This document shows positions 1 through 64,000 of a DNA stretch of 64,000 nucleotides, piece after piece (the first letter of the stretch is position 1; each line of letters begins with the position of its first letter). Below the pieces are notes generated by a model. It saw nothing but the letters and a program-made list of their open reading frames with translations. It searched no databases and was not told the origin of the DNA. Source of the stretch: Fundidesulfovibrio putealis DSM 16056 (GTDB taxonomy: Bacteria; Desulfobacterota; Desulfovibrionia; Desulfovibrionales; Desulfovibrionaceae); assembly GCF_000429325.1 (NCBI RefSeq), contig NZ_KE386885.1, forward strand, positions 523,958 through 587,957. Direction: 5' to 3'. Made by a program: the position numbers and the translations under genes.

Positions 1-31
1 AGGCCCCGGACGGCCGATCCGTCCGGGGCCT
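1..31 (+). terminator. Terminator-like hairpin of an upstream gene
   Basis: A perfect 13-bp stem (AGGCCCCGGACGG against its complement) closes on a 5-base CCGAT loop. There is no T-run, so it may be a terminator for a gene left of the window or only an intergenic hairpin. Bases 32-202 hold no convincing gene; they carry further GC-rich hairpins near 111-136 and 150-181. Confidence 0.5.
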
Positions 32-202
32 GCGCGTGGAGACTCCGGCAGCGCATGTGGGCGGCGTTTGCCGGAGTGGGCAGGAGGGCGTTCCCGGGCC
101 TGGCCAGCCGGCCGCACGGGCTGTCGTCGTGCGGCTTGGGCTGTGTGGCGGCCGCGAGATTTCTCGTGAGTGCGGCCGCCGCCCTGGCGCTCCTGCCCTG
201 CC

Positions 203-240
203 GGGCTGAAGGGGTGGTGGGGGTCCCCTTCAGCCCTTCT
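203..240. terminator. Hairpin downstream of the 264-1289 gene
   Basis: A 12-bp perfect stem (GGGCTGAAGGGG and its complement) around a 10-base loop lies just beyond the stop of the minus-strand gene and could end its transcript. The only short T-rich tail (TTCT) is on the plus strand, so the direction is uncertain. Confidence 0.4.
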
Positions 241-263
241 CAGGGGGGTGGCGGGGCAGGGGA

Positions 264-1289
264 TCAGGCTGCGCTTCTCTTCTCCCAGTCGCGCAGGGCA
301 AGCTTGAGCGCTCCCACCGTGAAGGTGTCACAGTCGAGCTTCCTGATGACCCTCTTCAGCAGCGGGTGCAGGTCCTCGTTGGTCAGGGTGTAGCAGTCGT
401 ACACGGTCATGCCCGGAAGCATCGAGGCCAGGGCGGTCAGGCACTGCTTGCTGTAGTCGCATCCGGCGGCCCATCCGCCAGCCTGGACCACCACGTCATC
501 CTCGATGCGCAGATCCACCCGGATGGAATTCTTGCAGGTGGTGCAGCCGTGCATGCCTGTGGCGTTGGGGTTGTCCACCCCGATGACCAGCTCGGCCAGG
601 CCGTTGTCGCAGGGGGGCGCTGGCTGCAAATCCTCGATGATGGCGGCGGGCTCCGCCTTGGGCGACGCCTGGGCCGTGACTTCGGGCGCGGCTGCCTTCT
701 TTGGCGCGCGCGGCTTGGGAGCCGTGGGCGCGGGAGGTTCTATGCCCAGTTCGCGGCGCACCTCGTCCAGGTCGATGACCCTGGGGTCCACAAGGCTGAA
801 GCCGCAGCTGCCGCCCCAGTCCTGCTCGTCCGCGAAATCGCCCGCGTAGCGCACGTCGTCCAGGATCAGGAAGTCCTCTTCGCCCAGGATGCGGTCCCAG
901 CGGTGCACGAAGAAGTCGAACTTTGCGGGGTCGTATTCGGTGATGTTGCTCCAGGTCCAGGTCATGTTGCAGTATTCGTCGTCATAGCCGAGCAGCGCCA
1001 GATAGCGGGCCTTGCTTTCCAGGTAGTGGCGGCGGCGCAGCAGAACTGCGGACTGTGGTATGGCAGCGGAGTCGAAGGGGAGGTTTTCGCCCCCCAGGTT
1101 CACCCGCACGGAACATTCGTCGTCGAACTTCATGCCGCAGGTGCTGGTGTTGCCGTTGCGCCACCAGTGGATGTACTTCTTGGTGTAGAACTTGCGCCCC
1201 AGGTTCTGGATGCGCTCGACGGTCTTGGATGACACGGGATGCAGCGACAGATCGCAACGACGTCCCGAGATGGTGAGTGTAAGTGTCAT
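264..1289 (-). CDS. Unknown protein with a C-terminal IscU/NifU-like domain
   Basis: This 341-residue protein starts at an ATG with a strong GAGGAGGAAG ribosome site. Residues 1-180 (Cys and Trp rich) match nothing I recognise. Residues 185-225 are an Ala/Pro/Lys linker. Residues 245-335 look like an IscU-type domain, with cysteines in the three places where IscU ligands sit: a CTTC pair at 249-252, an AAGC motif with Cys277, and Cys320 in KLDC before a final helix. IscU-fold proteins scaffold or bind Fe-S clusters or zinc, so a metal or redox role is plausible. No isc or nif genes are adjacent. The gene is divergent from a PAS/sigma-54 activator, which could control it. The domain call is by motif only. 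Confidence 0.8.
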   Translation of the reverse strand: MTLTLTISGRRCDLSLHPVSSKTVERIQNLGRKFYTKKYIHWWRNGNTSTCGMKFDDECSVRVNLGGENLPFDSAAIPQSAVLLRRRHYLESKARYLALLGYDDEYCNMTWTWSNITEYDPAKFDFFVHRWDRILGEEDFLILDDVRYAGDFADEQDWGGSCGFSLVDPRVIDLDEVRRELGIEPPAPTAPKPRAPKKAAAPEVTAQASPKAEPAAIIEDLQPAPPCDNGLAELVIGVDNPNATGMHGCTTCKNSIRVDLRIEDDVVVQAGGWAAGCDYSKQCLTALASMLPGMTVYDCYTLTNEDLHPLLKRVIRKLDCDTFTVGALKLALRDWEKRSAA

Positions 1290-1554
1290 GTCCCTTCCTC
1301 CTCGCGTTATATATGGAGAGCGCCCGGCTCTCCCTGTTGGGGTTCAGGGGCTGCCCATGCCCCGCTTGTGAAAAAAAGAGCACAAAGTGGGCCAACTCGA
1401 AATCCCTTTAAAAACAGCAATTTGAAAGTTCTCCGTGTTTTTCCTCCTAACGGCAGGACGAAATACTCGTCCGTATTGGATTGACCGCATAAGGCTTGGG
1501 AGGCACAGTGGAGCCGTGCTGCGCGAGGCCCGGGGGGGCCTTGAAAGGGGCGGT

Positions 1555-2895
1555 ATGAAAAATTTCGAGAGGCCTTTCCCGTGTACGTCCATGTGCTCCT
1601 TCATCATGGACAGCGTGGCCGACGGCGTATTCACCATAGACCTGGACTGGAACATCACCTTCCTGAACAGGTCTGCCGAGATCATCACCGGCGTAAGCCA
1701 CGGCGAAGCCGTGGGGCGCAAGTGCTGGGAGCTGTTCCGCACCGAGAACTGCAAGGACGTGTGCGTGCTGCGCTCCTGCATCCAGGAAGACCGCCACATT
1801 GCCCACCGCATCATGAGCGTGCACCGCCCCGACGGGGTCACCGTCCAGGTGAGCGTGAGCGCGGCTCCGCTCAAGGATCAGGACGGGCGGATCATCGGCG
1901 GGGTCGAGACCCTGCGCGACCTGAACGGCGAGGGCTCGGTGGAACGCATCGTGGGCTGCACCTCGTCCAACGACTTCTGCACCACAGACCCCCACCTGTC
2001 GGAGCTGGTGCGCATCCTGCCCCAGATCGCCGGGAGCGACTCCACGGTGCTGCTGCTGGGCGAATCGGGCACCGGCAAGGAGCTCTTCTCGCGGGCCATC
2101 CACAGGCTCTCCGGGCGATCCTCCGGGCCGTTCGTGGCCGTGAACTGCGGCGCGCTGCCAGAGCATCTGATGGAGTCCGAGCTGTTCGGCTACAAGGCCG
2201 GCGCCTTCACCGACGCCCGCCGGGACAAGCCGGGGCGCTTCCAGCTGGCCGACGGCGGCACGCTGCTGCTGGACGAGGTGGGAGACCTGCCCTATGCCCT
2301 GCAATCCAAGATTCTGCGCGCCCTGCAGGAGCGCGTCTTCGAGCCGCTGGGCGGCGTGGAGAGCGTGCCCGCCGACGTGCGCGTGATTGCGGCCACCAAC
2401 CGCGACCTGGCCCGCATGGTGGAGGAGGGGACCTTCCGGGGCGACCTCTACTACAGGCTGAATGTGGTGCAGCTGACCCTGCCGCCCCTGCGGGAGCGCA
2501 GCCAGGACATACCCCTGCTGGTGGAGCACGCCCTGGCCCGCAGGCGCCTATCGCTGGGCAAGGACATCCGGGGCGTGACGCTCGAGGTTATGCGCATCCT
2601 GACGCGCTACGGCTATCCGGGAAACATCCGCGAGCTTGAAAATATCCTGGAGTACGCCTGCATCCTGTGCCCCGGCGGGCTCATCCAGGTGGACCACCTG
2701 CCGCGAACCCTGCGCCCTGCCATACGCCCGCTTTCAGGAGACGCCCCCCTGACCATGGACGAGGTGCGCTACCACGCCGCCGTGAAGGCCGTGAAACGCA
2801 ACATGGGCAACCGCAACGCCGCCTGCCGGGAGCTTGGCATCACCAAGGACACCCTGCGCAAGATCCTCCGCATGGGGCAGGAGGACGAAAAATAA
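1555..2895 (+). CDS. PAS-domain sigma-54-dependent transcriptional activator
   Basis: The 446-residue protein starts at the ATG preceded by GAAAGGGG; upstream in-frame codons are rejected because they lack a ribosome site and homology. Residues 12-125 form a PAS sensor with a tight cysteine cluster (Cys57, 66, 70, 75) that could bind a metal or respond to redox. Residues 135-375 are an AAA+ sigma-54 interaction domain: Walker A GESGTGKE at 169-176, the sigma-54 contact loop as the GAFTDA variant at 216-221, and Walker [10 protein letters not shown] near 236-244. Residues 400-440 carry a Fis-type helix-turn-helix. There is no receiver domain, so control is probably through the PAS domain. Targets are unknown; the divergent IscU-like gene is one candidate. 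Confidence 0.92.
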
Positions 2896-3155
2896 GTCCG
2901 TCTGATGGGCGATGCCAGTAATTCGTCCGTTGGCGTCGTCGTCGCCGGACCAGCGGCAACCCCTTGGAAAAAGAATCGGAAAATATCCGCTGGAAACATC
3001 GCAGGTCGTGCGGTGTGCATCGTCGGGGTGGACGGTGTGCATCGGTTCGTCATGTTTTTAGTTGCATTTGGAGCGAAATGCTTTACAAGGTCGGGGCAGG
3101 AAGGCGTACGCAGGCACGCTTCGAGGAGAGGTTCCCCGTGCGGGTATTCTTATTT

Positions 3156-3181
3156 GATAGTTTACTTGCGCGTGAAATATC
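3156..3181. promoter_or_regulatory. Putative operator upstream of the S24-type repressor
   Basis: Half-sites GATAGTTTAC and GTGAAATATC are inverted copies matching at 8 of 10 positions, separated by TTGCGC, in an AT-rich patch 30 bases before the repressor start. This is typical of an autoregulatory operator. The rest of 2896-3155 holds no gene I can support. Confidence 0.4.
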
Positions 3182-3211
3182 TTTAAGCATCGCCAACAAG
3201 GAAGCACGCCC

Positions 3212-3958
3212 ATGAGCATGGTGGACACAGTCAAGCAGGGCATCGCCCGCCTTGCGCGCGATCACGGCGGTCCCTCGGCCCTGGCCGAGAAGGCTGGCGT
3301 CGGGCAGCCCAACGTCTCCAAGTTTCTCTCCGGCAAGGCCGTGCCGCGCTTCGACACCGTGGCGCGCATACTGGAGGCCCTGGGAGCGCGCATTCTCTTT
3401 CCCGACGAGGAGCGCGACACCACCAAGCCGGTGGTGTTCGTGGCCGCACGGAAGTCGGGCGGCGTGGCGGATTTCGCCAACCAGCCCTCGGCCGAGAACT
3501 ACATGGCCATTCCCCTGGCCCAGGGGGCCGTGGCCGCCGGACCGGGCCTCATACCAGAGGACGCCGTGCGCGGCTGGGTGCTGGCCATGAAGGACCAGGC
3601 GTCCATCCGCTACCGCACCAACCTGGTGGCCATGGAAGTGGGCAAGGGCCAGGAGTCCATGGTGCCCACGCTGCACCCGCTGGACATCGTGCTGGTGGAC
3701 CGCGACGATTTCCGGCCCGAGCCCGACGGATCCATCTTTCTGGTGCGCGAACCCGGCCCTGACGCCGAGGTTGCGGTCAAGCGCGTCTACACCAGCCGCA
3801 AGGAAGGGCAGACGCTTCTCACCTATGTGTCGGACAACCCGGACAAGCGTTTCTATCCCCCTTCCGTGCACAGCCTGGAGACCGATTTCCATGGCGACCT
3901 GCGCCGCGCCATCGTGGGGCGCGTGGTCTGGGCCTGGTCGGACATGACCCGCAAATAG
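3212..3958 (+). CDS. XRE-family repressor with S24 (LexA-like) peptidase domain
   Basis: The 248-residue protein has an N-terminal helix-turn-helix (residues 8-60, AEKAGVGQPNVSKFLSG) and a C-terminal S24 domain. Ser149 in ESMVPTL and Lys190 in VAVKRV form the expected Ser/Lys dyad, and an Ala109-Gly110 bond in VAAGPG sits where LexA/CI proteins self-cleave. Such proteins repress genes until RecA-stimulated cleavage, or act as phage-type repressors. No RecA or phage structural genes lie next to it. The downstream region has palindromes, a strong promoter and two small Cys-rich proteins that it might control. The nearby operator suggests autoregulation. Confidence 0.9.
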   Translation: MSMVDTVKQGIARLARDHGGPSALAEKAGVGQPNVSKFLSGKAVPRFDTVARILEALGARILFPDEERDTTKPVVFVAARKSGGVADFANQPSAENYMAIPLAQGAVAAGPGLIPEDAVRGWVLAMKDQASIRYRTNLVAMEVGKGQESMVPTLHPLDIVLVDRDDFRPEPDGSIFLVREPGPDAEVAVKRVYTSRKEGQTLLTYVSDNPDKRFYPPSVHSLETDFHGDLRRAIVGRVVWAWSDMTRK

Positions 3959-4498
3959 GATTCTGCCGCATGGCTGGTCCGGGCGCTTCCGCGCGACGGG
4001 CCTTGCCGATATGGCTGGTCGCTCGCCGGAGTGTTCCCACGCTCTTGCCGCGCCTTGCGGTCGTGTGCCATCTTGCCGAGCCTGGCAGACGCTCCCACCT
4101 GCACACACTCTTTTTCATTCTCGCGCGTTCGCTCCATTCTTTCCCGGCATAACACGCGTCGAGACGTGCAGGCCGGGGCGTCTCGCAGCCGTGCCTGCCA
4201 TTCGCGCTTTTTCCCCCTTCTGCTGTGAGTGGCTGTCCGCCACGCATCCCAATCCGCGTATTCTGGTCCGGCATCTTCTGGCCTTTCGTTCGGGTAAGCG
4301 CGCAACACCGGCTTCTGCCGGGCCTGTATCGTTTGCAACGTGGCGGCCTTGGAAACGTGTCGGTCAAGGTCTCGGCTGGTCGCCTGTGTCCGTACGCCTT
4401 AGGAAGTGAACCCCTCCAGGCACGTTTGTGGTTAGACGTCGGGGTGCCTCACTGGTGGCAGGAAATGCCGCAGGTGGGATAGATTGGGGGACAGTGAC
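3959..4498. other. Gene-free interval after the S24 repressor
   Basis: Open frames here are short, overlap on several strands and lack ribosome sites or recognisable proteins. Composition falls towards the right end, where regulatory palindromes begin. I see no tRNA, repeat array or insertion sequence. Confidence 0.5.
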
Positions 4499-4547
4499 AC
4501 GGAAGTATATTTCCGTTTAAAAAAATTCGTTAAAGAAATATTTCTTT
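4499..4547. promoter_or_regulatory. Two palindromes in an AT-rich regulatory patch
   Basis: ACGGAA and TTCCGT flank a 6-base spacer at 4499-4516. A perfect 16-bp palindrome, AAAGAAATATTTCTTT, lies at 4532-4547. Both sit about 100 bases ahead of a good promoter, in a sharply AT-rich stretch inside GC-rich DNA. They look like binding sites for dimeric regulators; the XRE-S24 protein is one candidate. Confidence 0.4.
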
Positions 4548-4613
4548 GATACAGGAACGAATAATCTTGGTAAATGCTCATTATCCTGCGGTATTCGTAT
4601 TAGTCAGTTGCGC

Positions 4614-4641
4614 TTGACAAAAATAATAAAAAGAATAAATT
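4614..4641 (+). promoter_or_regulatory. Candidate sigma-70 promoter
   Basis: A consensus TTGACA box (4614-4619) is followed after 16 bases by TAAATT (4636-4641). It would transcribe a 420-base leader and then the small Cys-rich protein at 5064. Confidence 0.5.
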
Positions 4642-5063
4642 CGGGACACGTTATGCGAGCCCAGCAGGGCAGACGCGGTGAGGCCGGTACCGGAAGACCC
4701 AAGGCGCTATGCGCCCTGACGCCCAATCAAGCGGGCAAGGCGGGTGTGAGGGAAGGCTGCAATCCAGGCGGCCTGGTCGGTTGCAAGACGGCATTGTCTA
4801 GATGGTCTAGACGCCCCGAAGCCGGTGAGGGGTCACCCATCCGGCCCCCCGCACCTCCCCGGGGGAAACAGGCGCACGCATGTATGAACGGGCCGGGGCG
4901 TAAACGTGCCAGGGTACGCCCCGGCCTACTCAAGCAGGAGATCCGACATGCCGGGTTCAGGTTTTTGCGGTTTGACGGACTTGTGCGCAGCGGCAGGGCG
5001 CTGCGTCGCCAAGGACGGCGCTGCGCCAGGAGAGCCCGGATCGCTCTCCGGAGGGCGCAGGCC
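4642..5063 (+). other. Long structured leader, possibly a non-coding RNA
   Basis: Between the promoter and the next credible start is GC-rich sequence with several strong hairpins. These include a 12-bp stem around 4892-4926 (GGCCGGGGCGTA with its complement), GGCGCTATGCGCC near 4702, and the paired repeat GTCTAGA/TCTAGAC near 4797-4812. The segment around 4815-4855 resembles the CCGGTG...CCGGC core of cobalamin riboswitches, but too loosely to call. One frame stays open across it, yet the encoded Arg-rich sequence looks non-genuine. It could be a leader RNA, an attenuator or a free small RNA. Confidence 0.3.
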
Positions 5064-5351
5064 ATGATCGACCCACGATGTTCGGACTGCGTTCACTGGG
5101 ACAGCAGGGATTGGGTGGTCGGCTACTGCCAGGAGATCACGGACCACGTGCGCCACGACCCGGTCCTGTGCATACAGGGCCTCGCCTCCTGCCGCACGTC
5201 GGCGCGAGGTCATTGTTCGCGGTTCGAACCGTCCGCCGAGGCCAGGTCGGAGTATCTGGCAGAAGAGCGGCATCTGGCCGATCTGCGCTCGGGCGCGGGC
5301 CGGGATTATCCCGCGAGCCTGCATGCTGCGGGACAGGACATTTCCCTTTGA
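5064..5351 (+). CDS. Small cysteine-rich protein of unknown function
   Basis: The 95-residue start is chosen because GGAGGG precedes this ATG and because recognisable protein composition begins here. The same frame is open upstream to 4608, but that part reads as Arg/Gly-rich noise. Cysteines at 6, 9, 22, 36, 43 and 51, with the N-terminal CSDC pair, suggest a small metal-binding domain. The C-terminal half is charged and probably helical. It lies ahead of a zinc-ribbon protein and behind a promoter and palindromes, so it may belong to a small regulatory or phage-derived module. I do not recognise the family. Confidence 0.55.
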   Translation: MIDPRCSDCVHWDSRDWVVGYCQEITDHVRHDPVLCIQGLASCRTSARGHCSRFEPSAEARSEYLAEERHLADLRSGAGRDYPASLHAAGQDISL

Positions 5352-5463
5352 GAGAGACGAGTGAACGCGCGCGGCGTGCCGGTTACCAGCGGCGCGGGCG
5401 CGATGCCCCATACGACAGGCCGGAGCGGGCGGGCCGCCTGAACACACGATGCGTATGAAATCC

Positions 5464-5487
5464 GGGGAGGAGGCCATCCTCCTCCCC
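5464..5487 (+). other. Perfect hairpin before the zinc-ribbon gene
   Basis: A 10-bp perfect stem (GGGGAGGAGG with its complement) and CCAT loop end 26 bases before the ATG at 5514. There is no T-run. It may act as an RNA stabiliser or attenuator between the two small genes. Confidence 0.4.
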
Positions 5488-5513
5488 CGCCCGAAAGACC
5501 CAAGGAGTAAATA

Positions 5514-5714
5514 ATGTGGTGTCCCCGCTGCGGGAAGGATACCCGCGTCCTGGAAACCGACAAGCTCGGTGAAACCGTCACCCGCGTGCGCTGGTGCCGC
5601 AACAGCGGGTGCAGATTCCTGTTCGAGACGCATGAGGTCTACGTGGAGGCGGCGCTCAGGCAATGCTCCGGGGCGGCCACACCTCCGCCGACGGACGCTC
5701 GGGCCGCGACATAG
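5514..5714 (+). CDS. Small NrdR-like zinc-ribbon protein
   Basis: This 66-residue protein begins behind AAGGAGTAAATA. The pattern CPRCG (Cys3, Cys6) then CRNSGC (Cys28, Cys33) followed by RFLFETHE closely follows the zinc ribbon at the N-terminus of NrdR, whose full length is about 150 residues with an ATP-cone. The ATP-cone is absent, so this is not NrdR itself. The tail is Ala/Pro-rich. Similar stand-alone ribbons occur in phage-type small regulators. A nucleic-acid-binding role is inferred. Confidence 0.65.
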   Translation: MWCPRCGKDTRVLETDKLGETVTRVRWCRNSGCRFLFETHEVYVEAALRQCSGAATPPPTDARAAT

Positions 5715-5732
5715 CCGGGATCGCGCACCTGG

Positions 5733-5777
5733 AAAAACAACACCGCCCCCTGTGCCTGAGCATGGGGGGCGGTGTTG
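5733..5777 (-). terminator. Rho-independent terminator for the mucR-type gene
   Basis: A 13-bp stem (CAACACCGCCCCC and its complement) is followed on the minus strand by TTTTT, 34 bases past the stop of the minus-strand gene. It may also stop plus-strand transcription from the zinc-ribbon gene. Confidence 0.75.
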
Positions 5778-5810
5778 TGAGTGATGGAAAAACCGTAAGG
5801 CGCTGTAAGG

Positions 5811-6209
5811 CTACTTGGGGGCCTTTTTGCGCTTCTCCCAGAGCTTCATGTCCTTCATCTTGGCGCGGCGCTCGCGCTGGAGGGACTTGCTCACCAGGGG
5901 GGTGCCCTTCTTGTAGCCGTACTTGGCTCTGTATTCATCGGCGGTGACGTTGTGAGTGGCAAGGTGCTTCTTGGTAAGGATCTTGAAGACCTTTCCGCAC
6001 TCCAGGCAGGTGACGGATTTTTCCTTGATGGCCTTTTTGGGGTCCAGGGCGGGGGTGGCGCCTTCCTCAACAACGGGAGTCCCTTCGCTGATGCCACGGA
6101 TGCCCTCGGCAACCTTCTTGACCATGGAGGTGATTTCCTCCTCGGTCATGTTGCGGACGCTGGCCTGGGCTTTGACGATTTCCAATGCTTCCTTCAAATA
6201 GTCATCCAT
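5811..6209 (-). CDS. MucR/Ros-family zinc-finger transcriptional regulator
   Basis: The 132-residue length assumes the internal ATG preceded by AGGAGATCCAT; a longer open frame to 6296 lacks a ribosome site. A Ros/MucR finger is visible: Cys68-x2-Cys71 then His82-x3-His86, followed by the family's MucR-like segment ADEYRAKYGY and a Lys/Arg-rich tail. MucR proteins bind AT-rich DNA and act as global silencers or regulators in alphaproteobacteria, and are common in Desulfovibrio-type genomes. The gene has its own terminator and is divergent from the riboflavin operon. Confidence 0.9.
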   Translation of the reverse strand: MDDYLKEALEIVKAQASVRNMTEEEITSMVKKVAEGIRGISEGTPVVEEGATPALDPKKAIKEKSVTCLECGKVFKILTKKHLATHNVTADEYRAKYGYKKGTPLVSKSLQRERRAKMKDMKLWEKRKKAPK

Positions 6210-6557
6210 ATGGATCTCCTTGCATTCGCGGGTGGTGTCTGGACGCGATACACGAAATGCAAGCATAATGTAAATACAGCTGATGCACATTTTCATGTTG
6301 AAATGCGAATGTCCGGATTACTGCTGAGCGCACTGCATCCGGCGCGACGCGCACGTTCGTGGCGGGTCTTGTGCCGCATCCGGGGTGTTTCTAGAAATGG
6401 CATGTAGAAAAGGCCGGGCACGGGCAAGCTCCGCAACCGGAAAGCACTTGAGCCGGGAAATGCGATGGTGGGGGCAGGTGTTGCGTTGGGGGCTCATGCT
6501 TTGACAAAGCTGCGCTGTCCGGGCAAACGACTGGCAGGTCATATGCGGGAGGCGGAT
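6210..6557. promoter_or_regulatory. Divergent promoter region of mucR-type gene and rib operon
   Basis: Bases 6240-6310 are AT-rich with T-A steps of the kind Ros/MucR proteins bind (TATTTACATTATG on the minus strand), which suggests autoregulation. A TTGACA box lies at 6501-6506, upstream of ribE. I find no FMN riboswitch core, so the rib operon does not look controlled that way. Confidence 0.4.
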
Positions 6558-7205
6558 ATGTTCACGGGACTGGTGCAAGGCATGGGCAAGGTGGAGGCGC
6601 TCGAAAGGCGCGGCGGACAGATGCGTCTGTCCATCAGGGCGCTTTACCCACTGCGAGAGATCGTGCTGGGGGAATCCATCGCGGTGAACGGGGTGTGCCT
6701 CACCGTGGAGAGCTTCACGGACAACGCCTTCAGCGCCTACACCTCCGCCGAGACCCTGGACAAGACCAACCTCGGCGGGCTCGGCGCGGGCTCGCGCGTC
6801 AACCTGGAGCGTGCGCTGGCCCTGGGCGACCGCCTGGGCGGGCACATGGTCAGCGGCCATGTGGACTGCCTGGCCCGCGTGGATTCAAGCGCCCCGGCAG
6901 GTGAATCCGTGCGCTACACCCTGAGCTTTCCCGCCGAGTTCGGCGTGTTCGTGGTGGAAAAGGGGTCAGTCTGCCTGGACGGCATAAGCCTCACCGTGAA
7001 CGGGTGCGGCCAGGACTGGCTCGACGTGAACATCATCCCGGCCACCCAGGGCGAGACCACCATTTCCGGCTGGAGCGCAGGTCGCGCCGTGAACATGGAG
7101 TGCGACATCATAGGAAAATACGTGGCCCGCATGGTGGCTCCGCACGCCGCAAAGACCAAACCCTCCGCCATTACGGCGGATTTTCTCGCCAAGCACGGAT
7201 TCTAA
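6558..7205 (+). CDS. ribE: Riboflavin synthase, alpha subunit
   Basis: The 215-residue protein converts two molecules of 6,7-dimethyl-8-ribityllumazine to riboflavin plus a pyrimidinedione. It has the diagnostic [10 protein letters not shown] start and two tandem lumazine-binding barrels: the first with AVNGVCLTV and [10 protein letters not shown], the second with [10 protein letters not shown]. The start is placed at this Met behind GGGAGGCGG because homology begins there. It heads ribE-ribBA-ribH-nusB-leuS. ribD, needed for the deaminase and reductase steps, is not in the window. Confidence 0.97.
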
Positions 7206-7291
7206 GTCCGCTTGCCCTTTTTCACTTTAGGAACTACGGAAAAGTGTTCCGGCGGTTGCCCTCCAGCAGCCGCCGTCAGGAGGATTTTCCC

Positions 7292-8509
7292 ATGCCCCTT
7301 TGCACTACCGAGGAAGCAATCGAGGAGATCCGCCAGGGTAAGATGATCATCCTGGTGGACGACGAGGACCGTGAGAACGAGGGCGATCTGACCATCGCCG
7401 CCGAAAAGGTCACTCCCGAAATCATCAACTTCATGGCTGTTCACGGACGCGGTCTCATCTGCCTGCCCATGTCGCCTGAGTGGATCGACAAGCTGAAGCT
7501 CCCCATGATGACCGACCAGAACCAGTCCCAGTTCGGCACCGGGTTCACAGTGAGCATCGAGGCCCGCACGGGCGTCACCACGGGCATCTCCGCCTTCGAC
7601 CGGGCCACCACCATCCTGACCGCAGTGGCCGACGACGTGAAGGCCGAGGACATAGTCTCCCCGGGCCACATCTTCCCGCTGCGCGCCAAGGAAGGCGGCG
7701 TGCTGGTGCGCGCCGGACAGACCGAGGGCGGCGTGGACCTGGCCCGGCTGGCTGGCTGCAAGCCCTGCGCCGTCATCTGCGAGATCATGCGCGACGACGG
7801 GAACATGGCCCGCATGCCGGACCTGATCGAATTCGCCAAGACCCACGGCCTGAAGATCGCCTCCGTGGCGGACCTCATCCGCTACCGCATGCGTTTCGGG
7901 CACCTCTCCGTGCGCAAGGTGGCCGAGGCCGAGCTGCCCACCTGCTACGGCTCAGGCTTCAAGGTCATCGCGTTCGAGACCGAGGGCCAGGACACCAAGG
8001 CCCATCTGGCCATCGTCAAGGGCGAGATCAAGCCCGGAGAGCCCACCCTGGTGCGCGTGCACTCCGAGTGCCTCACCGGCGACGTGCTGGGCTCGCTTCG
8101 CTGCGACTGCGGCGGACAGCTCCAGCAGGCGCTGCGCATCATCGACCGCGAGGGCTCGGGCGTGGTGCTCTACATGCGCCAGGAAGGCCGGGGCATCGGC
8201 CTGGCCAACAAGATCAAGGCCTACGCCCTCCAGGACCAGGGCATGGACACCGTGGAGGCCAACCAGAAGCTCGGCTTCAAGGCGGATCTTCGCGACTACG
8301 GCATCGGCGCGCAGATGCTGGTGGCGCTTGGCGTGTCCAAGATGCGCCTCATGACCAACAATCCCAAGAAGATCGTGGGCCTCGAGGGCTACGGGCTCGA
8401 AGTGACGGAGCGGGTGCCCATCGAGATGAACGCCTGCGAACAGAACATCGACTACCTGCAGACCAAGAAAGACAAAATGGGCCACATGCTCAAACTTGAG
8501 AACAATTAA
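7292..8509 (+). CDS. ribBA: Bifunctional DHBP synthase / GTP cyclohydrolase II
   Basis: This 405-residue enzyme supplies both inputs of riboflavin synthesis. Residues 1-200 are RibB ([11 protein letters not shown] acid motif, [10 protein letters not shown]), making dihydroxybutanone phosphate from ribulose 5-phosphate. Residues 205-400 are RibA, with zinc cysteines in [20 protein letters not shown] and the GTP-binding segment RQEGRGIGL. Both halves keep their key motifs, so both should be active. The start follows AGGAGGATTTTCCC. It lies 86 bases after ribE and 10 before ribH. Confidence 0.98.
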
Positions 8510-8519
8510 GGAACGCGCC

Positions 8520-8990
8520 ATGCATCACATCAGCACCATCGAAGGCCAGATGACCGCCAAGGGCCTCTCCTTCGCCATCCTGGCCGCCCGCTTCAACGAC
8601 ACCATTGTGGACCGCCTGGTGGGCGGGGCCATCGACTATATCCTGCGCCACGGCGGCGAGCGCGAGAACCTGACCATCGTGCGTGTGCCCGGCGCGTTCG
8701 AGATGCCCCTGGCCGCCAAAAAGCTGGCCGCCACCGGCAAATACAACGCCATCATCTGCCTGGGCGCCGTTGTCCGCGGCCACACCCCCCACTTCGACTT
8801 CGTTGCGGGAGAATGCACCAAGGGCCTGGCCCAGGTGAGCCTGGATTCCGGCGTGCCCGTAGGCTTTGGCCTGCTGACCACCGACAACCTGGAGCAGGCC
8901 ATCGAACGCGCCGGAACCAAGGCCGGGAACAAGGGCGTGGAAGCCGCCTCCGCCGCCCTGGAGCTGGTCCGCGTGCTGGAGCAGATCTAG
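8520..8990 (+). CDS. ribH: 6,7-dimethyl-8-ribityllumazine synthase
   Basis: The 156-residue protein condenses 5-amino-6-ribitylaminouracil with dihydroxybutanone phosphate and typically assembles into 60-mer or pentamer shells. Family motifs are present: AARFND near the N-terminus, [21 protein letters not shown] with the catalytic histidine, and GVLT-type [16 protein letters not shown] precedes the ATG. It is packed tightly between ribBA and nusB. Confidence 0.98.
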
Positions 8991-9479
8991 GTGTCAGGAC
9001 CCCAGACACCCAGGCGCAAGGCCCGCAGGCGCGCCTTCCAGGTCCTCTACGGATTCGACTTCGAGGCTCCGGTCAACGACCGCGCCCTCCTGAAGGCCGT
9101 TGAGACCGCCCCCATGGACCCGGACATGCTCGAGTCCTACGAGTCGGCCAAGGAATACGTGCTTGAACTGGTGAAGGGCGTGTGGAACCGGCGCGACGAG
9201 CTGGACAAGCTGATCGAGCAGCACTCCCAGAACTGGAAGATCGCCCGCATCGCCAAGGTGGAGCTGACCATCCTGCGTGTGGCCCTCTACGAGATCCTCC
9301 ACGGGGAGGACATCCCCCTGCGCGTTGCCATGAACGAGGCCGTGGAACTGGCCAAGGAATTCGGCGACGACAACTCCCCGTCCTTCGTCAACGGCATTCT
9401 GGACGCCGTGTCCAAGGACGTGGCCCAGGGCAAGTTCGCAACCACGAAAGACCTCTCCAGGAACAAGAAAGAAGCCTGA
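8991..9479 (+). CDS. nusB: Transcription antitermination factor NusB
   Basis: The 162-residue protein starts at a GTG directly abutting the ribH stop. Family features are [17 protein letters not shown] at the N-terminus, [10 protein letters not shown] in the middle and [11 protein letters not shown] near the end. NusB with NusE (S10) binds boxA and supports rRNA transcription and processing. The ribH-nusB pairing is widespread. The C-terminus overlaps the leuS start. Confidence 0.97.
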
Positions 9480-11971
9480 TGATGACACGCTACGAACCGC
9501 TCTCCATCGAGTCCAAATGGCAGTCCAGGTGGACCGCCGGCCGCCACTTTCACGTGGAGGCCGACGGGAAAAGCCCCAAGTACTACGTGCTGGAGATGTT
9601 CCCGTATCCTTCGGGGCGCATCCACATGGGACACGTGCGCGTGTACACCATCGGCGACGTGGTGGCGCGGTTCAAGCGCATGCACGGCTTCAACGTGCTA
9701 CACCCCATGGGCTGGGACGCCTTCGGCCTGCCCGCCGAGAACGCGGCCATCAAGCACGGCCTGCACCCGGCCAAGTGGACCTACGAGAACATCGACAACA
9801 TGCGCGCCCAGCTCCAGAAGATGGGCTATTCGCTGGACTGGGAGCGCGAGCTGGCCACCTGCGATCCTTCCTACTACCGCTGGGAGCAGCTGTTCTTCCT
9901 GAAGTTCTTCGAGAAGGGGCTGGTCTACCGCAAGAACTCGCCCCAGAACTGGTGCTCGGACTGCCATACCGTCCTTGCCAACGAGCAGGTGGAGGACGGC
10001 AGGTGCTGGCGCTGCGACACCGAGGTGGAGCAGAAGGACCTGGAGCAGTGGTTCCTGCGCATCTCCGACTATACTGAAGAGCTCCTGGCCGACCTGGACA
10101 TCCTCTCGGGCAGCTGGCCCGAGCGCGTGTTGACCATGCAGCGCAACTGGATCGGCAAGTCCGTGGGCTGCGAGATCGACTTCCCGCTGGAGGACGGCTC
10201 CGGTTCCGTGCGCGTGTTCACCACCCGCCAGGACACCCTCTGGGGCGCGACCTTCATGTCCATCGCCGCCGAGCATCCCCTGGCCGCCTCGCTCATCGCG
10301 GGCAAGCCCAACGAGGCTGAAGCCAAGGCCTTCATCGAGAAGATCAAGAACCTGGACCGCATCAAGCGCCAGGCCGACGATCTGGAGAAAGAGGGCGTGT
10401 TCACGGGCAGCTACTGCGTGAACCCCGTGACCGGGGCGAAGATGCCCATCTATCTGGCCAACTTCGTGCTCATGGGCTACGGCACCGGCGCGGTCATGGC
10501 CGTTCCGGCCCACGACCAGCGCGACTTCGAGTTCGCCAAGAAGTACGATCTTCCCCTGAAGGTGGTCATCAATCCCAAAGGCCAGTCTTTGGACGCCGCC
10601 CAGCTTGCCGAAGCCTATACCGACCCCGGCGTGCTGCACGATTCCGGCGCGTTCACCGGCCAGGACTCGAACGACGCCAAGGTGGGCATCGCGGACTGGC
10701 TGGAGGCCGAGGGCAAGGGCACGCGCGCGGTGAACTACCGCCTGCGTGACTGGAACATCTCCCGCCAGCGCTACTGGGGCGCGCCCATCCCCATGGTCTA
10801 CTGCGCCGAGTGCGGCGTGGTCCCGGTTGCGGAGAAGGACCTGCCCGTGGTGCTGCCCCTGGACATCCAGGTGCGCGCGGACGGCCGCTCCCCTCTGGCC
10901 GAGACCGAATCCTTCGTGAACACCTCCTGTCCCAAGTGCGGCGGCCCGGCCAAGCGCGAGTGCGACACCATGGACACCTTCGTGGAGTCCAGCTGGTACT
11001 TCCTGCGCTACTGCTGTCCCCAGAAGGACGACGCGCCCTTCGACGCGCAGGCCGTGAAGTACTGGTCCCCGGTGGACCAGTACGTGGGCGGCATCGAACA
11101 CGCCATCCTGCACCTTCTGTACTCGCGCTTCTTCGTGAAGGCCCTGCGCGACCTGGGCTACATCGAGCACGCCGAGCCCTTCGCCCACCTGCTCACCCAG
11201 GGCATGGTCATCAAAGACGGGGCCAAGATGTCCAAGTCCAAGGGCAACGTGGTGGACCCGGACGTGATGGTGGCCAAATACGGCGCGGACACCGTGCGCG
11301 TGTTCATGCTGTTCGCCGCTCCGCCCGAGAAGGACCTGGAGTGGTCCGACACGGGCATCGAGGGCGCGGCGCGCTTCCTGTCGCGCGTGTGGCGTCTGGT
11401 GACGGAAGAGCTCGAAGGCGTGATCCGGCCCACGGGCGGCTGCCTGCCCCTGGACCCGCAGGAGCTCTCGCCTCTCTTGAAGGAGCTGCGCCGCCGCGAG
11501 CACGCCATGGTGGCCAAGGTCGCCAAGGACATCGAGGGCCAGTTCCAGTTCAACACGGCCATCGCCGCGGTGATGGAGATGCTGAACTTCCTTTACGCCA
11601 ACGTGGACGCGCTCAAGCAGGAGTCGCCCCAGGCGGTGTCCTCGGCGGTCAACGCGCTGATCACCGTGCTCTCGCCCATGGCCCCGCACATCTGCGAGGA
11701 ACTCTGGGAGATGCTCGGCCACAAGAAGCTGCTGGCCGATCAGCCCTGGCCCATGCACGACCCTGCCGCCCTGGTCACGGACACCGTGACCGTTGTGGTG
11801 CAGGTGTGCGGCAAGCTGCGCGGCAAGATCGAGGTGGCGGCGGATGCGGACGAGGAGTCCGTGAAGGCTGCGGCCCTGGCCGAGGAGAACGCGGTGAAGC
11901 ACCTCTCAGGCAAGACCGTGCGCAAGGTGATCTACGTGCCCGGAAAGCTGGTGAACATCGTCGCCAGCTAG
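9479..11971 (+). CDS. leuS: Leucyl-tRNA synthetase
   Basis: The 830-residue class I synthetase charges tRNA-Leu. The HIGH motif appears as [11 protein letters not shown], the KMSKS loop as [13 protein letters not shown], and the CP1 editing domain includes [18 protein letters not shown]. Two adjacent ATGs overlap the nusB stop; the first is used here, and the second would remove one residue. Translational coupling to nusB is likely. A terminator follows. Confidence 0.98.
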
Positions 11972-11986
11972 ACTGGATTTGAAACG

Positions 11987-12033
11987 CGGCCCCATGCGTC
12001 GGAGTGTTCTCCGGCGCATGGGGCCGTTTTTTA
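11987..12033. terminator. Terminator after leuS
   Basis: A 12-bp stem (CGGCCCCATGCG with its complement) containing a smaller inner hairpin is followed by TTTTTT. The T-run reaches the stop codon of the convergent glycerol dehydrogenase gene, so it may serve both strands. Confidence 0.85.
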
Positions 12034-13116
12034 TTTGCGGCGCCTGCGCCCTTCGGCGTCAGCCGCCTTGATGGCCGCCACGACTCGTTCGGGGGTGACG
12101 CCGCCCGCGATGTTGTGGATGGTTTCTCCCGGCGCGCAGGCCAGTCTGGCCACTGCCTGCAACTGCTCATCCGTTATCGTGGCGAGCCCGATGTCCGCCA
12201 GGCAGACCGGCAGGCCCACGGCCATGCAGAAGTCGTAGACCTGGGAGACCAGTTCCGCCGGGCGCTTGGTGAGCATCAAAAGCGACAGCGTGCCCATGGC
12301 GACTTTCTCGCCGTGCCAGCACGAGTGGGTCTCAGGCAGCACGGTGAACCCGTTGTGGATTGCGTGCGCTCCGGACAACCCTCCGCTTTCGAAGCCCAGC
12401 CCGCTCAGGAGCGTATTGGCCTCGATGACCCGCTCCAGCGAAGGCGTGACCGTCTTTTTCGCGCAATCATGCATGGCCGCGACGCCGTCGGCCATGAGCG
12501 TGTCGAAGCACAGGCGCGCCAGGGCGAAGGCCGTCATGGTCCCGGAGCGTCCGGTCATGTTGGCGGCTCCGCTCTCCTGGCAATCCTGCGCCTCGAACCA
12601 TGTGGACAGGGCGTCCCCCATTCCCGAGACCAGAAAACGGACCGGAGCGTTTACGATCACCTCGCTGTCCACCAGCACCACGTCTGGGTTGCGCGGCAGC
12701 AGCAGATAGCGCTTGAAGGCTCCCTCGGGCGTATAGATCACCGAGAGCGCGCTGCACGGGGCATCTGTGGAGGCAAGCGTAGGCACGATAACCACTGGCA
12801 GGTTCAGGGCGTGCGCCACGGCCTTGGCCGTGTCCAGGGGCTTGCCGCCGCCGACGCCGATGACGACGTCGGCCTTGGCCTGCCTGCCTGCGGCGGCCAG
12901 CCGGTCGATCTCCTCGTCGCTGCACTCTCCATTGAAAGTCTCATGGGTCAGGGTGAGTTTGTCCTGGCCTGCCAGGGCCTTGTCGACAGTGGGACGCATA
13001 ACTTTGTCGATGATGACCAGGGCGTTTGTCCCAAGCCGGGCAGCCTCTTCCGGCAGCAGGGAGAGAGCGCCTGCTCCCTGGACGTAGCGTGCGGGGAATA
13101 TGGATGTCATGGTCAT
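12031..13116 (-). CDS. gldA: Glycerol dehydrogenase (iron/zinc-dependent ADH family)
   Basis: The 361-residue protein probably oxidises glycerol to dihydroxyacetone with NAD+. The dinucleotide motif VIGVGGGKPLDTAKA is clear. The three expected metal ligands are an Asp in GMGDALSTWFEA, a His in GAHAIHNGF and a His in CWHGEKVAMG. The start follows AGGAGGAAGC; a second Met two codons later is possible. The C-terminus is unusually basic (RRRRK). Related polyol or hydroxyketone reductases share this fold, so the exact substrate is less certain than the family. Confidence 0.92.
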   Translation of the reverse strand: MTMTSIFPARYVQGAGALSLLPEEAARLGTNALVIIDKVMRPTVDKALAGQDKLTLTHETFNGECSDEEIDRLAAAGRQAKADVVIGVGGGKPLDTAKAVAHALNLPVVIVPTLASTDAPCSALSVIYTPEGAFKRYLLLPRNPDVVLVDSEVIVNAPVRFLVSGMGDALSTWFEAQDCQESGAANMTGRSGTMTAFALARLCFDTLMADGVAAMHDCAKKTVTPSLERVIEANTLLSGLGFESGGLSGAHAIHNGFTVLPETHSCWHGEKVAMGTLSLLMLTKRPAELVSQVYDFCMAVGLPVCLADIGLATITDEQLQAVARLACAPGETIHNIAGGVTPERVVAAIKAADAEGRRRRK

Positions 13117-13280
13117 GGAATTGCTTCCTCCTGTTGGTCGGCGCGAGCGCGTGGGCGACCTGCGAATCTGTCGCAAGCCTTGCGCCAGTACATCCTCCAT
13201 TTGCGGCATCAATACAAGAAGCCCCGCGAAGGACCGACGGAGCAAGTCCTGGCAGGCGGGCCAGTCCGGAAGAACGACAA

Positions 13281-13310
13281 AGCCCCCGGGCGAGCGGTCG
13301 TCCAGGGGCT
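13281..13310 (-). terminator. Possible terminator after the hemerythrin gene
   Basis: AGCCCC and GGGGCT pair across an 18-base GC-rich interval, followed on the minus strand by TTTGTCGTT. The stem is short and the T-run weak. Confidence 0.35.
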
Positions 13311-13340
13311 GTCATGTTGCCGTGGGTCTGGTCAAAACTG

Positions 13341-13748
13341 TCAGCAGGCCTTGGCCAGCTTCTCGTACAGGGGATACAGGAGCGTCTCTTCCCGGCTGAT
13401 GCGCCTCTTGACTATGGCTATGATCTTGCCGAGCTCGCGCGCGTAGTCCATGCCCAGGGCCATCTTGTCGGCGTTGCCGATGAAGGCGACCACATCCTTG
13501 GTGAGCGACTCCATCTCGGACGTGAAGTCGCCGACGGTCTTTTCCGTGGATGCGTTGTCGAGGGAACACTTCCTCATTTCAGGATACAGTCTGGTGTTTT
13601 CCTTGTTCAGGTGCGCGACGAGCAGCGCCTTGCACTCAAGAAGCTTGATCCGTCCCGCGCACGTGCCCCAGCCCAGCTCCTGTGCTTCCTGAAGCGTTCC
13701 CAGAAGCTTTTGGTGGTCCTTTTTCAGGTCGTCTATGAATGTGCTCAT
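13341..13748 (-). CDS. Hemerythrin HHE-domain protein
   Basis: This 135-residue four-helix protein has hemerythrin-type ligand positions: DHQKLL near residue 11, LVAHLNKENTRLYPEM near 43-58, and EETLLYPLYEKL near the C-terminus. Such proteins bind a di-iron centre and act in oxygen or NO sensing, storage or iron handling, which is relevant to an anaerobe facing oxygen. AAGGAGGCTCC precedes the ATG. It is divergent from the NapH-like gene. Confidence 0.85.
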   Translation of the reverse strand: MSTFIDDLKKDHQKLLGTLQEAQELGWGTCAGRIKLLECKALLVAHLNKENTRLYPEMRKCSLDNASTEKTVGDFTSEMESLTKDVVAFIGNADKMALGMDYARELGKIIAIVKRRISREETLLYPLYEKLAKAC

Positions 13749-13929
13749 TGGAGCCTCCTTCGCGTTGGTGCGGTCAGAAATGACTCCGAAAACCGATACG
13801 AGGTATGATGTGCGTCACATTCCATTCAACGGCCGGATGCCCGATGCTTGCTTAGCCGAAAGACTCAGGGCGGACGCTTGGCGGCGTTTGTCTTTTCCCT
13901 TGCCATCCCGTCGGAAGGGGCGTTTCATC

Positions 13930-13986
13930 CCTCCCCCTGTCGGCAGGCCGACAGCGCATCGCGTCGCCAGAGCGTAGGCTCTGGCG
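13930..13986. promoter_or_regulatory. Two stacked hairpins upstream of the NapH-like gene
   Basis: CTGTCGG/CCGACAG (about 13937-13954) and the 9-bp CGCCAGAGC/GCTCTGGCG (about 13965-13986) lie just ahead of the ribosome site at 14000. They could be a leader attenuator or a regulator site. The divergent spacer 13749-13929 has no gene. Confidence 0.35.
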
Positions 13987-14011
13987 TTCTCAGTTTGACG
14001 GAGGGAAAAGA

Positions 14012-14983
14012 ATGTCCCGGATGATTACGGCCAAGACCGCGCGCCGCGCCGCGCAGTACGTTGTCGCGGCAGGCTGCGTCTATGCGGGCTGGCAGTTCAT
14101 GCGTTTCCTGGAGTGGACCATAAATCCGCAGGCAGCTTTCGTGCCGCGTCCGGCTGGGATCGAGGCTTTCCTGCCCATAGCGGCCCTCATGGGCCTCAAG
14201 AACCTGATCCTTGCCGGAGCCTACGATCCTGTTCATCCTGCCGGGCTGACCATCCTGTTGGCGGCCATGGCCTGCTCCTTTCTGTTTCGCAAGAGCTTCT
14301 GCGGGTTCGTGTGCCCGGTGGGCCTGGTGTCGGACCTTGTGGGCGAGGCCGGAAAGCGTCTGAAGCTGGGCCGCAGCGTCCCAAAACTTGCCGACAGGCT
14401 GGCAGGCGCGGTCAAATACCTGCTGCTGGGCTGTTTCCTGGTGTCCATCGGAGTGCTCATGGACCCGGCAACCACGCGCCAGTTCATGACCAGCGCCTAT
14501 AACCTCACTGCCGACGCCCATCTGTTGAAGCTCTTCCTGCATCCCTCCAATACCTTCCTGGCAGTGCTGGGCGTGTTGCTGGCTACGGGCCTGTTCTTCC
14601 GCAACGCCTGGTGCCGCTGGCTCTGTCCGTATGGCGCACTATTGGGGCTTCTGGGCCGGGTGGGGCCGTGCTCCGTGAAGCGTGATGACGACACGTGCGA
14701 CGGCTGCGGGCGCTGCCGACGCGCCTGCCCCATGGACATCGCGCCGGGAGCCGCCGCGCGCTCGCCCCAGTGCGTGGCCTGCGGCCAGTGCGTCGAGGCC
14801 TGTCCCAGGGAGTATACCCTCAGCCTGCGGTTTCTGAACCGGCCCGTATCGCGCTTTACGGGGCTGGTGGGCGGGGTGGGGCTGTTCGGGGCCGTGTGCG
14901 TCTCGGCCATGGCCCTGGGCGGCTGGGAATCCGGCCTTCCCGTTGCCATGCTGCGCTCGCTCTACGCCTCGGTGATGCGCTGA
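14012..14983 (+). CDS. NapH/MauN-type membrane ferredoxin
   Basis: The 323-residue membrane protein has about five hydrophobic segments and an electron-transfer signature. Two juxtamembrane motifs, CGFVCPVGLVSD and CRWLCPYGALLG, are typical of NapH/CcoG/RdxA proteins. They are followed by two [4Fe-4S] ferredoxin motifs, CDGCGRCRRACP and CVACGQCVEACP. Such proteins pass electrons from quinol to periplasmic reductases or maturation systems. No terminal reductase lies beside it, so the partner is unknown. GGAGGGAAAAG gives a good ribosome site. Confidence 0.88.
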   Translation: MSRMITAKTARRAAQYVVAAGCVYAGWQFMRFLEWTINPQAAFVPRPAGIEAFLPIAALMGLKNLILAGAYDPVHPAGLTILLAAMACSFLFRKSFCGFVCPVGLVSDLVGEAGKRLKLGRSVPKLADRLAGAVKYLLLGCFLVSIGVLMDPATTRQFMTSAYNLTADAHLLKLFLHPSNTFLAVLGVLLATGLFFRNAWCRWLCPYGALLGLLGRVGPCSVKRDDDTCDGCGRCRRACPMDIAPGAAARSPQCVACGQCVEACPREYTLSLRFLNRPVSRFTGLVGGVGLFGAVCVSAMALGGWESGLPVAMLRSLYASVMR

Positions 14984-15169
14984 GCTGCTCCAGCGTCAGG
15001 TTTGCTCCGTTGCGTGGGCGTCTGGTGCTGCGCAAGTGGTATCAGGACAATCCGCCATCGCGGATTACATGAACGCGTATAGTATTTGCGTGTGAATCTG
15101 GCGCTTTCCCAGTGGTGCGTGGCGTGATATGTCGGCATCAGACACGAAACCACGTCGAAGGAGCGAATT

Positions 15170-15625
15170 ATGCCCCAGATCGAATACGAAACCGCCGGAG
15201 CCGAAGCCATTGACCTCATCGCCCCCATGTGGGAGCAGCTGAACGCCTATCAGGCCGTGTGTTGCAAGGATTTCGGCGACGCCTTCAAGGGCCGCACCAT
15301 CGATTCGCGCAAAAAACGCTGGGTAGCCTCCGGGGCGAACGGGCTGCGGGTGCGGCTGGTGAAGTCGGACGGCGTGCTGGTGGGCTACTGCCTGAGCTTC
15401 ATCGATGACGGCATGAACGGCACGCTGGAATCGCTCTTCGTGGACGACTCCATGCGCGGCAAAGGCATCGGGCTGGCCCAGGCAAAGGACTCTCTCGATT
15501 GGTTCGCATCCAAAGGGACCAAGACCGAGAACCTCGAGGTCACAGCTGGCAACGACAACGCCAGGGCCTTCTACGACAAGCTGGGGTTCAGGCCCTTCAA
15601 GACCACGATGCGGCTGAAGAAATAG
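15170..15625 (+). CDS. GNAT-family N-acetyltransferase
   Basis: The 151-residue protein has the acetyl-CoA-binding motif A as DSMRGKGIGLAQA, followed by NLEVTAGNDNARAFYDKLGF, typical of motif B in small GNAT enzymes. The substrate cannot be told from sequence. It has its own AAGGAG ribosome site and a 186-base upstream spacer. It is convergent with the Pat-type gene, separated by only 19 bases and a small hairpin (TACCGAT/ATCGGTA). Confidence 0.9.
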   Translation: MPQIEYETAGAEAIDLIAPMWEQLNAYQAVCCKDFGDAFKGRTIDSRKKRWVASGANGLRVRLVKSDGVLVGYCLSFIDDGMNGTLESLFVDDSMRGKGIGLAQAKDSLDWFASKGTKTENLEVTAGNDNARAFYDKLGFRPFKTTMRLKK

Positions 15626-15644
15626 ATCGAAGCTTACCGATTGG

Positions 15645-18335
15645 TTATCGGTAGAGTCCGGGAGGCTGTTTGAGGTCCAGGTGCATCTCCACTACTTCGT
15701 CGTCGGTGTTGCGCCAGACCTCGAACCCCACCTTTTCGGCCAAACCCTGCATGCCCTTGTTCTCCAGCAGGGCCTGCCCGGTGATTGCGCCGGTGCCCCG
15801 GCTGCGGCAGTAGCCGATGATCTTCTCCATGAGCAGCCGCCCAAGGCCCTGGCCCTTCTGGTCGGAGCGCACGATGATGGCGAACTCGGCCGTGCTGTTG
15901 TCCGGCTTGGCCGAGGCGCGCACCACGCCCAGGGTCTCGGGGATGCCGTCCTCATTGGGGGCGGTGGCGATGAAGGCCATCTCGCGCTCGTAGTCGATCT
16001 GGGTGAGCCGCGCCATCTCCATGTGGGAGAGTTCGCGCACCACGCCGAAAAACCTGAAGCGCAGGTCCTCGGGCGAGAGGTGCTTGAAGAATTCGTGGTG
16101 GGCCGGTTCGTCCTCGGGCCGGATGGGCCGCACCAGGATCTCGCGCCCGTTCTTCAGGACGGCGGGCTGCTCCAGCTCCTTGGGGTAGGGGCGGATGGCC
16201 AGCCGGTCCTGCCCGGCGGCGGTGGCGTCGGCCACGCGGATGCGCGCGCCCAGCACCGCGACCCCCTGGCTGTCCGCGAACAGGGGGTTGATGTCGATCT
16301 CCTGGATCTGCGGGATGTCGATCACCAACTGGGCCACCTGGATGATGGTCAGGCTGATGGCGTCGATGTCCGCCGGGGGCCTGCCCCCGAAGCCGCGCAG
16401 GAATGCCGACACGCGGGTGCGGCTGATGAGGTCGCGCGCCAGGCTCATGTTGAGCGGCGGCAGCGCGATGGCCTTGTCCTGGGAGAGCTTCGCGGCAAGC
16501 CCGCCCTGTCCGAAGCGCAAAAACGGGCCGAAAACCGGGTCCACCTGGGCCTGCACCAGAAGCTCCTGCGCGCCCCGGCGTCCCATCTTCTGCACGATGA
16601 AGCCCTTGATGTCCGCCCCGAGCTCAAGTTTTCTCGCGCGGGCTTTTATGGCCTGGGCCGCCTGACGCAGCTCTTCGGCGTCCTCCACGTCCAGCACCAC
16701 GCCGCCCACGTCGAAGGGCTGGGGGATGTCCGGGGAGACCACCTTGATGGCTACGGGGTAGCCGATCTCCTGGGCCGCCTCCAGCACCTCCGGCACGGTC
16801 CTGACCAGCCGGGAAAGAATGACCGGGATGCCGTAGGAAGCGAGCACCACCTTTGCTTCCGGTTCAGTCAGCTCGCCGCGTCCCTCTTCCAGCACGGAAT
16901 GGATCACGCCCAAAGCCATCTCGGTGTCCGGGGTGAACCCGGCGGGGATGCTTGCGGGCATCTCCATGAGCAGTTCCTGGGTGCGGCGGTGGTTGGCCAT
17001 GTCCAGGAAGGCGCGCACGGCGGTGTCGGGCGTGGCATAGGTGGGGATGCCCGCCTGGCTGAACAGGGCGCGGGCCGGTTCGGCCACGCCCGCCCCCAGC
17101 CAGCAGGTGAAAACCGGCCGCTGGTTCTTGGCCGCCGCCGCGATCACGGCCTTGGCGGCCTCTTCTCCGGCAACTGCGGCGAAGGGCACGTGCATCACCA
17201 GCACGGCGTTCGATTCCTTGTCCTTCAGGAGCGTCGAGAGGGCCTGGGTGTAATGCTCGGGCGAGGCGGTCAGGCCCATGTCCACGATGCCGTCGCGCAG
17301 CCAGTTGGGGCCGAGCAGCTCGCGCATGGCAAGGACTGTCTGCTCGGAGAATCCGGCCAGCTTGCCGCCGCGCTCCACCAGGGTGTCCGCGCTCATCACG
17401 CCCACGGAGCCGCCGTTGGTCAGGATGGCCAGCTTGTCGCCCTTGAGCTGCTGGGAGCGCGCCAGGGTCTGGGCGGCGTCGAACAGGGCGTCTATCTCGA
17501 AGACGCGCAGCATGCCCGCGCGCCGGAAAGCCTCGTGGTACACCTCGTCCAGGCCTTGCCCCGGCTTGGCCAGGGACTCGCCGCTGGGGCCGCGCCTGCG
17601 CCCCGGTTTGACCACCAGCACGGGTTTGTTGCGGGCAGCGGCGCGGGCTGCGCTCATGAACTTGCGGGCGTCGGACACGCTCTCCAGATAGAGCAGGATG
17701 GAGCGGGTGTTGGGGTCGGAGGAGAGATAATCGAAAAGGTCGTGGTATTTGAGGTCCAGCCGGTCGCCCAGCGACACCACGTAGGAGAAGCCGATGCCGT
17801 GGCCGCGCGCCCAGTCCAGAACGCCCGTGAACAGCGAGGCCGACTGGGAGATGAAGGCGATGCGCCCCTTGGGCGGCTCGGCCTTGACCAGGCTGGCGTT
17901 CAGGCCGATGGGCGGAATGATGAGGCCAAGGCCGGAGGGGCCGAGGATGCGGATGTCCTCGTCCTCGGCGGCGGAGAGCATCTTCTCCTGTATCTCCCAT
18001 TTCTCGCCGGGAGTGAGCCTGGCGTAGCCGGGGCACAGGGCCACGGCGGCTTTGACGCCGCGCCGACCCAGGCGGTAGATGTACTCCGGGGCCTCTTCGG
18101 GCGGCACGCACAGGATGGCCAGATCAGGCGTCAGGGGCAGGGTGTCCACGCCCTTGTAGGCATCGATGCCCAGCACGGAGTCTTCCGTGAGGGACATGGG
18201 CATCACCGGGCCAAGAAACTTGCCCGCCAGCAGGTTTTCCATAACCACGCAACCGACGTGCCCGGGCTCGTTGGTCGCGCCGATCACGGCCACGGAGTTG
18301 GGCCTGAAAAGTCCGTCGAGATTGGCAACGCTCAT
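15645..18335 (-). CDS. Pat-type protein acetyltransferase (NDP-forming acyl-CoA synthetase-like plus GNAT)
   Basis: The 896-residue protein has, in order, a CoA-binding Rossmann domain (residues 1-130, SVAVIGATNEPG), succinyl-CoA-ligase-like domains to about 450, an ATP-grasp-like domain (about 480-705), and a C-terminal GNAT domain (about 730-890) with acetyl-CoA loop DQKGQGLGRLLM. ADP-forming acetyl-CoA synthetases use a phospho-His in an SHTGA-type loop; here that place reads LAKPGQGLD with no His. Loss of that residue is characteristic of the Pat/PatZ lysine acetyltransferases, whose ligase half is regulatory. It is divergent from an Acs-like gene, the classic Pat target, which supports acetylation control of acetate activation. 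The target is inferred. Confidence 0.85.
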   Translation of the reverse strand: MSVANLDGLFRPNSVAVIGATNEPGHVGCVVMENLLAGKFLGPVMPMSLTEDSVLGIDAYKGVDTLPLTPDLAILCVPPEEAPEYIYRLGRRGVKAAVALCPGYARLTPGEKWEIQEKMLSAAEDEDIRILGPSGLGLIIPPIGLNASLVKAEPPKGRIAFISQSASLFTGVLDWARGHGIGFSYVVSLGDRLDLKYHDLFDYLSSDPNTRSILLYLESVSDARKFMSAARAAARNKPVLVVKPGRRRGPSGESLAKPGQGLDEVYHEAFRRAGMLRVFEIDALFDAAQTLARSQQLKGDKLAILTNGGSVGVMSADTLVERGGKLAGFSEQTVLAMRELLGPNWLRDGIVDMGLTASPEHYTQALSTLLKDKESNAVLVMHVPFAAVAGEEAAKAVIAAAAKNQRPVFTCWLGAGVAEPARALFSQAGIPTYATPDTAVRAFLDMANHRRTQELLMEMPASIPAGFTPDTEMALGVIHSVLEEGRGELTEPEAKVVLASYGIPVILSRLVRTVPEVLEAAQEIGYPVAIKVVSPDIPQPFDVGGVVLDVEDAEELRQAAQAIKARARKLELGADIKGFIVQKMGRRGAQELLVQAQVDPVFGPFLRFGQGGLAAKLSQDKAIALPPLNMSLARDLISRTRVSAFLRGFGGRPPADIDAISLTIIQVAQLVIDIPQIQEIDINPLFADSQGVAVLGARIRVADATAAGQDRLAIRPYPKELEQPAVLKNGREILVRPIRPEDEPAHHEFFKHLSPEDLRFRFFGVVRELSHMEMARLTQIDYEREMAFIATAPNEDGIPETLGVVRASAKPDNSTAEFAIIVRSDQKGQGLGRLLMEKIIGYCRSRGTGAITGQALLENKGMQGLAEKVGFEVWRNTDDEVVEMHLDLKQPPGLYR

Positions 18336-18502
18336 GGTTCGCCGCTTGTTGAAATCCTGGGGTTGGGCTGATACTTTCCCGTGAGTTCAGGATAGTTGTC
18401 CTGGAACATTCCGGCAAGCCTCATTTTCGTATCGCGACCAGGGCTTGGGAGAATTTCCCGGACGCCTGCCCGCAAGACGCTTAAGCCCCGCCAAGGAGAG
18501 CC

Positions 18503-20227
18503 ATGAACGCCCACGACCGCGAACGCTTCTGGAACGAGCGCGCCCATGAACTCCTGACCTGGAGCCAACCCTGGTCCAAGGCCTGCCCCGACTCCTTCGA
18601 CGCCGCCCCCGGCTGGTTTTCGGGCGCGACCCTGGACGTGAGCGCCAACTGCCTGGACCGCCACGTGGCCGCCGGGCGAGCCGACGTGCCAGCGCTGATC
18701 TGGCAGGGCGAACCCGAGGACGAGGCCGTGGTCTTCACCTATGGCAGGCTCCTGGCGGACGTGCGCCGCGCCGCCGTGGTGCTGGCCGGGCTCGGGGTCA
18801 GCGCGGGCGACGTGGTGGGCATCGCGCTTCCGGCCCTGCCGGAGCTGGTGGTCTCCATGCTGGCCCTGGCGCGCCTGGGTGCGGTGCATCTGGTGTTCCC
18901 TGCCGGGTTGTCCCCGGCGGGGATCTCCGAGCGTCTCGGGGCCTGCAAGGCCAAGCTGTTCATCACCGCCGACGGCTTCTACAAGGCCGGGCGTCCCGTG
19001 CCCCTGGTCCAGCCCCAGGACGTGCCGCGCAGAGTGCTCGTGCGCCGCACGGGCCGCCCCATGGAGGACGCCCGCCCCGGCGACGTCTGGTGGCACGAGG
19101 CCATAGCGGCCCATCCCACGCCGCCCAACCTTCCGGGCGCGGTGCATGGCGCGTCGGACCCCTTGTTCATCCTGTACACCTCCGGCTCTTCGGGGCACCC
19201 CAAGGGCGTGGTGCACTCGGCGGGCGGGTTCCTCACGGGTTGTACTTCCTCCGCGCGGGAAGGCTTCGGAGTCGGCCCCGGCATGACCATCTGGTGCCAG
19301 GCCGAGCCCGGCTGGATCATGGGCCACGCCTACGCCGTGTATGCCCCGCTGTGCCTGGGGGCCACCACGCTTCTCTATGAGGGTTCTCCCGGCTATCCGC
19401 AGCCGGACCGCATCTGGCGCATCGCCCAGAAGCACCAGGTGGCCACGCTTTTGACCACCCCGGCCCTCACCGGACAGCTGATGCGCGAAGGCGAGGCCTG
19501 GCCCGCCGCGCGCGACCTGCCGTCGCTCAAGCTTATCGTGAGCGTGGGCGAGAAGCTCACCCCGGAGAACCGCAGCTGGCTGGCCCGCTCCGTGGGCAAG
19601 GGCCGCGCCCCGGTGGTGGACGCCTGGGGCCAGACCGAGACTGGCGGCGTGCTCATGTTGTCTGGCAGCCAGGGCGGGCTCGCACCGCTTTCCGGCGTGG
19701 AGGCCGGGACGCAGGCAGGCGGGCATCTGGTGATCCTGGCCCCATGGCCGGGTATGGCCGCGCGGCTGGTGGAAGGGAGCCTTGGAGCGAAAGACTTCTA
19801 CGACACGGGCGATCTGGTGCAGACCACGCCGGACGGCAAGTTCATCATCCAGGGACGCTCGGAGCTAGCGGGATCGGAGCTGCCACTGGTGGCGGTGGAG
19901 GCCTGCGTGGCGGCGTATCCGGACGTGGCCGAGGCGGCGGCCGTGGCGTCTGGCGAGCAGGTGGTGGTCTACGCCACGCTGCGGGCCGAGGCAGGCGAAC
20001 CGGAGCACATGGAGGCCGTGCTGACGCAGGCCGTGCGACGCGACGTGGAAGGTCCGGAGTTCCCGCTTTCGATTCGCATCGTGGAGGAGCTGCCCAAGAC
20101 GCGCTCCGGCAAGATCGCGCGCAACGCCCTGCGCGGGGCGGCGGAGGGCCGCATGGGTGACGTGTCCGGGCTTGCGGACCCGTCGGTGATGTCCACGCTG
20201 CTGGGAGACAAGGACGCGCTGTTCTGA
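18503..20227 (+). CDS. Acetyl-CoA synthetase-like AMP-forming acyl-CoA synthetase
   Basis: The 574-residue ANL-family enzyme would activate acetate or another short acid with ATP and CoA. Motifs are the phosphate loop YTSGSSGHPKGVVHSAGG, WGQTETGG, and YDTGDLVQTTPDGKF. The C-terminal lysine motif KTRSGKIARNALR is the site normally acetylated by Pat. Length is short against about 650 for Acs. The hinge after the aspartate motif reads GRSELAGSELPL instead of the usual GRxDDVIKxxGxR type, so catalysis or specificity may be altered. AAGGAGAGCC precedes the start. Confidence 0.88.
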   Translation: MNAHDRERFWNERAHELLTWSQPWSKACPDSFDAAPGWFSGATLDVSANCLDRHVAAGRADVPALIWQGEPEDEAVVFTYGRLLADVRRAAVVLAGLGVSAGDVVGIALPALPELVVSMLALARLGAVHLVFPAGLSPAGISERLGACKAKLFITADGFYKAGRPVPLVQPQDVPRRVLVRRTGRPMEDARPGDVWWHEAIAAHPTPPNLPGAVHGASDPLFILYTSGSSGHPKGVVHSAGGFLTGCTSSAREGFGVGPGMTIWCQAEPGWIMGHAYAVYAPLCLGATTLLYEGSPGYPQPDRIWRIAQKHQVATLLTTPALTGQLMREGEAWPAARDLPSLKLIVSVGEKLTPENRSWLARSVGKGRAPVVDAWGQTETGGVLMLSGSQGGLAPLSGVEAGTQAGGHLVILAPWPGMAARLVEGSLGAKDFYDTGDLVQTTPDGKFIIQGRSELAGSELPLVAVEACVAAYPDVAEAAAVASGEQVVVYATLRAEAGEPEHMEAVLTQAVRRDVEGPEFPLSIRIVEELPKTRSGKIARNALRGAAEGRMGDVSGLADPSVMSTLLGDKDALF

Positions 20228-20320
20228 TCCCGGCTGCGCGCATGAACGGGCTGTAACTTGACTTGCCCAGCTGAGGACATACATACATCCCCGTCCGCAT
20301 AAGGTGATGGAGGCTTTGTC

Positions 20321-21175
20321 GTGGCGCTCCTTTTGGTTCTTTCCTTCGCGTTGGTCCTTCTCGCGCCCGGCGAGGCCCTGGCCTGGGGGCCTGGAGTCCA
20401 CACTGCGGCCGCACGCTTCGTGCTGGCCAATCTCGACCTGGTGCCGCCCGCCGTGGCCGCGCTTCTCACCCAGTTTCCCAATACCTATCTGTACGGCTGC
20501 CTGAGCGCGGACTTCTTCGTGGGCAAGGGCACGCGCATGCGCCCTGGCCACAGCCACAACTGGGAGTCCGCCGCGCGTCTCTCCCAGGCCGCCGACAGCG
20601 AACAGCTGAAGGTCCACGCCCTGGGGTACATGTCGCATCTGGCGGCTGACGTGGTGGCGCACAATATTTACGTGCCGGGCGTCATGGTCCGCACGTCGCT
20701 TCCTGGAAATCTGGCCCACGCCTATGTGGAGGTGCAGGCCGACTCGCGCCTTACCGGCGGCCACGGCCTGTCCCACCGCCTGTCGCGGCCCTCACAGCGC
20801 ATGGTGGACCGCAGCATGGTCCAGGCGCTGGATAAGAACGTGTTCACCTACCTGTGCCGCAAGCGCATGTTCCGCAGCAGTGTGCGCCTCGCCGGGCTTC
20901 GCGGCTGGAACCGCTCCCTGCGCTTTGCCCAGAGCGTGCTGCCACTGCCCGACGACCGGGCCTGCCTGGACTCCATGTTCGAACTCAGCCTGCGGGCGGT
21001 GCTTGATGTGTTGCGTTCTCCCGGCGAGAGCGCGCTTTTTGCCATGGACCCCATCGGCAGCCTGAATCTGGCCCAGGCCAAAAAGCATCAGGAGGCCTCA
21101 CCGATGGATTCGCGCCTCAAGGATCTGCCCGGCCTGCCGGGGAGGCCTGCGGCGCTGTTCCAGGACGTGGCCTAG
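20321..21175 (+). CDS. Secreted zinc-dependent phospholipase C-like protein
   Basis: The protein has 284 residues from a GTG start behind GATGGAGGC. Residues 1-21 form a signal peptide ending ALA, leaving Trp as the mature N-terminus (WGPGVH). In Bacillus-type phospholipase C the mature N-terminal Trp is a zinc ligand, so this fits the zinc-dependent PLC / S1-P1 nuclease fold. Other candidate ligands are in SADFFVGKG, GHSHNWE and GYMSHLAADVVAHN. The protein should act in the periplasm or outside. Substrate is unproven. It ends where the AT-rich island begins. Confidence 0.82.
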   Translation: MALLLVLSFALVLLAPGEALAWGPGVHTAAARFVLANLDLVPPAVAALLTQFPNTYLYGCLSADFFVGKGTRMRPGHSHNWESAARLSQAADSEQLKVHALGYMSHLAADVVAHNIYVPGVMVRTSLPGNLAHAYVEVQADSRLTGGHGLSHRLSRPSQRMVDRSMVQALDKNVFTYLCRKRMFRSSVRLAGLRGWNRSLRFAQSVLPLPDDRACLDSMFELSLRAVLDVLRSPGESALFAMDPIGSLNLAQAKKHQEASPMDSRLKDLPGLPGRPAALFQDVA

Positions 21176-21196
21176 CGTGTCTGGAATAGTGCATGT

Positions 21197-21214
21197 GTTC
21201 TCATAAATGAGAAC
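21197..21214. promoter_or_regulatory. Perfect 18-bp palindrome at the island boundary
   Basis: GTTCTCAT and ATGAGAAC flank AA, at the exact change from GC-rich to AT-rich DNA and about 200 bases before the GSCFA gene. It may be an operator. The remaining spacer to 21412 carries only a weak 64-codon open frame. Confidence 0.4.
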
Positions 21215-21412
21215 TGTAAATTCCTTTGCAAAGCAACAGAATGGCGCTGCAAAAGTTGCACGGGAAAGTAAGATATAAGAGTGAGGTTGGTGTTGTATTG
21301 TTCAGGTATGGTTCGCACATGCCGCATGAGTTGTTTGCTTGGGCGTGGAAGGCTGCCTTTATCGCTTTGAGTGCCCGCAATATTGATGGAACACTGAACA
21401 CGAAGGATCATC

Positions 21413-22798
21413 ATGAGTGATTCGTTTCTGAAGTCTGGGATTCTATCTCCAAGGCACGAAGTGTTTCCAATTATATCTTTAATGAAAAATGAGTTAATAA
21501 CGGGGTTCGACAGTAAGTTTGTTTCATTTGGCTCATGTTTTGCTGCTAATATCTCGGCGGCGTTGTGTGGTATCGGAATTCACTGCTACTTCAAAAGGGA
21601 AATTTGCAGACATTTTAGCACGGAAAGCCTTTTGAATGTACTTAAGATCGTCACCAATGAGAACAGCAAAATTCATTATCACAAGTATGACGACTATGTC
21701 GGCGGAATTAATCCGTGGCAATTTAGCATTGGGCGGATTTTTCAGACGCAGGATGATGTATCCAGAATAATTAACGAACTCGTCAAAGAGTTCCGTAATG
21801 AAATTGAGAGGGCAGATAATGTTATATTTACACTTGGAACGAATATAATCATTCGAGACAATGTGACGGGTGTATGTATTTCTACGTCTGATAAGATGCC
21901 GCCAGAAAGTTACGCGCAATTGTCGCTAAGCGTTGCTCAAATTGTCGGTCAATTGAATGAGATTCATGATGAGATTGTAAAAATTAAAGGAGGTGAACGA
22001 TTTAACTTTTTTGTTACTCTGTCGCCTCAACGATATTCGTTTGTGTCGGAAGATGACGGTGCATTCAATACGTCGACACAGTGTAAATTTGTTCAGAATA
22101 ATCTTTCAAAATCGATATGTAGAGTTGCAATAGATGAGTTTATTAGGTCAAGGCGGCGATGCTATTATTTCCCGTCATATGAGATTGTGGTCGATGAGTT
22201 GCGCTTGCAAGAGCAGTTTGTTGACAAGTTGCATGTCGATCTTGTCCGGACGGGAAACTATGTTGTGTCGCGTTTTATTGATCAGTATTTTTCAGAGAAG
22301 CTTATTGACGTAATAATAAAAGAAAAGCTTGGTGAATCTGATAAGCGGAGAAAGGTTCAGAGTAAGATAGTAACCGTTGGAGAGCAGTTCTTTGCAGGGA
22401 AAAAGCTTGACGAATTTATTTCAAGAATCGCATCTGCCATAGCAAATGACCCGGACAAGAGTTGGCTGTTTGAGTATTATGTGTATCATTTTGAAAGGCA
22501 TTGGGGGACAAAGGCGATAGATTTGCTTGTCACCACAGTGCTGGACAATTTCAGTGTACCATGTTTCTGGGGTGTTTCTGGGCGGTTTGAGAAGTTCTTC
22601 TCCCATCATCTTGCCGGACGGCAGGTCCTCTTGGTTGACACCAATCGAGGTGGAGATGTCGTCGGGGGAAGTTTGATACTTAGCCCGGATGAAATCATCT
22701 CTCGTCCGGAGGTCGATGTTATAATAATATCGTCAACGCATAGAGAGTCGATCAAGTCGAAAATTTCAGATCTAAAATTGAACTGTCGCATATTATAG
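21413..22798 (+). CDS. GSCFA-domain protein, probably surface-polysaccharide related
   Basis: The 461-residue protein has KFVSFGSCFAANIS near residues 35-48, the hallmark of the GSCFA family, an SGNH-hydrolase relative of uncertain activity. Residues 110-260 retain a hydrolase-like pattern (FTLGTN, FFVTLSPQRY). Residues from about 370 form a separate segment (CFWGVSGRFEKFF, VLLVDTNRGGDVVGG) resembling a Rossmann-like binding unit. Codon use is markedly AT-rich, unlike neighbours. It is followed after 45 bases by another SGNH protein, so the pair probably works together, perhaps in esterification or de-esterification of an exopolysaccharide. Function is inferred. Confidence 0.75.
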   Translation: MSDSFLKSGILSPRHEVFPIISLMKNELITGFDSKFVSFGSCFAANISAALCGIGIHCYFKREICRHFSTESLLNVLKIVTNENSKIHYHKYDDYVGGINPWQFSIGRIFQTQDDVSRIINELVKEFRNEIERADNVIFTLGTNIIIRDNVTGVCISTSDKMPPESYAQLSLSVAQIVGQLNEIHDEIVKIKGGERFNFFVTLSPQRYSFVSEDDGAFNTSTQCKFVQNNLSKSICRVAIDEFIRSRRRCYYFPSYEIVVDELRLQEQFVDKLHVDLVRTGNYVVSRFIDQYFSEKLIDVIIKEKLGESDKRRKVQSKIVTVGEQFFAGKKLDEFISRIASAIANDPDKSWLFEYYVYHFERHWGTKAIDLLVTTVLDNFSVPCFWGVSGRFEKFFSHHLAGRQVLLVDTNRGGDVVGGSLILSPDEIISRPEVDVIIISSTHRESIKSKISDLKLNCRIL

Positions 22799-22843
22799 TC
22801 CACAGGGCTTGGTGTTGCGAGGATGCAAAGAGGTGTGTTTGGT

Positions 22844-23857
22844 ATGCGGATAGTTGATATTCGAACTGAAGTAGCGCTTTGCGGCACCATTTGTCTCGAT
22901 GTCTCTGGTTCTGTGTCTAGGATCCCCCACGATGTACAGACACATAGTGGTCTTGAATATTTGAAGAAATGTCCTGCTGGGGTGCGGGTCGCGTTTCGAA
23001 CGAATTCAAAAGTCATTAAGGTTGCGTTTAATCAGGTTGGGCAGGCATCTGGCACGGATACTTTCTCAGCCTTTTCGATTGGCGCATTTGATATTGTAAC
23101 TAATGGTGTGATGCGCAGGCCGTTTTCATTGCTGTGGTGTAAGACATTCGATGACAGCTATACAACGTATTCGTTGGGCGGCGATGTGAATGATGTCGTC
23201 GTGTATATGCCAACGTACAGCATATGCCCGGAATTCAATATCTATGTTGATGACTACTCATACTGTGCTCCGATAGTATATCAGAAAAAGTTGTTGTTTT
23301 ATGGGACAAGTATCACGCAAGGTGCAGCATCGTGCAGACCTGCACTCAATTACGCGTCACGATTGTGCGCCATGTTGGGTTGTGACTACTATAATTTTGG
23401 ATTTGGAGGGAATGCCATCGGGGATCATCGAATGGTGGGCATTCTTAAGAGTATAGATTCTGACCTTTATATTATAAAGAGCGCGCGTCAAGCGTACGGA
23501 AATGTAAAACATAACATTGTCCGGATGGTTCGTGAGATCAAAGAAGTTGACGTCAATCGGTCTATATTGATAATTTCTGCCTTGGGTGATCAATTTGAAG
23601 TTGATATGTTTAACGGATCAGTCAGTCTCGACAAGAGACGGAAACTTGCATTTGAAGCATATGATATTTTGCGTAAAGAGTTCTCCAATATTTATTTTGC
23701 AGACGGCCTCGAATTGCTTTCAGGTATTGAGTCCGACTTGTTTCACGACGGTGTGCATCCAAATTCAATTGGGCATAAGTCTATTGCTTCAAGATTGTTT
23801 CCTATTGTTCAATCCATACTTGCGAGAAGCAAAACATCACCGAACGAAATCTGCTAA
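22844..23857 (+). CDS. SGNH/GDSL hydrolase
   Basis: The 337-residue protein starts at the Met preceded by AGAGGTG; a Met seven codons earlier has poorer spacing. Residues 1-140 form a beta-rich N-terminal domain, as in two-domain carbohydrate esterases. The catalytic region shows block I GTSITQGAAS with the nucleophile Ser, block II GFGGNA, and a C-terminal DGVHPNSIGH giving the Asp/His pair. An acyl or acetyl esterase on a glycan is likely. It shares the AT-rich composition of the GSCFA gene and so was probably acquired with it. Confidence 0.82.
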   Translation: MRIVDIRTEVALCGTICLDVSGSVSRIPHDVQTHSGLEYLKKCPAGVRVAFRTNSKVIKVAFNQVGQASGTDTFSAFSIGAFDIVTNGVMRRPFSLLWCKTFDDSYTTYSLGGDVNDVVVYMPTYSICPEFNIYVDDYSYCAPIVYQKKLLFYGTSITQGAASCRPALNYASRLCAMLGCDYYNFGFGGNAIGDHRMVGILKSIDSDLYIIKSARQAYGNVKHNIVRMVREIKEVDVNRSILIISALGDQFEVDMFNGSVSLDKRRKLAFEAYDILRKEFSNIYFADGLELLSGIESDLFHDGVHPNSIGHKSIASRLFPIVQSILARSKTSPNEIC

Positions 23858-23916
23858 GTCTGAGTTTCTTTCATGACTTTGCGCTGACGACGCGTCGGCT
23901 ATGCATCAAAATGCAA

Positions 23917-23962
23917 TACGCCCTCGCTTCGGTACTTCGAGGCGGGGGCGCTTTGCGTTTAT
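23917..23962 (+). terminator. Terminator after the SGNH gene
   Basis: CGCCCTCGC and GCGGGGGCG pair (one G-T wobble) across a 14-base interval, then CTTTGCGTTT. It marks the return to GC-rich DNA. Confidence 0.5.
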
Positions 23963-24062
23963 CGTGTGAGGGGGGATGCCTCCTCCGGGACCTCCTCTCA
24001 AAAACTTTTACGTAGCTTCGCGTCGTGGCGCGTCAGGATGTCGGGCGGTGGGGGCGGCGGCT

Positions 24063-24180
24063 CTGGCCTGGGGACGGGGCTGTCCCGTTCGCGCCATGCG
24101 CGGCGAGCTCGAACCGATTTGAAGACGATTCGTCGCCCGCCGCGCATGGCGCGCCCGCTCCAGCCCCATCCCCAGGCCTC
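24063..24180. repeat. Large imperfect inverted repeat (about 118 bp cruciform)
   Basis: Outer arms 24063-24082 and 24161-24180 match over nearly 20 bases with one clear mismatch. Inner arms 24091-24105 and 24138-24152 (GCGCCATGCGCGGCG) match perfectly. The loop is about 32 bases. Both arms are co-linear, so the RNA would fold as one long hairpin. No coding frame across it is credible. Confidence 0.7.
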
Positions 24181-24205
24181 GTCGAGGACGTCGACTTCAA
24201 AAAAC

Positions 24206-24245
24206 AAGCCCTGAAGCGCGGCTTTGCGCGCTTCAGGGCTTTCTT
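24206..24245 (+). terminator. Strong hairpin with T-rich tail
   Basis: A perfect 15-bp stem (AAGCCCTGAAGCGCG with its complement) and 6-base loop are followed by TTCTT. It lies 26 bases past the cruciform and may be its terminator. Confidence 0.7.
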
Positions 24246-24254
24246 GCGAGATTT

Positions 24255-24370
24255 CTGAAACGTATCGCTCTGGGACGCGAAGCCCACTGAGGGTCCAGGG
24301 GGATGATCCCCCTGGCGGGAGAGTCCAGAGAGGGCGGAGCCCTCTCTGGCCGCCGGAGGCTCTCCGAGGA
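24255..24370. repeat. Dispersed intergenic repeat, copy A
   Basis: It contains the CCAGGGGGATGATCCCCCTGG hairpin core (24295-24315) and an AGAGAGGGC/GCCCTCTCT hairpin (24327-24347) followed by CGCCGGAGGCT. The same modules recur at about 53960, 61575 and 63061; the first is in the opposite orientation at 61575. It also covers the end of the chemoreceptor gene spacer. Confidence 0.6.
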
Positions 24371-26257
24371 TTACTTCTCTCCGATGACTCTGGCGATGGT
24401 GGAATCGAGCCCTTTGCCTGATCCTGCTCCCAGCGCCTTGGGTTTCGCCTGCGTCCTGCCGATCGCATGCGGCGCGGCGGCCGCAAGGGCCGCCTGGGGC
24501 ACTCCGGCCTCGGCCTTCAGTTCGCCGATCAGGCGGCTTAGGGCCTGGGCCTGCTCGGCCAGCTCCATCACGGCCTGGGCGGACTGGTTCATGGCGTCGG
24601 CGTTCTCGTTGGAGATGCGGCTGATGTCCTCGATGGCCCGGTTGATCTCCTCGCTGGCGGCGGACTGCTGTTCCGAGGCGGTGGCGATGGAGCGCACCTG
24701 GTCTGAGGAGGCGTCCACCAGCTCCACGATGGCCCTGAGGGACTCGCCCGACTTTCCGGCAAGCCCGGTGGCGTCCCCGATGAGCGACACCGTGCGGTCC
24801 ACAGCGCCCACGTTCTTGCGCGCGCCGTCCTGGATGCCGTGGATGGCGTCGCCCACTTCCTTGGTGGCGGTCATGGTCTTTTCGGCAAGTTTTCGCACTT
24901 CGTCGGCCACCACGGCGAAACCGCGCCCGGCGTCGCCAGCGCGCGCCGCCTCGATGGCGGCGTTCAGGGCCAGGAGGTTGGTCTGGTCGGCGATGTCGGA
25001 GATCACGTTCATGATGCGTCCGATGGACTCGGCCTGCGCGCCCAAGCTGGCCATGTCGGACTTGAGCTCCAGGGCCTGCTTCTCCACCAGGCCGATCTCG
25101 CGCACCACCTCGCTGACCACGCCCGCGCCCTCCTGGGCTCTGCGTTTGGCCTGGTCGGAGGTCTCGGCGGCCTGGGAGGCGTTGCGGGCCACTTCCAGCA
25201 CTGTGGCGTTCATCTCCTCCATGGAGGTGGCAGTCTCGCCAACGCGCCCGGCTTGGATCTCGGTACCCCGGCTGGACTGCTCAACCTGGGCGGCCAGTTC
25301 CTCGGAAGCGGAGGAGATGATGGAGGCCACTTCCTCCAGCTTGCCCGCAGCCTGCAGCATGCCGTCGGCCCGTGCGCGTTCGGCCTGCTGCTTGGCCTCT
25401 TCGGCCTGGAGCGTGGCATCCTCGGCGGCCTTGGCCTGCTGGGCGGCGTCCTGGGATTTCTGGTCTGCCTCGGTGATTTTTTCCTTGAGGGTGGACACCA
25501 TCTGGATGAGCACCGCATACACGCCGCCGTTTCCCTGCACGGGCTTGAAGCTGACGTCCAGGTTGCCGGAGGCGATCTCGCCAGCCACCTGCCTCAGATA
25601 GCCGGGGTCCTCCCCCATCTGGGAAAGCACGTTGCGGGCCAGGAGGAAGGCCAGGGCTAGGCCCACGGCCACGGCTGCCAGAACGGCCGCGATGAGGCTG
25701 GTCTGGCCGATGGTGAAGGCCTCGATGGCCTTGGCGGCGCTGTCCTTGCCGCCCTTGGTGTTGATGGCGGTGATCTTGTTCAGGCTGGCGATGGTGGCCT
25801 GGATGGCCTTGGCGGAGTCGCCCGTGGCGATCTGAACGGCCTTGTCCTGGTTCATCACCGAGATCTTGACGATCTTGTCGTGCTCGGCCTTGTATTGCTT
25901 CCAGGAGGCCAGGAACTCGTCGAATATCTTGCGCTCCTCGCGCTGCTCGGCAGTGATGAGCGGGTCCAGGATTCGGATGGCCTCCTCGGCCTTGTTCAGC
26001 GACTCCTGCATCAGGGCTTCGTAGCGGCGCATCTCCTTCTCGTCGGTGGACATGATGTGGATCAGCTCATAGCGGCGAAAACTCTGGATTGCGTCGCTGA
26101 TCTGTCCGACGTCTACGATGCTGGGCAGCCAGTCGTCGGCCAGCAGCTCTGTTTCCGCGTAGATGGCGCGCATTTCAATGATAGCGAACAGGCCGATGCC
26201 TGCGACGAAAAGAAGCAACGCCCCGAACCCGCCGTACAGCTTGGTGGCCAGTTTCAT
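24371..26257 (-). CDS. Methyl-accepting chemotaxis protein (4HB sensor)
   Basis: The 628-residue chemoreceptor has TM1 at about 8-28, a helical periplasmic sensor of four-helix-bundle type (about 30-185), TM2 at about 188-211, a HAMP-like region (215-270) and a long cytoplasmic coiled coil. The signalling tip [21 protein letters not shown] is canonical, and [10 protein letters not shown] follows. A helical coil ([16 protein letters not shown]) joins HAMP to the signalling domain. There is no CheR-docking pentapeptide. It follows the cpoB operon in the same direction with a 79-base gap and could be co-transcribed. Ligand unknown. Confidence 0.94.
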
Positions 26258-26336
26258 GAGAAGCTCCGAAGTAAGGTGTTTGCCGACCGCGCAGGGAATG
26301 TCTACGCAACCGGGATGACGTTCCTGTTGCGGGTGA

Positions 26337-27239
26337 TCAGCGCAGGTCGCGCAGCTGCATCTGGGCGCTCCGGGCCTCCGGGCTGCCGGGGTAGCGCTTC
26401 TCCACGTCCTGAAGGAGGATTTTGGCGGCCTGGAGCTTGCCCAGCTTGCGGAAGCTCAGGGCCTGCTTGAGCATGGCCGAAGGCACCATGGGGTTGTTGG
26501 GGAATTTCTGGATAAGGTCCTGGCATATGAGGGCCGCGCGGGCGTAGTCGCCCTGCTGGAAGTTGGTCTCGGCCTGCCAGAACAGGGCGTTCGGGGCCTG
26601 GCGCGAGGTGGGGTAGCTTTTGAGGAGCTCCGAGAAGAGGCTGTTGGCGCGGTTGTAGTCCTGCTGATTGAAGGACTCCATGCCCATGTTCAGGATGGCC
26701 TCGGCGGGGTCGTTGCCGGTCTGGCCCATGGTGATGGGCGCGACCGGCGGGGAATCCGGGTCGTAGGCCGGGGAGCCCCCGCGCGGGGGAGCGGAATATC
26801 CCGTGGACGCCGAAGGCGCGCGCGAGCCCGTGTCCACGCCCAGGGTGGCCGCCATGCGCGACACGGTTTCTTCCAGCAGGGCGAGCCGCCTGTTGACCTC
26901 GTCCAGGGTTACGCCGCGCCCGGCCTTGCCCTGGACGCTCTCCAGCTCGTCGATGCGCACGCGCATTTCCTGCACGCGCGATTTCAGCGAGGTCAGATCG
27001 GCCTGGGCGTTGGCCTGGGTCAGTTGCTCGGCGGGGATGGTCTGTCTGGCCGGTTCGGAGGCGCATCCGGCCAGGGCGGCCAGGGATAAAAGCCACAGCA
27101 GGGCGCGGAGTCCCGACCCTGCCTGGGGCCGACTGGAAGCGTTGCAGGCCGGGGAGGGCTGGTGGCCCGCTGCGCCGCGCCCGCATGCAGAAGGGGCAGA
27201 AGGGTCGAAACCGGACGCTCGCTTCTCGATGGCGGTCAT
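26337..27239 (-). CDS. cpoB: CpoB/YbgF-like TPR lipoprotein
   Basis: The 300-residue protein has a lipobox SLAALAGC with Cys59, a coiled coil (about 75-130) and C-terminal TPR repeats (about 180-300). This is the CpoB arrangement, linking Tol-Pal to peptidoglycan synthesis. The signal peptide has an unusually long, about 44-residue N-region; no alternative start lies nearer the hydrophobic core. The chosen ATG has GGGAGAAA upstream and overlaps the previous stop by ATGA. It sits oddly at the end of a sulfur-handling operon rather than with tolQRAB-pal. Confidence 0.85.
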
Positions 27240-27541
27240 GAACGTTTCTCCCGAACGGATTCGACGGACGCGGGCTTGGTTTCGAGCCCGCCCGTTCGCC
27301 CGGCCCGCCAGTCCGCCTTGATGGTCAGGTACACCCGGTCCTGGTCGGAGGCGAGCGCCTTGAAGCAGGCGTCCACCACGACCATCACCTCGTCCCATTC
27401 GCCCTCGATGCAGGTGCCCATGGGGCCGAGCCGCCAGGACAGGCCCGAGGCGGCGATGATGTCCACCGCCCGGGCCACGAAGGGCGCGAGGCTTCCCTGC
27501 GCGCCCAGGGGGAAGAGCGACAGCTCGACAATGACGCTCAT
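27236..27541 (-). CDS. MTH1187/YkoF-type thiamine-binding-like protein
   Basis: This 101-residue protein fits the MTH1187 family (MSVIVELSLFPLG start, GTCIEGEWDEVM loop), small ferredoxin-like-fold proteins some of which bind thiamine or sulfur compounds. The start overlaps the upstream stop by ATGA, so translation is coupled to the YeeE-rhodanese gene. The C-terminal 20 residues are charged and non-conserved in appearance. The actual ligand here is unknown. Confidence 0.82.
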   Translation of the reverse strand: MSVIVELSLFPLGAQGSLAPFVARAVDIIAASGLSWRLGPMGTCIEGEWDEVMVVVDACFKALASDQDRVYLTIKADWRAGRTGGLETKPASVESVREKRS

Positions 27542-29655
27542 TTTTTCTCGTCCTTGCTCTTGTCGTCCTTGGATTGGCCGGACTGGGCAGGCGGGGGCGA
27601 GACCACTGCGGGCCATTCCGGGCGCGCGGCCCATTCGGTCCAGCCCGCGTCGTAGTACTTCACGTTGGTGTAGCCCAGAAGCCGCGTGAGCACCCACCAG
27701 GTCTGCGAGGCCTGATGCCCGGTGCGGCAGTGCACGATCACCGGGGAATCCTTGGAGGCGATGATGGCCGCATAGGCCTTGGCCAGCTCGTCCGCGTTTT
27801 TCAGCTGCACCACGTCGCCGGGGCCTTTCTGGTGGTCCTCGGTGAAGGGGCGGTTCACGGCGTTGGGGATGTGTCCGGGCCGGGCCTCGTCGGACTTGGC
27901 CCCGGAGAAGTACTCGGCGGGGCGCACGTCGATGATGATGGTCTTGCCGCCGGTCATGGCCGCGTGGACTTCCTGGCCGGTCACGGTGAAGCCGTCAGGG
28001 GCGTCCGGCGCCGGGTAGCGCGTGGCGGGAGCCTTGGGCAGTTGGGCGTCCAGGGGCAGGCTCGCGGCCAGCGCGGCCTTCATGCCTCCCTGGAGCAGGG
28101 CGTAGCGCTTGTGCCCCACGCGCTCCAGGGCCACGGCCAAAAGCGTGGCGTCGTGCGGGGACTCTCCCGGCACGATCACCACCAGATCGCGGGGGCCTAT
28201 GCCCATCTGTCCCAGGTGCTGGGCCAGCATGGGCGCGGGCAGCAGCATGGAGGGCAGCCCCCCCACGTTGCCGCGCAGGCTCTCCAGGTGCAAGGACAGG
28301 CTGCCGGGGAGGTGGGCGGTGTTGTACTGAGGCTGGGGCCGCAGGTCGATCACCTTGAGGCCGGGCTTGCCCAGGTTTGCCTTGAGCCAGCCCGCGTCCA
28401 CGACTCCGGGGAGGTTTCCGGGAGGCGTGAGCAGTCCGGGTGAGGCCGGTCTGGCAAGCTCCGCTGGCAGGAAGAACTGCCGGGCCGCCTTCACGGCGGC
28501 GGCGCTCTCCGGGGTCAGGGGGGCGTCTCGCAGGGCGGCGGGTTTGAGCACGCGCTCGAAGAAGCCGTCCAGTCCGTCGCCCAGCAGGTACACGTTGCCA
28601 AAGCCCATGCGGGTCAGGGCGTCGCGGGCCTGGGCGGGGTGGGTCATGCCGTTGGAGTAGAGCACGATGATGCCCTGTCCGCGTTTGGCCGCCAGGGCCT
28701 CGGGCAGTTGGGACATGGGCACGTTGACCGCGCCCTTCAGGTGGAAAGCGTCGAACTCGGCCTTGGAGCGGATGTCCACCAGGGTGATGGAAGGGTCCCC
28801 GGCCATGAGCCGACGGGCGAGCTCTTCGGATTCGATGTGGTCCCTGCCGGTCTGCACGGCGGCCAGGAGCTGGGCCTCCGGAGATGCGGCCTGGGTCTGA
28901 CCGGCCTGGGGCTGGCCTGTTTGGGCGGAAGGCCTCGAAGCGACCGCAGGAATCTGGATTTTCCCGGCGGGGACGTCCACTCGGGGCAGGTTCATGGCCA
29001 CCAGCGCGGCGATGCACAAGACGGCGCTGAATCCGGCCAAAAACAGCCTGCTGACGCCGGGGCGCGCGATGGCCGGGCCGCGTTCGATGATCTCGCACAG
29101 CCAGAACATCACCACGGCGGCGAGGGTCAGGCCAAGCACCATCTGCTGCTTGGTGATGCCCAGCGTGTCGTACAGGAAGACCACGCCGCGCGACCCCATG
29201 GACGCAAGCGGCGCGACCCACTGGTAGGACTCGGCGAAGCCGATGGAGCCAAGCGCCACGCCGATCAGGAACACCAGCGCGTCCAGCTTGCCGGAGGCCA
29301 GGCCCACGGCTGCGGTGCCGGGGCACCAGCCGCCCATGGCGAAGGCCAGGCCGAAGATGGCCCCGCCCACGGCGTGCGCGCCAAGGATCGTGGGCATCAG
29401 GTACAGGGCGTCCATGGAGACCACGCCCATGCTCACGGCGGCCACGAGGCCGAGCGCCGCCGTGAGCATGGCCGAGAACATCACCTTTATCACGGACATG
29501 TCCGTGAAATAGAAAACGCCCGCCAGTCGCCTGGAACTGCCGAACCCGGCCTTCTCCAGGCTCAGGCCGAAGCAGAAGCCCACGGCCAGGGCTGCGGCGA
29601 AGCCCAGGGGGGCGTTCAGTTGTCCGGTGGAATACAGGGTGGCTATCATTTCCAC
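27538..29655 (-). CDS. YeeE/YedE transporter half fused to three rhodanese domains
   Basis: The 705-residue protein has an N-terminal membrane part (residues 1-220) of the YeeE/YedE family, related to the thiosulfate importer TsuA, with Cys28 and the GGWCPG motif (Cys111). A linker leads to three rhodanese modules at about 273-370, 415-530 and 555-690. Only the third has the catalytic cysteine (VHCRTGHQAS, Cys643); the first reads VLYSNG and the second VIVPGES. The C-terminus is Lys/Asp-rich. Topology suggests rhodanese domains adjoining the channel, so imported sulfur compounds could be handed on directly. It overlaps its partner half by 10 bases. Confidence 0.88.
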   Translation of the reverse strand: MEMIATLYSTGQLNAPLGFAAALAVGFCFGLSLEKAGFGSSRRLAGVFYFTDMSVIKVMFSAMLTAALGLVAAVSMGVVSMDALYLMPTILGAHAVGGAIFGLAFAMGGWCPGTAAVGLASGKLDALVFLIGVALGSIGFAESYQWVAPLASMGSRGVVFLYDTLGITKQQMVLGLTLAAVVMFWLCEIIERGPAIARPGVSRLFLAGFSAVLCIAALVAMNLPRVDVPAGKIQIPAVASRPSAQTGQPQAGQTQAASPEAQLLAAVQTGRDHIESEELARRLMAGDPSITLVDIRSKAEFDAFHLKGAVNVPMSQLPEALAAKRGQGIIVLYSNGMTHPAQARDALTRMGFGNVYLLGDGLDGFFERVLKPAALRDAPLTPESAAAVKAARQFFLPAELARPASPGLLTPPGNLPGVVDAGWLKANLGKPGLKVIDLRPQPQYNTAHLPGSLSLHLESLRGNVGGLPSMLLPAPMLAQHLGQMGIGPRDLVVIVPGESPHDATLLAVALERVGHKRYALLQGGMKAALAASLPLDAQLPKAPATRYPAPDAPDGFTVTGQEVHAAMTGGKTIIIDVRPAEYFSGAKSDEARPGHIPNAVNRPFTEDHQKGPGDVVQLKNADELAKAYAAIIASKDSPVIVHCRTGHQASQTWWVLTRLLGYTNVKYYDAGWTEWAARPEWPAVVSPPPAQSGQSKDDKSKDEKK

Positions 29656-30311
29656 TGCCTCCTGAAGGCCCAGGCGCTCAGATAGCCTACGGCGAAGAGG
29701 CAGCCCATGAACACGAAGCTGCCGGTGAGAAAGATCGCGCCGCCGCTAAGGCCCTGGCCGGAAGTGCAGCCCATGGCCAGCCGGGACGCGAACCCGGCCA
29801 ACACGCCGCCCAGAAGCGCCAGGATCAGGCGTCGCATGCGCGACGCCGTGGGGCCGCGTTCCACGCCGACGCGCACCCGCCCGCCCGAGAGGGCCGAAAA
29901 AAGGCCCCCCGCGAAAACGCCCACGACCATGAAAACCAGATAGTAGGACAGCGGACCGGGAAACCACGGGCCGAAATAGGCGTTGGCCTCCACCCGTGCA
30001 GGCAGGACCAGATGCTCGGCCCATGCCCCGAAGCGGGCCAGCGCGCCGGACGCGCCAAGGCCTGCGCCCAGGATGAGGTAGGATGCCAGCAGGGTGAGCC
30101 CCAGGAACACTCCGGCAAGATAGGGGTTCATGGGGGGACGTTCCGGACCTGCCTGGGCCGTCGCCTGGGGCGGCGTCGCGGCGGCGGACTGCGCCGCTTT
30201 TCCGGTATCCGTGCCATTGCCGCCGGAGGGTCCGGCCTTATCCTGTGTTGTGTCGCCCGCCTGGACGCTGTCGTCCTTTGAGGGCGTATCGGGGGTGTGC
30301 TGATCGCTCAT
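29646..30311 (-). CDS. YeeE/YedE family membrane protein, second half
   Basis: This 221-residue protein starts with about 60 polar, low-complexity residues, then four or so membrane segments with the family motif MGCTSGQGLSGG (Cys182) and another cysteine at 204. TsuA-type proteins contain two such halves in one chain; here they are encoded by two overlapping genes. The start at 30311 has AGGA upstream; an internal Met61 just before the first membrane segment is possible. It probably forms one channel with the 27538-29655 product. Confidence 0.86.
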   Translation of the reverse strand: MSDQHTPDTPSKDDSVQAGDTTQDKAGPSGGNGTDTGKAAQSAAATPPQATAQAGPERPPMNPYLAGVFLGLTLLASYLILGAGLGASGALARFGAWAEHLVLPARVEANAYFGPWFPGPLSYYLVFMVVGVFAGGLFSALSGGRVRVGVERGPTASRMRRLILALLGGVLAGFASRLAMGCTSGQGLSGGAIFLTGSFVFMGCLFAVGYLSAWAFRRQWK

Positions 30312-30315
30312 GAAT

Positions 30316-30918
30316 TTAACATCCTGCGCTTTTTGCGGCGGGGGGTTGCGGGGCCGGGCTGGCCGGAGCTGGCGGAGTCGCCGGGTCGGATGGCTGCGGC
30401 GTGGCGGGTTGAGGCGTACCGGGCGTGGCGGGGCCTGCCGGAGCCGCAGCCGGAGCAGCAGCGGGAGAGGGTTGGTCCGCCAGGGGCACTTCCTTCACGG
30501 CCATGCCTTTTTCCTGGGCGGCCCACCATGCGGCCAGACCGCCTGTAAGCACCAATACGGGGCGCGAGGTCTTCTGGGCCAGCACTCCGGCCACGGCGAA
30601 GGCCTGGGTGCCGTTCTTGTCCACCAGGAGGAGCGGCCCGCTCCCCGAGGCAAAGGAGTCGTCGGCCAGCACGGCGGCGGCGTCCAGGTTCAGGCTGGCG
30701 GGCAGGGCGTAGTCCGCGAATTCGGCCTGGGGCCGGATATCCACTATTTCAAGTCCTGCCGGTGGCTTGGCCATGAGCTGGGCCACCTCGGCCGGGGACG
30801 CGGACCGTGGCAGGGCCGGTGTTCTGGCCTGCGACTGGGCCGGGGCCTGGGGGGCCAGTGCCAGCGGGGCCAGTGCCAGGGCCAGCGTCAGGGACATGTG
30901 CCGCAACGTACGTGTCAT
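30316..30918 (-). CDS. Exported rhodanese-like protein, catalytically degenerate
   Basis: The protein has 200 residues from the ATG behind GAAGGAGAAACGC; a longer frame to 31083 lacks support. A signal peptide (about 1-28, ending APAQS) precedes a rhodanese fold with VDIRPQAEF. The active loop reads LLLVDKNGTQA, without the catalytic cysteine. The C-terminus is a Pro/Ala-rich tail of PAP/PATP repeats ending SAGC. It heads the YeeE operon and lies 4 bases before the next gene, so it may be a periplasmic sulfur-binding partner. It is divergent from lepA. Confidence 0.8.
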   Translation of the reverse strand: MTRTLRHMSLTLALALAPLALAPQAPAQSQARTPALPRSASPAEVAQLMAKPPAGLEIVDIRPQAEFADYALPASLNLDAAAVLADDSFASGSGPLLLVDKNGTQAFAVAGVLAQKTSRPVLVLTGGLAAWWAAQEKGMAVKEVPLADQPSPAAAPAAAPAGPATPGTPQPATPQPSDPATPPAPASPAPQPPAAKSAGC

Positions 30919-31100
30919 GCGCGTTTCTCCTTCAAGGCAGTGGTAGCAGCACCGGGATTTTTTGCAAGTCCGTGCATTCAACAGCTCGGGGAGCTTGGGG
31001 TTTTGGACGCCGCCCCAGGACCCGCCTGGGCAAAACAGACAATTGACCTTAACCCCGCCATCTTTTAGAGGGCGTGTGCACACATGTCAGCAGGTGAAAA

Positions 31101-32903
<1,803 letters not shown>

Positions 32904-32934
32904 CCAACCCCGGACCCTCCCCGCGACAGGGGAG

Positions 32935-32990
32935 CCCAGGAGAGGGCAAGCTTCTCCTGGCGGGTGCAGGGCGCGCCCTGCCGGACGGCG
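32935..32990. repeat. Dispersed intergenic repeat, copy E (lepA-lepB gap)
   Basis: It holds CCAGGAGA/TCTCCTGG and the perfect palindrome GCAGGGCGCGCCCTGC (32966-32981) joined by GGCGGGT. This arrangement is the inverted version of the module at about 61550-61575. Confidence 0.5.
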
Positions 32991-33032
32991 GGGGCCTGGG
33001 CCTTCGCCTCCCATTCAAGAAAAGGACACCGC

Positions 33033-33632
33033 ATGAATCCTCGCTGGCAGAAAATTCTCAAGGAATACGTTGAAGCCCTGGCCGTTGCCCTGGTGCTCGC
33101 CCTGGTGATCCGCACCTTCGTGGTCCAGGCGTTCAAGATTCCCTCGGAATCCATGGTGGAGACTTTGTTGGTGGGCGACCATCTGCTGGTGAACAAGTTC
33201 TCCTACGGGGTGAAGCTGCCCTTCACCGAGAAGGTCCTGGTCAAGGTTGGCGACCCGGCACACGGCGACGTCATCGTCTTTGAATACCCCGAGAACCGCG
33301 ACCTGGACTACATCAAGCGCATCATCGGCCTGCCCGGCGACGTGATCGAATTGAAGAACAACGTGGTCTTCCGCAACGGCCAGAAGATAGACGAACCCTA
33401 CAAGCGCGTGGACGCCACGCCCGTGCCGGGAGCCAGGATGACCTTCGGACCGGTCACCGTGCCTTCCGACCAGTACTTCGTCATGGGCGACAACCGCGAC
33501 CACTCGCAGGATTCGCGCTACTGGGGCTTCGTCCCCCGCGAATACATCCGGGGCAAGGCCTGGGTGCTGTACTGGTCCTGGGCTGGTGGCACGGACATCC
33601 GCTGGAACCGCATCGGCAACGTGATCAAGTAG
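33033..33632 (+). CDS. lepB: Signal peptidase I
   Basis: The 199-residue membrane protease cleaves signal peptides of exported proteins. One N-terminal transmembrane segment is followed by the catalytic Ser in KIPSESMVETL and Lys in DYIKRIIGLPGD. The C-terminal box GDNRDHSQDSRYWG is canonical. The start follows AAAGGACACC; an earlier in-frame Met would fall in the repeat. A strong terminator follows. Confidence 0.97.
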   Translation: MNPRWQKILKEYVEALAVALVLALVIRTFVVQAFKIPSESMVETLLVGDHLLVNKFSYGVKLPFTEKVLVKVGDPAHGDVIVFEYPENRDLDYIKRIIGLPGDVIELKNNVVFRNGQKIDEPYKRVDATPVPGARMTFGPVTVPSDQYFVMGDNRDHSQDSRYWGFVPREYIRGKAWVLYWSWAGGTDIRWNRIGNVIK

Positions 33633-33664
33633 CCTGCGGCTTCGGCTGTAAGATTGAGCGTAAT

Positions 33665-33699
33665 AAAGCGCCCCGTTCGGATGAACGGGGCGCTTTTTT
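33665..33699 (+). terminator. Terminator after lepB
   Basis: A perfect 14-bp stem (AAAGCGCCCCGTTC with its complement) has a GGAT loop and is followed by TTTTTT. Confidence 0.9.
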
Positions 33700-33804
33700 G
33701 ATATGTGCTTCCCTCTCGTAAATCGAGCTTGTTATTAAGGGTTTGGGGCGATAACTACCCCGAGCAAGAAACCATCTCGGTGAGTCGTACCACGGGGGAA
33801 AGTC

Positions 33805-34407
33805 ATGGAACGATTTACTAAGGCAGTCCGGGCGGCGATAGCGCAGCAGAATTGGTATGGAGCTTTGGCGCTGGCACTGACGCTCCCGGATATATGTGGT
33901 AGGTTAGAAGATCCATCGGTCAAGAGCAAACCGAGGTATAAGCGCTGGTGGGACAAGTATGTAGCGATAAGGTATACATGTCCTTATGTTGATGAAGTCG
34001 CAGTGCGATCTTTGTTGTCTTCAGGTGATGCCAAGGGGTTGAGAGATCATATTTTTCATCAACAAGCGACACGACCATTGTTGTCGTCTAATGATGCCTA
34101 TGCATTGCGATGCGCGTATCTTCACCAAGGTGGTGATGTGATCGAGGGGCAGAGGGTGCGTGATATGGTGAACAGGTTCCATGTGATAACTCCTCCCCAA
34201 AGTGGGTCATGTCATTCCAATATGTTCAAAATTTTGAATCCTGAAGGTGCTGATTCTACGCTGGAAGTACAGGTTGATAGACTGTGTAATGATATTTGTG
34301 ATGGAGTTGAGAAATGGGAAGTTGAGGTGAAAGGCAACGCTGAAGTAAAGGCTCGGATGGGTAGTTTGATGGTTATTCATGACTCAAGTGGAGGTGTATT
34401 TTTCTAA
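33805..34407 (+). CDS. Orphan protein of unknown function
   Basis: This 200-residue soluble protein has no motif I recognise. It has a helical N-terminus (MERFTKAVRAAIAQQNWYGALALALTLPD) noted by position only for residues 1-29, scattered cysteines, and VMVIHDSSGG-type ending. The start follows GGGGGAAAGTC. Its composition is clearly more AT-rich than its neighbours and it is framed by terminators on both sides, so it is a single-gene unit, probably acquired. No partner gene is visible. Confidence 0.7.
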   Translation: MERFTKAVRAAIAQQNWYGALALALTLPDICGRLEDPSVKSKPRYKRWWDKYVAIRYTCPYVDEVAVRSLLSSGDAKGLRDHIFHQQATRPLLSSNDAYALRCAYLHQGGDVIEGQRVRDMVNRFHVITPPQSGSCHSNMFKILNPEGADSTLEVQVDRLCNDICDGVEKWEVEVKGNAEVKARMGSLMVIHDSSGGVFF

Positions 34408-34557
34408 ATGCATATGGCTTGTGAGTGGGCTCTCTTTTAGACTGTTCAAAGTATAAATCCAGAGGTATGATGCGGAACTTTTGGTCTTAACGTCAAGAGG
34501 GTTGGCTGTGTTCGAATGAGTGGATAAACTGCGCAAAAGCGCGTATGGTCTTTCCGT

Positions 34558-34585
34558 AGATGCCCCGGCAGGGGCATCTGTTTTT
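34558..34585 (+). terminator. Terminator between the orphan and comM
   Basis: AGATGCCCC and its complement form a 9-bp perfect stem with GGCA loop, followed by GTTTTT. It ends only 26 bases before the comM start. Confidence 0.85.
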
Positions 34586-34611
34586 CGCGCACCGCATACC
34601 CGGAGGATGTC

Positions 34612-36150
34612 TTGGCCCTCTCTCGCGCCTTTTCCGCCGCCCTGGCCGGGGTGGAAGCCCATACTGTCGTTCTGGAAGTCGATCTGGCCCGCCAGGGCAT
34701 GCCCTCCTTCACCATGGTGGGGCTGGCCGAGGGCGCAGTGCGCGAGAGCAAGGAGCGCGTCTTCTCGGCGCTCAAGAACCGGGGCTTCAAGCTGCCGCCG
34801 TCGCGCATCACCGTGAACCTCGCCCCGGCGGACGTGCGCAAGGCCGGCAGCGGCTACGACCTGCCCCTGGCCCTTGGCCTTCTGGCCGCAGCCGAGGTCC
34901 TGCCCGCAGACGCCATCGCGGGCTATTATTTTTCCGGCGAACTCTCGCTCACGGGCGACCTGAAACCCGTGTCCGGCATCCTGCCCCTGGCCATCCGGGC
35001 CAAGCATGAAGGCGCGCGGGGCCTTCTGGTGCCTGCGGCCAACGCCCAGGAAGCGGCGGTGGTCAAGGGGCTATCCGTCTACGCCGTGGACAGCCTGGAT
35101 CAGGCCGTGCGCTTCCTCACCGGGCAGGACGCTCTCTCGCCCACGCAGTTCGACCCGGCGGTGCTCTCCAAGGACGCCGACCCCTTCCCGCTGGATTTCG
35201 CCGAGGTGAAGGGGCAGGAGCACGCCAAGCGGGCCATCGAGATCGCGGCGGCGGGCGGCCACAACCTGCTGTTCATGGGGCCGCCGGGCTCGGGCAAGAC
35301 CATGCTGGCCAAGCGCATCCCCACGGTGTTGCCGCCCCTTACCTTCGACGAGGCCCTGGAGGTCACGCGGGTGTACTCCGTGGCCGGGGAACTGGCGCGC
35401 GGCGGCTCGCTCATCACCGTGCGGCCTTTCAGGTCGCCGCACCACACCATATCGGACGCCGGGCTCATCGGCGGCGGCAGCGTGCCGCGCCCCGGCGAGG
35501 TGTCCATGGCCCACCGGGGCGTGTTGTTCCTGGATGAGCTGCCAGAGTTCAAGAAGAGCGTGCTGGAGGTGCTGCGCCAGCCCATCGAGGATGGGCGCGT
35601 GACCATCGCGCGCGCGGCCATGAGCCTGACGTATCCCGCAGAATTCATGCTGGTGGCGGCCATGAACCCCTGCCCCTGCGGGTTTCGGGGCGACGCGCGC
35701 CACGAGTGCGTGTGTACGGACGTGAAGGTGCTGTCGTACCGCTCCAAACTCTCCGGGCCGCTGTTGGACCGCATCGACTTGCAGGTGGAGGTCCCGGCGG
35801 TGCCTTACAAGGATTTGAAGGCGGAGACGGGCCGGGTTGATTCGGCGCTGATGCGCACGCGCGTGCTGGGTGCGCGCACGGTGCAGACGGAGCGTTTCAC
35901 CGGGACGAACATCCGCACCAACAGCCAGCTCTCGGGCAAGGCGCTGAACGTGTATTGCCCCATCGGCGAGGACTGCCACCGCTTCCTGGAGATGGCCAAC
36001 CAGCGCCTCGGGCTGTCAGCGCGAGCGCATACGCGCATTCTCAGGCTGGCCCGCACCATCGCGGACCTGGACTCCATGGCGGACATCCGGGTGGAGCACC
36101 TGGCCGAGGCCATCAACTACCGGAACCTGGACCGCCAGGGGGCGAGTTAG
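34612..36150 (+). CDS. comM: ComM/YifB-type AAA+ ATPase (Mg-chelatase family)
   Basis: The 512-residue protein starts at a TTG behind CGGAGGATG. The N-terminal Lon-like domain (1-165) is followed by a chelatase-type AAA+ module: Walker A GPPGSGKTM near 222-230, RPFRSPHHT, Walker B GVLFLDELPEF, and a Cys-containing segment (NPCPCGF, HECVC). The C-terminal Mg-chelatase domain has the LSARAHTRILRLARTIADL signature. ComM is a hexameric helicase promoting branch migration in natural transformation. No other competence genes are present here. Confidence 0.93.
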   Translation: MALSRAFSAALAGVEAHTVVLEVDLARQGMPSFTMVGLAEGAVRESKERVFSALKNRGFKLPPSRITVNLAPADVRKAGSGYDLPLALGLLAAAEVLPADAIAGYYFSGELSLTGDLKPVSGILPLAIRAKHEGARGLLVPAANAQEAAVVKGLSVYAVDSLDQAVRFLTGQDALSPTQFDPAVLSKDADPFPLDFAEVKGQEHAKRAIEIAAAGGHNLLFMGPPGSGKTMLAKRIPTVLPPLTFDEALEVTRVYSVAGELARGGSLITVRPFRSPHHTISDAGLIGGGSVPRPGEVSMAHRGVLFLDELPEFKKSVLEVLRQPIEDGRVTIARAAMSLTYPAEFMLVAAMNPCPCGFRGDARHECVCTDVKVLSYRSKLSGPLLDRIDLQVEVPAVPYKDLKAETGRVDSALMRTRVLGARTVQTERFTGTNIRTNSQLSGKALNVYCPIGEDCHRFLEMANQRLGLSARAHTRILRLARTIADLDSMADIRVEHLAEAINYRNLDRQGAS

Positions 36151-36189
36151 CGCTCGGTTCCCACTGTCATTACGAAGAAGCTCACAACA

Positions 36190-36224
36190 AAGGGGCGCTC
36201 CTGCATCACAGGAGCGCCCCTTTT
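36190..36224. terminator. Bidirectional terminator between comM and a chemoreceptor
   Basis: A 14-bp perfect stem (AAGGGGCGCTCCTG with its complement) has a CATCA loop, with TTTT on the plus strand and TTTGTT on the minus strand. It sits between convergent genes. Confidence 0.88.
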
Positions 36225-36247
36225 CGGTAACTGATAGATCTTCCGGC

Positions 36248-38119
36248 CTACGCCCCCAGCGCCTTCCTGCCCGTTCTGGCCATGCCGCCCCGCACGACCC
36301 CCGTCGTCCCCACGTTGAAGAACGAGATGGCCTGTTGCAGGTGTTCGGCCTGGCTGGAGAGTTCCTCCGCCGTGGAGGCGATCTCTTCCGCCGCCGCCGC
36401 GCTGGACTGCACCACATGGTTCAGCTGGTTGACGGCCTCGCTGATCTGCTGCGCGCCGGTGTTCTGCTCCCTGGAGGCGCTGGCGATCTCCTGCACCAGG
36501 AGGGCCGTCTTCCTGATGTCGGGCACGATGGAGTTCAGCATCCCCCCGGCCTTTTCTGCCACGTCCACGGACTGCACCGAGAGGGTGGCGATCTCCGCTG
36601 CCGCGACGCCGGAGCGCTCCGCCAGTTTCCTGACCTCGGCGGCCACCACGGCGAATCCCTTGCCGTGCTGGCCCGCGCGCGCCGCCTCGATGGCCGCGTT
36701 CAGGGCCAGGAGGTTGGTCTGGCGTGCTATCTCCTCGATGATGGATATTTTTTCGGCGATCTGCTTCATGGCCGTGACGGTCTGGGCCACGGTTCTGCCG
36801 CCTTCCTCCGCCTCGTCGGCTGCCTTCACGGCGATGGCCTCGGTCTGGCTGGAGTTGTCGGCGCTGCGCCTGATGGCAGCGGAGATCTGCTCCACGGTGG
36901 AGGAGACTTCTTCCACGCTGGCGGCCTGCTCGGAAGCGCCCTGGGAGAGGGTCTGGGCGGTGGAGGACAGCTCCTCGCTGCCTGCGGCAACGTTCTCGCA
37001 GGCGGACTGCACCTCGGCCACCACCTCGCGCAGCTTGGTGACCATGGCGTTCAGCGACTGGGCCAGGATGCCGATTTCGTCTTTCTGACGGATGTCCAGC
37101 ATGGTGGTGAAGTCGCCGTCTGACATGTTGCGCGCGAAATCCACCCCCTTGGTGACCGGCCCGGTGATGGAGCGGGTGAGCAGCACCGCCACCAGCGCGC
37201 CGAACAGGGCGGCGGCCAGGGCCACTGCGCCGTTGACCGTGTTCATGGTGGAGGCGTCCTCCGCCATCTTTTGCTGCTGGAATTCGAGGGATTCCTGCGT
37301 GACGCCGCTCACTTCGGCGGCGCGGGAGGTCATCCTGCCCACTGCGGCCTGTTGCGCCTCGGAGGTGGACAGCAGTTCCGCGATGCGCTCCCGGTAGGCG
37401 GCGGCCTTCTGGGCCATGCCCGCGAGCATGGCCTTGTCCTCGCCGGAGGCGGCGATGGCCTGGAGCTCCTGGCTGGCCTTCTCCACGGAAGCGAGCAACT
37501 CCATGGCGCTGGCAGCCCTGGTCTTGTCCCCCTGCCAGAGAAAATACAGCACGTTGATGCGCGAATTCAGAAAGGCCTGGTTCATGGACCCGAGCCTGCG
37601 ATGCATCTCGAGCAGGCGCGCGGTTGCCGCCTTGTCCTCGCCTGCCAGTATGCGGCTGGCGGCGGCGTCCAGGCTCTTTTCCAGGTCGGTTGCCGCTTTC
37701 TGGACGTCCGTGGCGGCTGCGGCCATGGTCTTGACCGCCGCCATCTGAGCGCCCTTGGCCTGGTGGAAGGCTCCGAAATCGTTCTCGTAGGCTTTCACCG
37801 AGCTGGCGATGGCATCCATTTTCGTGCGGTTCCAGGCGTCCTTGAAGGACTCCTTGAGCGCAACCGACTCCGACTGAGCGGCCTGGAGATTGGCTTTGAA
37901 GGGGGCGATGCGCTTTTCGTCGTCCGCGTACATGACGTTCAGGGCGTCGATGCGCGCAAGCAGCACGCGCGAGTAGATACGTCCCACGGTCTCTGATTTC
38001 GCGGCGCTGCCCTGCACGGCGCCGAGCCCAATCCATCCGGTGGCGGACACCGCCAGGGACAACGCGATGAGCACGGCAAAGCCTGCTCCGATTCTATAAC
38101 CGAGTTTGACGTTTTTCAT
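36248..38119 (-). CDS. Methyl-accepting chemotaxis protein
   Basis: The 623-residue receptor has TM1 at about 9-31, a long helical periplasmic region (about 35-300), TM2 near 305-325, HAMP (about 328-380) and a signalling domain with the tip [24 protein letters not shown] replaces the commoner DQT in the tip. The C-terminal methylation helix precedes a tail with [11 protein letters not shown], and there is no CheR-docking motif. The start is set by AAGGAAGTACTC upstream. It stands alone and has a terminator. Ligand unknown. Confidence 0.93.
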
Positions 38120-38258
38120 GAGTACTTCCTTATTGAACGCAATCAAGTGATGATGGGCATAGTAGGAAGAGAGGCAAATCCGAATCGAAAGGAATGCGGC
38201 AAGTCTCTTGGAAGGGCGCGTATCAGGATTGCCGCCAGAGCGATAGGACGCTTGAAGG

Positions 38259-38751
38259 TTAAATCGTCAGGGGAGCAGGCGCGTCAGCCTGGAGGGAAAG
38301 TTTTCTGATGATGAAACGGGTACCTTGCCCGTGAGCGGAACGACGCTGCTGGTTCCCCCGTGTTTGTTCACGATGATGCGGTAGGAAAGCGACAGGCCAA
38401 GCCCGGCGCCTTCCCCGGTCGCCTTGGTGGTGACAAAAGCTCGAATATTCTGCGAGGCGTGGTCTCGTCAATACCGGGTCCGTTGCCCTCCAACTCGATG
38501 CGGACCATGTTTCCCTTCAGGGCGGAGCGGAGGATTCTCCTCGCTGACGAAGCCTCCCGGTTCCTGGCGGCCATGGCGTGGGCGGCGTTTCCCAACGGGT
38601 TCGGAAGCACCTGCTGAATCTTTCCCATGTTGGACGGGATCGGCGGCAGAACCAACTGGTATTCCCGCTCCATGACGATGCGTCGAAAATCGTATTGCTT
38701 CTTGAAGTCGCAGTCGGCGCAGCCTTCGGGAAACGTAGAAAGAGGGCGCAC
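38259..38751 (-). pseudogene. Decayed fragment of a sensor histidine kinase ATPase domain
   Basis: Minus-strand frames together spell a degenerate copy of residues about 693-845 of the kinase next door. DFKKQYDFRR, NPLGNAAHAMA and ELEGNGPGIDE are in one frame (38368-38751), GEGAGLGLSLSYRIIV in a second, and GQGTRFIIRKL in a third. At least two frameshifts and the missing sensor and HisKA parts make it non-functional. The adjacent complete gene ends 18 bases upstream of it on the same strand, so this is most likely the remains of a tandem duplication. Confidence 0.85.
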
Positions 38752-38768
38752 ATTTCGCGCAAGGCAAA

Positions 38769-41324
38769 CTAAGCGCGGACGCCATTCCCGGATGCGTCTT
38801 CCAGGGGCAGGCGAATGATGAACCTCGTGCCCCTGCCCGGTTGGGACTCCACTTCGATGGTTCCCTTGTGGTTGCTGGTGACGATGAAATACGAAACCGA
38901 CAGGCCGAGTCCGGTGCCATCGCCTGGTGGCTTGGTGGTGTAGAAGGGCTCGAACACGCGCCTGCGCACCTCTTCGCTCATGCCTGGGCCGTTGTCCTCC
39001 ACCTCGATACGCGCGAAGTCGCCGTCGCGCGCCAGGCGCAGGGTGATGAGCGGCGTCTCCGGTCCGGCCTCGCCGTCCGTGGCTGCGGCTCCCACTCCGG
39101 CCATGGCCTGGGCCGCGTTCTTGACCAGGTTGAAGATCACCTGTTCAAGCTCTGTCCTGGTGCAGCGCACCTGTGGCAGGTCCGGGTCGAATTCCCGCAC
39201 GATCCGCACCCTTCGGAAGTCGAAGCGCTTCTTGAGGTCGTAGTCGTTGGAGGCGAGCTCCACGGCCTTGTCCAGCACGCCGTCCAGATGGGCCGGAGTC
39301 CGTTTGGACTCGCTGAAGCGGCTGAATTCCAGCATGTTGGACACGATGTGCGCCGCGCGCACCCCCGAGTCCTGGATGGCGTCCACGAAGGTGGGGATCT
39401 CGCGCGATTCCAGGTATCGCAGCACGTCGGCCAGCTTCAGCCCAAGCTCCCCGGCGGCCTCGTCGTTGCGGGGGATGTCCGGCGAGAGCCTGCGTTTTAT
39501 GAGCTGCACGCTTTGCAGGATGCCCCCCAGGGGGTTGTTGATCTCGTGGGCCATGCCTGCGGCCAGTCCTCCCACGCTCATCATCTTCTCGGTCTGGACC
39601 ATGACCTCCTCGACGCGCACCCGTTCGGTGACGTCCTCCAGGGTGACCGCCATGCGGACATGCCCGGCCACCTCCAGGGGGAAGAGCAGGATGTCCATGA
39701 GGCGCGAGCCGCCTGCAACCTCCATGGCGGCGCGGGTGGCCTTGACCGTTCCGCGCGTGCGGATCGCTTCTTCGAGCTGGCTGGCGGAGAAAGGCAGATG
39801 GGGCAGGACGTCCAGCAGGGGTGCGCCCCGGGCCTGAAGGAAGGACGCGCCGCTCAGATCCTGGGCGCTGCGGTTGAAGTGCGTGATGCGTCCGCGCTCG
39901 TCCAGGCTGATGATGGCTGCGGGGATGGAGTCCAGGATGCTGTTGGTGAGCTCGAAGGCGGTTTCCAGCTTCTCCTCGGCCTGCTTGCGCTCGGTGATGT
40001 CCGTGATGATGCCCACAAGGCCCTTGAATTCGCCCTTCGGCCCTTCGAGCCGCCGACCCGCCAGCTGCCCCCAGAAGGGGTCTCCGGTGGAGCGCAGGTA
40101 ACGCCGCTCCAGGCTCACGTGGTCGATCTCGCCAACCATGAGCGCGCGCATCAGGTTTGTCCCGATGTCGCGCTGCTCCGGGGAGACCAGCTCGGGGTAG
40201 GCCTTGCCGATGAGCTCCTCGCGTGTGTAGCCGAACAGCTCCGAGGTGCGGTTGTTGGCCATGACCACGTGCCCTGTGCCGTCCACCAGGAATATGGCCG
40301 AGGGAGAGGTCTCGAAGATGACTCGCAGCCGCTCCTCGTTGTCGCGCAGGGCTTCTTCGGAGCGCTTGCGCTCGGTGATGTCCCGGAAGATGCCTTCCAC
40401 TCCCGCGATGTTGCCGTCGATGTCGTGGTAGAACTTGCTGCTGGTGGATACCGTAATGGGCGAGCCGTCCCTGCGCAGCAGCACCACCTCGTAGTCGCGC
40501 ACCTCGCCGTCGTTTTTGATGCGCTCAAGGAATTCACTGCGCAGTTCCGGGTGCTGCCAGAACTGGGTGTTGGGGTAGCCCAGGATGTCGTTCACGCTGT
40601 CATAGCCCAGGAGCTTGGCGCAGGAAGGGCTCACCATGATCATGTTGCCCCGCGCGTCCGTGCGGTAATAGACGTCCGAGATGTTCTCGATCACGGAGCG
40701 GTACCTGGCCTCGCTTTCGCGCAGGGCGCGCTCCGCCTGCTTGGCCTCGGTGATGTCCGTGACCATGGCCACGGAGCCCTCGAATGCGCCGGAGTCAGTC
40801 ATGATGGGCATGGCCGAGATGATGGTGGTCAGCCTGTGCCCGTCTTTGCGCAGGAAACGGCGCTCGTAGCGGCCTGGATGCCCGGCGCGGCGCTCCTCTT
40901 CGCGCTGGAGATGGTCGGGCAGGTCTTCCGGGGCGAACAGTCCGGCCAGGGGCTGGCCCAGCATCTCCTGGTCTTCGTAGCCGAGCAACCGTGAGAAGAC
41001 CCGGTTCACGTAGGTGATGGTGAAGGCGGAGTCCAGGATGCAGATGCCCTCGTTGGCGGTCTCAACGATGCGTCGGTAGCGCTCCTCGCTGTTCTGCAAC
41101 TGCTCGGATTGAAGGCTGGATTGGCGTTCGAAGCGCACCAGGGCGAACCACAGCAGGCAGGTCACCACCGAGACGTAGAACCAGCCCTTGACCATGCTGA
41201 TCCATAACAGCATGTCCGGAGTGCTGGAGAAGAGAAATACGGCAGCCTTGTCGGAAAACAGAATCCACAATGCGCTGACGACCGCATATGTGGCAGCTAT
41301 CCGAAAAGGCTTAAGGCTGGGCAT
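38769..41324 (-). CDS. Multi-PAS hybrid-less sensor histidine kinase
   Basis: The 851-residue kinase has two N-terminal membrane segments (about 8-30 and 36-62), then four PAS/PAC modules at about 80-195, 203-320, 326-448 and 455-570. HisKA follows, with His593 in GMAHEINNPLGG and ATPase boxes NLVKNAAQAM (N), DNGPGM (777-782) and GTGLGLSVS (803-811). No receiver domain is attached and no response regulator is adjacent, so the partner is unknown. A short periplasmic loop suggests sensing through the PAS domains. The start is supported by homology at the first membrane helix. Confidence 0.93.
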   Translation of the reverse strand: MPSLKPFRIAATYAVVSALWILFSDKAAVFLFSSTPDMLLWISMVKGWFYVSVVTCLLWFALVRFERQSSLQSEQLQNSEERYRRIVETANEGICILDSAFTITYVNRVFSRLLGYEDQEMLGQPLAGLFAPEDLPDHLQREEERRAGHPGRYERRFLRKDGHRLTTIISAMPIMTDSGAFEGSVAMVTDITEAKQAERALRESEARYRSVIENISDVYYRTDARGNMIMVSPSCAKLLGYDSVNDILGYPNTQFWQHPELRSEFLERIKNDGEVRDYEVVLLRRDGSPITVSTSSKFYHDIDGNIAGVEGIFRDITERKRSEEALRDNEERLRVIFETSPSAIFLVDGTGHVVMANNRTSELFGYTREELIGKAYPELVSPEQRDIGTNLMRALMVGEIDHVSLERRYLRSTGDPFWGQLAGRRLEGPKGEFKGLVGIITDITERKQAEEKLETAFELTNSILDSIPAAIISLDERGRITHFNRSAQDLSGASFLQARGAPLLDVLPHLPFSASQLEEAIRTRGTVKATRAAMEVAGGSRLMDILLFPLEVAGHVRMAVTLEDVTERVRVEEVMVQTEKMMSVGGLAAGMAHEINNPLGGILQSVQLIKRRLSPDIPRNDEAAGELGLKLADVLRYLESREIPTFVDAIQDSGVRAAHIVSNMLEFSRFSESKRTPAHLDGVLDKAVELASNDYDLKKRFDFRRVRIVREFDPDLPQVRCTRTELEQVIFNLVKNAAQAMAGVGAAATDGEAGPETPLITLRLARDGDFARIEVEDNGPGMSEEVRRRVFEPFYTTKPPGDGTGLGLSVSYFIVTSNHKGTIEVESQPGRGTRFIIRLPLEDASGNGVRA

Positions 41325-41598
41325 GGTTTCCGCCAGACGTTGGAAAAGTCGAACCAGGATGGGGGACTATAGACTGAAGAACGATTTTTCGTCCAGCCGA
41401 GACTGCATGGACGGGGAGGTCGCGCGGGTCGCCGTGATGGCCGGGACAGGGCGGGCCAGCGCCTGGACGTGTGGCGGCCGCGTTGCGCACCCAGGATTTC
41501 AGCTGTGCGGCCGTGCGGGGGATGGCCAGCACGGCGTGCTCCCCCCTGGTGGCCGGAACCCAGCCGGATTCGGAGCCGCGATTCGCAAAACAGCGGCG

Positions 41599-42096
41599 TC
41601 AGGCAACTGCCAGGCGTGTTCCCCTGGAGCGTGCCGCGTCGGCAAGCAGCATGTCGCGAGCCTTGGCGTAGGCGCTCAGGCCGCGCCGCCACAGGGGGTC
41701 CTCGCTGCGGGCAGTTTCCTGGGCCTGCCGGGTGGTCTGGTTCGCCTGCGCTTCAGATGCGGCGCCAGTTCCTGGCTCGTTTTCCGGGTCGCCGGACGCG
41801 CCAGCTGCGTCGGCGCGCTCGGCCACGGCGGCGTTTTGACGCTCGTTCCAGGCGGCATCGGCCACTTCGCGGCGCAGCCGCTCGCGCTCCATCTCGGTCT
41901 GGAAGGCCTGCCCGCTGGTATCGCGCTGCTTGCGCGCGGACTGCTCCTCCGGGTCCACCTCGACCTTTTTCGAGGTGTAATCCACGCCGAAGCTGCCGAT
42001 GCGCACGCCGAAAGAACGCGTGACCACGCGGGCTTTCACGGCGTCGAACGCCTGATTGGAGGAGGAAGTCTGCCGAAGTTGGCTGGTCGCTTCCAT
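41599..42096 (-). CDS. Hypothetical protein with charged coiled coil
   Basis: This is a 165-residue protein from the ATG behind GGGAGCACGTCC; the frame is open to 42384 but that part is shadow. It has a short ordered N-terminus (VVTRSFGVRIGSFGVDYTSK), then a Glu/Arg-rich helix (about 45-90), an acidic Ala/Glu/Gly linker, and a C-terminal helix ending in SAYAKARDMLLADAARSRG. No membrane segment or catalytic motif is present. I do not recognise the family. It is divergent from nfnAB across a 275-base spacer. The gap 41325-41598 holds nothing I can call. Confidence 0.65.
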   Translation of the reverse strand: MEATSQLRQTSSSNQAFDAVKARVVTRSFGVRIGSFGVDYTSKKVEVDPEEQSARKQRDTSGQAFQTEMERERLRREVADAAWNERQNAAVAERADAAGASGDPENEPGTGAASEAQANQTTRQAQETARSEDPLWRRGLSAYAKARDMLLADAARSRGTRLAVA

Positions 42097-42371
42097 GGAC
42101 GTGCTCCCAGGGCTTTTCGCCCAGTGCGGCAGCCTTGCCGTATCGCGCCCAGGTAGCCTTGGTGCGCGGGTTCCCGTCCATGGAAACCGTGAGGGGTGCG
42201 AAACAAGTAATACCCCGACGGTTGTTTGGCAAGAAAAACAAGAAACCTGTAACCTCTGCGAATCCCGTGCCGAAACCCCGCCCCCTCTTGTCCGAAGGCT
42301 TCCCTGCGAGTATGTTCGCCTGAGACGATACGGCCCTGCCAGCCACGTCCACAACCCAACCCGGAGGTCCA

Positions 42372-43217
42372 ATGCCTGTTGCAATCCTCAAGAAGCGACG
42401 ACTCATCCCCGGCCAGACCAGCGAACTGACGCTCGATGCCTCCCACATCGCGCGAAAAGCCAGGCCCGGCAACTTCGTCATCCTGCGCGTGTCCGAGAAG
42501 GGCGAGCGCATCCCCCTGACCATAGCCGACACCGATCCCCAGGCCGGTACCATCACCATCGTCTACCTGGTGGTGGGCAAATCCACGGCGGAGCTTGAAA
42601 CCCTGGAAGAGGGCGACTCCATCCTGGACGTGTGCGGCCCCCTGGGCAAGCCCACCCACATCGAGCCCTGCGGCACGGTGGTCTGCGTGGGCGGCGGCAC
42701 GGGCATCGCGGCCATGCACCACATCGCCAAGGGCCACAAGGCCGCCGGGAACCGGGTCATCACTGTGATCGGCTCGCGCTGCGAGGACCTGCTCCTCTTC
42801 AAGGAAGAGCTGTCCATGTTCGCGGACGAAGTGGTGGTGACCACCAACGACGGCTCCTGCGGCATGCAAGGCTTCGTCACCGACGGGCTGCGCATGGTGC
42901 TGGACCGCGAGCCGTCAGTGGGCGAGGTGGTGGCCATCGGCCCCGTGCCCATGATGGAGGCCGTGGCCAACCTGACGCGCCCCTACAACGTGAAGACCAC
43001 CGTGAGCCTGAACTCCATCATGATCGACGGCATCGGCATGTGCGGCGCGTGCCGCGTGGTGGTGGGCGGCGAGGTGAAGTTCGCCTGCGTGGACGGACCC
43101 GAGTTCGACGGCCATCAGGTGGATTTCGCGCGCATGCGCCAGCGCCTCGCGGCGTTCAAGCCCCAGGAGGAGTTGTCCTGGGCCGAGTTCAGGAGGCTTC
43201 GTGGACAAGAAGCCTAA
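42372..43217 (+). CDS. nfnA: NADH-dependent ferredoxin:NADP+ oxidoreductase, small subunit
   Basis: The 281-residue protein belongs to the dihydroorotate-dehydrogenase electron-transfer / SudB family: an FAD domain (PGNFVILRV, RIPLTI), an NAD(P) domain (VGGGTGIAAMHHIAKG) and a C-terminal [2Fe-2S] site (MCGACRVVVGGEVKFACVDGP). With NfnB it forms the bifurcating NfnAB transhydrogenase that couples NADH and reduced ferredoxin to NADPH. An alternative is a sulfide dehydrogenase or a glutamate synthase-associated subunit. CGGAGGTCC precedes the ATG. It overlaps nfnB by 17 bases. Confidence 0.92.
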   Translation: MPVAILKKRRLIPGQTSELTLDASHIARKARPGNFVILRVSEKGERIPLTIADTDPQAGTITIVYLVVGKSTAELETLEEGDSILDVCGPLGKPTHIEPCGTVVCVGGGTGIAAMHHIAKGHKAAGNRVITVIGSRCEDLLLFKEELSMFADEVVVTTNDGSCGMQGFVTDGLRMVLDREPSVGEVVAIGPVPMMEAVANLTRPYNVKTTVSLNSIMIDGIGMCGACRVVVGGEVKFACVDGPEFDGHQVDFARMRQRLAAFKPQEELSWAEFRRLRGQEA

Positions 43218-44670
43218 GAAACTGGCCCCCAGGACCCCCATGCCCGAGCAGCCCGCCAGGGAGCGGGTGAAGAACTTCACTGAAGTGACCACGGGCTACA
43301 CCCTGGACATGGCCGTGGCCGAGGCCGCCCGCTGCCTGCAATGCAAGAAGCCCGTGTGCCAGGCCGGGTGTCCGGTGGAGGTGCCCATCAAGGCCTTCAT
43401 CGGCCACCTGCAGAAGGGCGACGTGACCGCAGCCTACAAGGCCATCCGCGAGACCAACTCCCTGCCTGCCGTGTGCGGCCGGGTCTGCCCCCAGGAGGTG
43501 CAGTGCGAGGGGGCCTGCGTGCTGGCCAAGAAGGGCGAGCCCGTGTGCATCGGACGCCTGGAGCGTTTCACCGCCGACGAATATGCCGCCCGCAGCGCCT
43601 GCGAGCAGCTCACCGGAGACAAGGCCTGCCCCATGATCCGCGAGGAGCTGAAGGTGGCCTGCATCGGCGGCGGCCCTGCAAGCCTCACCGTGGCGGGATA
43701 CCTGTCCACGCTCGGAATAAAGGTGCACGTCTACGAGGCCCTGCACGAACCCGGCGGCGTGCTGGTCTACGGAATCCCGGAGTTCCGGCTGCCCAAGGCC
43801 ATCGTCAAGCGAGAGGTGCAGGCCATGACCGAGAACGGCGTGGAGTTCCACCTGAACTGGGTGGGCGGGCGCACCATCACCGTGCAGGATCTCTTCGACG
43901 AGGCCTTCCAGGCCGTGTTCATCGGCGTTGGCGCAGGGTTGCCGCGCTTCCTGAAGGTCCCCGGCGAGGACCTGACCGGCGTGTTCTCGGCCAACGAGTA
44001 CCTCTCGCGCGCCAACCTCGGCCGGGCCTACGCCTTCCCCGAGTACGACACCCCGCCCTTCCCCGGAAAGCAGGTGGTGGTCGTGGGCGGAGGCAACGTG
44101 GCCATGGACGCGGCCCGCACCGCCATGCGCATGGGGGCCGAGAAGGTCAGCCTGGTGTACCGCCGCACCAAGAACGAGATGCCCTGCCGCCTGGAAGAGC
44201 TGGAGCACGCCCTGGACGAGGGGCTGCACCTGGAGATCCTCACCAACCCCGTGAGCTTCGCCGGAGACGACGCCGGGCGCGTCACCGGGGTCACGCTCGA
44301 GCGCATGAAGCTGGGCGACCCGGACGAGGCTGGCCGCTGCACCCCCAACTGCACGGGCGAGTACTTCGACATCCCCTGCGACCTGGCCGTGATCGCTGTG
44401 GGCACCGGGCCGAACCCCCTGCTGCTGGAAGCCACTCCGGGGCTTAAGCGCAACCGGCGTGGCTACATCGAGGTGAACGAGGACACGGGCGAGACCAGCA
44501 TGCCGAACGTGTTCGCGGGCGGCGACATCGTCACCGGCGCGGCCACGGTCATCCTGGCCATGGGCGCGGGACGCCGCGCCGCCAAGGAGATCGCCCGCAG
44601 GCTCCTGGGGTCGGACGCACCCCAGGACGTTCCCCCCCTGCACGGCGGAGTGCTCGAAGCGCAGGACTGA
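43201..44670 (+). CDS. nfnB: NADH-dependent ferredoxin:NADP+ oxidoreductase, large subunit
   Basis: The 489-residue flavoprotein is related to the small subunit of glutamate synthase. The N-terminal cluster region has ARCLQCKKPVCQAGCPVEV and CGRVCPQEVQCEGAC for [4Fe-4S] clusters, followed by FAD (IGGGPASLTVAGYL) and NAD(P) (VVGGGNVAMDAARTA) motifs and a final AGGDIVTGAATV. No large GltB protein is adjacent, and the nfnA overlap favours Nfn. The start is a GTG inside nfnA. A 15-bp hairpin follows. Confidence 0.93.
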   Translation: MDKKPKKLAPRTPMPEQPARERVKNFTEVTTGYTLDMAVAEAARCLQCKKPVCQAGCPVEVPIKAFIGHLQKGDVTAAYKAIRETNSLPAVCGRVCPQEVQCEGACVLAKKGEPVCIGRLERFTADEYAARSACEQLTGDKACPMIREELKVACIGGGPASLTVAGYLSTLGIKVHVYEALHEPGGVLVYGIPEFRLPKAIVKREVQAMTENGVEFHLNWVGGRTITVQDLFDEAFQAVFIGVGAGLPRFLKVPGEDLTGVFSANEYLSRANLGRAYAFPEYDTPPFPGKQVVVVGGGNVAMDAARTAMRMGAEKVSLVYRRTKNEMPCRLEELEHALDEGLHLEILTNPVSFAGDDAGRVTGVTLERMKLGDPDEAGRCTPNCTGEYFDIPCDLAVIAVGTGPNPLLLEATPGLKRNRRGYIEVNEDTGETSMPNVFAGGDIVTGAATVILAMGAGRRAAKEIARRLLGSDAPQDVPPLHGGVLEAQD

Positions 44671-44697
44671 TCGCGCCACGACATCGTCGAACGATTC

Positions 44698-44735
44698 GCG
44701 GCTCCCGGACGAAACCTCGTCCGGGAGCCGCTTGC
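44698..44735 (+). terminator. Terminator-like hairpin after nfnB
   Basis: A perfect 15-bp stem (GCGGCTCCCGGACGA with its complement) has loop AACC and only a weak T-rich tail (TTGCCTT). Confidence 0.6.
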
Positions 44736-44743
44736 CTTGCGCG

Positions 44744-44783
44744 TTGTCACATATTCTCTTGTCCGTCGTCACAGAACTGTAAT
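44744..44783 (+). promoter_or_regulatory. Putative tandem Pho boxes upstream of pstS
   Basis: Four 7-base units lie at exact 11-base steps: TTGTCAC (44744), TCTCTTG (44755), TCGTCAC (44766) and CTGTAAT (44777). Three resemble the CTGTCAT/C half-site of PhoB boxes and the last pair has the canonical spacing with spacer AGAA. They lie 79 bases before the pstS ATG, consistent with PhoB activation under phosphate limitation. Confidence 0.55.
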
Positions 44784-44861
44784 ATGTTACTCCTAGGGTC
44801 TGCACGCTGCCGGTCCCCAGTCTCCGGCACTCCTCAGAAACATCCCCCTGGAGGCAACAAA

Positions 44862-45674
44862 ATGAAGAAATTCACAGCCTTTCTTTTCGCGATCATGCTG
44901 ACCGCCACCGTGGCCCAGGCTCAGACCGCCATCCGCGTGGACGGCTCCACCACCGTGCTCCCCGCCATGCAGAAGATGGTGGAAGCCTACATGAAGGCCA
45001 ACTCCGGCGTGAACATCACCGTGTCCGGCGGCGGTTCCGGCAACGGCATCAAGGCCATCATCGACGGCACCACCAACATCGCCATGTCCTCGCGCGAGAT
45101 GAAGGACAAGGAGCTGGAGGCCGCCAAGGAGAAGGGCAACGTGGTCAAGCCCATGGTCATCGCCATGGACGCCCTGGCCCCCATCGTGAACCCGGCCAAC
45201 CCCGTCGCCGACCTCAAGGTCGAGCAGCTGCGCGACATGTTCTCCGGCAAGATCAAGAACTGGAAGGAAGTTGGCGGCGAAGACAAGGAAATCGTGCTGA
45301 TCTCCCGCGACACCTCGTCGGGCACCTACGAAGCCTGGCAGGAGCTGGTCATGGGCAAGGACAAGGTGTACCCCGGCGCGCTGCTTCAGGCTTCCTCCGG
45401 CGCGGTGCTCCAGGTGGTGAGCAAGAACAAGGCCGCCATCGCCTACGACGGCTACGCCTACGTGGACAAGACCGTGAAGGCCCTCAAGGTCAACGGCGTC
45501 ACCGGAAGCGAGGCCACCGTGGCCGACAAGTCCTACCCCGTGTCGCGCCCCCTGTTCATCATCGTCCCCGAGAAGGCCTCCCCCGAGGTCATGAAGTTCG
45601 TGGACTTCATCATGTCCCCGGCCGGCGGCCAGAAGATCATCGCCGAAGTCGGCTATTTCCCGGTCAAGAAATAG
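44862..45674 (+). CDS. pstS: Phosphate ABC transporter, periplasmic binding protein
   Basis: The 270-residue protein has a signal peptide (1-21, ATVAQA cut) and the phosphate-binding signatures RVDGSTTVLPAMQ, VSGGGSGNGIKAI and SRDTSSGTYEAW. It binds phosphate in the periplasm for PstCA. The ATG follows CTGGAGGCAACAA. Pho-box-like repeats lie upstream, and a hairpin before pstC may raise its level over the membrane parts. Confidence 0.96.
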   Translation: MKKFTAFLFAIMLTATVAQAQTAIRVDGSTTVLPAMQKMVEAYMKANSGVNITVSGGGSGNGIKAIIDGTTNIAMSSREMKDKELEAAKEKGNVVKPMVIAMDALAPIVNPANPVADLKVEQLRDMFSGKIKNWKEVGGEDKEIVLISRDTSSGTYEAWQELVMGKDKVYPGALLQASSGAVLQVVSKNKAAIAYDGYAYVDKTVKALKVNGVTGSEATVADKSYPVSRPLFIIVPEKASPEVMKFVDFIMSPAGGQKIIAEVGYFPVKK

Positions 45675-45689
45675 CTTCCCAAACCATCC

Positions 45690-45719
45690 ACCGGCCCTCT
45701 TCGCCTGAAGGGGGCCGGT
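45690..45719 (+). terminator. Attenuator hairpin between pstS and pstC
   Basis: A 13-bp stem (ACCGGCCCTCTTC with its complement, one wobble) has loop GCCT and is followed by TTCGG. It lies 16 bases after the pstS stop. It probably stabilises pstS mRNA or partly terminates. Confidence 0.6.
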
Positions 45720-45732
45720 TTCGGAGCCTGCC

Positions 45733-46626
45733 GTGGCCATCAGCCGAAAGCTCAAAGACGACCTGATCCGCAACCTCTTCCTGGTCACAGCCATGACCTC
45801 GATCATCGCGCTGGGCCTGATCATGGTTTATCTCTTCCTGGAAGGGGCTCCCATTTTCGAACACGTGTCCGTGGGCGGGTTCCTCTTCGGGAACTTCTGG
45901 TATCCCACGGCGGACCCGCCGGAGTTCGGCATCCTGCCCATGATCGCGGCCTCCATCGCCGTGACGATTTTTTCCTCGATCATCGCCATCCCGCTGGGCG
46001 TCATGACCGCCCTGTACCTGGCCGAGATCGCCACCCCCCGGATGCGTGGCATCTTCAAGCCTCTGGTGGAGCTTCTGGCCGCGTTGCCCTCGGTGGTCAT
46101 CGGCTTCTTCGGCATGGTGGTGGTCGCCCCCTTCCTGCAGGAAACCTTCGACCTGAATACCGGCCTCAACCTCCTGAACGCCAGTCTCATGCTGGCCTTC
46201 ATGTCCGTGCCCACCATCTGTTCCGTGTCCGAGGATGCCATCTACGCCGTGCCGCGCGAGCTCAAGGAGGCCTCCCTGGCCCTTGGCGCCACGCACTGGG
46301 AGACCATCCGCCGGGTCATCCTGCCGTCCTCGCTGTCTGGCGTGTCCACGGCCATCATCCTCGGCATGTCGCGCGCCATCGGCGAGACCATGGTCGTGCT
46401 CATGGTGGCGGGCGGAGCGGCCATGATCCCCACGTCCATCTTTTCGCCGCTTCGGCCCATGCCGTCCTCCATCGCCGCTGAAATGGCCGAGGCCCCTTTC
46501 CGGTCGGACCACTACCACGCCCTGTTCGCCATCGGCGTGGTGCTGTTCCTCTTCACCCTGGTCTTCAACATCATCGCCCAGCACATCGCCGAAAAGCACA
46601 AGCAGGTCGGCGCGGCCACGCTGTAG
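45733..46626 (+). CDS. pstC: Phosphate ABC transporter permease PstC
   Basis: The 297-residue membrane protein has six predicted helices and the permease EAA loop ELKEASLALGATHWETIRRV. The GTG start is preceded by CGGAG. The family AIGETMVVLMVAGG segment is present. With PstA it forms the channel energised by PstB. Confidence 0.95.
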   Translation: MAISRKLKDDLIRNLFLVTAMTSIIALGLIMVYLFLEGAPIFEHVSVGGFLFGNFWYPTADPPEFGILPMIAASIAVTIFSSIIAIPLGVMTALYLAEIATPRMRGIFKPLVELLAALPSVVIGFFGMVVVAPFLQETFDLNTGLNLLNASLMLAFMSVPTICSVSEDAIYAVPRELKEASLALGATHWETIRRVILPSSLSGVSTAIILGMSRAIGETMVVLMVAGGAAMIPTSIFSPLRPMPSSIAAEMAEAPFRSDHYHALFAIGVVLFLFTLVFNIIAQHIAEKHKQVGAATL

Positions 46627-46636
46627 GACACACCCC

Positions 46637-47506
46637 ATGCGTATCGACGACAAGCTTATCAGGCGGCGCAGGGGCGCTCAGGCCGTCATGTGGAACGTGT
46701 TCAGGTCCGCGTCGCTCATTAACGCCGCTGCCCTGGGCATCATCTGCATCTTCCTGTTCGTGAACGGCCTGCCCGCCATCACCTGGGAATTCTTAAGCCA
46801 GTCCCCGCGCGACTCCATGACCGCAGGCGGCATCCTGCCCTGCATCATCGGCACGGTGATCCTGTCGGTGGGCTCCATGCTGGTGTCGTTTCCGCTGGGA
46901 GTGGCCACGGCCATCTACCTGAACGAGTACGCCCGGCCCGGCAAGACCGTGCGCCTCATCCGCCTGGGCATAGCCAACCTGGCGGGCGTGCCCTCGGTGG
47001 TGTTCGGCCTGTTCGGCCTGGCCTTCTTCGTCACCTTCCTGGGCATGGGCGTCAGCATCATGTCGGGTGTTCTCACCCTGGCCATCCTGGTGCTGCCGGT
47101 GATCATCGGCACCGCCGAGGAGGCCCTGAAGTCCGTCCCCAGCACCTACCGCGAAGCCTCCCTGGGCCTGGGGGCCACCAAATGGCAGACCATCCGCATG
47201 GTGGTGCTTCCCGCAGCCCTGCCCGGCATGCTGACCGGGGCCATTTTGGGACTCTCCCGCGCAGCTGGCGAGACCGCAGCCATCATGTTCACGGCGGCGG
47301 TGTTCTTCGCGCCCAAGCTGCCCACGTCAATCTTTTCCGATGTGATGGCCCTGCCGTATCATATTTACGTGCTGGCCACGGCAGGCACCGAGATCGAGAA
47401 GACCCGCCCCCTTCAGTACGGAACGGCCCTGGTGCTGATCGCGCTGGTTTTGGGCATGAACCTGATCGCCATCATCTACCGGGCCAAGTTGCAGCGCAAA
47501 CGCTAG
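46637..47506 (+). CDS. pstA: Phosphate ABC transporter permease PstA
   Basis: The 289-residue membrane protein has the EAA loop TYREASLGLGATKWQTIRMV and PstA-typical GETAAIMFTAAVFF. It starts 11 bases after pstC with AGGA upstream. A terminator follows directly: no pstB ATPase or phoU comes after it, so these must lie elsewhere in the genome. The only PhoU domain in the window is fused to a kinase at 57921. Confidence 0.95.
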   Translation: MRIDDKLIRRRRGAQAVMWNVFRSASLINAAALGIICIFLFVNGLPAITWEFLSQSPRDSMTAGGILPCIIGTVILSVGSMLVSFPLGVATAIYLNEYARPGKTVRLIRLGIANLAGVPSVVFGLFGLAFFVTFLGMGVSIMSGVLTLAILVLPVIIGTAEEALKSVPSTYREASLGLGATKWQTIRMVVLPAALPGMLTGAILGLSRAAGETAAIMFTAAVFFAPKLPTSIFSDVMALPYHIYVLATAGTEIEKTRPLQYGTALVLIALVLGMNLIAIIYRAKLQRKR

Positions 47507-47530
47507 CGCGGATTGGAAATCTGGAGAGCG

Positions 47531-47565
47531 AAAAGCCCCTGCCGGGAACGGCGGGGGCTTTTGCG
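47531..47565 (+). terminator. Terminator of the pst operon
   Basis: A 14-bp stem (AAAAGCCCCTGCCG with its complement, one wobble) has loop GGAA, followed by TTTTGCGTTT. Confidence 0.85.
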
Positions 47566-47826
47566 TTTGGAAGGGCGGGAAGAGGAGAGTGGGTGGAGTC
47601 GGGAGCCAGGCATCCCGGCCTCCTCACGCGGGGAAGAAATCTTACGCCTGCCAGAGCGGACAGAGGCGCGGGGAGGGCGCGTTGGCGGATGATGACCGCA
47701 ATGGCCTGACGGCCATGCTGTAAATGTACTTTCTGTCACCGCGAAGATGGCGGCATACCCCTCTGAAGCCTTTCTCCCAGGTACGCCATACCGGTTCAAG
47801 GCGACATGTGAAACAGTCCTTTATAA

Positions 47827-48117
47827 ATGGCTCATCAAGAAGCAGTGTGCGTGTCATGGTGTCCTCACTGCGGATACCATACGTCATCCCAGGGAATGTG
47901 GATAGGGGGAGTTTGCAATACTTTAGATTGTGCCTGGTCATCGAGCGTTGTTGGCCCTGGTGATGCCGCGTGTTCTGCCCCCGCCTGGACAGCGAGAGGG
48001 GGAAGATCAGGTGTCTTCACTCCTGTGGGCGTTCCCCTCTGGACCGCCATCTCTCCGGAGGAAGCCCTCGCCTGCAACGTCTGCCGGGTGGAGTGGGGTA
48101 TAAAGAAGCTCTGGTGA
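47827..48117 (+). CDS. Possible small zinc-ribbon protein
   Basis: A 96-codon frame reads WCPHCGYH, then VCNTLDC, then ACNVCRVEW, three Cys-pair motifs in the order expected of a small treble-clef or ribbon protein and reminiscent of the 5514 gene. There is no good ribosome site; a GTG at 47849 is an alternative start. It overlaps other open frames. Treat as a candidate only. Confidence 0.3.
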   Translation: MAHQEAVCVSWCPHCGYHTSSQGMWIGGVCNTLDCAWSSSVVGPGDAACSAPAWTARGGRSGVFTPVGVPLWTAISPEEALACNVCRVEWGIKKLW

Positions 48118-48327
48118 GAACGGTACGGGAGGCTGTCGGCTCTGCTGGCCTCTCTTTCAGCTCTTTCGGCCACGTTCCGGGACAATATGCCCGCACGCCT
48201 GTGCCTCGCGTCAGGGCGTACAGGGCCGGGCCTCGTATGTGTCGTCCGCGTATACGCGTCCATGGGAGAACATTCGGGACAGCGACGTTCTCGGTAGCGG
48301 ACGTAGTGCGGAAAATTGTGCCCTGTA

Positions 48328-48362
48328 CAAAAGAAAGGCCCCGTCCAGTTAAGGACAGGGCC
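48328..48362 (-). terminator. Minus-strand terminator
   Basis: GGCCCTGTCC pairs with GGACGGGGCC (one mismatch), loop TTAACT, followed on the minus strand by TTTCTTTT. It would end the chemoreceptor transcript or that of the small frame at 48409-48618. Confidence 0.65.
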
Positions 48363-48408
48363 AGTAGGTTGATACAATGTAATGTCTAAGTGTTGTGTAG
48401 CAGTGTCC

Positions 48409-48618
48409 TTAGCCAATACTGTAGAGCGTGACGGTTGCTCCGTCTGTAGCGTGCCTGGGAATATTCATTGTCCCTTGGCCTTGGTTTGCTCTACCTTGAA
48501 AGGAACTGTTCTTCTTCAGTATGATCCAATGGCATCGCCTCCGTTGAGGTAAACCAACAATCTCCTGAGACACGATCAACATATAGGCCTGAGCCTGGAG
48601 GTTGTCTAGAGGAAACAT
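48409..48618 (-). CDS. Possible small protein or gene remnant
   Basis: A 69-codon frame lies between the chemoreceptor and a minus-strand terminator. The C-terminus (MNIPRHATDGATVTLYSIG) looks protein-like, but the ribosome site is weak and the N-terminal half could be a shifted remnant. I recognise no family. Confidence 0.3.
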   Translation of the reverse strand: MFPLDNLQAQAYMLIVSQEIVGLPQRRRCHWIILKKNSSFQGRANQGQGTMNIPRHATDGATVTLYSIG

Positions 48619-48672
48619 CGCGCAGAGTGCCGCCTGAATTTTTTTTAATCGAAGCCTGGGCGGGACGGTTCC

Positions 48673-51195
48673 CTACATGGGCAGTCGGGGCCGGGTAAGG
48701 CTTGAAGATTCCAGCATATCCGGCTGTGCGCCACACACCTGGAGCGGCGCGTCGTCCGCCACCACCATGGACACGATCAGCTCCTTCAGTTCGCTGGCCT
48801 GGGCCGCAAGGTAAGTGATGGCCTCGGCGGTGTGCACCATGCCGTGCGAAGTTTCCTGGGCGATCTCGCCCACTTCGTTCACGGCGGCGTTGATTTCGTG
48901 GTGCGCGCTGGACTGCTCCTCGGCAGATGCGGCAATGCGCCGGACTTCCTCGGCCGTGGCCGAGGTGTAGTCCACGATTCGTCCCAGGGCGTCGCCGGAG
49001 CGCTTCACCAACTCCGTGGCCTGCTGGATGGCCTGGGAGGAGCGCTCCGTGCCCTCGATGTTCAGCTGGGTGCCGCGCTGGATCTCGGCCACGCTCTGCG
49101 ACACCTCGCGCGTGGCGGCCATGGTCTTCTCGGCCAGCTTGCGCACCTCTCCGGCAACCACGGCGAAGCCACGCCCGGCGTCTCCGGCGCGCGCGGCCTC
49201 GATGGCCGCGTTCAGGGCCAGCAGGTTGGTCTGGTCCGCGATGTCGTCGATGACCCCGATGATGCGTCCGATGGCCCGCGCCTTCTCGCCAAGTTCGTTC
49301 ATGCTCTGCAAATGCTCCTGTGACAGCGCCTGCACCGCGTCGATGGAGGCGATGCATTCGCCCACCACCGTGGAGCCCTCCCGCGCCTGCCCCATGGCTG
49401 AATCGGAGCTGGAGGCCGCCGCTCCGGCCACCTTGGCCACCTCGATCAGGGTGACGTTCATCTCGTCCATGGCGCGCGCGGTCTCGCCCAGGCGGGCGGT
49501 CTGGTGCAGCGCGCCCTCGCGGATGCTCTCCACCTGGCCGGATATCTCCTCCGCGCCCTGCGACACGTGCAGGGCGATGAGGTTGGCCTGCTCGGCAACG
49601 CGGGTGATCTTGTCGTTCTGGGAGCGGATCAGGGCTTCCTGATGCTTGATTTCGGTAAGCTCGGTGAACAGGGTGAATACGCCCAGGGCCGTGCCGTCCA
49701 GGTCGTAGAGCGGGGCGCAGTCCTGGCGCACGAAGAAGGCCGCGCCGCGCGCGCCGCACCCCTGGGACTGCGCGTCCTGCACGGGGCGCTTCTCCTGGAA
49801 GCAGCGCTGCGGGGCCGTCCCCAGGGCATCGTTTCCGGCGAAGAAACCGGCCACGTCGCGCCCGATGTACTGCGACTCGTCGCCGTCCAGCTCCAGGAGC
49901 GCCAGGAGCGGCCTGTTGACGAAGAGCACCCGGTCCTCGGTGTCGGTCACCAGACAGGGCACGGTCATGGCCTGGAGGATGCCCTGCGCGAAGCCCAGCT
50001 TGTTTTTGAGTTCGCCCACCATGCGGGTGAGCCCGCCGCTCAGAACGGCCATCTCGGCCTTGAAGCGCCCGGTGAGCACGGCCTGGAAATCGCCTGCGGA
50101 GATGCGCTCCAGGAAGCGCTGCAAGGAGTCGAATGGCTTTATGATCTCGCGGCGCACAAAGGCCAGCGAGCAGATCAGGATGAGCGCTCCCGTGACCAGC
50201 CCCAGCACCAGGCTGGCCGTGGTCAGCCTGTCCACGGCGGCGAAGGCCTCGTCCTCGTCGATCACCGTGACCATGGCCCAGGTGGCGTCCCCGGCCTGGA
50301 CCGGCGTGTAGGCCGCCAGCACGCGCTTGCCGGTCACGTCCTTGGAGATCTCGGCTCCGGTTTTCCCGGCCAGGGCCTCGGCCACGGGCGGGGTGTCCAT
50401 TTTGCCCTGGGCCGGGTTGGCGAAGGAGGCGGCCACGGAGTGCGTGGACGGGTAGGCGCTGCTGTCCGAGCGCATCAGGCGGTCCACGCCCACCAGATAG
50501 CTCTCGCCGGTTTCGTCCTTGCCCGAGCGCGACTTCATGATGGGGGCCAAGTCCTGAGGCGTGATGCGCAGGATGGCCACGCCGTCCACGCCTCCCACGT
50601 GATTGTGCACCGGGGAGGCCACGAAGGCGGCGGGCTCGTTCTTCAGGGGCGGGTAGGGGGCGAAATCCTCGAAAACAGTCTTGCCCTTCTTGGCGTCGCG
50701 CCAGGCGCGGGCCAGCCCGGAGTCCTTCAGGGGGCCTTTGTCCAGGTCCTCGCCCAGCTCCAGGCCCTTCTTCACCGTGAAGATCACCCGGCCGTAGTCG
50801 TCCACCAGGATGGCGTCCTCGTAGCCCAACACCTTGACGAAGGGCTGGAAGGCCGGGGACACGAACTGGACCATTTCCACGAATTCCGGGTCGTTCACGT
50901 CGGCGCGCTGGCCTGGCTTCACCTTGCCCATGAAGATGTCGCGCAGCATGGCTATGCTGTTGTAGACCTCCTTCACGGAGGCGTAGATGCGCACCTCGGC
51001 GTTCCACTTGTCCACCAGTTGCCTGAGGGCCTCCCTGCGCGAGTCGCGCACGGACTCCAGCTGGCTGAAGGCCTGCTGGGAGAGGCTGGCCGACGCCTGC
51101 CGGACGCTGTAGACGCCCATGAACAGAAGCGGGAGGATGCCGATGGCCAGACAGAACAGTATGAGTTTGGCCCGAAGGCTGAGCTGGATTTTCAC
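48673..51195 (-). CDS. Methyl-accepting chemotaxis protein with double-Cache and PAS
   Basis: The 840-residue receptor starts at a GTG behind AAGGAGTACCCCC. TM1 is at 8-30, a double-Cache periplasmic sensor at about 40-330 ([37 protein letters not shown]), TM2 at about 338-358, HAMP at 360-412, and a PAS domain at about 425-535. The signalling domain contains [21 protein letters not shown]. Double-Cache sensors usually bind small organic acids, amino acids or amines. The extra PAS may add redox or energy sensing. Ligand unknown. Confidence 0.94.
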
Positions 51196-51469
51196 GGGGG
51201 TACTCCTTGGGTGGGTCGCGCGCGGACCATAGGCACGCCAAGGTTGGGGATTGGTTTAGGCCGCGTGACGATTGTGTTACGCAGGCTTCGCGCGTAAACT
51301 GATCGCGCAGTGCCGGAACGTGTTGAAAACAAAGGAGCCAGCCAAAGAAGACAGACGCGTGGATTGACTGTCATGGGAGTTCGGGAGCCGGTCATGGATT
51401 CGTCATATGATGCGGATAGCTTCGGGACGCCGCAGATTGCGGTCAGAACGTCCCCGAAAGGAAGGCCCA

Positions 51470-52681
51470 ATGACCCAGGAAGGCAACAAGAAGAATTACG
51501 TCCTCGACACCAACGTCCTCATCGAAAACCCCAACTCGGTGCTGGCCCTTCGAAACGGCAACGAAAACAACATCTTCATCCCCTACCACGTGCTCATGGA
51601 GCTTGAAACGCTCAAGAACACGCCCAAGCTCCGCCACATCGTCTCCAAAGTCATCACCAGCCTCATCGAGAACCGCGAACACATCACCTTCATCCGCAAC
51701 GGCGGCACCGACTCGCCCTTCACCCACATCGTGGACAACTACATCCTGGGCGAGATCGAGACCGCGCAGGACATGCAGGGCGTAAAAGACCCCATCCTGG
51801 TCACCAATGACCGCCTGCTGCAACTCCAGGCGTCGCTCAGAAACATCAAGAGCGAGGAACTGCGCGACTCCAAGCCCTTCGAGTCCGACTCGCAGCTGTA
51901 CACCGGTTTCGTGGAGGAGGCAAAGAACGCGCCGCCCAACTCGTTTCTCTGGCGCGACGGCAAGCCCGTGCTGCTGGGGCCGGAGGGCGAGAAGCCCATC
52001 GGCTACACCAACGACGTGTGGAACCTGAAGCCGCGCACCGTGTACCAGAACCTGGCCCTGGAGCTCATCTGCGCCGACCACGTGGACCTGGTGTCCATTC
52101 AGAGCGAGGCCGGGTACGGCAAGACCTACCTGGCCCTGGCCTCAGCCCTGTACATGGTGCTGGAGCGCAAGCTGTACGAGAAGGTGTTCGTGGTGAAGCC
52201 CACCATCGAGATCGGGGCCAAGCTGGGCTTCCTGCCCGGCGACATCGCCGAGAAGATGGAACCCTACATGAAATACATCTTCGACCTGCTGGTGAAGCTG
52301 CACAAGCAGCGTCCGGCCAACAAGATCTTCATGAACCCCAACGACGAGAACCTGCGCCTGAACGTGAAGAAGTTCGAGATCCTGCCGCTCGGCTACGTGC
52401 GGGGCATGAACATCGAGAACGCGTTCGTGATCGTCGACGAGGCCCAGAACCTGTCGCGCACGGAGGTGCGGGCGCTTTTGACCCGCATGGGCGAGGGCGT
52501 GAAGTGCGTGTGCCTGGGGGATACCTCGCAGGTGGACAACCCCTATCTGAACGAGGCCAACAACGGACTGAACTGGATCGTGAGGAAGTTCAAGGGGTTT
52601 GGGAACTACGGGCACATCGTGCTGAAGGGGGACCGCTCGCGCGGGCCGATCACGGACATGGTGCTCAAGAGCAAGCTGTAA
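51470..52681 (+). CDS. PhoH2-type protein (PIN domain plus PhoH ATPase)
   Basis: The 403-residue protein begins with a PIN ribonuclease domain (YVLDTNVLIENPNS; acidic residues through about 130) joined to a PhoH helicase domain with Walker A SEAGYGKTYLALA and Walker B AFVIVDEAQNLS. PIN-PhoH proteins act as RNA helicase-nucleases. The start follows AAAGGAAGG; the upstream frame to 51407 is not supported. It is a single-gene unit. Confidence 0.93.
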   Translation: MTQEGNKKNYVLDTNVLIENPNSVLALRNGNENNIFIPYHVLMELETLKNTPKLRHIVSKVITSLIENREHITFIRNGGTDSPFTHIVDNYILGEIETAQDMQGVKDPILVTNDRLLQLQASLRNIKSEELRDSKPFESDSQLYTGFVEEAKNAPPNSFLWRDGKPVLLGPEGEKPIGYTNDVWNLKPRTVYQNLALELICADHVDLVSIQSEAGYGKTYLALASALYMVLERKLYEKVFVVKPTIEIGAKLGFLPGDIAEKMEPYMKYIFDLLVKLHKQRPANKIFMNPNDENLRLNVKKFEILPLGYVRGMNIENAFVIVDEAQNLSRTEVRALLTRMGEGVKCVCLGDTSQVDNPYLNEANNGLNWIVRKFKGFGNYGHIVLKGDRSRGPITDMVLKSKL

Positions 52682-52689
52682 GGGGAGGT

Positions 52690-52740
52690 TGGTCGAGGGG
52701 AACGCCTCCGCAGGCCTTAGGGCTGCGCCCTTTGGAATCC
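52690..52740. repeat. Dispersed intergenic repeat, copy F (short)
   Basis: The hairpin AGGGCTGCGCCCT at 52719-52731 with flanking CGCCTCCG and TTTGGAATCC matches the core of copies B and D in degenerate form. Confidence 0.4.
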
Positions 52741-52924
52741 GCAAGTATGCCATGCCTTTGCCTGGACGGGATACTGTTCGACAGGCGGCAGGCGACCTCT
52801 CTTGCGAGAGCCGCATGATTATTGAAAAAGAAACTATGGTTTTTTGTGGATAGGTTCGTGAACCAGAAGCATGAACTTTAAAGGCGCAGCGCGAACACAG
52901 TAGGCAGCCGCGCGTTGGATTTCT

Positions 52925-52953
52925 CAAGCGCCCCGGAAGGGGCGCTTGTCTTG
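52925..52953. terminator. Terminator between phoH2 and the TSUP gene
   Basis: A perfect 10-bp stem (CAAGCGCCCC with its complement) and GGAA loop are followed by TCTTG on plus. It lies between convergent genes and may serve either. Confidence 0.7.
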
Positions 52954-52963
52954 CGGCCAGGGG

Positions 52964-53710
52964 TTACAGCGCCCCCAACGCCGCCTTTCCGGCCTGCCAG
53001 ACCATCGTCAGTCCGATGATCCCTAAAAGCGTCAGCACCACGGCCCGGAAGGTCCTCTCGTTCACCTTGCCGCAGGCGGCGCCTCCGGCCCAGAGTCCGC
53101 CCAGGAGCGCGGGCAGGGCCAGCGCGTACAGCTTCAGTATGTCAAAACTCACCAGCCCCTGCGCGCTCTGAATCCCCACGATGCCTATGCCGGTCAGCAG
53201 GAAATAGAACGTCAGCGTGGCGCGCAGGGCGTCGCGTCCCCAGGGCTGTCTGGCGGCCCAGGCGATCACCGGCGGGCCGTTTGCCCCTGTCACCGGGCCG
53301 ATGCACCCGCTCAAAAATCCCGCTGCGAGCGTCCACCCCTTGCCGATGTGCGCCCTGGGCTTTGTCGTGGTGACCGACTGGGTCACCATGGCCAGGATGA
53401 TCGCGCCCAGAAGCCCCTTGATGAGCGAGTCCGACGCGCCTTCCAGCAGCCACGCGCCGACCGCCATGCCCGGCACGGAGCCCAGGAGCAGCATCTTCAT
53501 GGAGCCGCGCTCGATGTGGCCGTGCAGCCTGAGGACCATCACCACGTTGATGCTGAGCGCGACCAGGCTGACCAGGGGGACGGCGGCGCGCACGTCCAGG
53601 ACGGTAAGCAGTATGGGGAGCGCCACCAGCACGGAGCCGAAGCCGGAGAAGCCCTGGATGAATCCGGCGCAGAGGGACGCGCCGAGGATGACGGGTATGA
53701 GCGGTTCCAT
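52964..53710 (-). CDS. TSUP/TauE-SafE family membrane transporter
   Basis: The 248-residue protein has about eight hydrophobic segments. The family signature GFIQGFSGFGSVLVALPIL is at the N-terminus, repeated in modified form as GFLSGCIGPVTGANGPPVI mid-protein. TSUP proteins export or import small sulfonates, sulfite or other organic anions. AAGGA lies upstream of the chosen ATG. No biosynthetic neighbour identifies the substrate. Confidence 0.88.
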   Translation of the reverse strand: MEPLIPVILGASLCAGFIQGFSGFGSVLVALPILLTVLDVRAAVPLVSLVALSINVVMVLRLHGHIERGSMKMLLLGSVPGMAVGAWLLEGASDSLIKGLLGAIILAMVTQSVTTTKPRAHIGKGWTLAAGFLSGCIGPVTGANGPPVIAWAARQPWGRDALRATLTFYFLLTGIGIVGIQSAQGLVSFDILKLYALALPALLGGLWAGGAACGKVNERTFRAVVLTLLGIIGLTMVWQAGKAALGAL

Positions 53711-54031
53711 TGGGAGAGGGGTCCTTATTGGTGCGCGCAATCGCGCGCCTGGACCGACGCACTATGCGCCCCGGGGCGTTAAGGCAAGCGGAGGGATGCG
53801 AGGGGCGTTTTGATCGGGGAGTTCCTGCCGGAACAAGGAGTCAGGCTTCAGAAGAAATGACCCTGCTCAAGCAGGCAGATGGAATCAGGCGCGGACGTCC
53901 AGTGCAGAGGGGGCGTGCGCCGTCCGGAACGAGAAGCACGCAATAATTATAAGGGATTCCACAAGGGCGGAGCCCTTTGGCCGCCGGAGGCTGATCCTCG
54001 TCGGAATCACCCCTCAAGCCTGGGGCTCCAA
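53711..54031. repeat. Intergenic gap with dispersed repeat, copy B
   Basis: The left part (53711-53950) shows nothing clear. Bases 53963-53977 hold AAGGGC/GCCCTT with loop GGA, followed by TGGCCGCCGGAGGCTGATC, matching copies A and D. GGATTCC and GGAATC flank it, suggesting a larger stem. Confidence 0.5.
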
Positions 54032-55501
<1,470 letters not shown>

Positions 55502-55654
55502 GCTTGGTCTCCGCGTTGGGGTGATCATCGCTGGGAATATGCAAGATATGCGCCTGGGAAAAATATTCCCGCCGCTTTACGGGACGGCGGCGGGGGCTGG
55601 CGGAGCCTGGGGGGGCGGTAACACGTTCGTCACGCAGCGAGCGTAGGTGAGGCC

Positions 55655-55687
55655 TTGCCTCCCGCGCGAAAGCTGCTAGTTTACAAT
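55655..55687 (+). promoter_or_regulatory. Candidate promoter of the GAK operon
   Basis: TTGCCT (55655-55660), a 16-base spacer, and TAGTTT (55677-55682) preceded by the extended TGC element, in an AT-rich spot. It lies 33 bases before the first GAK gene. Confidence 0.4.
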
Positions 55688-55714
55688 TCAAATTCAGGAC
55701 CTGGAGGTCGGCGG

Positions 55715-56314
55715 ATGCCCACCATTATGACCGGAAAATACAAGTCAGAGACGGTTGTGGAGAAGAGCGCGCTGGCGGGTTGGCTGCGCGAACTGGCGGA
55801 CGGCGTGGAGGCCGGGGAGCTGCCCTCGCAGGGCGGGCCGGTGAGCCTTGAGGGCTGCAGGGGCATGAAGCTGTCCGTGAAGCACGGGATGGGCGAGACC
55901 CTGTTCGTCAAGCTCTCCGTCAAGTTCCCCAAGCCCCCCAAGACGCTTGGGGCGGTTATGCCCGGCGACACCGACGACTCCGAGTATCCCGGCGACGAGG
56001 ATGAGGAGGACGACGAGTCTGGAACGCTTCCCAAGTATAAATCACTTAAAAAGCACATGAAGCAGACCTTCAAGGCCATCGGAGCGGCCCTGGCTGCGGG
56101 ACAGGTGCCCCCGACCCTGGAGGCCCAGAGCTTCATCGCGGATTCCCGCCTCATGGTCAGCTATCCGGGCAAGGGCGACGAATTCTACGCCGCCTACCTG
56201 GAAAAGACCGAGGCCTTCCAGGCGGCCCTGGACGCAGCCGACATCGAGGCCATGAAGGCCCTGTACCAGGATCTGGTCCAACTCAAGCGGGACTGCCACT
56301 CCCGTTACGCGTAA
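55715..56314 (+). CDS. GAK system XXXCH-domain protein
   Basis: The protein has 199 residues from the ATG behind GGAGGTCGGCGG; the earlier Met at 55655 is in the promoter. Residues 6-72 resemble the amphi-Trp domain of the protein at 57597. Residues 85-103 are an acidic linker. Residues 105-199 form the XXXCH domain, ending KRDCHSRYA with Cys194-His195: a cytochrome-c CxxCH-like motif lacking its first cysteine. Heme attachment is therefore uncertain. It heads the GAK operon and is a candidate substrate or carrier for the ligase and kinases. The family name is from memory of protein-family models. Confidence 0.82.
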   Translation: MPTIMTGKYKSETVVEKSALAGWLRELADGVEAGELPSQGGPVSLEGCRGMKLSVKHGMGETLFVKLSVKFPKPPKTLGAVMPGDTDDSEYPGDEDEEDDESGTLPKYKSLKKHMKQTFKAIGAALAAGQVPPTLEAQSFIADSRLMVSYPGKGDEFYAAYLEKTEAFQAALDAADIEAMKALYQDLVQLKRDCHSRYA

Positions 56315-56324
56315 GGCCGCAACC

Positions 56325-57500
56325 ATGCCCGAAACATCCATGGAACAGCTGAAGGCAGGCGCGCGCATCTGCACGGAGATCGACCTCTCGTCCATCCCGC
56401 GCGAGGTGACCGACTGGGACATCGAAACCTTTCTGGCCCTGACCTGCGCCGGGATCACCCCGGAGCAGCGCGAGGCCGTGCGAAACCCCGTGGCGCGCTT
56501 TCCCCGCCAGGAATACGTGCTGGCGGTGCACTGGCACCCGGAGCATGTCCCCATGGACATGATCTCCGACCGCATAAACGCCATGTACCCCAACCGGCGC
56601 GACGAGCTCATCATCCCCACCCAGCACAACCAGATACTCACCTGGGGGGACTACTCCGGGGTGGAGGTGGACTGCTACTCCCACGGCTTCAACCGCAAGG
56701 TGCAACTGCTCATCCACATGCGGGCTGACCAGGTGGAGAGGGCCGGGGTGCTCAGCAACATGCTCAAGCACACGTTCAAGTACCGCTCCTCGCAGCTCTT
56801 CGAGTACCTGGACGCCCTGTGCGAGCCCGAATGGGCCGACCGCCGCCACGCTGCTGCGGCAGTGGCCGGGTCGGACGAGGACATCGTCGATTTCACCTCC
56901 ATCCACGCCTGCCGCCTGAAGGCTCTCCTGACGCAGAACGAGACCCGCACCCCCCAGGACGCCATCAAGAACAAGCTGGTGCGAAACTATCTGGACTGCC
57001 TGCGCGAATTCTACGACGCGCGCTTCATCAACAAGGTGCAGGTCTACGCCAAGGCCGTGAAAGAGGTGGTGAAGGAGAACTTCTCCCTGGCCTACTTCTA
57101 CCGCGCCTCCGAGGTGGTGGAGGAGGCCCGCTCCATCGGCGCGGGCGTGGTCATCCCGCACCCGGAGCAGTTCTGGCCCATCCTTTTGCGCAACTACGAC
57201 GTGGACGGCATCGAGGTGTGGAACCCGCAGTCGCAGCAGTACACGGAGTTCCTGATAAACGTGGTGCTGGACCAGAACCGGCGCGGCTACCACAAGGACC
57301 GCCCCATGCTCATCTTCATGGGCGACGACTGCCACATGAGCGAAAAACTCAAGCGCCCCGAAGAGCAGGACAAGGAAAAGGTCAGCCGCGAGATCGGGCT
57401 GCAACCCGCCTGGGACGATCTGGGCATCGCCAAGGGGCTCATCATGTCCGGCGTGAGCCGCAAGACCGTGATGGACGAGTACCGCTCCAGGCTGGGCTGA
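56325..57500 (+). CDS. PHP-like metal-dependent protein of the GAK locus
   Basis: The 391-residue protein lies 10 bases after the XXXCH gene. It carries PHP-type metal motifs in order: HWHPEH (His69, His71), PTQH (His101), YSHGF (His120), IPHPEQ (His279) and GDDCH (Asp334/335, His337). PHP proteins are metal-dependent phosphoesterases or polymerase-associated nucleases. A phosphatase acting against the locus kinases is an appealing inference. The C-terminal segment (NPQSQQYTEFLINVVLDQ near 300-317) is not typical of histidinol phosphatase. The function of this family is unproven. Confidence 0.75.
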   Translation: MPETSMEQLKAGARICTEIDLSSIPREVTDWDIETFLALTCAGITPEQREAVRNPVARFPRQEYVLAVHWHPEHVPMDMISDRINAMYPNRRDELIIPTQHNQILTWGDYSGVEVDCYSHGFNRKVQLLIHMRADQVERAGVLSNMLKHTFKYRSSQLFEYLDALCEPEWADRRHAAAAVAGSDEDIVDFTSIHACRLKALLTQNETRTPQDAIKNKLVRNYLDCLREFYDARFINKVQVYAKAVKEVVKENFSLAYFYRASEVVEEARSIGAGVVIPHPEQFWPILLRNYDVDGIEVWNPQSQQYTEFLINVVLDQNRRGYHKDRPMLIFMGDDCHMSEKLKRPEEQDKEKVSREIGLQPAWDDLGIAKGLIMSGVSRKTVMDEYRSRLG

Positions 57501-57504
57501 GGCC

Positions 57505-57560
57505 CTTCCGGTTGGAGTCGGCCCGGCGTCATTTCGTAACGCGGCCGGGCTATTGGGTTG
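57505..57560. other. Hairpin within the GAK operon
   Basis: GCCCGGC and GCCGGGC pair across about 16 bases between the PHP-like and amphi-Trp genes, without a T-run. It could partly uncouple expression of the two halves of the operon. The gap is 96 bases, the longest before the HprK gene. Confidence 0.35.
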
Positions 57561-57596
57561 ACGTCCGCAACGACGTTCGCAGCGAGAGGTATCTTG

Positions 57597-57917
57597 ATGG
57601 ACAAGAAGGACAAGAAGGAACTGCCCGCCCGCGAGGGCAAGTTCAGCTACGAGGCCGTGGAAGACGCAGCCTCGCTGGCAAAATATCTCCAGGCCCTGAC
57701 CGAGGGCTTCGCCAGCGGCAGCATGCGCTTCTCCCGCAAGGACCTGGACATGGAGCTGTGCCCCAAGGGGCTGATCGGTTTCGCCGTGGAGGCCAAGGCC
57801 AAGGACGGACGCATGAAGCTGGCCCTGAAGTTCGCCTGGCGCGAGAGCGTGGAGGCCAAGGAACCCAAGAACGATACCCTGGCCATCGTGCCCGGAGCGT
57901 GCGGGGAAAAGGTGTAG
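57597..57917 (+). CDS. Amphi-Trp domain protein (GAK system)
   Basis: This is a 106-residue protein from the ATG behind GAGAGGT. After a Lys-rich start (MDKKDKKEL) comes one amphi-Trp domain: GKFSYEAVEDAASLAKYLQ, a Gly/Ser turn, and a strand ending KLALKFAWRES with the Trp at 81. Amphi-Trp domains are small and found beside ATP-grasp and HPr-kinase-related genes. Residues 1-85 align with residues 1-72 of the XXXCH protein. It may be a substrate or adaptor of the system. The stop lies 3 bases before the next ATG. Confidence 0.82.
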   Translation: MDKKDKKELPAREGKFSYEAVEDAASLAKYLQALTEGFASGSMRFSRKDLDMELCPKGLIGFAVEAKAKDGRMKLALKFAWRESVEAKEPKNDTLAIVPGACGEKV

Positions 57918-57920
57918 CCC

Positions 57921-59567
57921 ATGCGTTTCCTGGAAGGCGTGGAAGAGAACTTCCGGTTCATGGTCCTGGAAGTGACCAAGCAGGTGGAGAACACCCTCAA
58001 GGTGCTCGAAAATCCCGATCCTGCCCTGGTGGCCAAGATAGAGAGCCGCGACGACTACATCGACAACCTGAAGAGCGTCATCGAGAACAAGTGCTTCTCG
58101 CGCATCCACACCGGCTTCGGCGGCGACAAGCGGGCCATCGACCTGGCCCGGGCCGTGAACATCATCACCTCCAACCTGGAGCGCCTGGCCGACCACGCCG
58201 TGAACATCGTGATGCAGTCGCAGTACCTGCGCGACCCGCACTTCATCAAACGCTACGACTACAAGGCCTTCTTCTCGGAGATAACAAAGGCCCTGCGGCT
58301 GGTGGTGAAGGCCCTCTACAACCAGGACATCACCCTGGCCTTCAAGATCTGCCGCGCCGAAGTGACCCTGGACGCCCTGTTCAAGGCCAACTTCGACATC
58401 ATCCTCAAGGACCTTCGCAAAGGCGAATCCCCCGAGAACTGCATCACCGCCCACAACATCTTCCGCTACCTGGAGCGCATGGGCGACACCATCCTGAACA
58501 TCGGCGAGGCCATCATCTTCGCGGCCGTGGGCGAGAAGTTCAAGATCCACCAGTACGAGGCCCTCAAGGAGACCCTGGGGGAATTGGGGCGCGAGGTTCC
58601 CATCTCCGACGGCGAGTTCCACTCCATCTGGGGCACCCGCTCGGGCTGCCGCATCGGCAAGGTGGAGGGGGCGCGCCAGGGGGCGCGCACCAGCGGCGTG
58701 CTCTTCAAGGAGGGCAACGCCGAGAAGCTGCGCTGCGAGACCGAGAACATCCGCCGCTGGGAGGCGATCATGCCCGGCCTGCCGCCCAAGGTGCAGGCCT
58801 TCCACGTGGACGGCGACTCGGCCAGCATGCTCATGGAGTACCTGGGCGGCTGCACCTACCAGGAGGTTGTCCTCTCGGGCGCTCCCGAGATTGCGGCCAA
58901 CGCCACGTTCATCCTGGAGCAGACCGTGCGCCAGCTCTGGCAGGAGACCCGCACCGACCGAACGGTCAAGGCCGGGTACGTCAAGCAGCTGACCCAGCGC
59001 CTGGACGACGTGTACCGCATGCACCCCTCCTTCCGCACTCCGGCCATGGAGATGACCGGCGTGCCCGTGGCCGGGTTCGAGGCCATGCTCGAGCGCACCG
59101 CCGAACTGGAGGCGCGCTTCGAGGCCCCCTTCAGCGTGTTCATCCACGGCGATTTCAACATAAACAACATCGTGTACAACCACGAAGAACAACGAATCCA
59201 CTACATCGACCTGCACCGCTCCAAGGACACGGACTTCGTGCAGGACGTGTCGGTGTTTCTCATCTCCAACTTCCGCATGCCCGTGCTGGACAGCCTGCTG
59301 CGCACCCGGCTTGACGACGTCATGAAGGAGTTCCTGTCCTTCTCGCGTGCCTTCGCCGTGGAAAACGGCGACGCGACCTTCGAGGCGCGCCTGACGCTTG
59401 GGCTCATCCGCTCCTTCATCACCTCCAGCCGCTTCGAGTTCAACCACCGCTTCGCCAAGGAGATGTTCCACCGGGGCGTCTACCTGATGCGAAAGCTCGA
59501 CGTGCATAGGCAATCCGGCAAACCGTGGGAAGGCTTCGTCCTCCCTGACGACGTCCTCATCTATTGA
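57921..59567 (+). CDS. PhoU domain fused to an APH-type kinase
   Basis: The 548-residue protein has an N-terminal PhoU domain (1-215) with both helical repeats: NLERLADHAVNI at 85-96 and ERMGDTILNIGE at 185-196. A C-terminal aminoglycoside-phosphotransferase-like kinase (about 225-530) has FKEGN near 262-266, the catalytic loop HGDFNINN at 409-416 and a metal Asp430 in YIDLHRS. PhoU proteins bind metal clusters and signal phosphate status through PstB/PhoR. The fusion suggests phosphate-dependent phosphorylation of a small molecule or protein. It lies 3 bases after the amphi-Trp gene, in the GAK operon. The real substrate is unknown. Confidence 0.85.
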   Translation: MRFLEGVEENFRFMVLEVTKQVENTLKVLENPDPALVAKIESRDDYIDNLKSVIENKCFSRIHTGFGGDKRAIDLARAVNIITSNLERLADHAVNIVMQSQYLRDPHFIKRYDYKAFFSEITKALRLVVKALYNQDITLAFKICRAEVTLDALFKANFDIILKDLRKGESPENCITAHNIFRYLERMGDTILNIGEAIIFAAVGEKFKIHQYEALKETLGELGREVPISDGEFHSIWGTRSGCRIGKVEGARQGARTSGVLFKEGNAEKLRCETENIRRWEAIMPGLPPKVQAFHVDGDSASMLMEYLGGCTYQEVVLSGAPEIAANATFILEQTVRQLWQETRTDRTVKAGYVKQLTQRLDDVYRMHPSFRTPAMEMTGVPVAGFEAMLERTAELEARFEAPFSVFIHGDFNINNIVYNHEEQRIHYIDLHRSKDTDFVQDVSVFLISNFRMPVLDSLLRTRLDDVMKEFLSFSRAFAVENGDATFEARLTLGLIRSFITSSRFEFNHRFAKEMFHRGVYLMRKLDVHRQSGKPWEGFVLPDDVLIY

Positions 59568-59583
59568 GCCCCTGGAGCAACGC

Positions 59584-60459
59584 ATGAAAAAGATAGGTGT
59601 CGTCGGCATCTCGGACGGCTGGTCCTCCGAGATATTGGCCGACGCGTGCAGGCAGCTGACGGGTTTCCGCCTGCTCATCGACATGGACAAGGTCGTCCTG
59701 GACCTGGAGCAGGGCACTGTGCGCTTCGGCGAGTACGACCTGGGGGAGCTGGACGCGCTTATCGTCAAGAAGATCGCGCCCCAGTATTCGCCGGACGTGC
59801 TGGACAGGCTGGAGATGCTGCGCTTCCTGGAGCAGAAGGGGTTGCCCATTTTCTCCAAGCCCACGTCCATCCTGCGGCTCATAGACCGCCTGAGTTGCAC
59901 CGTGACGCTCAGCGCGGGCGGCCTGCCCATGCCCGCCACGGTCATCACCGAGAGCGTGGACGAAGCCCAGGACGCCGTGGAGCGCTTCGGCAAGGCCGTG
60001 TTCAAGCCGCTCTATTCCACCAAGGCCAGGGGCATGGAGGTCATCAGCGCGGGCGAGGGCGCGCGAAGCCGGATCGAAGCCTTCCAGGCAGCGGGCAACA
60101 CCATCATGTATCTCCAGAAGATGCTGCCACCCCTGGAGAAGGACCTTGGCGTCACCTTCCTGGGCGGGAAATACCTGGCCACCTACGCCCGCAAGTCCAG
60201 CGGCTCCAGCTGGAACACCACCACCAACGCCGGGGGCAAGTATGTGGCCCACGAGCCGTCGCCCGAGATTATCGCGCTGGCCGAGAAGGCGCAGTCGCTC
60301 TTCGACATGGCCTTCACCTGCGTGGATATCGCCGAGACCAGCCAAGGCCCCATCGTGTTCGAGGTGTCGGCCTTCGGCGGATTCCGGGGCCTCTTGGACG
60401 CCTGCGGCATCGACGCGGCCGGAGCCTACGCCAAATACGTTCTGGAGAACATCGGATGA
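59584..60459 (+). CDS. GAK system ATP-grasp ligase (RimK-like)
   Basis: The 291-residue enzyme is RimK-like. It begins MKKIGVVGISDGWSSEI, has an ATP-grasp lid (KAVFKPLYSTKARGMEVI near 138-155) and a metal-site ending VFEVSAFGGFRGLLDACG. RimK-type enzymes add glutamate or other amino acids to protein or peptide carboxyls using ATP. A small protein of the operon could be the acceptor. GGAG precedes the ATG; the stop overlaps the kinase start by ATGA, so the two are translationally coupled. Confidence 0.85.
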   Translation: MKKIGVVGISDGWSSEILADACRQLTGFRLLIDMDKVVLDLEQGTVRFGEYDLGELDALIVKKIAPQYSPDVLDRLEMLRFLEQKGLPIFSKPTSILRLIDRLSCTVTLSAGGLPMPATVITESVDEAQDAVERFGKAVFKPLYSTKARGMEVISAGEGARSRIEAFQAAGNTIMYLQKMLPPLEKDLGVTFLGGKYLATYARKSSGSSWNTTTNAGGKYVAHEPSPEIIALAEKAQSLFDMAFTCVDIAETSQGPIVFEVSAFGGFRGLLDACGIDAAGAYAKYVLENIG

Positions 60460-61526
60460 GCACCACCATCAAGAACCTCGCCGCTCCCTTCGTGGAGCGC
60501 TTCCCCTGTCCGTATGAACTCAGGCTGGCCCTGGGAGGCTTCGGGGTGGACGTGCGCTCCAACGACGAGCGCCTCATCCTCTGGCTGAAGGACTATTTCC
60601 GCGACTTCCTGCGCGCCTCCGGCCCGGCCTTGTGCGAGGTGCTGGCCATCGAGTGCGACCCGCAGACTTTGGAGCTGGACTATCTGGTCAAGGAGCCCGA
60701 GCCGGGCAAGTCCAAGATCAAGGAAGAGTGGGCGGACCTCCCCGATGGCCGCGTGGTGCGAAAGCGCCTCACCGGCATGCTCTTCCTCTTCGGCGGTGAC
60801 TGCCATCTGGCGCTTGGCCCCTGCCTGGACAACCCCAACCAGATAGTCAACTTCATCAACAACCGCTTCATCGAATACAAGCTGAACCAGGGCTGTCTGC
60901 TGGGTCACGCGGCGGGAGTCTCCTGGCGCGGGGACGGGCTGGCCCTGGCCGGGTTCTCCGGCATGGGGAAGTCCACCCTGGCCCTGCACATGATGAACCT
61001 GGGGCTCAATTTCGTGTCCAACGACCGAGTGATGCTTGGCCGGGGCGAGGCTGGCCTGACCATGTACGGCGTGGCCAAGATGCCTCGCGTAAATCCGGGC
61101 ACGGTGCTGAACAACCCGAGCCTGTCCGCCGTCATGCCGGACGAGGACCGCGCCGCCTTCAAGGATCTGCCCATCGAGGAGCTCTGGAGCCTGGAGCACA
61201 AGTACGACGCCTTCATAGACGAGTGTTACGGGGCCGGGCGTTTCGATCTGGAAGCGCGCGCCAAGGGGCTGGCCATCCTCAACTGGAAACGCGGCGGCGG
61301 CGAGCTTACGGTCGCGCAGGTGGATATCGGCAAGCGCCGGGATCTGCTTCCCGCGTTCATGAAGAGCACAGGGCTCTTCTATGACAGCGGCACGGATATG
61401 CCCGTGCCGGACTTCTCGGAAGACGCCTACGTGGCGTTCCTGAAAGACTGCACGGTGCTGGAAGTGACCGGTGGGGCCGACTTCGAGCGCGCCGCCGAGG
61501 AGTTGACGAAGTTCCTGAAGGGATAA
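60456..61526 (+). CDS. HPr-kinase-related P-loop kinase (HprK-related kinase B)
   Basis: The 356-residue protein has a P-loop GFSGMGKST at 166-174, followed by HPr-kinase-like VSNDR (187-191) where HprK has an aspartate pair. The N-terminal 145 residues (beginning TIKNLAAPFVERFPCPYEL) are a separate domain. HprK phosphorylates a serine in HPr; no HPr is present, so the substrate is probably another protein, perhaps the amphi-Trp or XXXCH product. It begins within the ATP-grasp stop. A 270-base repeat-rich gap separates it from the CofD-like gene. Confidence 0.83.
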   Translation: MSTTIKNLAAPFVERFPCPYELRLALGGFGVDVRSNDERLILWLKDYFRDFLRASGPALCEVLAIECDPQTLELDYLVKEPEPGKSKIKEEWADLPDGRVVRKRLTGMLFLFGGDCHLALGPCLDNPNQIVNFINNRFIEYKLNQGCLLGHAAGVSWRGDGLALAGFSGMGKSTLALHMMNLGLNFVSNDRVMLGRGEAGLTMYGVAKMPRVNPGTVLNNPSLSAVMPDEDRAAFKDLPIEELWSLEHKYDAFIDECYGAGRFDLEARAKGLAILNWKRGGGELTVAQVDIGKRRDLLPAFMKSTGLFYDSGTDMPVPDFSEDAYVAFLKDCTVLEVTGGADFERAAEELTKFLKG

Positions 61527-61796
61527 TCGCCGGGGCTCCGCCCCAGACCCCGGCAGGGCTCTGCCCTGCACCCGCCAGGGGGATGATCCCCCTGGACCCT
61601 GCATTAGGCTTCGCGTAGTTTTTGAGCCAGGCTGGCATCGACGCGAAGCCCATTGAAAGTTTTTGAAGGAGAGCTCGAGAGGCCAACTTTTCAGGAAGAA
61701 AAGTTGGACGCTGCGAAGCAGCGCCCGAAGGGCGAGGGCCAGGACGGCCCGAGTCACACTTTTTTCCAAAAAGTTTCCTCTCGAATCTTAAATCTT
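61527..61796. repeat. Dispersed intergenic repeat, copy C, inside the GAK operon
   Basis: Several hairpins follow in order: GGGGCTCCGCCCC (61533-61545), GCAGGGCTCTGCCCTGC (61554-61570), CCAGGGGGATGATCCCCCTGG core (61575-61595) and CCAACTTTTC/GAAAAGTTGG (61683-61707). The first and third recur elsewhere in the window, in inverted order at 24295 and 32966. T-rich patches at 61617-61622 and 61759-61765 could terminate or attenuate transcription before the CofD-like gene. Confidence 0.6.
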
Positions 61797-62990
61797 ATGC
61801 CAACAGTCACCATCTCCCATACGGTCTCATTGCCGGACCCGGTGAAGATCGCGCGCTTCCTGAAGGCCCCGGAGCTTGGGCCGCGCGTGCTGTTCTTCAG
61901 CGGCGGAACGGCGCTTCGCGATCTCTCCCGGGAGCTGGTGCGCTACACCCACAACTCCACGCACCTGATTACGCCGTTTGATTCGGGCGGCTCCTCGGCG
62001 AAGCTGCGCACCACGTTCAAGATGCTGGCCGTGGGCGACCTGCGCAACCGCCTGATGGCGCTGGCCGACCGCTCCCTGCACGGAAATCACGAGATTTATA
62101 ACCTGTTCGCCCACCGGCTGCCCAAGGACCTGGGGCACGACGAACTCATGGCGCTGCTGGCGGCCATGATCGAGGGCCGCGACCCCCTGGTGGCGGACGT
62201 GCCCGACCCCATGCGCAAGATCATCCGCTCGCACCTCAAGTTCTTCCGCAAGGCCATGGCCGCTACGGACTTCGACCTGCGCGGCGCGAGCATCGGCAAC
62301 CTGATCCTGGCTGGCGGGTTCTTCAACTACAACAGGCAGATCGACCCGGTGATCTACATGTTCACCATGCTGGTGAAGGCGCGCGGCACGGTGCGTCCCA
62401 TCATCAACAAGGACCTGACCCTGGTGGCGGAGATGGCCGACGGCACGCTGCTGGCGGGCCAGCACCTGCTCACGGGCAAAGAGGGCGGGCCTATCGCCCA
62501 GCCGGTGAAGCGCGTGTACCTGAGCGAGAATCAGCAGAACCTGCGCCCGGTGGCAGTGAACGTGCGGCGCAAGGTGAAGGAGCAGATCCGTTCGGCGGAG
62601 CTCATCTGCTACCCCATCGGCAGCTTCTATTCGAGCCTGGTGGCCAACCTGCTGCCCATGGGGGTGGGGGACGCCATATCCAAAGCCCAGTGCCCCAAGG
62701 TGTTCATCCCGAACCCTGCGGGCGATCCGGAGCAGTTCGGCCTGGGCCTGGGCGACAGCGTCCGGCGTCTGATGGAGTATTTGCGGGCCAGCTGCACCAA
62801 GCCGCGCCCCACGCAGTCGCTTCTGAATTTCGTGCTGCTGGACAGGAGCAAGCACTACCAGACGCCCTTGAACCTCAAGCAGATCGAGGCCATGGGCATA
62901 AGCGTCATCGAGGCCGACCTGCGCAGCCTGGAGAAGCCGCCGTATTTCGACGAGCAGGCCGTGATCGAACACCTGCTCTCTCTTGCCTGA
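61797..62990 (+). CDS. GAK system CofD/YvcK-like protein
   Basis: The 397-residue protein resembles the CofD/YvcK superfamily: a FFSGGTALRDLS glycine loop at 34-45, a region GASIGNLILAGGFFN, and SFYSSLVANLLPMGVGDAI near 280. CofD transfers a phospho-lactyl or phosphoenolpyruvyl group; YvcK binds UDP-sugars. The chemistry here is unknown. No clear ribosome site precedes the ATG (TCTTAAATCTT); an alternative upstream start would run through the repeat. It is the last gene of the cluster. Confidence 0.8.
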   Translation: MPTVTISHTVSLPDPVKIARFLKAPELGPRVLFFSGGTALRDLSRELVRYTHNSTHLITPFDSGGSSAKLRTTFKMLAVGDLRNRLMALADRSLHGNHEIYNLFAHRLPKDLGHDELMALLAAMIEGRDPLVADVPDPMRKIIRSHLKFFRKAMAATDFDLRGASIGNLILAGGFFNYNRQIDPVIYMFTMLVKARGTVRPIINKDLTLVAEMADGTLLAGQHLLTGKEGGPIAQPVKRVYLSENQQNLRPVAVNVRRKVKEQIRSAELICYPIGSFYSSLVANLLPMGVGDAISKAQCPKVFIPNPAGDPEQFGLGLGDSVRRLMEYLRASCTKPRPTQSLLNFVLLDRSKHYQTPLNLKQIEAMGISVIEADLRSLEKPPYFDEQAVIEHLLSLA

Positions 62991-63034
62991 TATCCCCTGA
63001 AGCCCTCCCCACGATACGACACCTGAACATTGCG

Positions 63035-63134
63035 CGTCGCGAAGCGGAGAGGGTGTGCAGAGGGCGAAGCCCTTTGCCCGCCGGAGGCTTCTCCAACAAA
63101 ACTCCAACAAACCCCCAACTGGAAGGCGGCTGTC
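63035..63134. repeat. Dispersed intergenic repeat, copy D
   Basis: AGGGCGAAGCCCT (63061-63073) is followed by TTGCCCGCCGGAGGCTTCTCC, matching copies A and B. It fills the space between the convergent CofD-like and GGDEF genes. Confidence 0.5.
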
Positions 63135-64000
63135 TCAGCAGGGGGTGACGGTCTTCTTCCTGTCCGTGGAGCAGGCCACCATGCCCACGGGGCCGCGCCG
63201 GTCGCGCACCCAGACGTTGCCGGGCTGGCTCTTGGCGTACTTCTTCATTTCGGCGGAGCGCTGGCTGATTGACTCCAGCGAGCAGTGCCCGTGGCAGTCC
63301 ACGATGGCAAGCGACAAAGACACGAACCCGAAGCGTCCTTCCTTGCCGGTGCGGTCCTTGCCGACGATGAACCCGGCTGCGCGGTCGGCTTCGTGGTAGC
63401 AGCGGTGCACAAGCCTGGCAAAGCAGCGGGTGATGGCCTTGCAGACGCGCTCGGCCTTGTCCGGGGTGCTGCACAGCACGAAATCATCGCCGCCCACGTG
63501 CCCCAGGAAGTCCGAGGGCGAGCCGTGGCGCCTGAGCGCCCAGCCCAGGATGCGGGCGGTGAGCATGATGATCTCGTCGCCGGCCTTGAAGCCGTAGGAG
63601 TCGTTGTAGACCTTGAAGTTGTCCAGGTCGGCGTAGATGAAGCTGACGGGGCTGCCGGAGCTGACGCGCTTTTCCAGCTCGCGCTCGATGGCCACGTTGC
63701 CGGGCAGGCCGGAGAGGGGGTTTGCCCCTTTGGCCAGCTCCATCTGCACCTGGGCCAGGGCGTCCAGGATCTTCTGCACCGAGGCAAGCCCCGCCAGGCG
63801 TCCTTCCCTGGTGACCAAAACGTGGTCGTAGAGCTTGTAGCCGTCGCGGTTCATGGCGGCCTGGGCCACCACCTCCAGGGGTGTGCCCCAGTCCACGATG
63901 AGCGGCTGGCTGTCCATAATCTTGGTGACGGGCTTGTTGGTGTAGAGCGCAAGCCCGTACTGGGAGGCCAAGGCCCGGTCCATCTGGTGGCGGGTGACCA
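63135..64000 (-). CDS. CBS-GGDEF protein, 5-prime end outside the window
   Basis: The frame is open to the window edge and the first in-window Met (63983) is internal in appearance. Visible, from the N-terminal side, is a CBS-like segment (LALYTNKPVTKIMDS, DHVLVTREGRLAGL) and a GGDEF domain with DLDNFKVYNDSYGF and the variant active site HVGGDDFVL. GGDDF is often active but less usual than GG[DE]EF. This architecture is common in EAL-CBS-GGDEF proteins, so an EAL domain may lie upstream. It probably makes or senses cyclic di-GMP. Confidence 0.88.
   Translation of the reverse strand, partial: VTRHQMDRALASQYGLALYTNKPVTKIMDSQPLIVDWGTPLEVVAQAAMNRDGYKLYDHVLVTREGRLAGLASVQKILDALAQVQMELAKGANPLSGLPGNVAIERELEKRVSSGSPVSFIYADLDNFKVYNDSYGFKAGDEIIMLTARILGWALRRHGSPSDFLGHVGGDDFVLCSTPDKAERVCKAITRCFARLVHRCYHEADRAAGFIVGKDRTGKEGRFGFVSLSLAIVDCHGHCSLESISQRSAEMKKYAKSQPGNVWVRDRRGPVGMVACSTDRKKTVTPC

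Follow-up and report, generated by a model that had tools for sequence, protein, structure and literature searches.

A complete GAK gene cluster in Fundidesulfovibrio putealis and its predicted link to the response to phosphate limitation

Results

The window, i.e. the whole 64,000-nucleotide stretch of Fundidesulfovibrio putealis DSM 16056 that was analysed (contig NZ_KE386885.1, positions 523,958 to 587,957), contains at 55715-62990 a complete copy of the GAK system, a widespread bacterial gene cluster. All seven genes are on the plus strand and intact, with none missing. When gene calls were scored against NCBIfam curated cut-offs and Pfam gathering thresholds, five proteins in the one cluster passed the curated GAK-system cut-offs (TIGR04354-TIGR04358), so confirming both the complete locus and the family names proposed in a first-pass annotation; the other two products, a PhoU-APH kinase and a PHP-like protein, are without a family name in the GAK models. 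The intergenic gaps are mostly short, with a 4-bp overlap of the ATP-grasp and HprK_B genes and a gap of about 270 bp between the HprK_B and CofD genes. The start positions of the amphi-Trp and CofD genes are uncertain, a minor correction.

Co-occurrence was assessed in 148 genomes of the phylum, and locus organization by comparison with about 90 other GAK copies. In the 148 genomes, the APH domain and HprK_B (12 genomes in each case) and the PHP-like protein (11 genomes) are restricted to genomes with the GAK ATP-grasp enzyme (Fisher p 1e-14 to 1e-17). The first-pass annotation had made its reading depend on co-conservation of the genes elsewhere; this holds across the 148 genomes, and chance clustering is therefore excluded. 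Dozens of loci, belonging to several phyla, share the order [XXXCH]-PHP-amphi-PhoUAPH-grasp-HprK-CofD-[amphi], and more than 500 GAK relatives were among the matches listed in one scan. The genes are retained together even in genomes where they are spread over two or more loci, e.g. CofD and PHP are kept in five Solidesulfovibrio genomes despite their separation from the main cluster. CofD is present without the remaining GAK genes in three genomes of the same family.

The first gene (55715-56314) encodes an XXXCH protein (TIGR04358, 103 bits, cut-off 40), in which an amphi-Trp-like N-terminal domain (residues about 8-70) is followed by an acidic linker and a four-helix bundle of cytochrome c'-like type (about 106-199) with CHSRYA at its end. 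The bundle, in an AF2 model of mean pLDDT 87, gives a Z of about 11 over 91-101 residues, a value that helical bundles may reach by chance; on the basis of a PDB profile match to cytochrome c' (E 1e-3) and of the order of the Foldseek matches, the best of which are cytochrome c', the C-terminal domain is predicted to be a cytochrome c'-type bundle. It shares the four-helix bundle and a C-terminal (C)HxxY[KR] motif with cytochromes c' and b562. By contrast with these, it is fused to an amphi-Trp-like domain, the first Cys of the CxxCH heme attachment motif is absent throughout the XXXCH alignment, and no hydrophobic leader that might serve as an export signal was seen on inspection of that alignment. 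Since the first Cys and the leader are both absent, assignment as a true cytochrome c' was rejected.

The second small protein, the amphi-Trp domain protein (about 57597-57917; TIGR04354, 58.7 bits, cut-off 31), is encoded by the third gene. Both small proteins had been proposed in the first-pass annotation as modified acceptors; in such a scheme the kinases would phosphorylate one or both, the ATP-grasp enzyme would add the extension, and the PHP-like protein would reverse a step. The occurrence of amphi-Trp in 13 of 13 GAK genomes, the presence of XXXCH in about half of the loci, and the conserved CHxxYK tail of the latter are consistent with this, as are the activities of relatives, in that RimK and LysX relatives modify proteins and HPr kinase phosphorylates a small protein, the best-known substrates of HprK being proteins. 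However, 11 of the 17 genomes with XXXCH and 20 of the 33 with amphi-Trp lack GAK, many GAK loci (about half) lack XXXCH, the XXXCH C-terminal motif is accounted for by the cytochrome c'/b562 fold, and conservation in amphi-Trp is limited to a few residues (L32, K70 and W82). Where XXXCH and amphi-Trp genes occur without GAK, the genes around them share no theme. Because both proteins are present in many GAK-less genomes, they are probably not dedicated substrates, and the XXXCH domain, as a cytochrome c'-type bundle, is not an obvious acceptor peptide. The acceptor proposal was thus not borne out, and modification of these proteins by the GAK enzymes is considered rather unlikely.

Between the genes for the two small proteins lies that for a PHP-like metallophosphoesterase (56325-57500), which belongs to a GAK-specific family without a Pfam or NCBIfam name and gave no family match. 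Its AF2 model (pLDDT 91) has the (beta/alpha) barrel fold of the PHP phosphoesterases, in agreement with the initial assignment, with Z values of 15.6-16.9 to RNase AM and TrpH-type enzymes (VIA Z 16.9 to BAD_1165, 16.1 to RNase AM and 15.7 to Cv1693). Most of the putative metal ligands of these enzymes may also be present, the invariant residues being H69xH71, H101, E114, H131, H279 and D335xH337, which are candidate ligands by pattern only. By contrast with the known enzymes, it has a large helical insert, and the Asp of the HxHxxxxD motif is apparently replaced by an invariant Pro. No match to the Pfam PHP model was found in 48 members, hence the name PHP-like; comparison with PDB sequences gave nothing useful. 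In six gamma/alphaproteobacterial GAK genomes that retain CofD, no PHP homologue was found anywhere, and the operon instead has SixA-Nudix, His_Phos and Metallophos genes.

The fourth gene (57921-59567) encodes a fusion of two PhoU repeats with an APH/EcKL-type kinase domain. PF01895 (90.6 bits, in two stretches) and PF01636/PF02958 (27.5 bits for PF01636) are over their gathering thresholds, though the protein scores 87.8 bits against the full-length PhoU equivalog TIGR02135, below its cut-off of 130.25. The kinase domain has the catalytic HGD....N and D motifs expected of an APH-type kinase, HGDxNxxN and IDLxR being conserved in 79 homologues. The GAK ATP-grasp ligase (59584-60459; TIGR04356, 448 bits, cut-off 300) belongs to the same family as MptN, RimK and LysX, with the same overall motif order and with MptN (139.7 bits) nearer than the RimK family (103 bits). 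It differs in scoring below every equivalog cut-off and, with 103.3 bits, below the subfamily cut-off of RimK alpha-L-glutamate ligase TIGR00768 (143.4), even though PF08443 is matched, and in its metal-site motif; the latter is EVN in RimK and EVS in all homologues, within an almost invariant EVSAFGGF.

The HprK-related kinase B (60456-61526; TIGR04355, 514 bits, cut-off 200) has an invariant P-loop GxGKST, H152 and D191. The GAK CofD/YvcK-like protein (about 61797-62990, with the ORF open from 61653; TIGR04357, 529 bits, cut-off 340) also matches the CofD family PF01933 (135 bits), and YvcK (TIGR01826) is its next family. The two proteins resemble Firmicute HPr kinase/phosphorylase and YvcK in having, respectively, an HprK fold with the conserved His, P-loop Lys/Ser and Asp, and YvcK-like GGT and DSGGSS motifs. 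It may be, by analogy, that they form a regulatory switch, in which HprK_B would act by phosphorylation on the CofD/YvcK-like protein, or on a partner, and so steer UDP-sugar and envelope metabolism at low phosphate. They are read as one ORF (779 aa) in one locus, and both lie 3' of phoU in Solidesulfovibrio; PMM/PGM follows amphi-Trp in three loci and PHP-glycosyltransferases adjoin GAK in five. By contrast, both proteins are far under the curated cut-offs (23.8 bits against 240 for HPr kinase TIGR00679, 117.5 against 196 for YvcK), no HPr or Crh was identified in the locus, and a switch of this type, which we regard as improbable, leaves the ATP-grasp ligase and the PhoU-APH kinase unexplained.

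The system extends past 55715-62990, to a putative PhoB-type box at 55617-55634 and to upstream phoH and pstSCA; in the window, pstSCA, phoH and GAK lie inside 18 kb. On the plus strand pstS (44862-45674; TIGR02136, 282.6 bits, cut-off 206.6) is followed by pstC (45733-46626; TIGR02138, 294 bits) and pstA (46637-47506; TIGR00974, 286 bits), both over cut-off, and then by a PIN-PhoH gene (phoH, 51470-52681; PF02562 156 bits, PF13638 64 bits). PIN-PhoH-type genes are near GAK in four other loci, pst/phoU genes adjoin GAK genes in about a dozen, and standalone PhoU and/or Pst is beside GAK in ten loci in addition to the window. In two Solidesulfovibrio loci the order is pstB-phoU-HprK_B-CofD, this HprK_B and CofD being second copies. 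One further locus has a PhoU-like neighbour, which was left out of this count for want of a match to NCBIfam PhoU. The CofD fold and the closeness of the ligase to MptN could also be explained by an F420- or tetrahydromethanopterin-type cofactor pathway unconnected to phosphate, with the pst linkage incidental; given the PhoU fusion, the Pst/PhoU neighbours in several lineages and the putative PhoB boxes, this is very unlikely.

The candidate box at 55617-55634, about 80 bp 5' of the first GAK gene, is a tandem GTnAC repeat of 11-bp period (GGTAACACGTTCGTCAC on the plus strand) and matches YGTNACN5YGTNAC perfectly on the minus strand. Similar putative boxes precede phoH (51264-51281, perfect on both strands) and pstS (44767-44784, CGTCACAGAACTGTAAT, 1 mismatch). 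The window holds 3 perfect matches where 0.14 are expected, and 0 of 100 shuffles gave as many; 6 of the 7 near-matches (1 mismatch or fewer) precede pstS, phoH or GAK, and the remaining one is elsewhere. Upstream of GAK operons the 11-bp-period box was found in 17 of 80 cases (about 11 lineages, close relatives being included) against 29 of 581 control promoters (p 5e-6), with no comparable enrichment for six other repeat spacings. The motif was taken from a DAP-chip study of D. vulgaris PhoB (PMC3333781), which gives a spacer of 4 bp; the gap enriched upstream of GAK is 5 bp, and the 4-bp gap is not enriched there. GAK genes are not among the PhoB targets named in the main text of that study.

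No enrichment upstream of GAK was found for the E. coli-type Pho box (CTGTCAT repeats), nor, in the organism's own genome, for a three-repeat PhoB pattern (21 matches, against 27 for the reversed control); no sigma-70-type promoter was matched. At the threshold used 63 of the 80 loci are without the box, and synteny alone is heritable, so it could be argued that boxes and pst neighbourhood are chance features of co-inherited, unrelated genes. The spacing-specific enrichment, the concentration of near-matches at three Pho-type promoters and the retention of the genes together where they are split between loci make such a coincidence highly improbable.

Discussion

The co-conservation of the GAK genes, their linkage to Pho/Pst genes and the PhoB-type boxes argue that the GAK locus is probably a module of the response to phosphate limitation. 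The first-pass annotation had hinted at phosphate control from the PhoU domain, and this emerges strengthened by the box, by pstSCA and phoH in the window and by pst/phoU operons in relatives. In these features GAK resembles the Pho regulon, whereas it encodes no transporter, scavenging phosphatase or lipid-remodelling enzyme, and its PhoB control is predicted. The literature searched yielded no function for the GAK system, no paper naming its families and none usefully joining YvcK, HprK and PhoU; the portions of PMC5193443 and PMC10102598 covered hold nothing on GAK. The phosphate link, suggested by independent lines of sequence evidence, is new. The window has all five families of the NCBIfam GAK system in the order seen in relatives, and differs from it in nothing of kind; the present analysis extends its description to the PhoU-APH and PHP-like proteins, here counted as core, to the Pho linkage and to a variant seen in Gammaproteobacteria.

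In the proposed module, scarce phosphate would cause PhoR/PhoB to turn on pstSCA, phoH and the GAK operon jointly, and the kinase half of PhoU-APH may be coupled, through the PhoU half, to phosphate-uptake status. Together, the APH-type kinase, the RimK/MptN-like ligase, HprK_B and the CofD/YvcK-like protein would assemble or charge a compound that is phosphorylated and conjugated to an amino acid; from this compound the PHP-like phosphoesterase, or in gamma/alphaproteobacteria the Nudix, histidine-phosphatase and metallophosphoesterase set, would remove or recycle phosphate. Amphi-Trp and XXXCH may be cytosolic accessory or binding proteins. The order of these steps is one that we infer. As to the target, homology leans to a small molecule rather than a protein, and the compound would more likely be nucleotide- or cofactor-like than one of the small proteins of the locus; taken alone, this small-molecule chemistry is plausible but somewhat short of an even chance. 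The reading in full is correspondingly tentative: GAK may be a PhoU-coupled, PhoB-controlled pathway by which Desulfobacterota, and scattered Nitrospirota, Planctomycetota, Zixibacteria, Myxococcota and Gammaproteobacteria, produce and remove a phosphorylated, amino-acid-conjugated metabolite not described before, either a cofactor or an intracellular messenger of phosphate starvation.

Sulfate reducers living in anoxic environments are a group to which scarce phosphate is relevant (compare PMC5193443, on D. alaskensis). GAK is a recurrent bacterial cassette so far named only by family models, and its probable placement in the phosphate response gives two kinases, a ligase and a phosphatase a testable role, pointing experimenters to a condition and to phenotypes. 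It also suggests the possibility that a PhoU domain, fused to a kinase, may act through that kinase.

Conservation and distribution of the GAK genes

All seven genes of the plus-strand GAK cluster (55715-62990) are present in the window as named in the first-pass annotation. Five of the seven products belong to the NCBIfam GAK set, every one over its curated cut-off, and the PhoU-APH protein matches the Pfam PhoU and APH models; the PHP-like protein matches no Pfam model, nor any other family among the models searched. The ATP-grasp protein shares 88% identity with its Fundidesulfovibrio agrisoli counterpart.

The co-conservation predicted earlier was borne out in a sample of 148 genomes of the phylum. 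Twelve of these have a GAK ATP-grasp enzyme over cut-off and a thirteenth has a copy broken at a contig end; HprK_B (12 genomes), the PhoU-APH kinase domain APH (12) and PHP (11) are absent from all others (Fisher p 1e-14 to 1e-17). CofD occurs in nine GAK genomes and in three same-family genomes without other GAK genes; in the latter (relatives' loci L045, L046 and L047) it adjoins an apparent jag-mnmE neighbourhood, with a PiT-type phosphate permease also close by in one of the three, all neighbours being named by eye. Amphi-Trp is present in all 13 GAK genomes and in 20 GAK-less ones, and XXXCH in six of the 13 and in 11 GAK-less ones; these GAK-less carriers argue against the proposal that the two small proteins are dedicated substrates.

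Scanning the genomes of bacteria and archaea turned up >500 relatives, of which the 80 best span Desulfobacterota, Nitrospirota, Phycisphaerae, Zixibacteria, Polyangia and Gammaproteobacteria. Gene order is strongly conserved across loci, and pairwise divergences are correlated between GAK genes (r 0.59-0.83, shared ancestry included). In five Solidesulfovibrio genomes PHP and CofD are missing from the main cluster, yet are found elsewhere in the genome, so the functional bond outlasts physical splitting. In L118 (3874-6210) HprK_B and the CofD-like protein are read as a single 779-aa ORF.

Probable association with the phosphate response

When unlabelled GAK neighbours were clustered, PhoB-like regulators, Pst components and PhoH emerged. 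By NCBIfam, PhoU lies beside GAK in L040, L043, L076, L080, L089, L094 and L131, and Pst proteins in L043, L070, L080, L089, L098 and L131; L079 has a Pst fragment slightly under cut-off, and the L094 PhoB-like protein has PhoB as its nearest family, yet at 236 of the 296 bits required. The separate Solidesulfovibrio CofD adjoins an HprK_B gene in four of five genomes, the order in L174 and L176 being pstB-phoU-HprK_B-CofD (HprK_B, PhoU and CofD over cut-offs in both, pstB in L174). In the window, the genome's only over-cut-off PstS (44862-45674) is followed by pstC and pstA, 10 kb upstream of GAK with phoH in between. The chance of pst/phoU genes at 11 of ~80 loci is roughly 1e-5 to 1e-9, on our assumption that such genes occur on 1-3% of 20-kb stretches.

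The experimentally mapped D. vulgaris PhoB box consists of repeated (c/t)GTnAC, with the spacer given as 4 bp (PMC3333781). We counted a box where 9-10 of 10 positions matched at a 5-bp gap (an 11-bp period) no more than 260 bp ahead of GAK. The E. coli box is consistent with an 11-bp period. Such boxes precede GAK in 17 of 80 loci (~11 lineages, relatives being included), the majority thus being without one at this criterion; among the remaining promoters of these loci the figure is 29 of 581 (p 5e-6). At gaps of 2-4 and 6-8 bp the same comparison showed no similar enrichment. The window has three perfect matches (0.14 expected), at two places, upstream of phoH (51264-51281) and of GAK (55617-55634). 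Allowing one mismatch, six of seven lie upstream of pstS (44767-44784), phoH or GAK; the count of one-mismatch matches in the window is not over chance expectation, and it is their placement, not their number, that carries weight. Pst/phoU neighbours and PhoB-type boxes together support the phosphate control earlier hinted at from the PhoU domain of one kinase.

Other genes recur beside GAK. One, at six loci, encodes a c-di-GMP protein with GGDEF/CBS domains (and EAL in a full-length relative); in the window it lies downstream on the minus strand (63135-63998, continuing beyond the window), with three GTnAC-type repeats ~44 bp before its start, just outside the window, and it is also present in L043, L079, L089, L127 and L134. 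An ~800-aa protein with an N terminus that is PHP-like by eye and a GT4 glycosyltransferase domain adjoins GAK (L067:3745-6183, L070:1417-3867, L098:4273-6672, L102, L105) and is a candidate phosphate-free glycolipid synthase. L067, L070 and L131 share a conserved trio near GAK of ~350, 340 (phosphatidylserine decarboxylase) and 800 aa, the last matching no Pfam model. In three loci where CofD is not nearby, a phosphomannomutase/phosphoglucomutase gene comes after amphi-Trp (L034:3158-4513, L044:296-1663, L131:12741-14210). Elsewhere in the window, a low-GC island (21413-23857; ~44% GC, genome 64%) with ORFs judged by eye to be GSCFA-like and SGNH-like was probably acquired.

Structural identities and possible chemistry

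The PHP-like model (pLDDT 91) best matches BAD_1165 (Z 16.9, 3.3 Å over 239 residues), followed by V. cholerae RNase AM (Z 16.1) and Cv1693 with AMP and phosphate bound (Z 15.7), far above unrelated rows of the same comparison (Z 6.6), so the predicted fold supports the PHP-type identity proposed earlier. Genome-wide searches found no PHP homologue in six gamma/alphaproteobacterial GAK genomes, an absence resting mainly on those of 5.8 and 3.8 Mb, some of the six being incomplete metagenome assemblies. CofD is retained in these six (below cut-off in one), and the operon carries some of a Nudix protein, a SixA-type histidine phosphatase-Nudix fusion, a second histidine phosphatase and a calcineurin-type phosphoesterase. 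That other phosphatases take the place of PHP points to phosphate removal as its role.

The PhoU-APH homologues conserve the kinase motifs HGDxNxxN and IDLxR, and HprK_B homologues conserve the P-loop, H152 and D191, which, aligned by eye, we take to correspond to the catalytic residues of B. subtilis HprK. By bits, MptN (139.7) is nearer kin of the ATP-grasp enzyme than the RimK family (103) or LysX (86). The first-pass annotation favoured protein or peptide modification; since Nudix enzymes and TrpH-type PHP proteins have mainly nucleotides as substrates, and given the MptN and CofD homology, we tentatively prefer a small-molecule substrate.

The XXXCH model (pLDDT 87) comprises a beta-alpha-beta-beta domain, weakly matched by the amphi-Trp profile here and, in the same frame, in several relatives, and a four-helix bundle closest to cytochromes c' and b562. 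For a helical bundle the fold match (Z ~11) alone is not decisive, but a sequence profile independently picks the same family (E 1e-3). Unlike cytochrome c', XXXCH has neither the first heme cysteine nor a visible leader, which makes covalent c-type heme unlikely; it may bind heme non-covalently, or another ligand. The organism's own genome also encodes the XXXCH domain by itself, as a 96-aa protein (C28:318588-318857; L053:5580-5867), between sugar epimerase-like and ParA-like genes.

The window locus is a complete example of a system that is known but uncharacterised. To it the present work adds a connection with phosphate starvation, structural identities for two proteins, evidence that speaks against a dedicated-substrate role of the small proteins, and a variant in which other phosphatases replace PHP.
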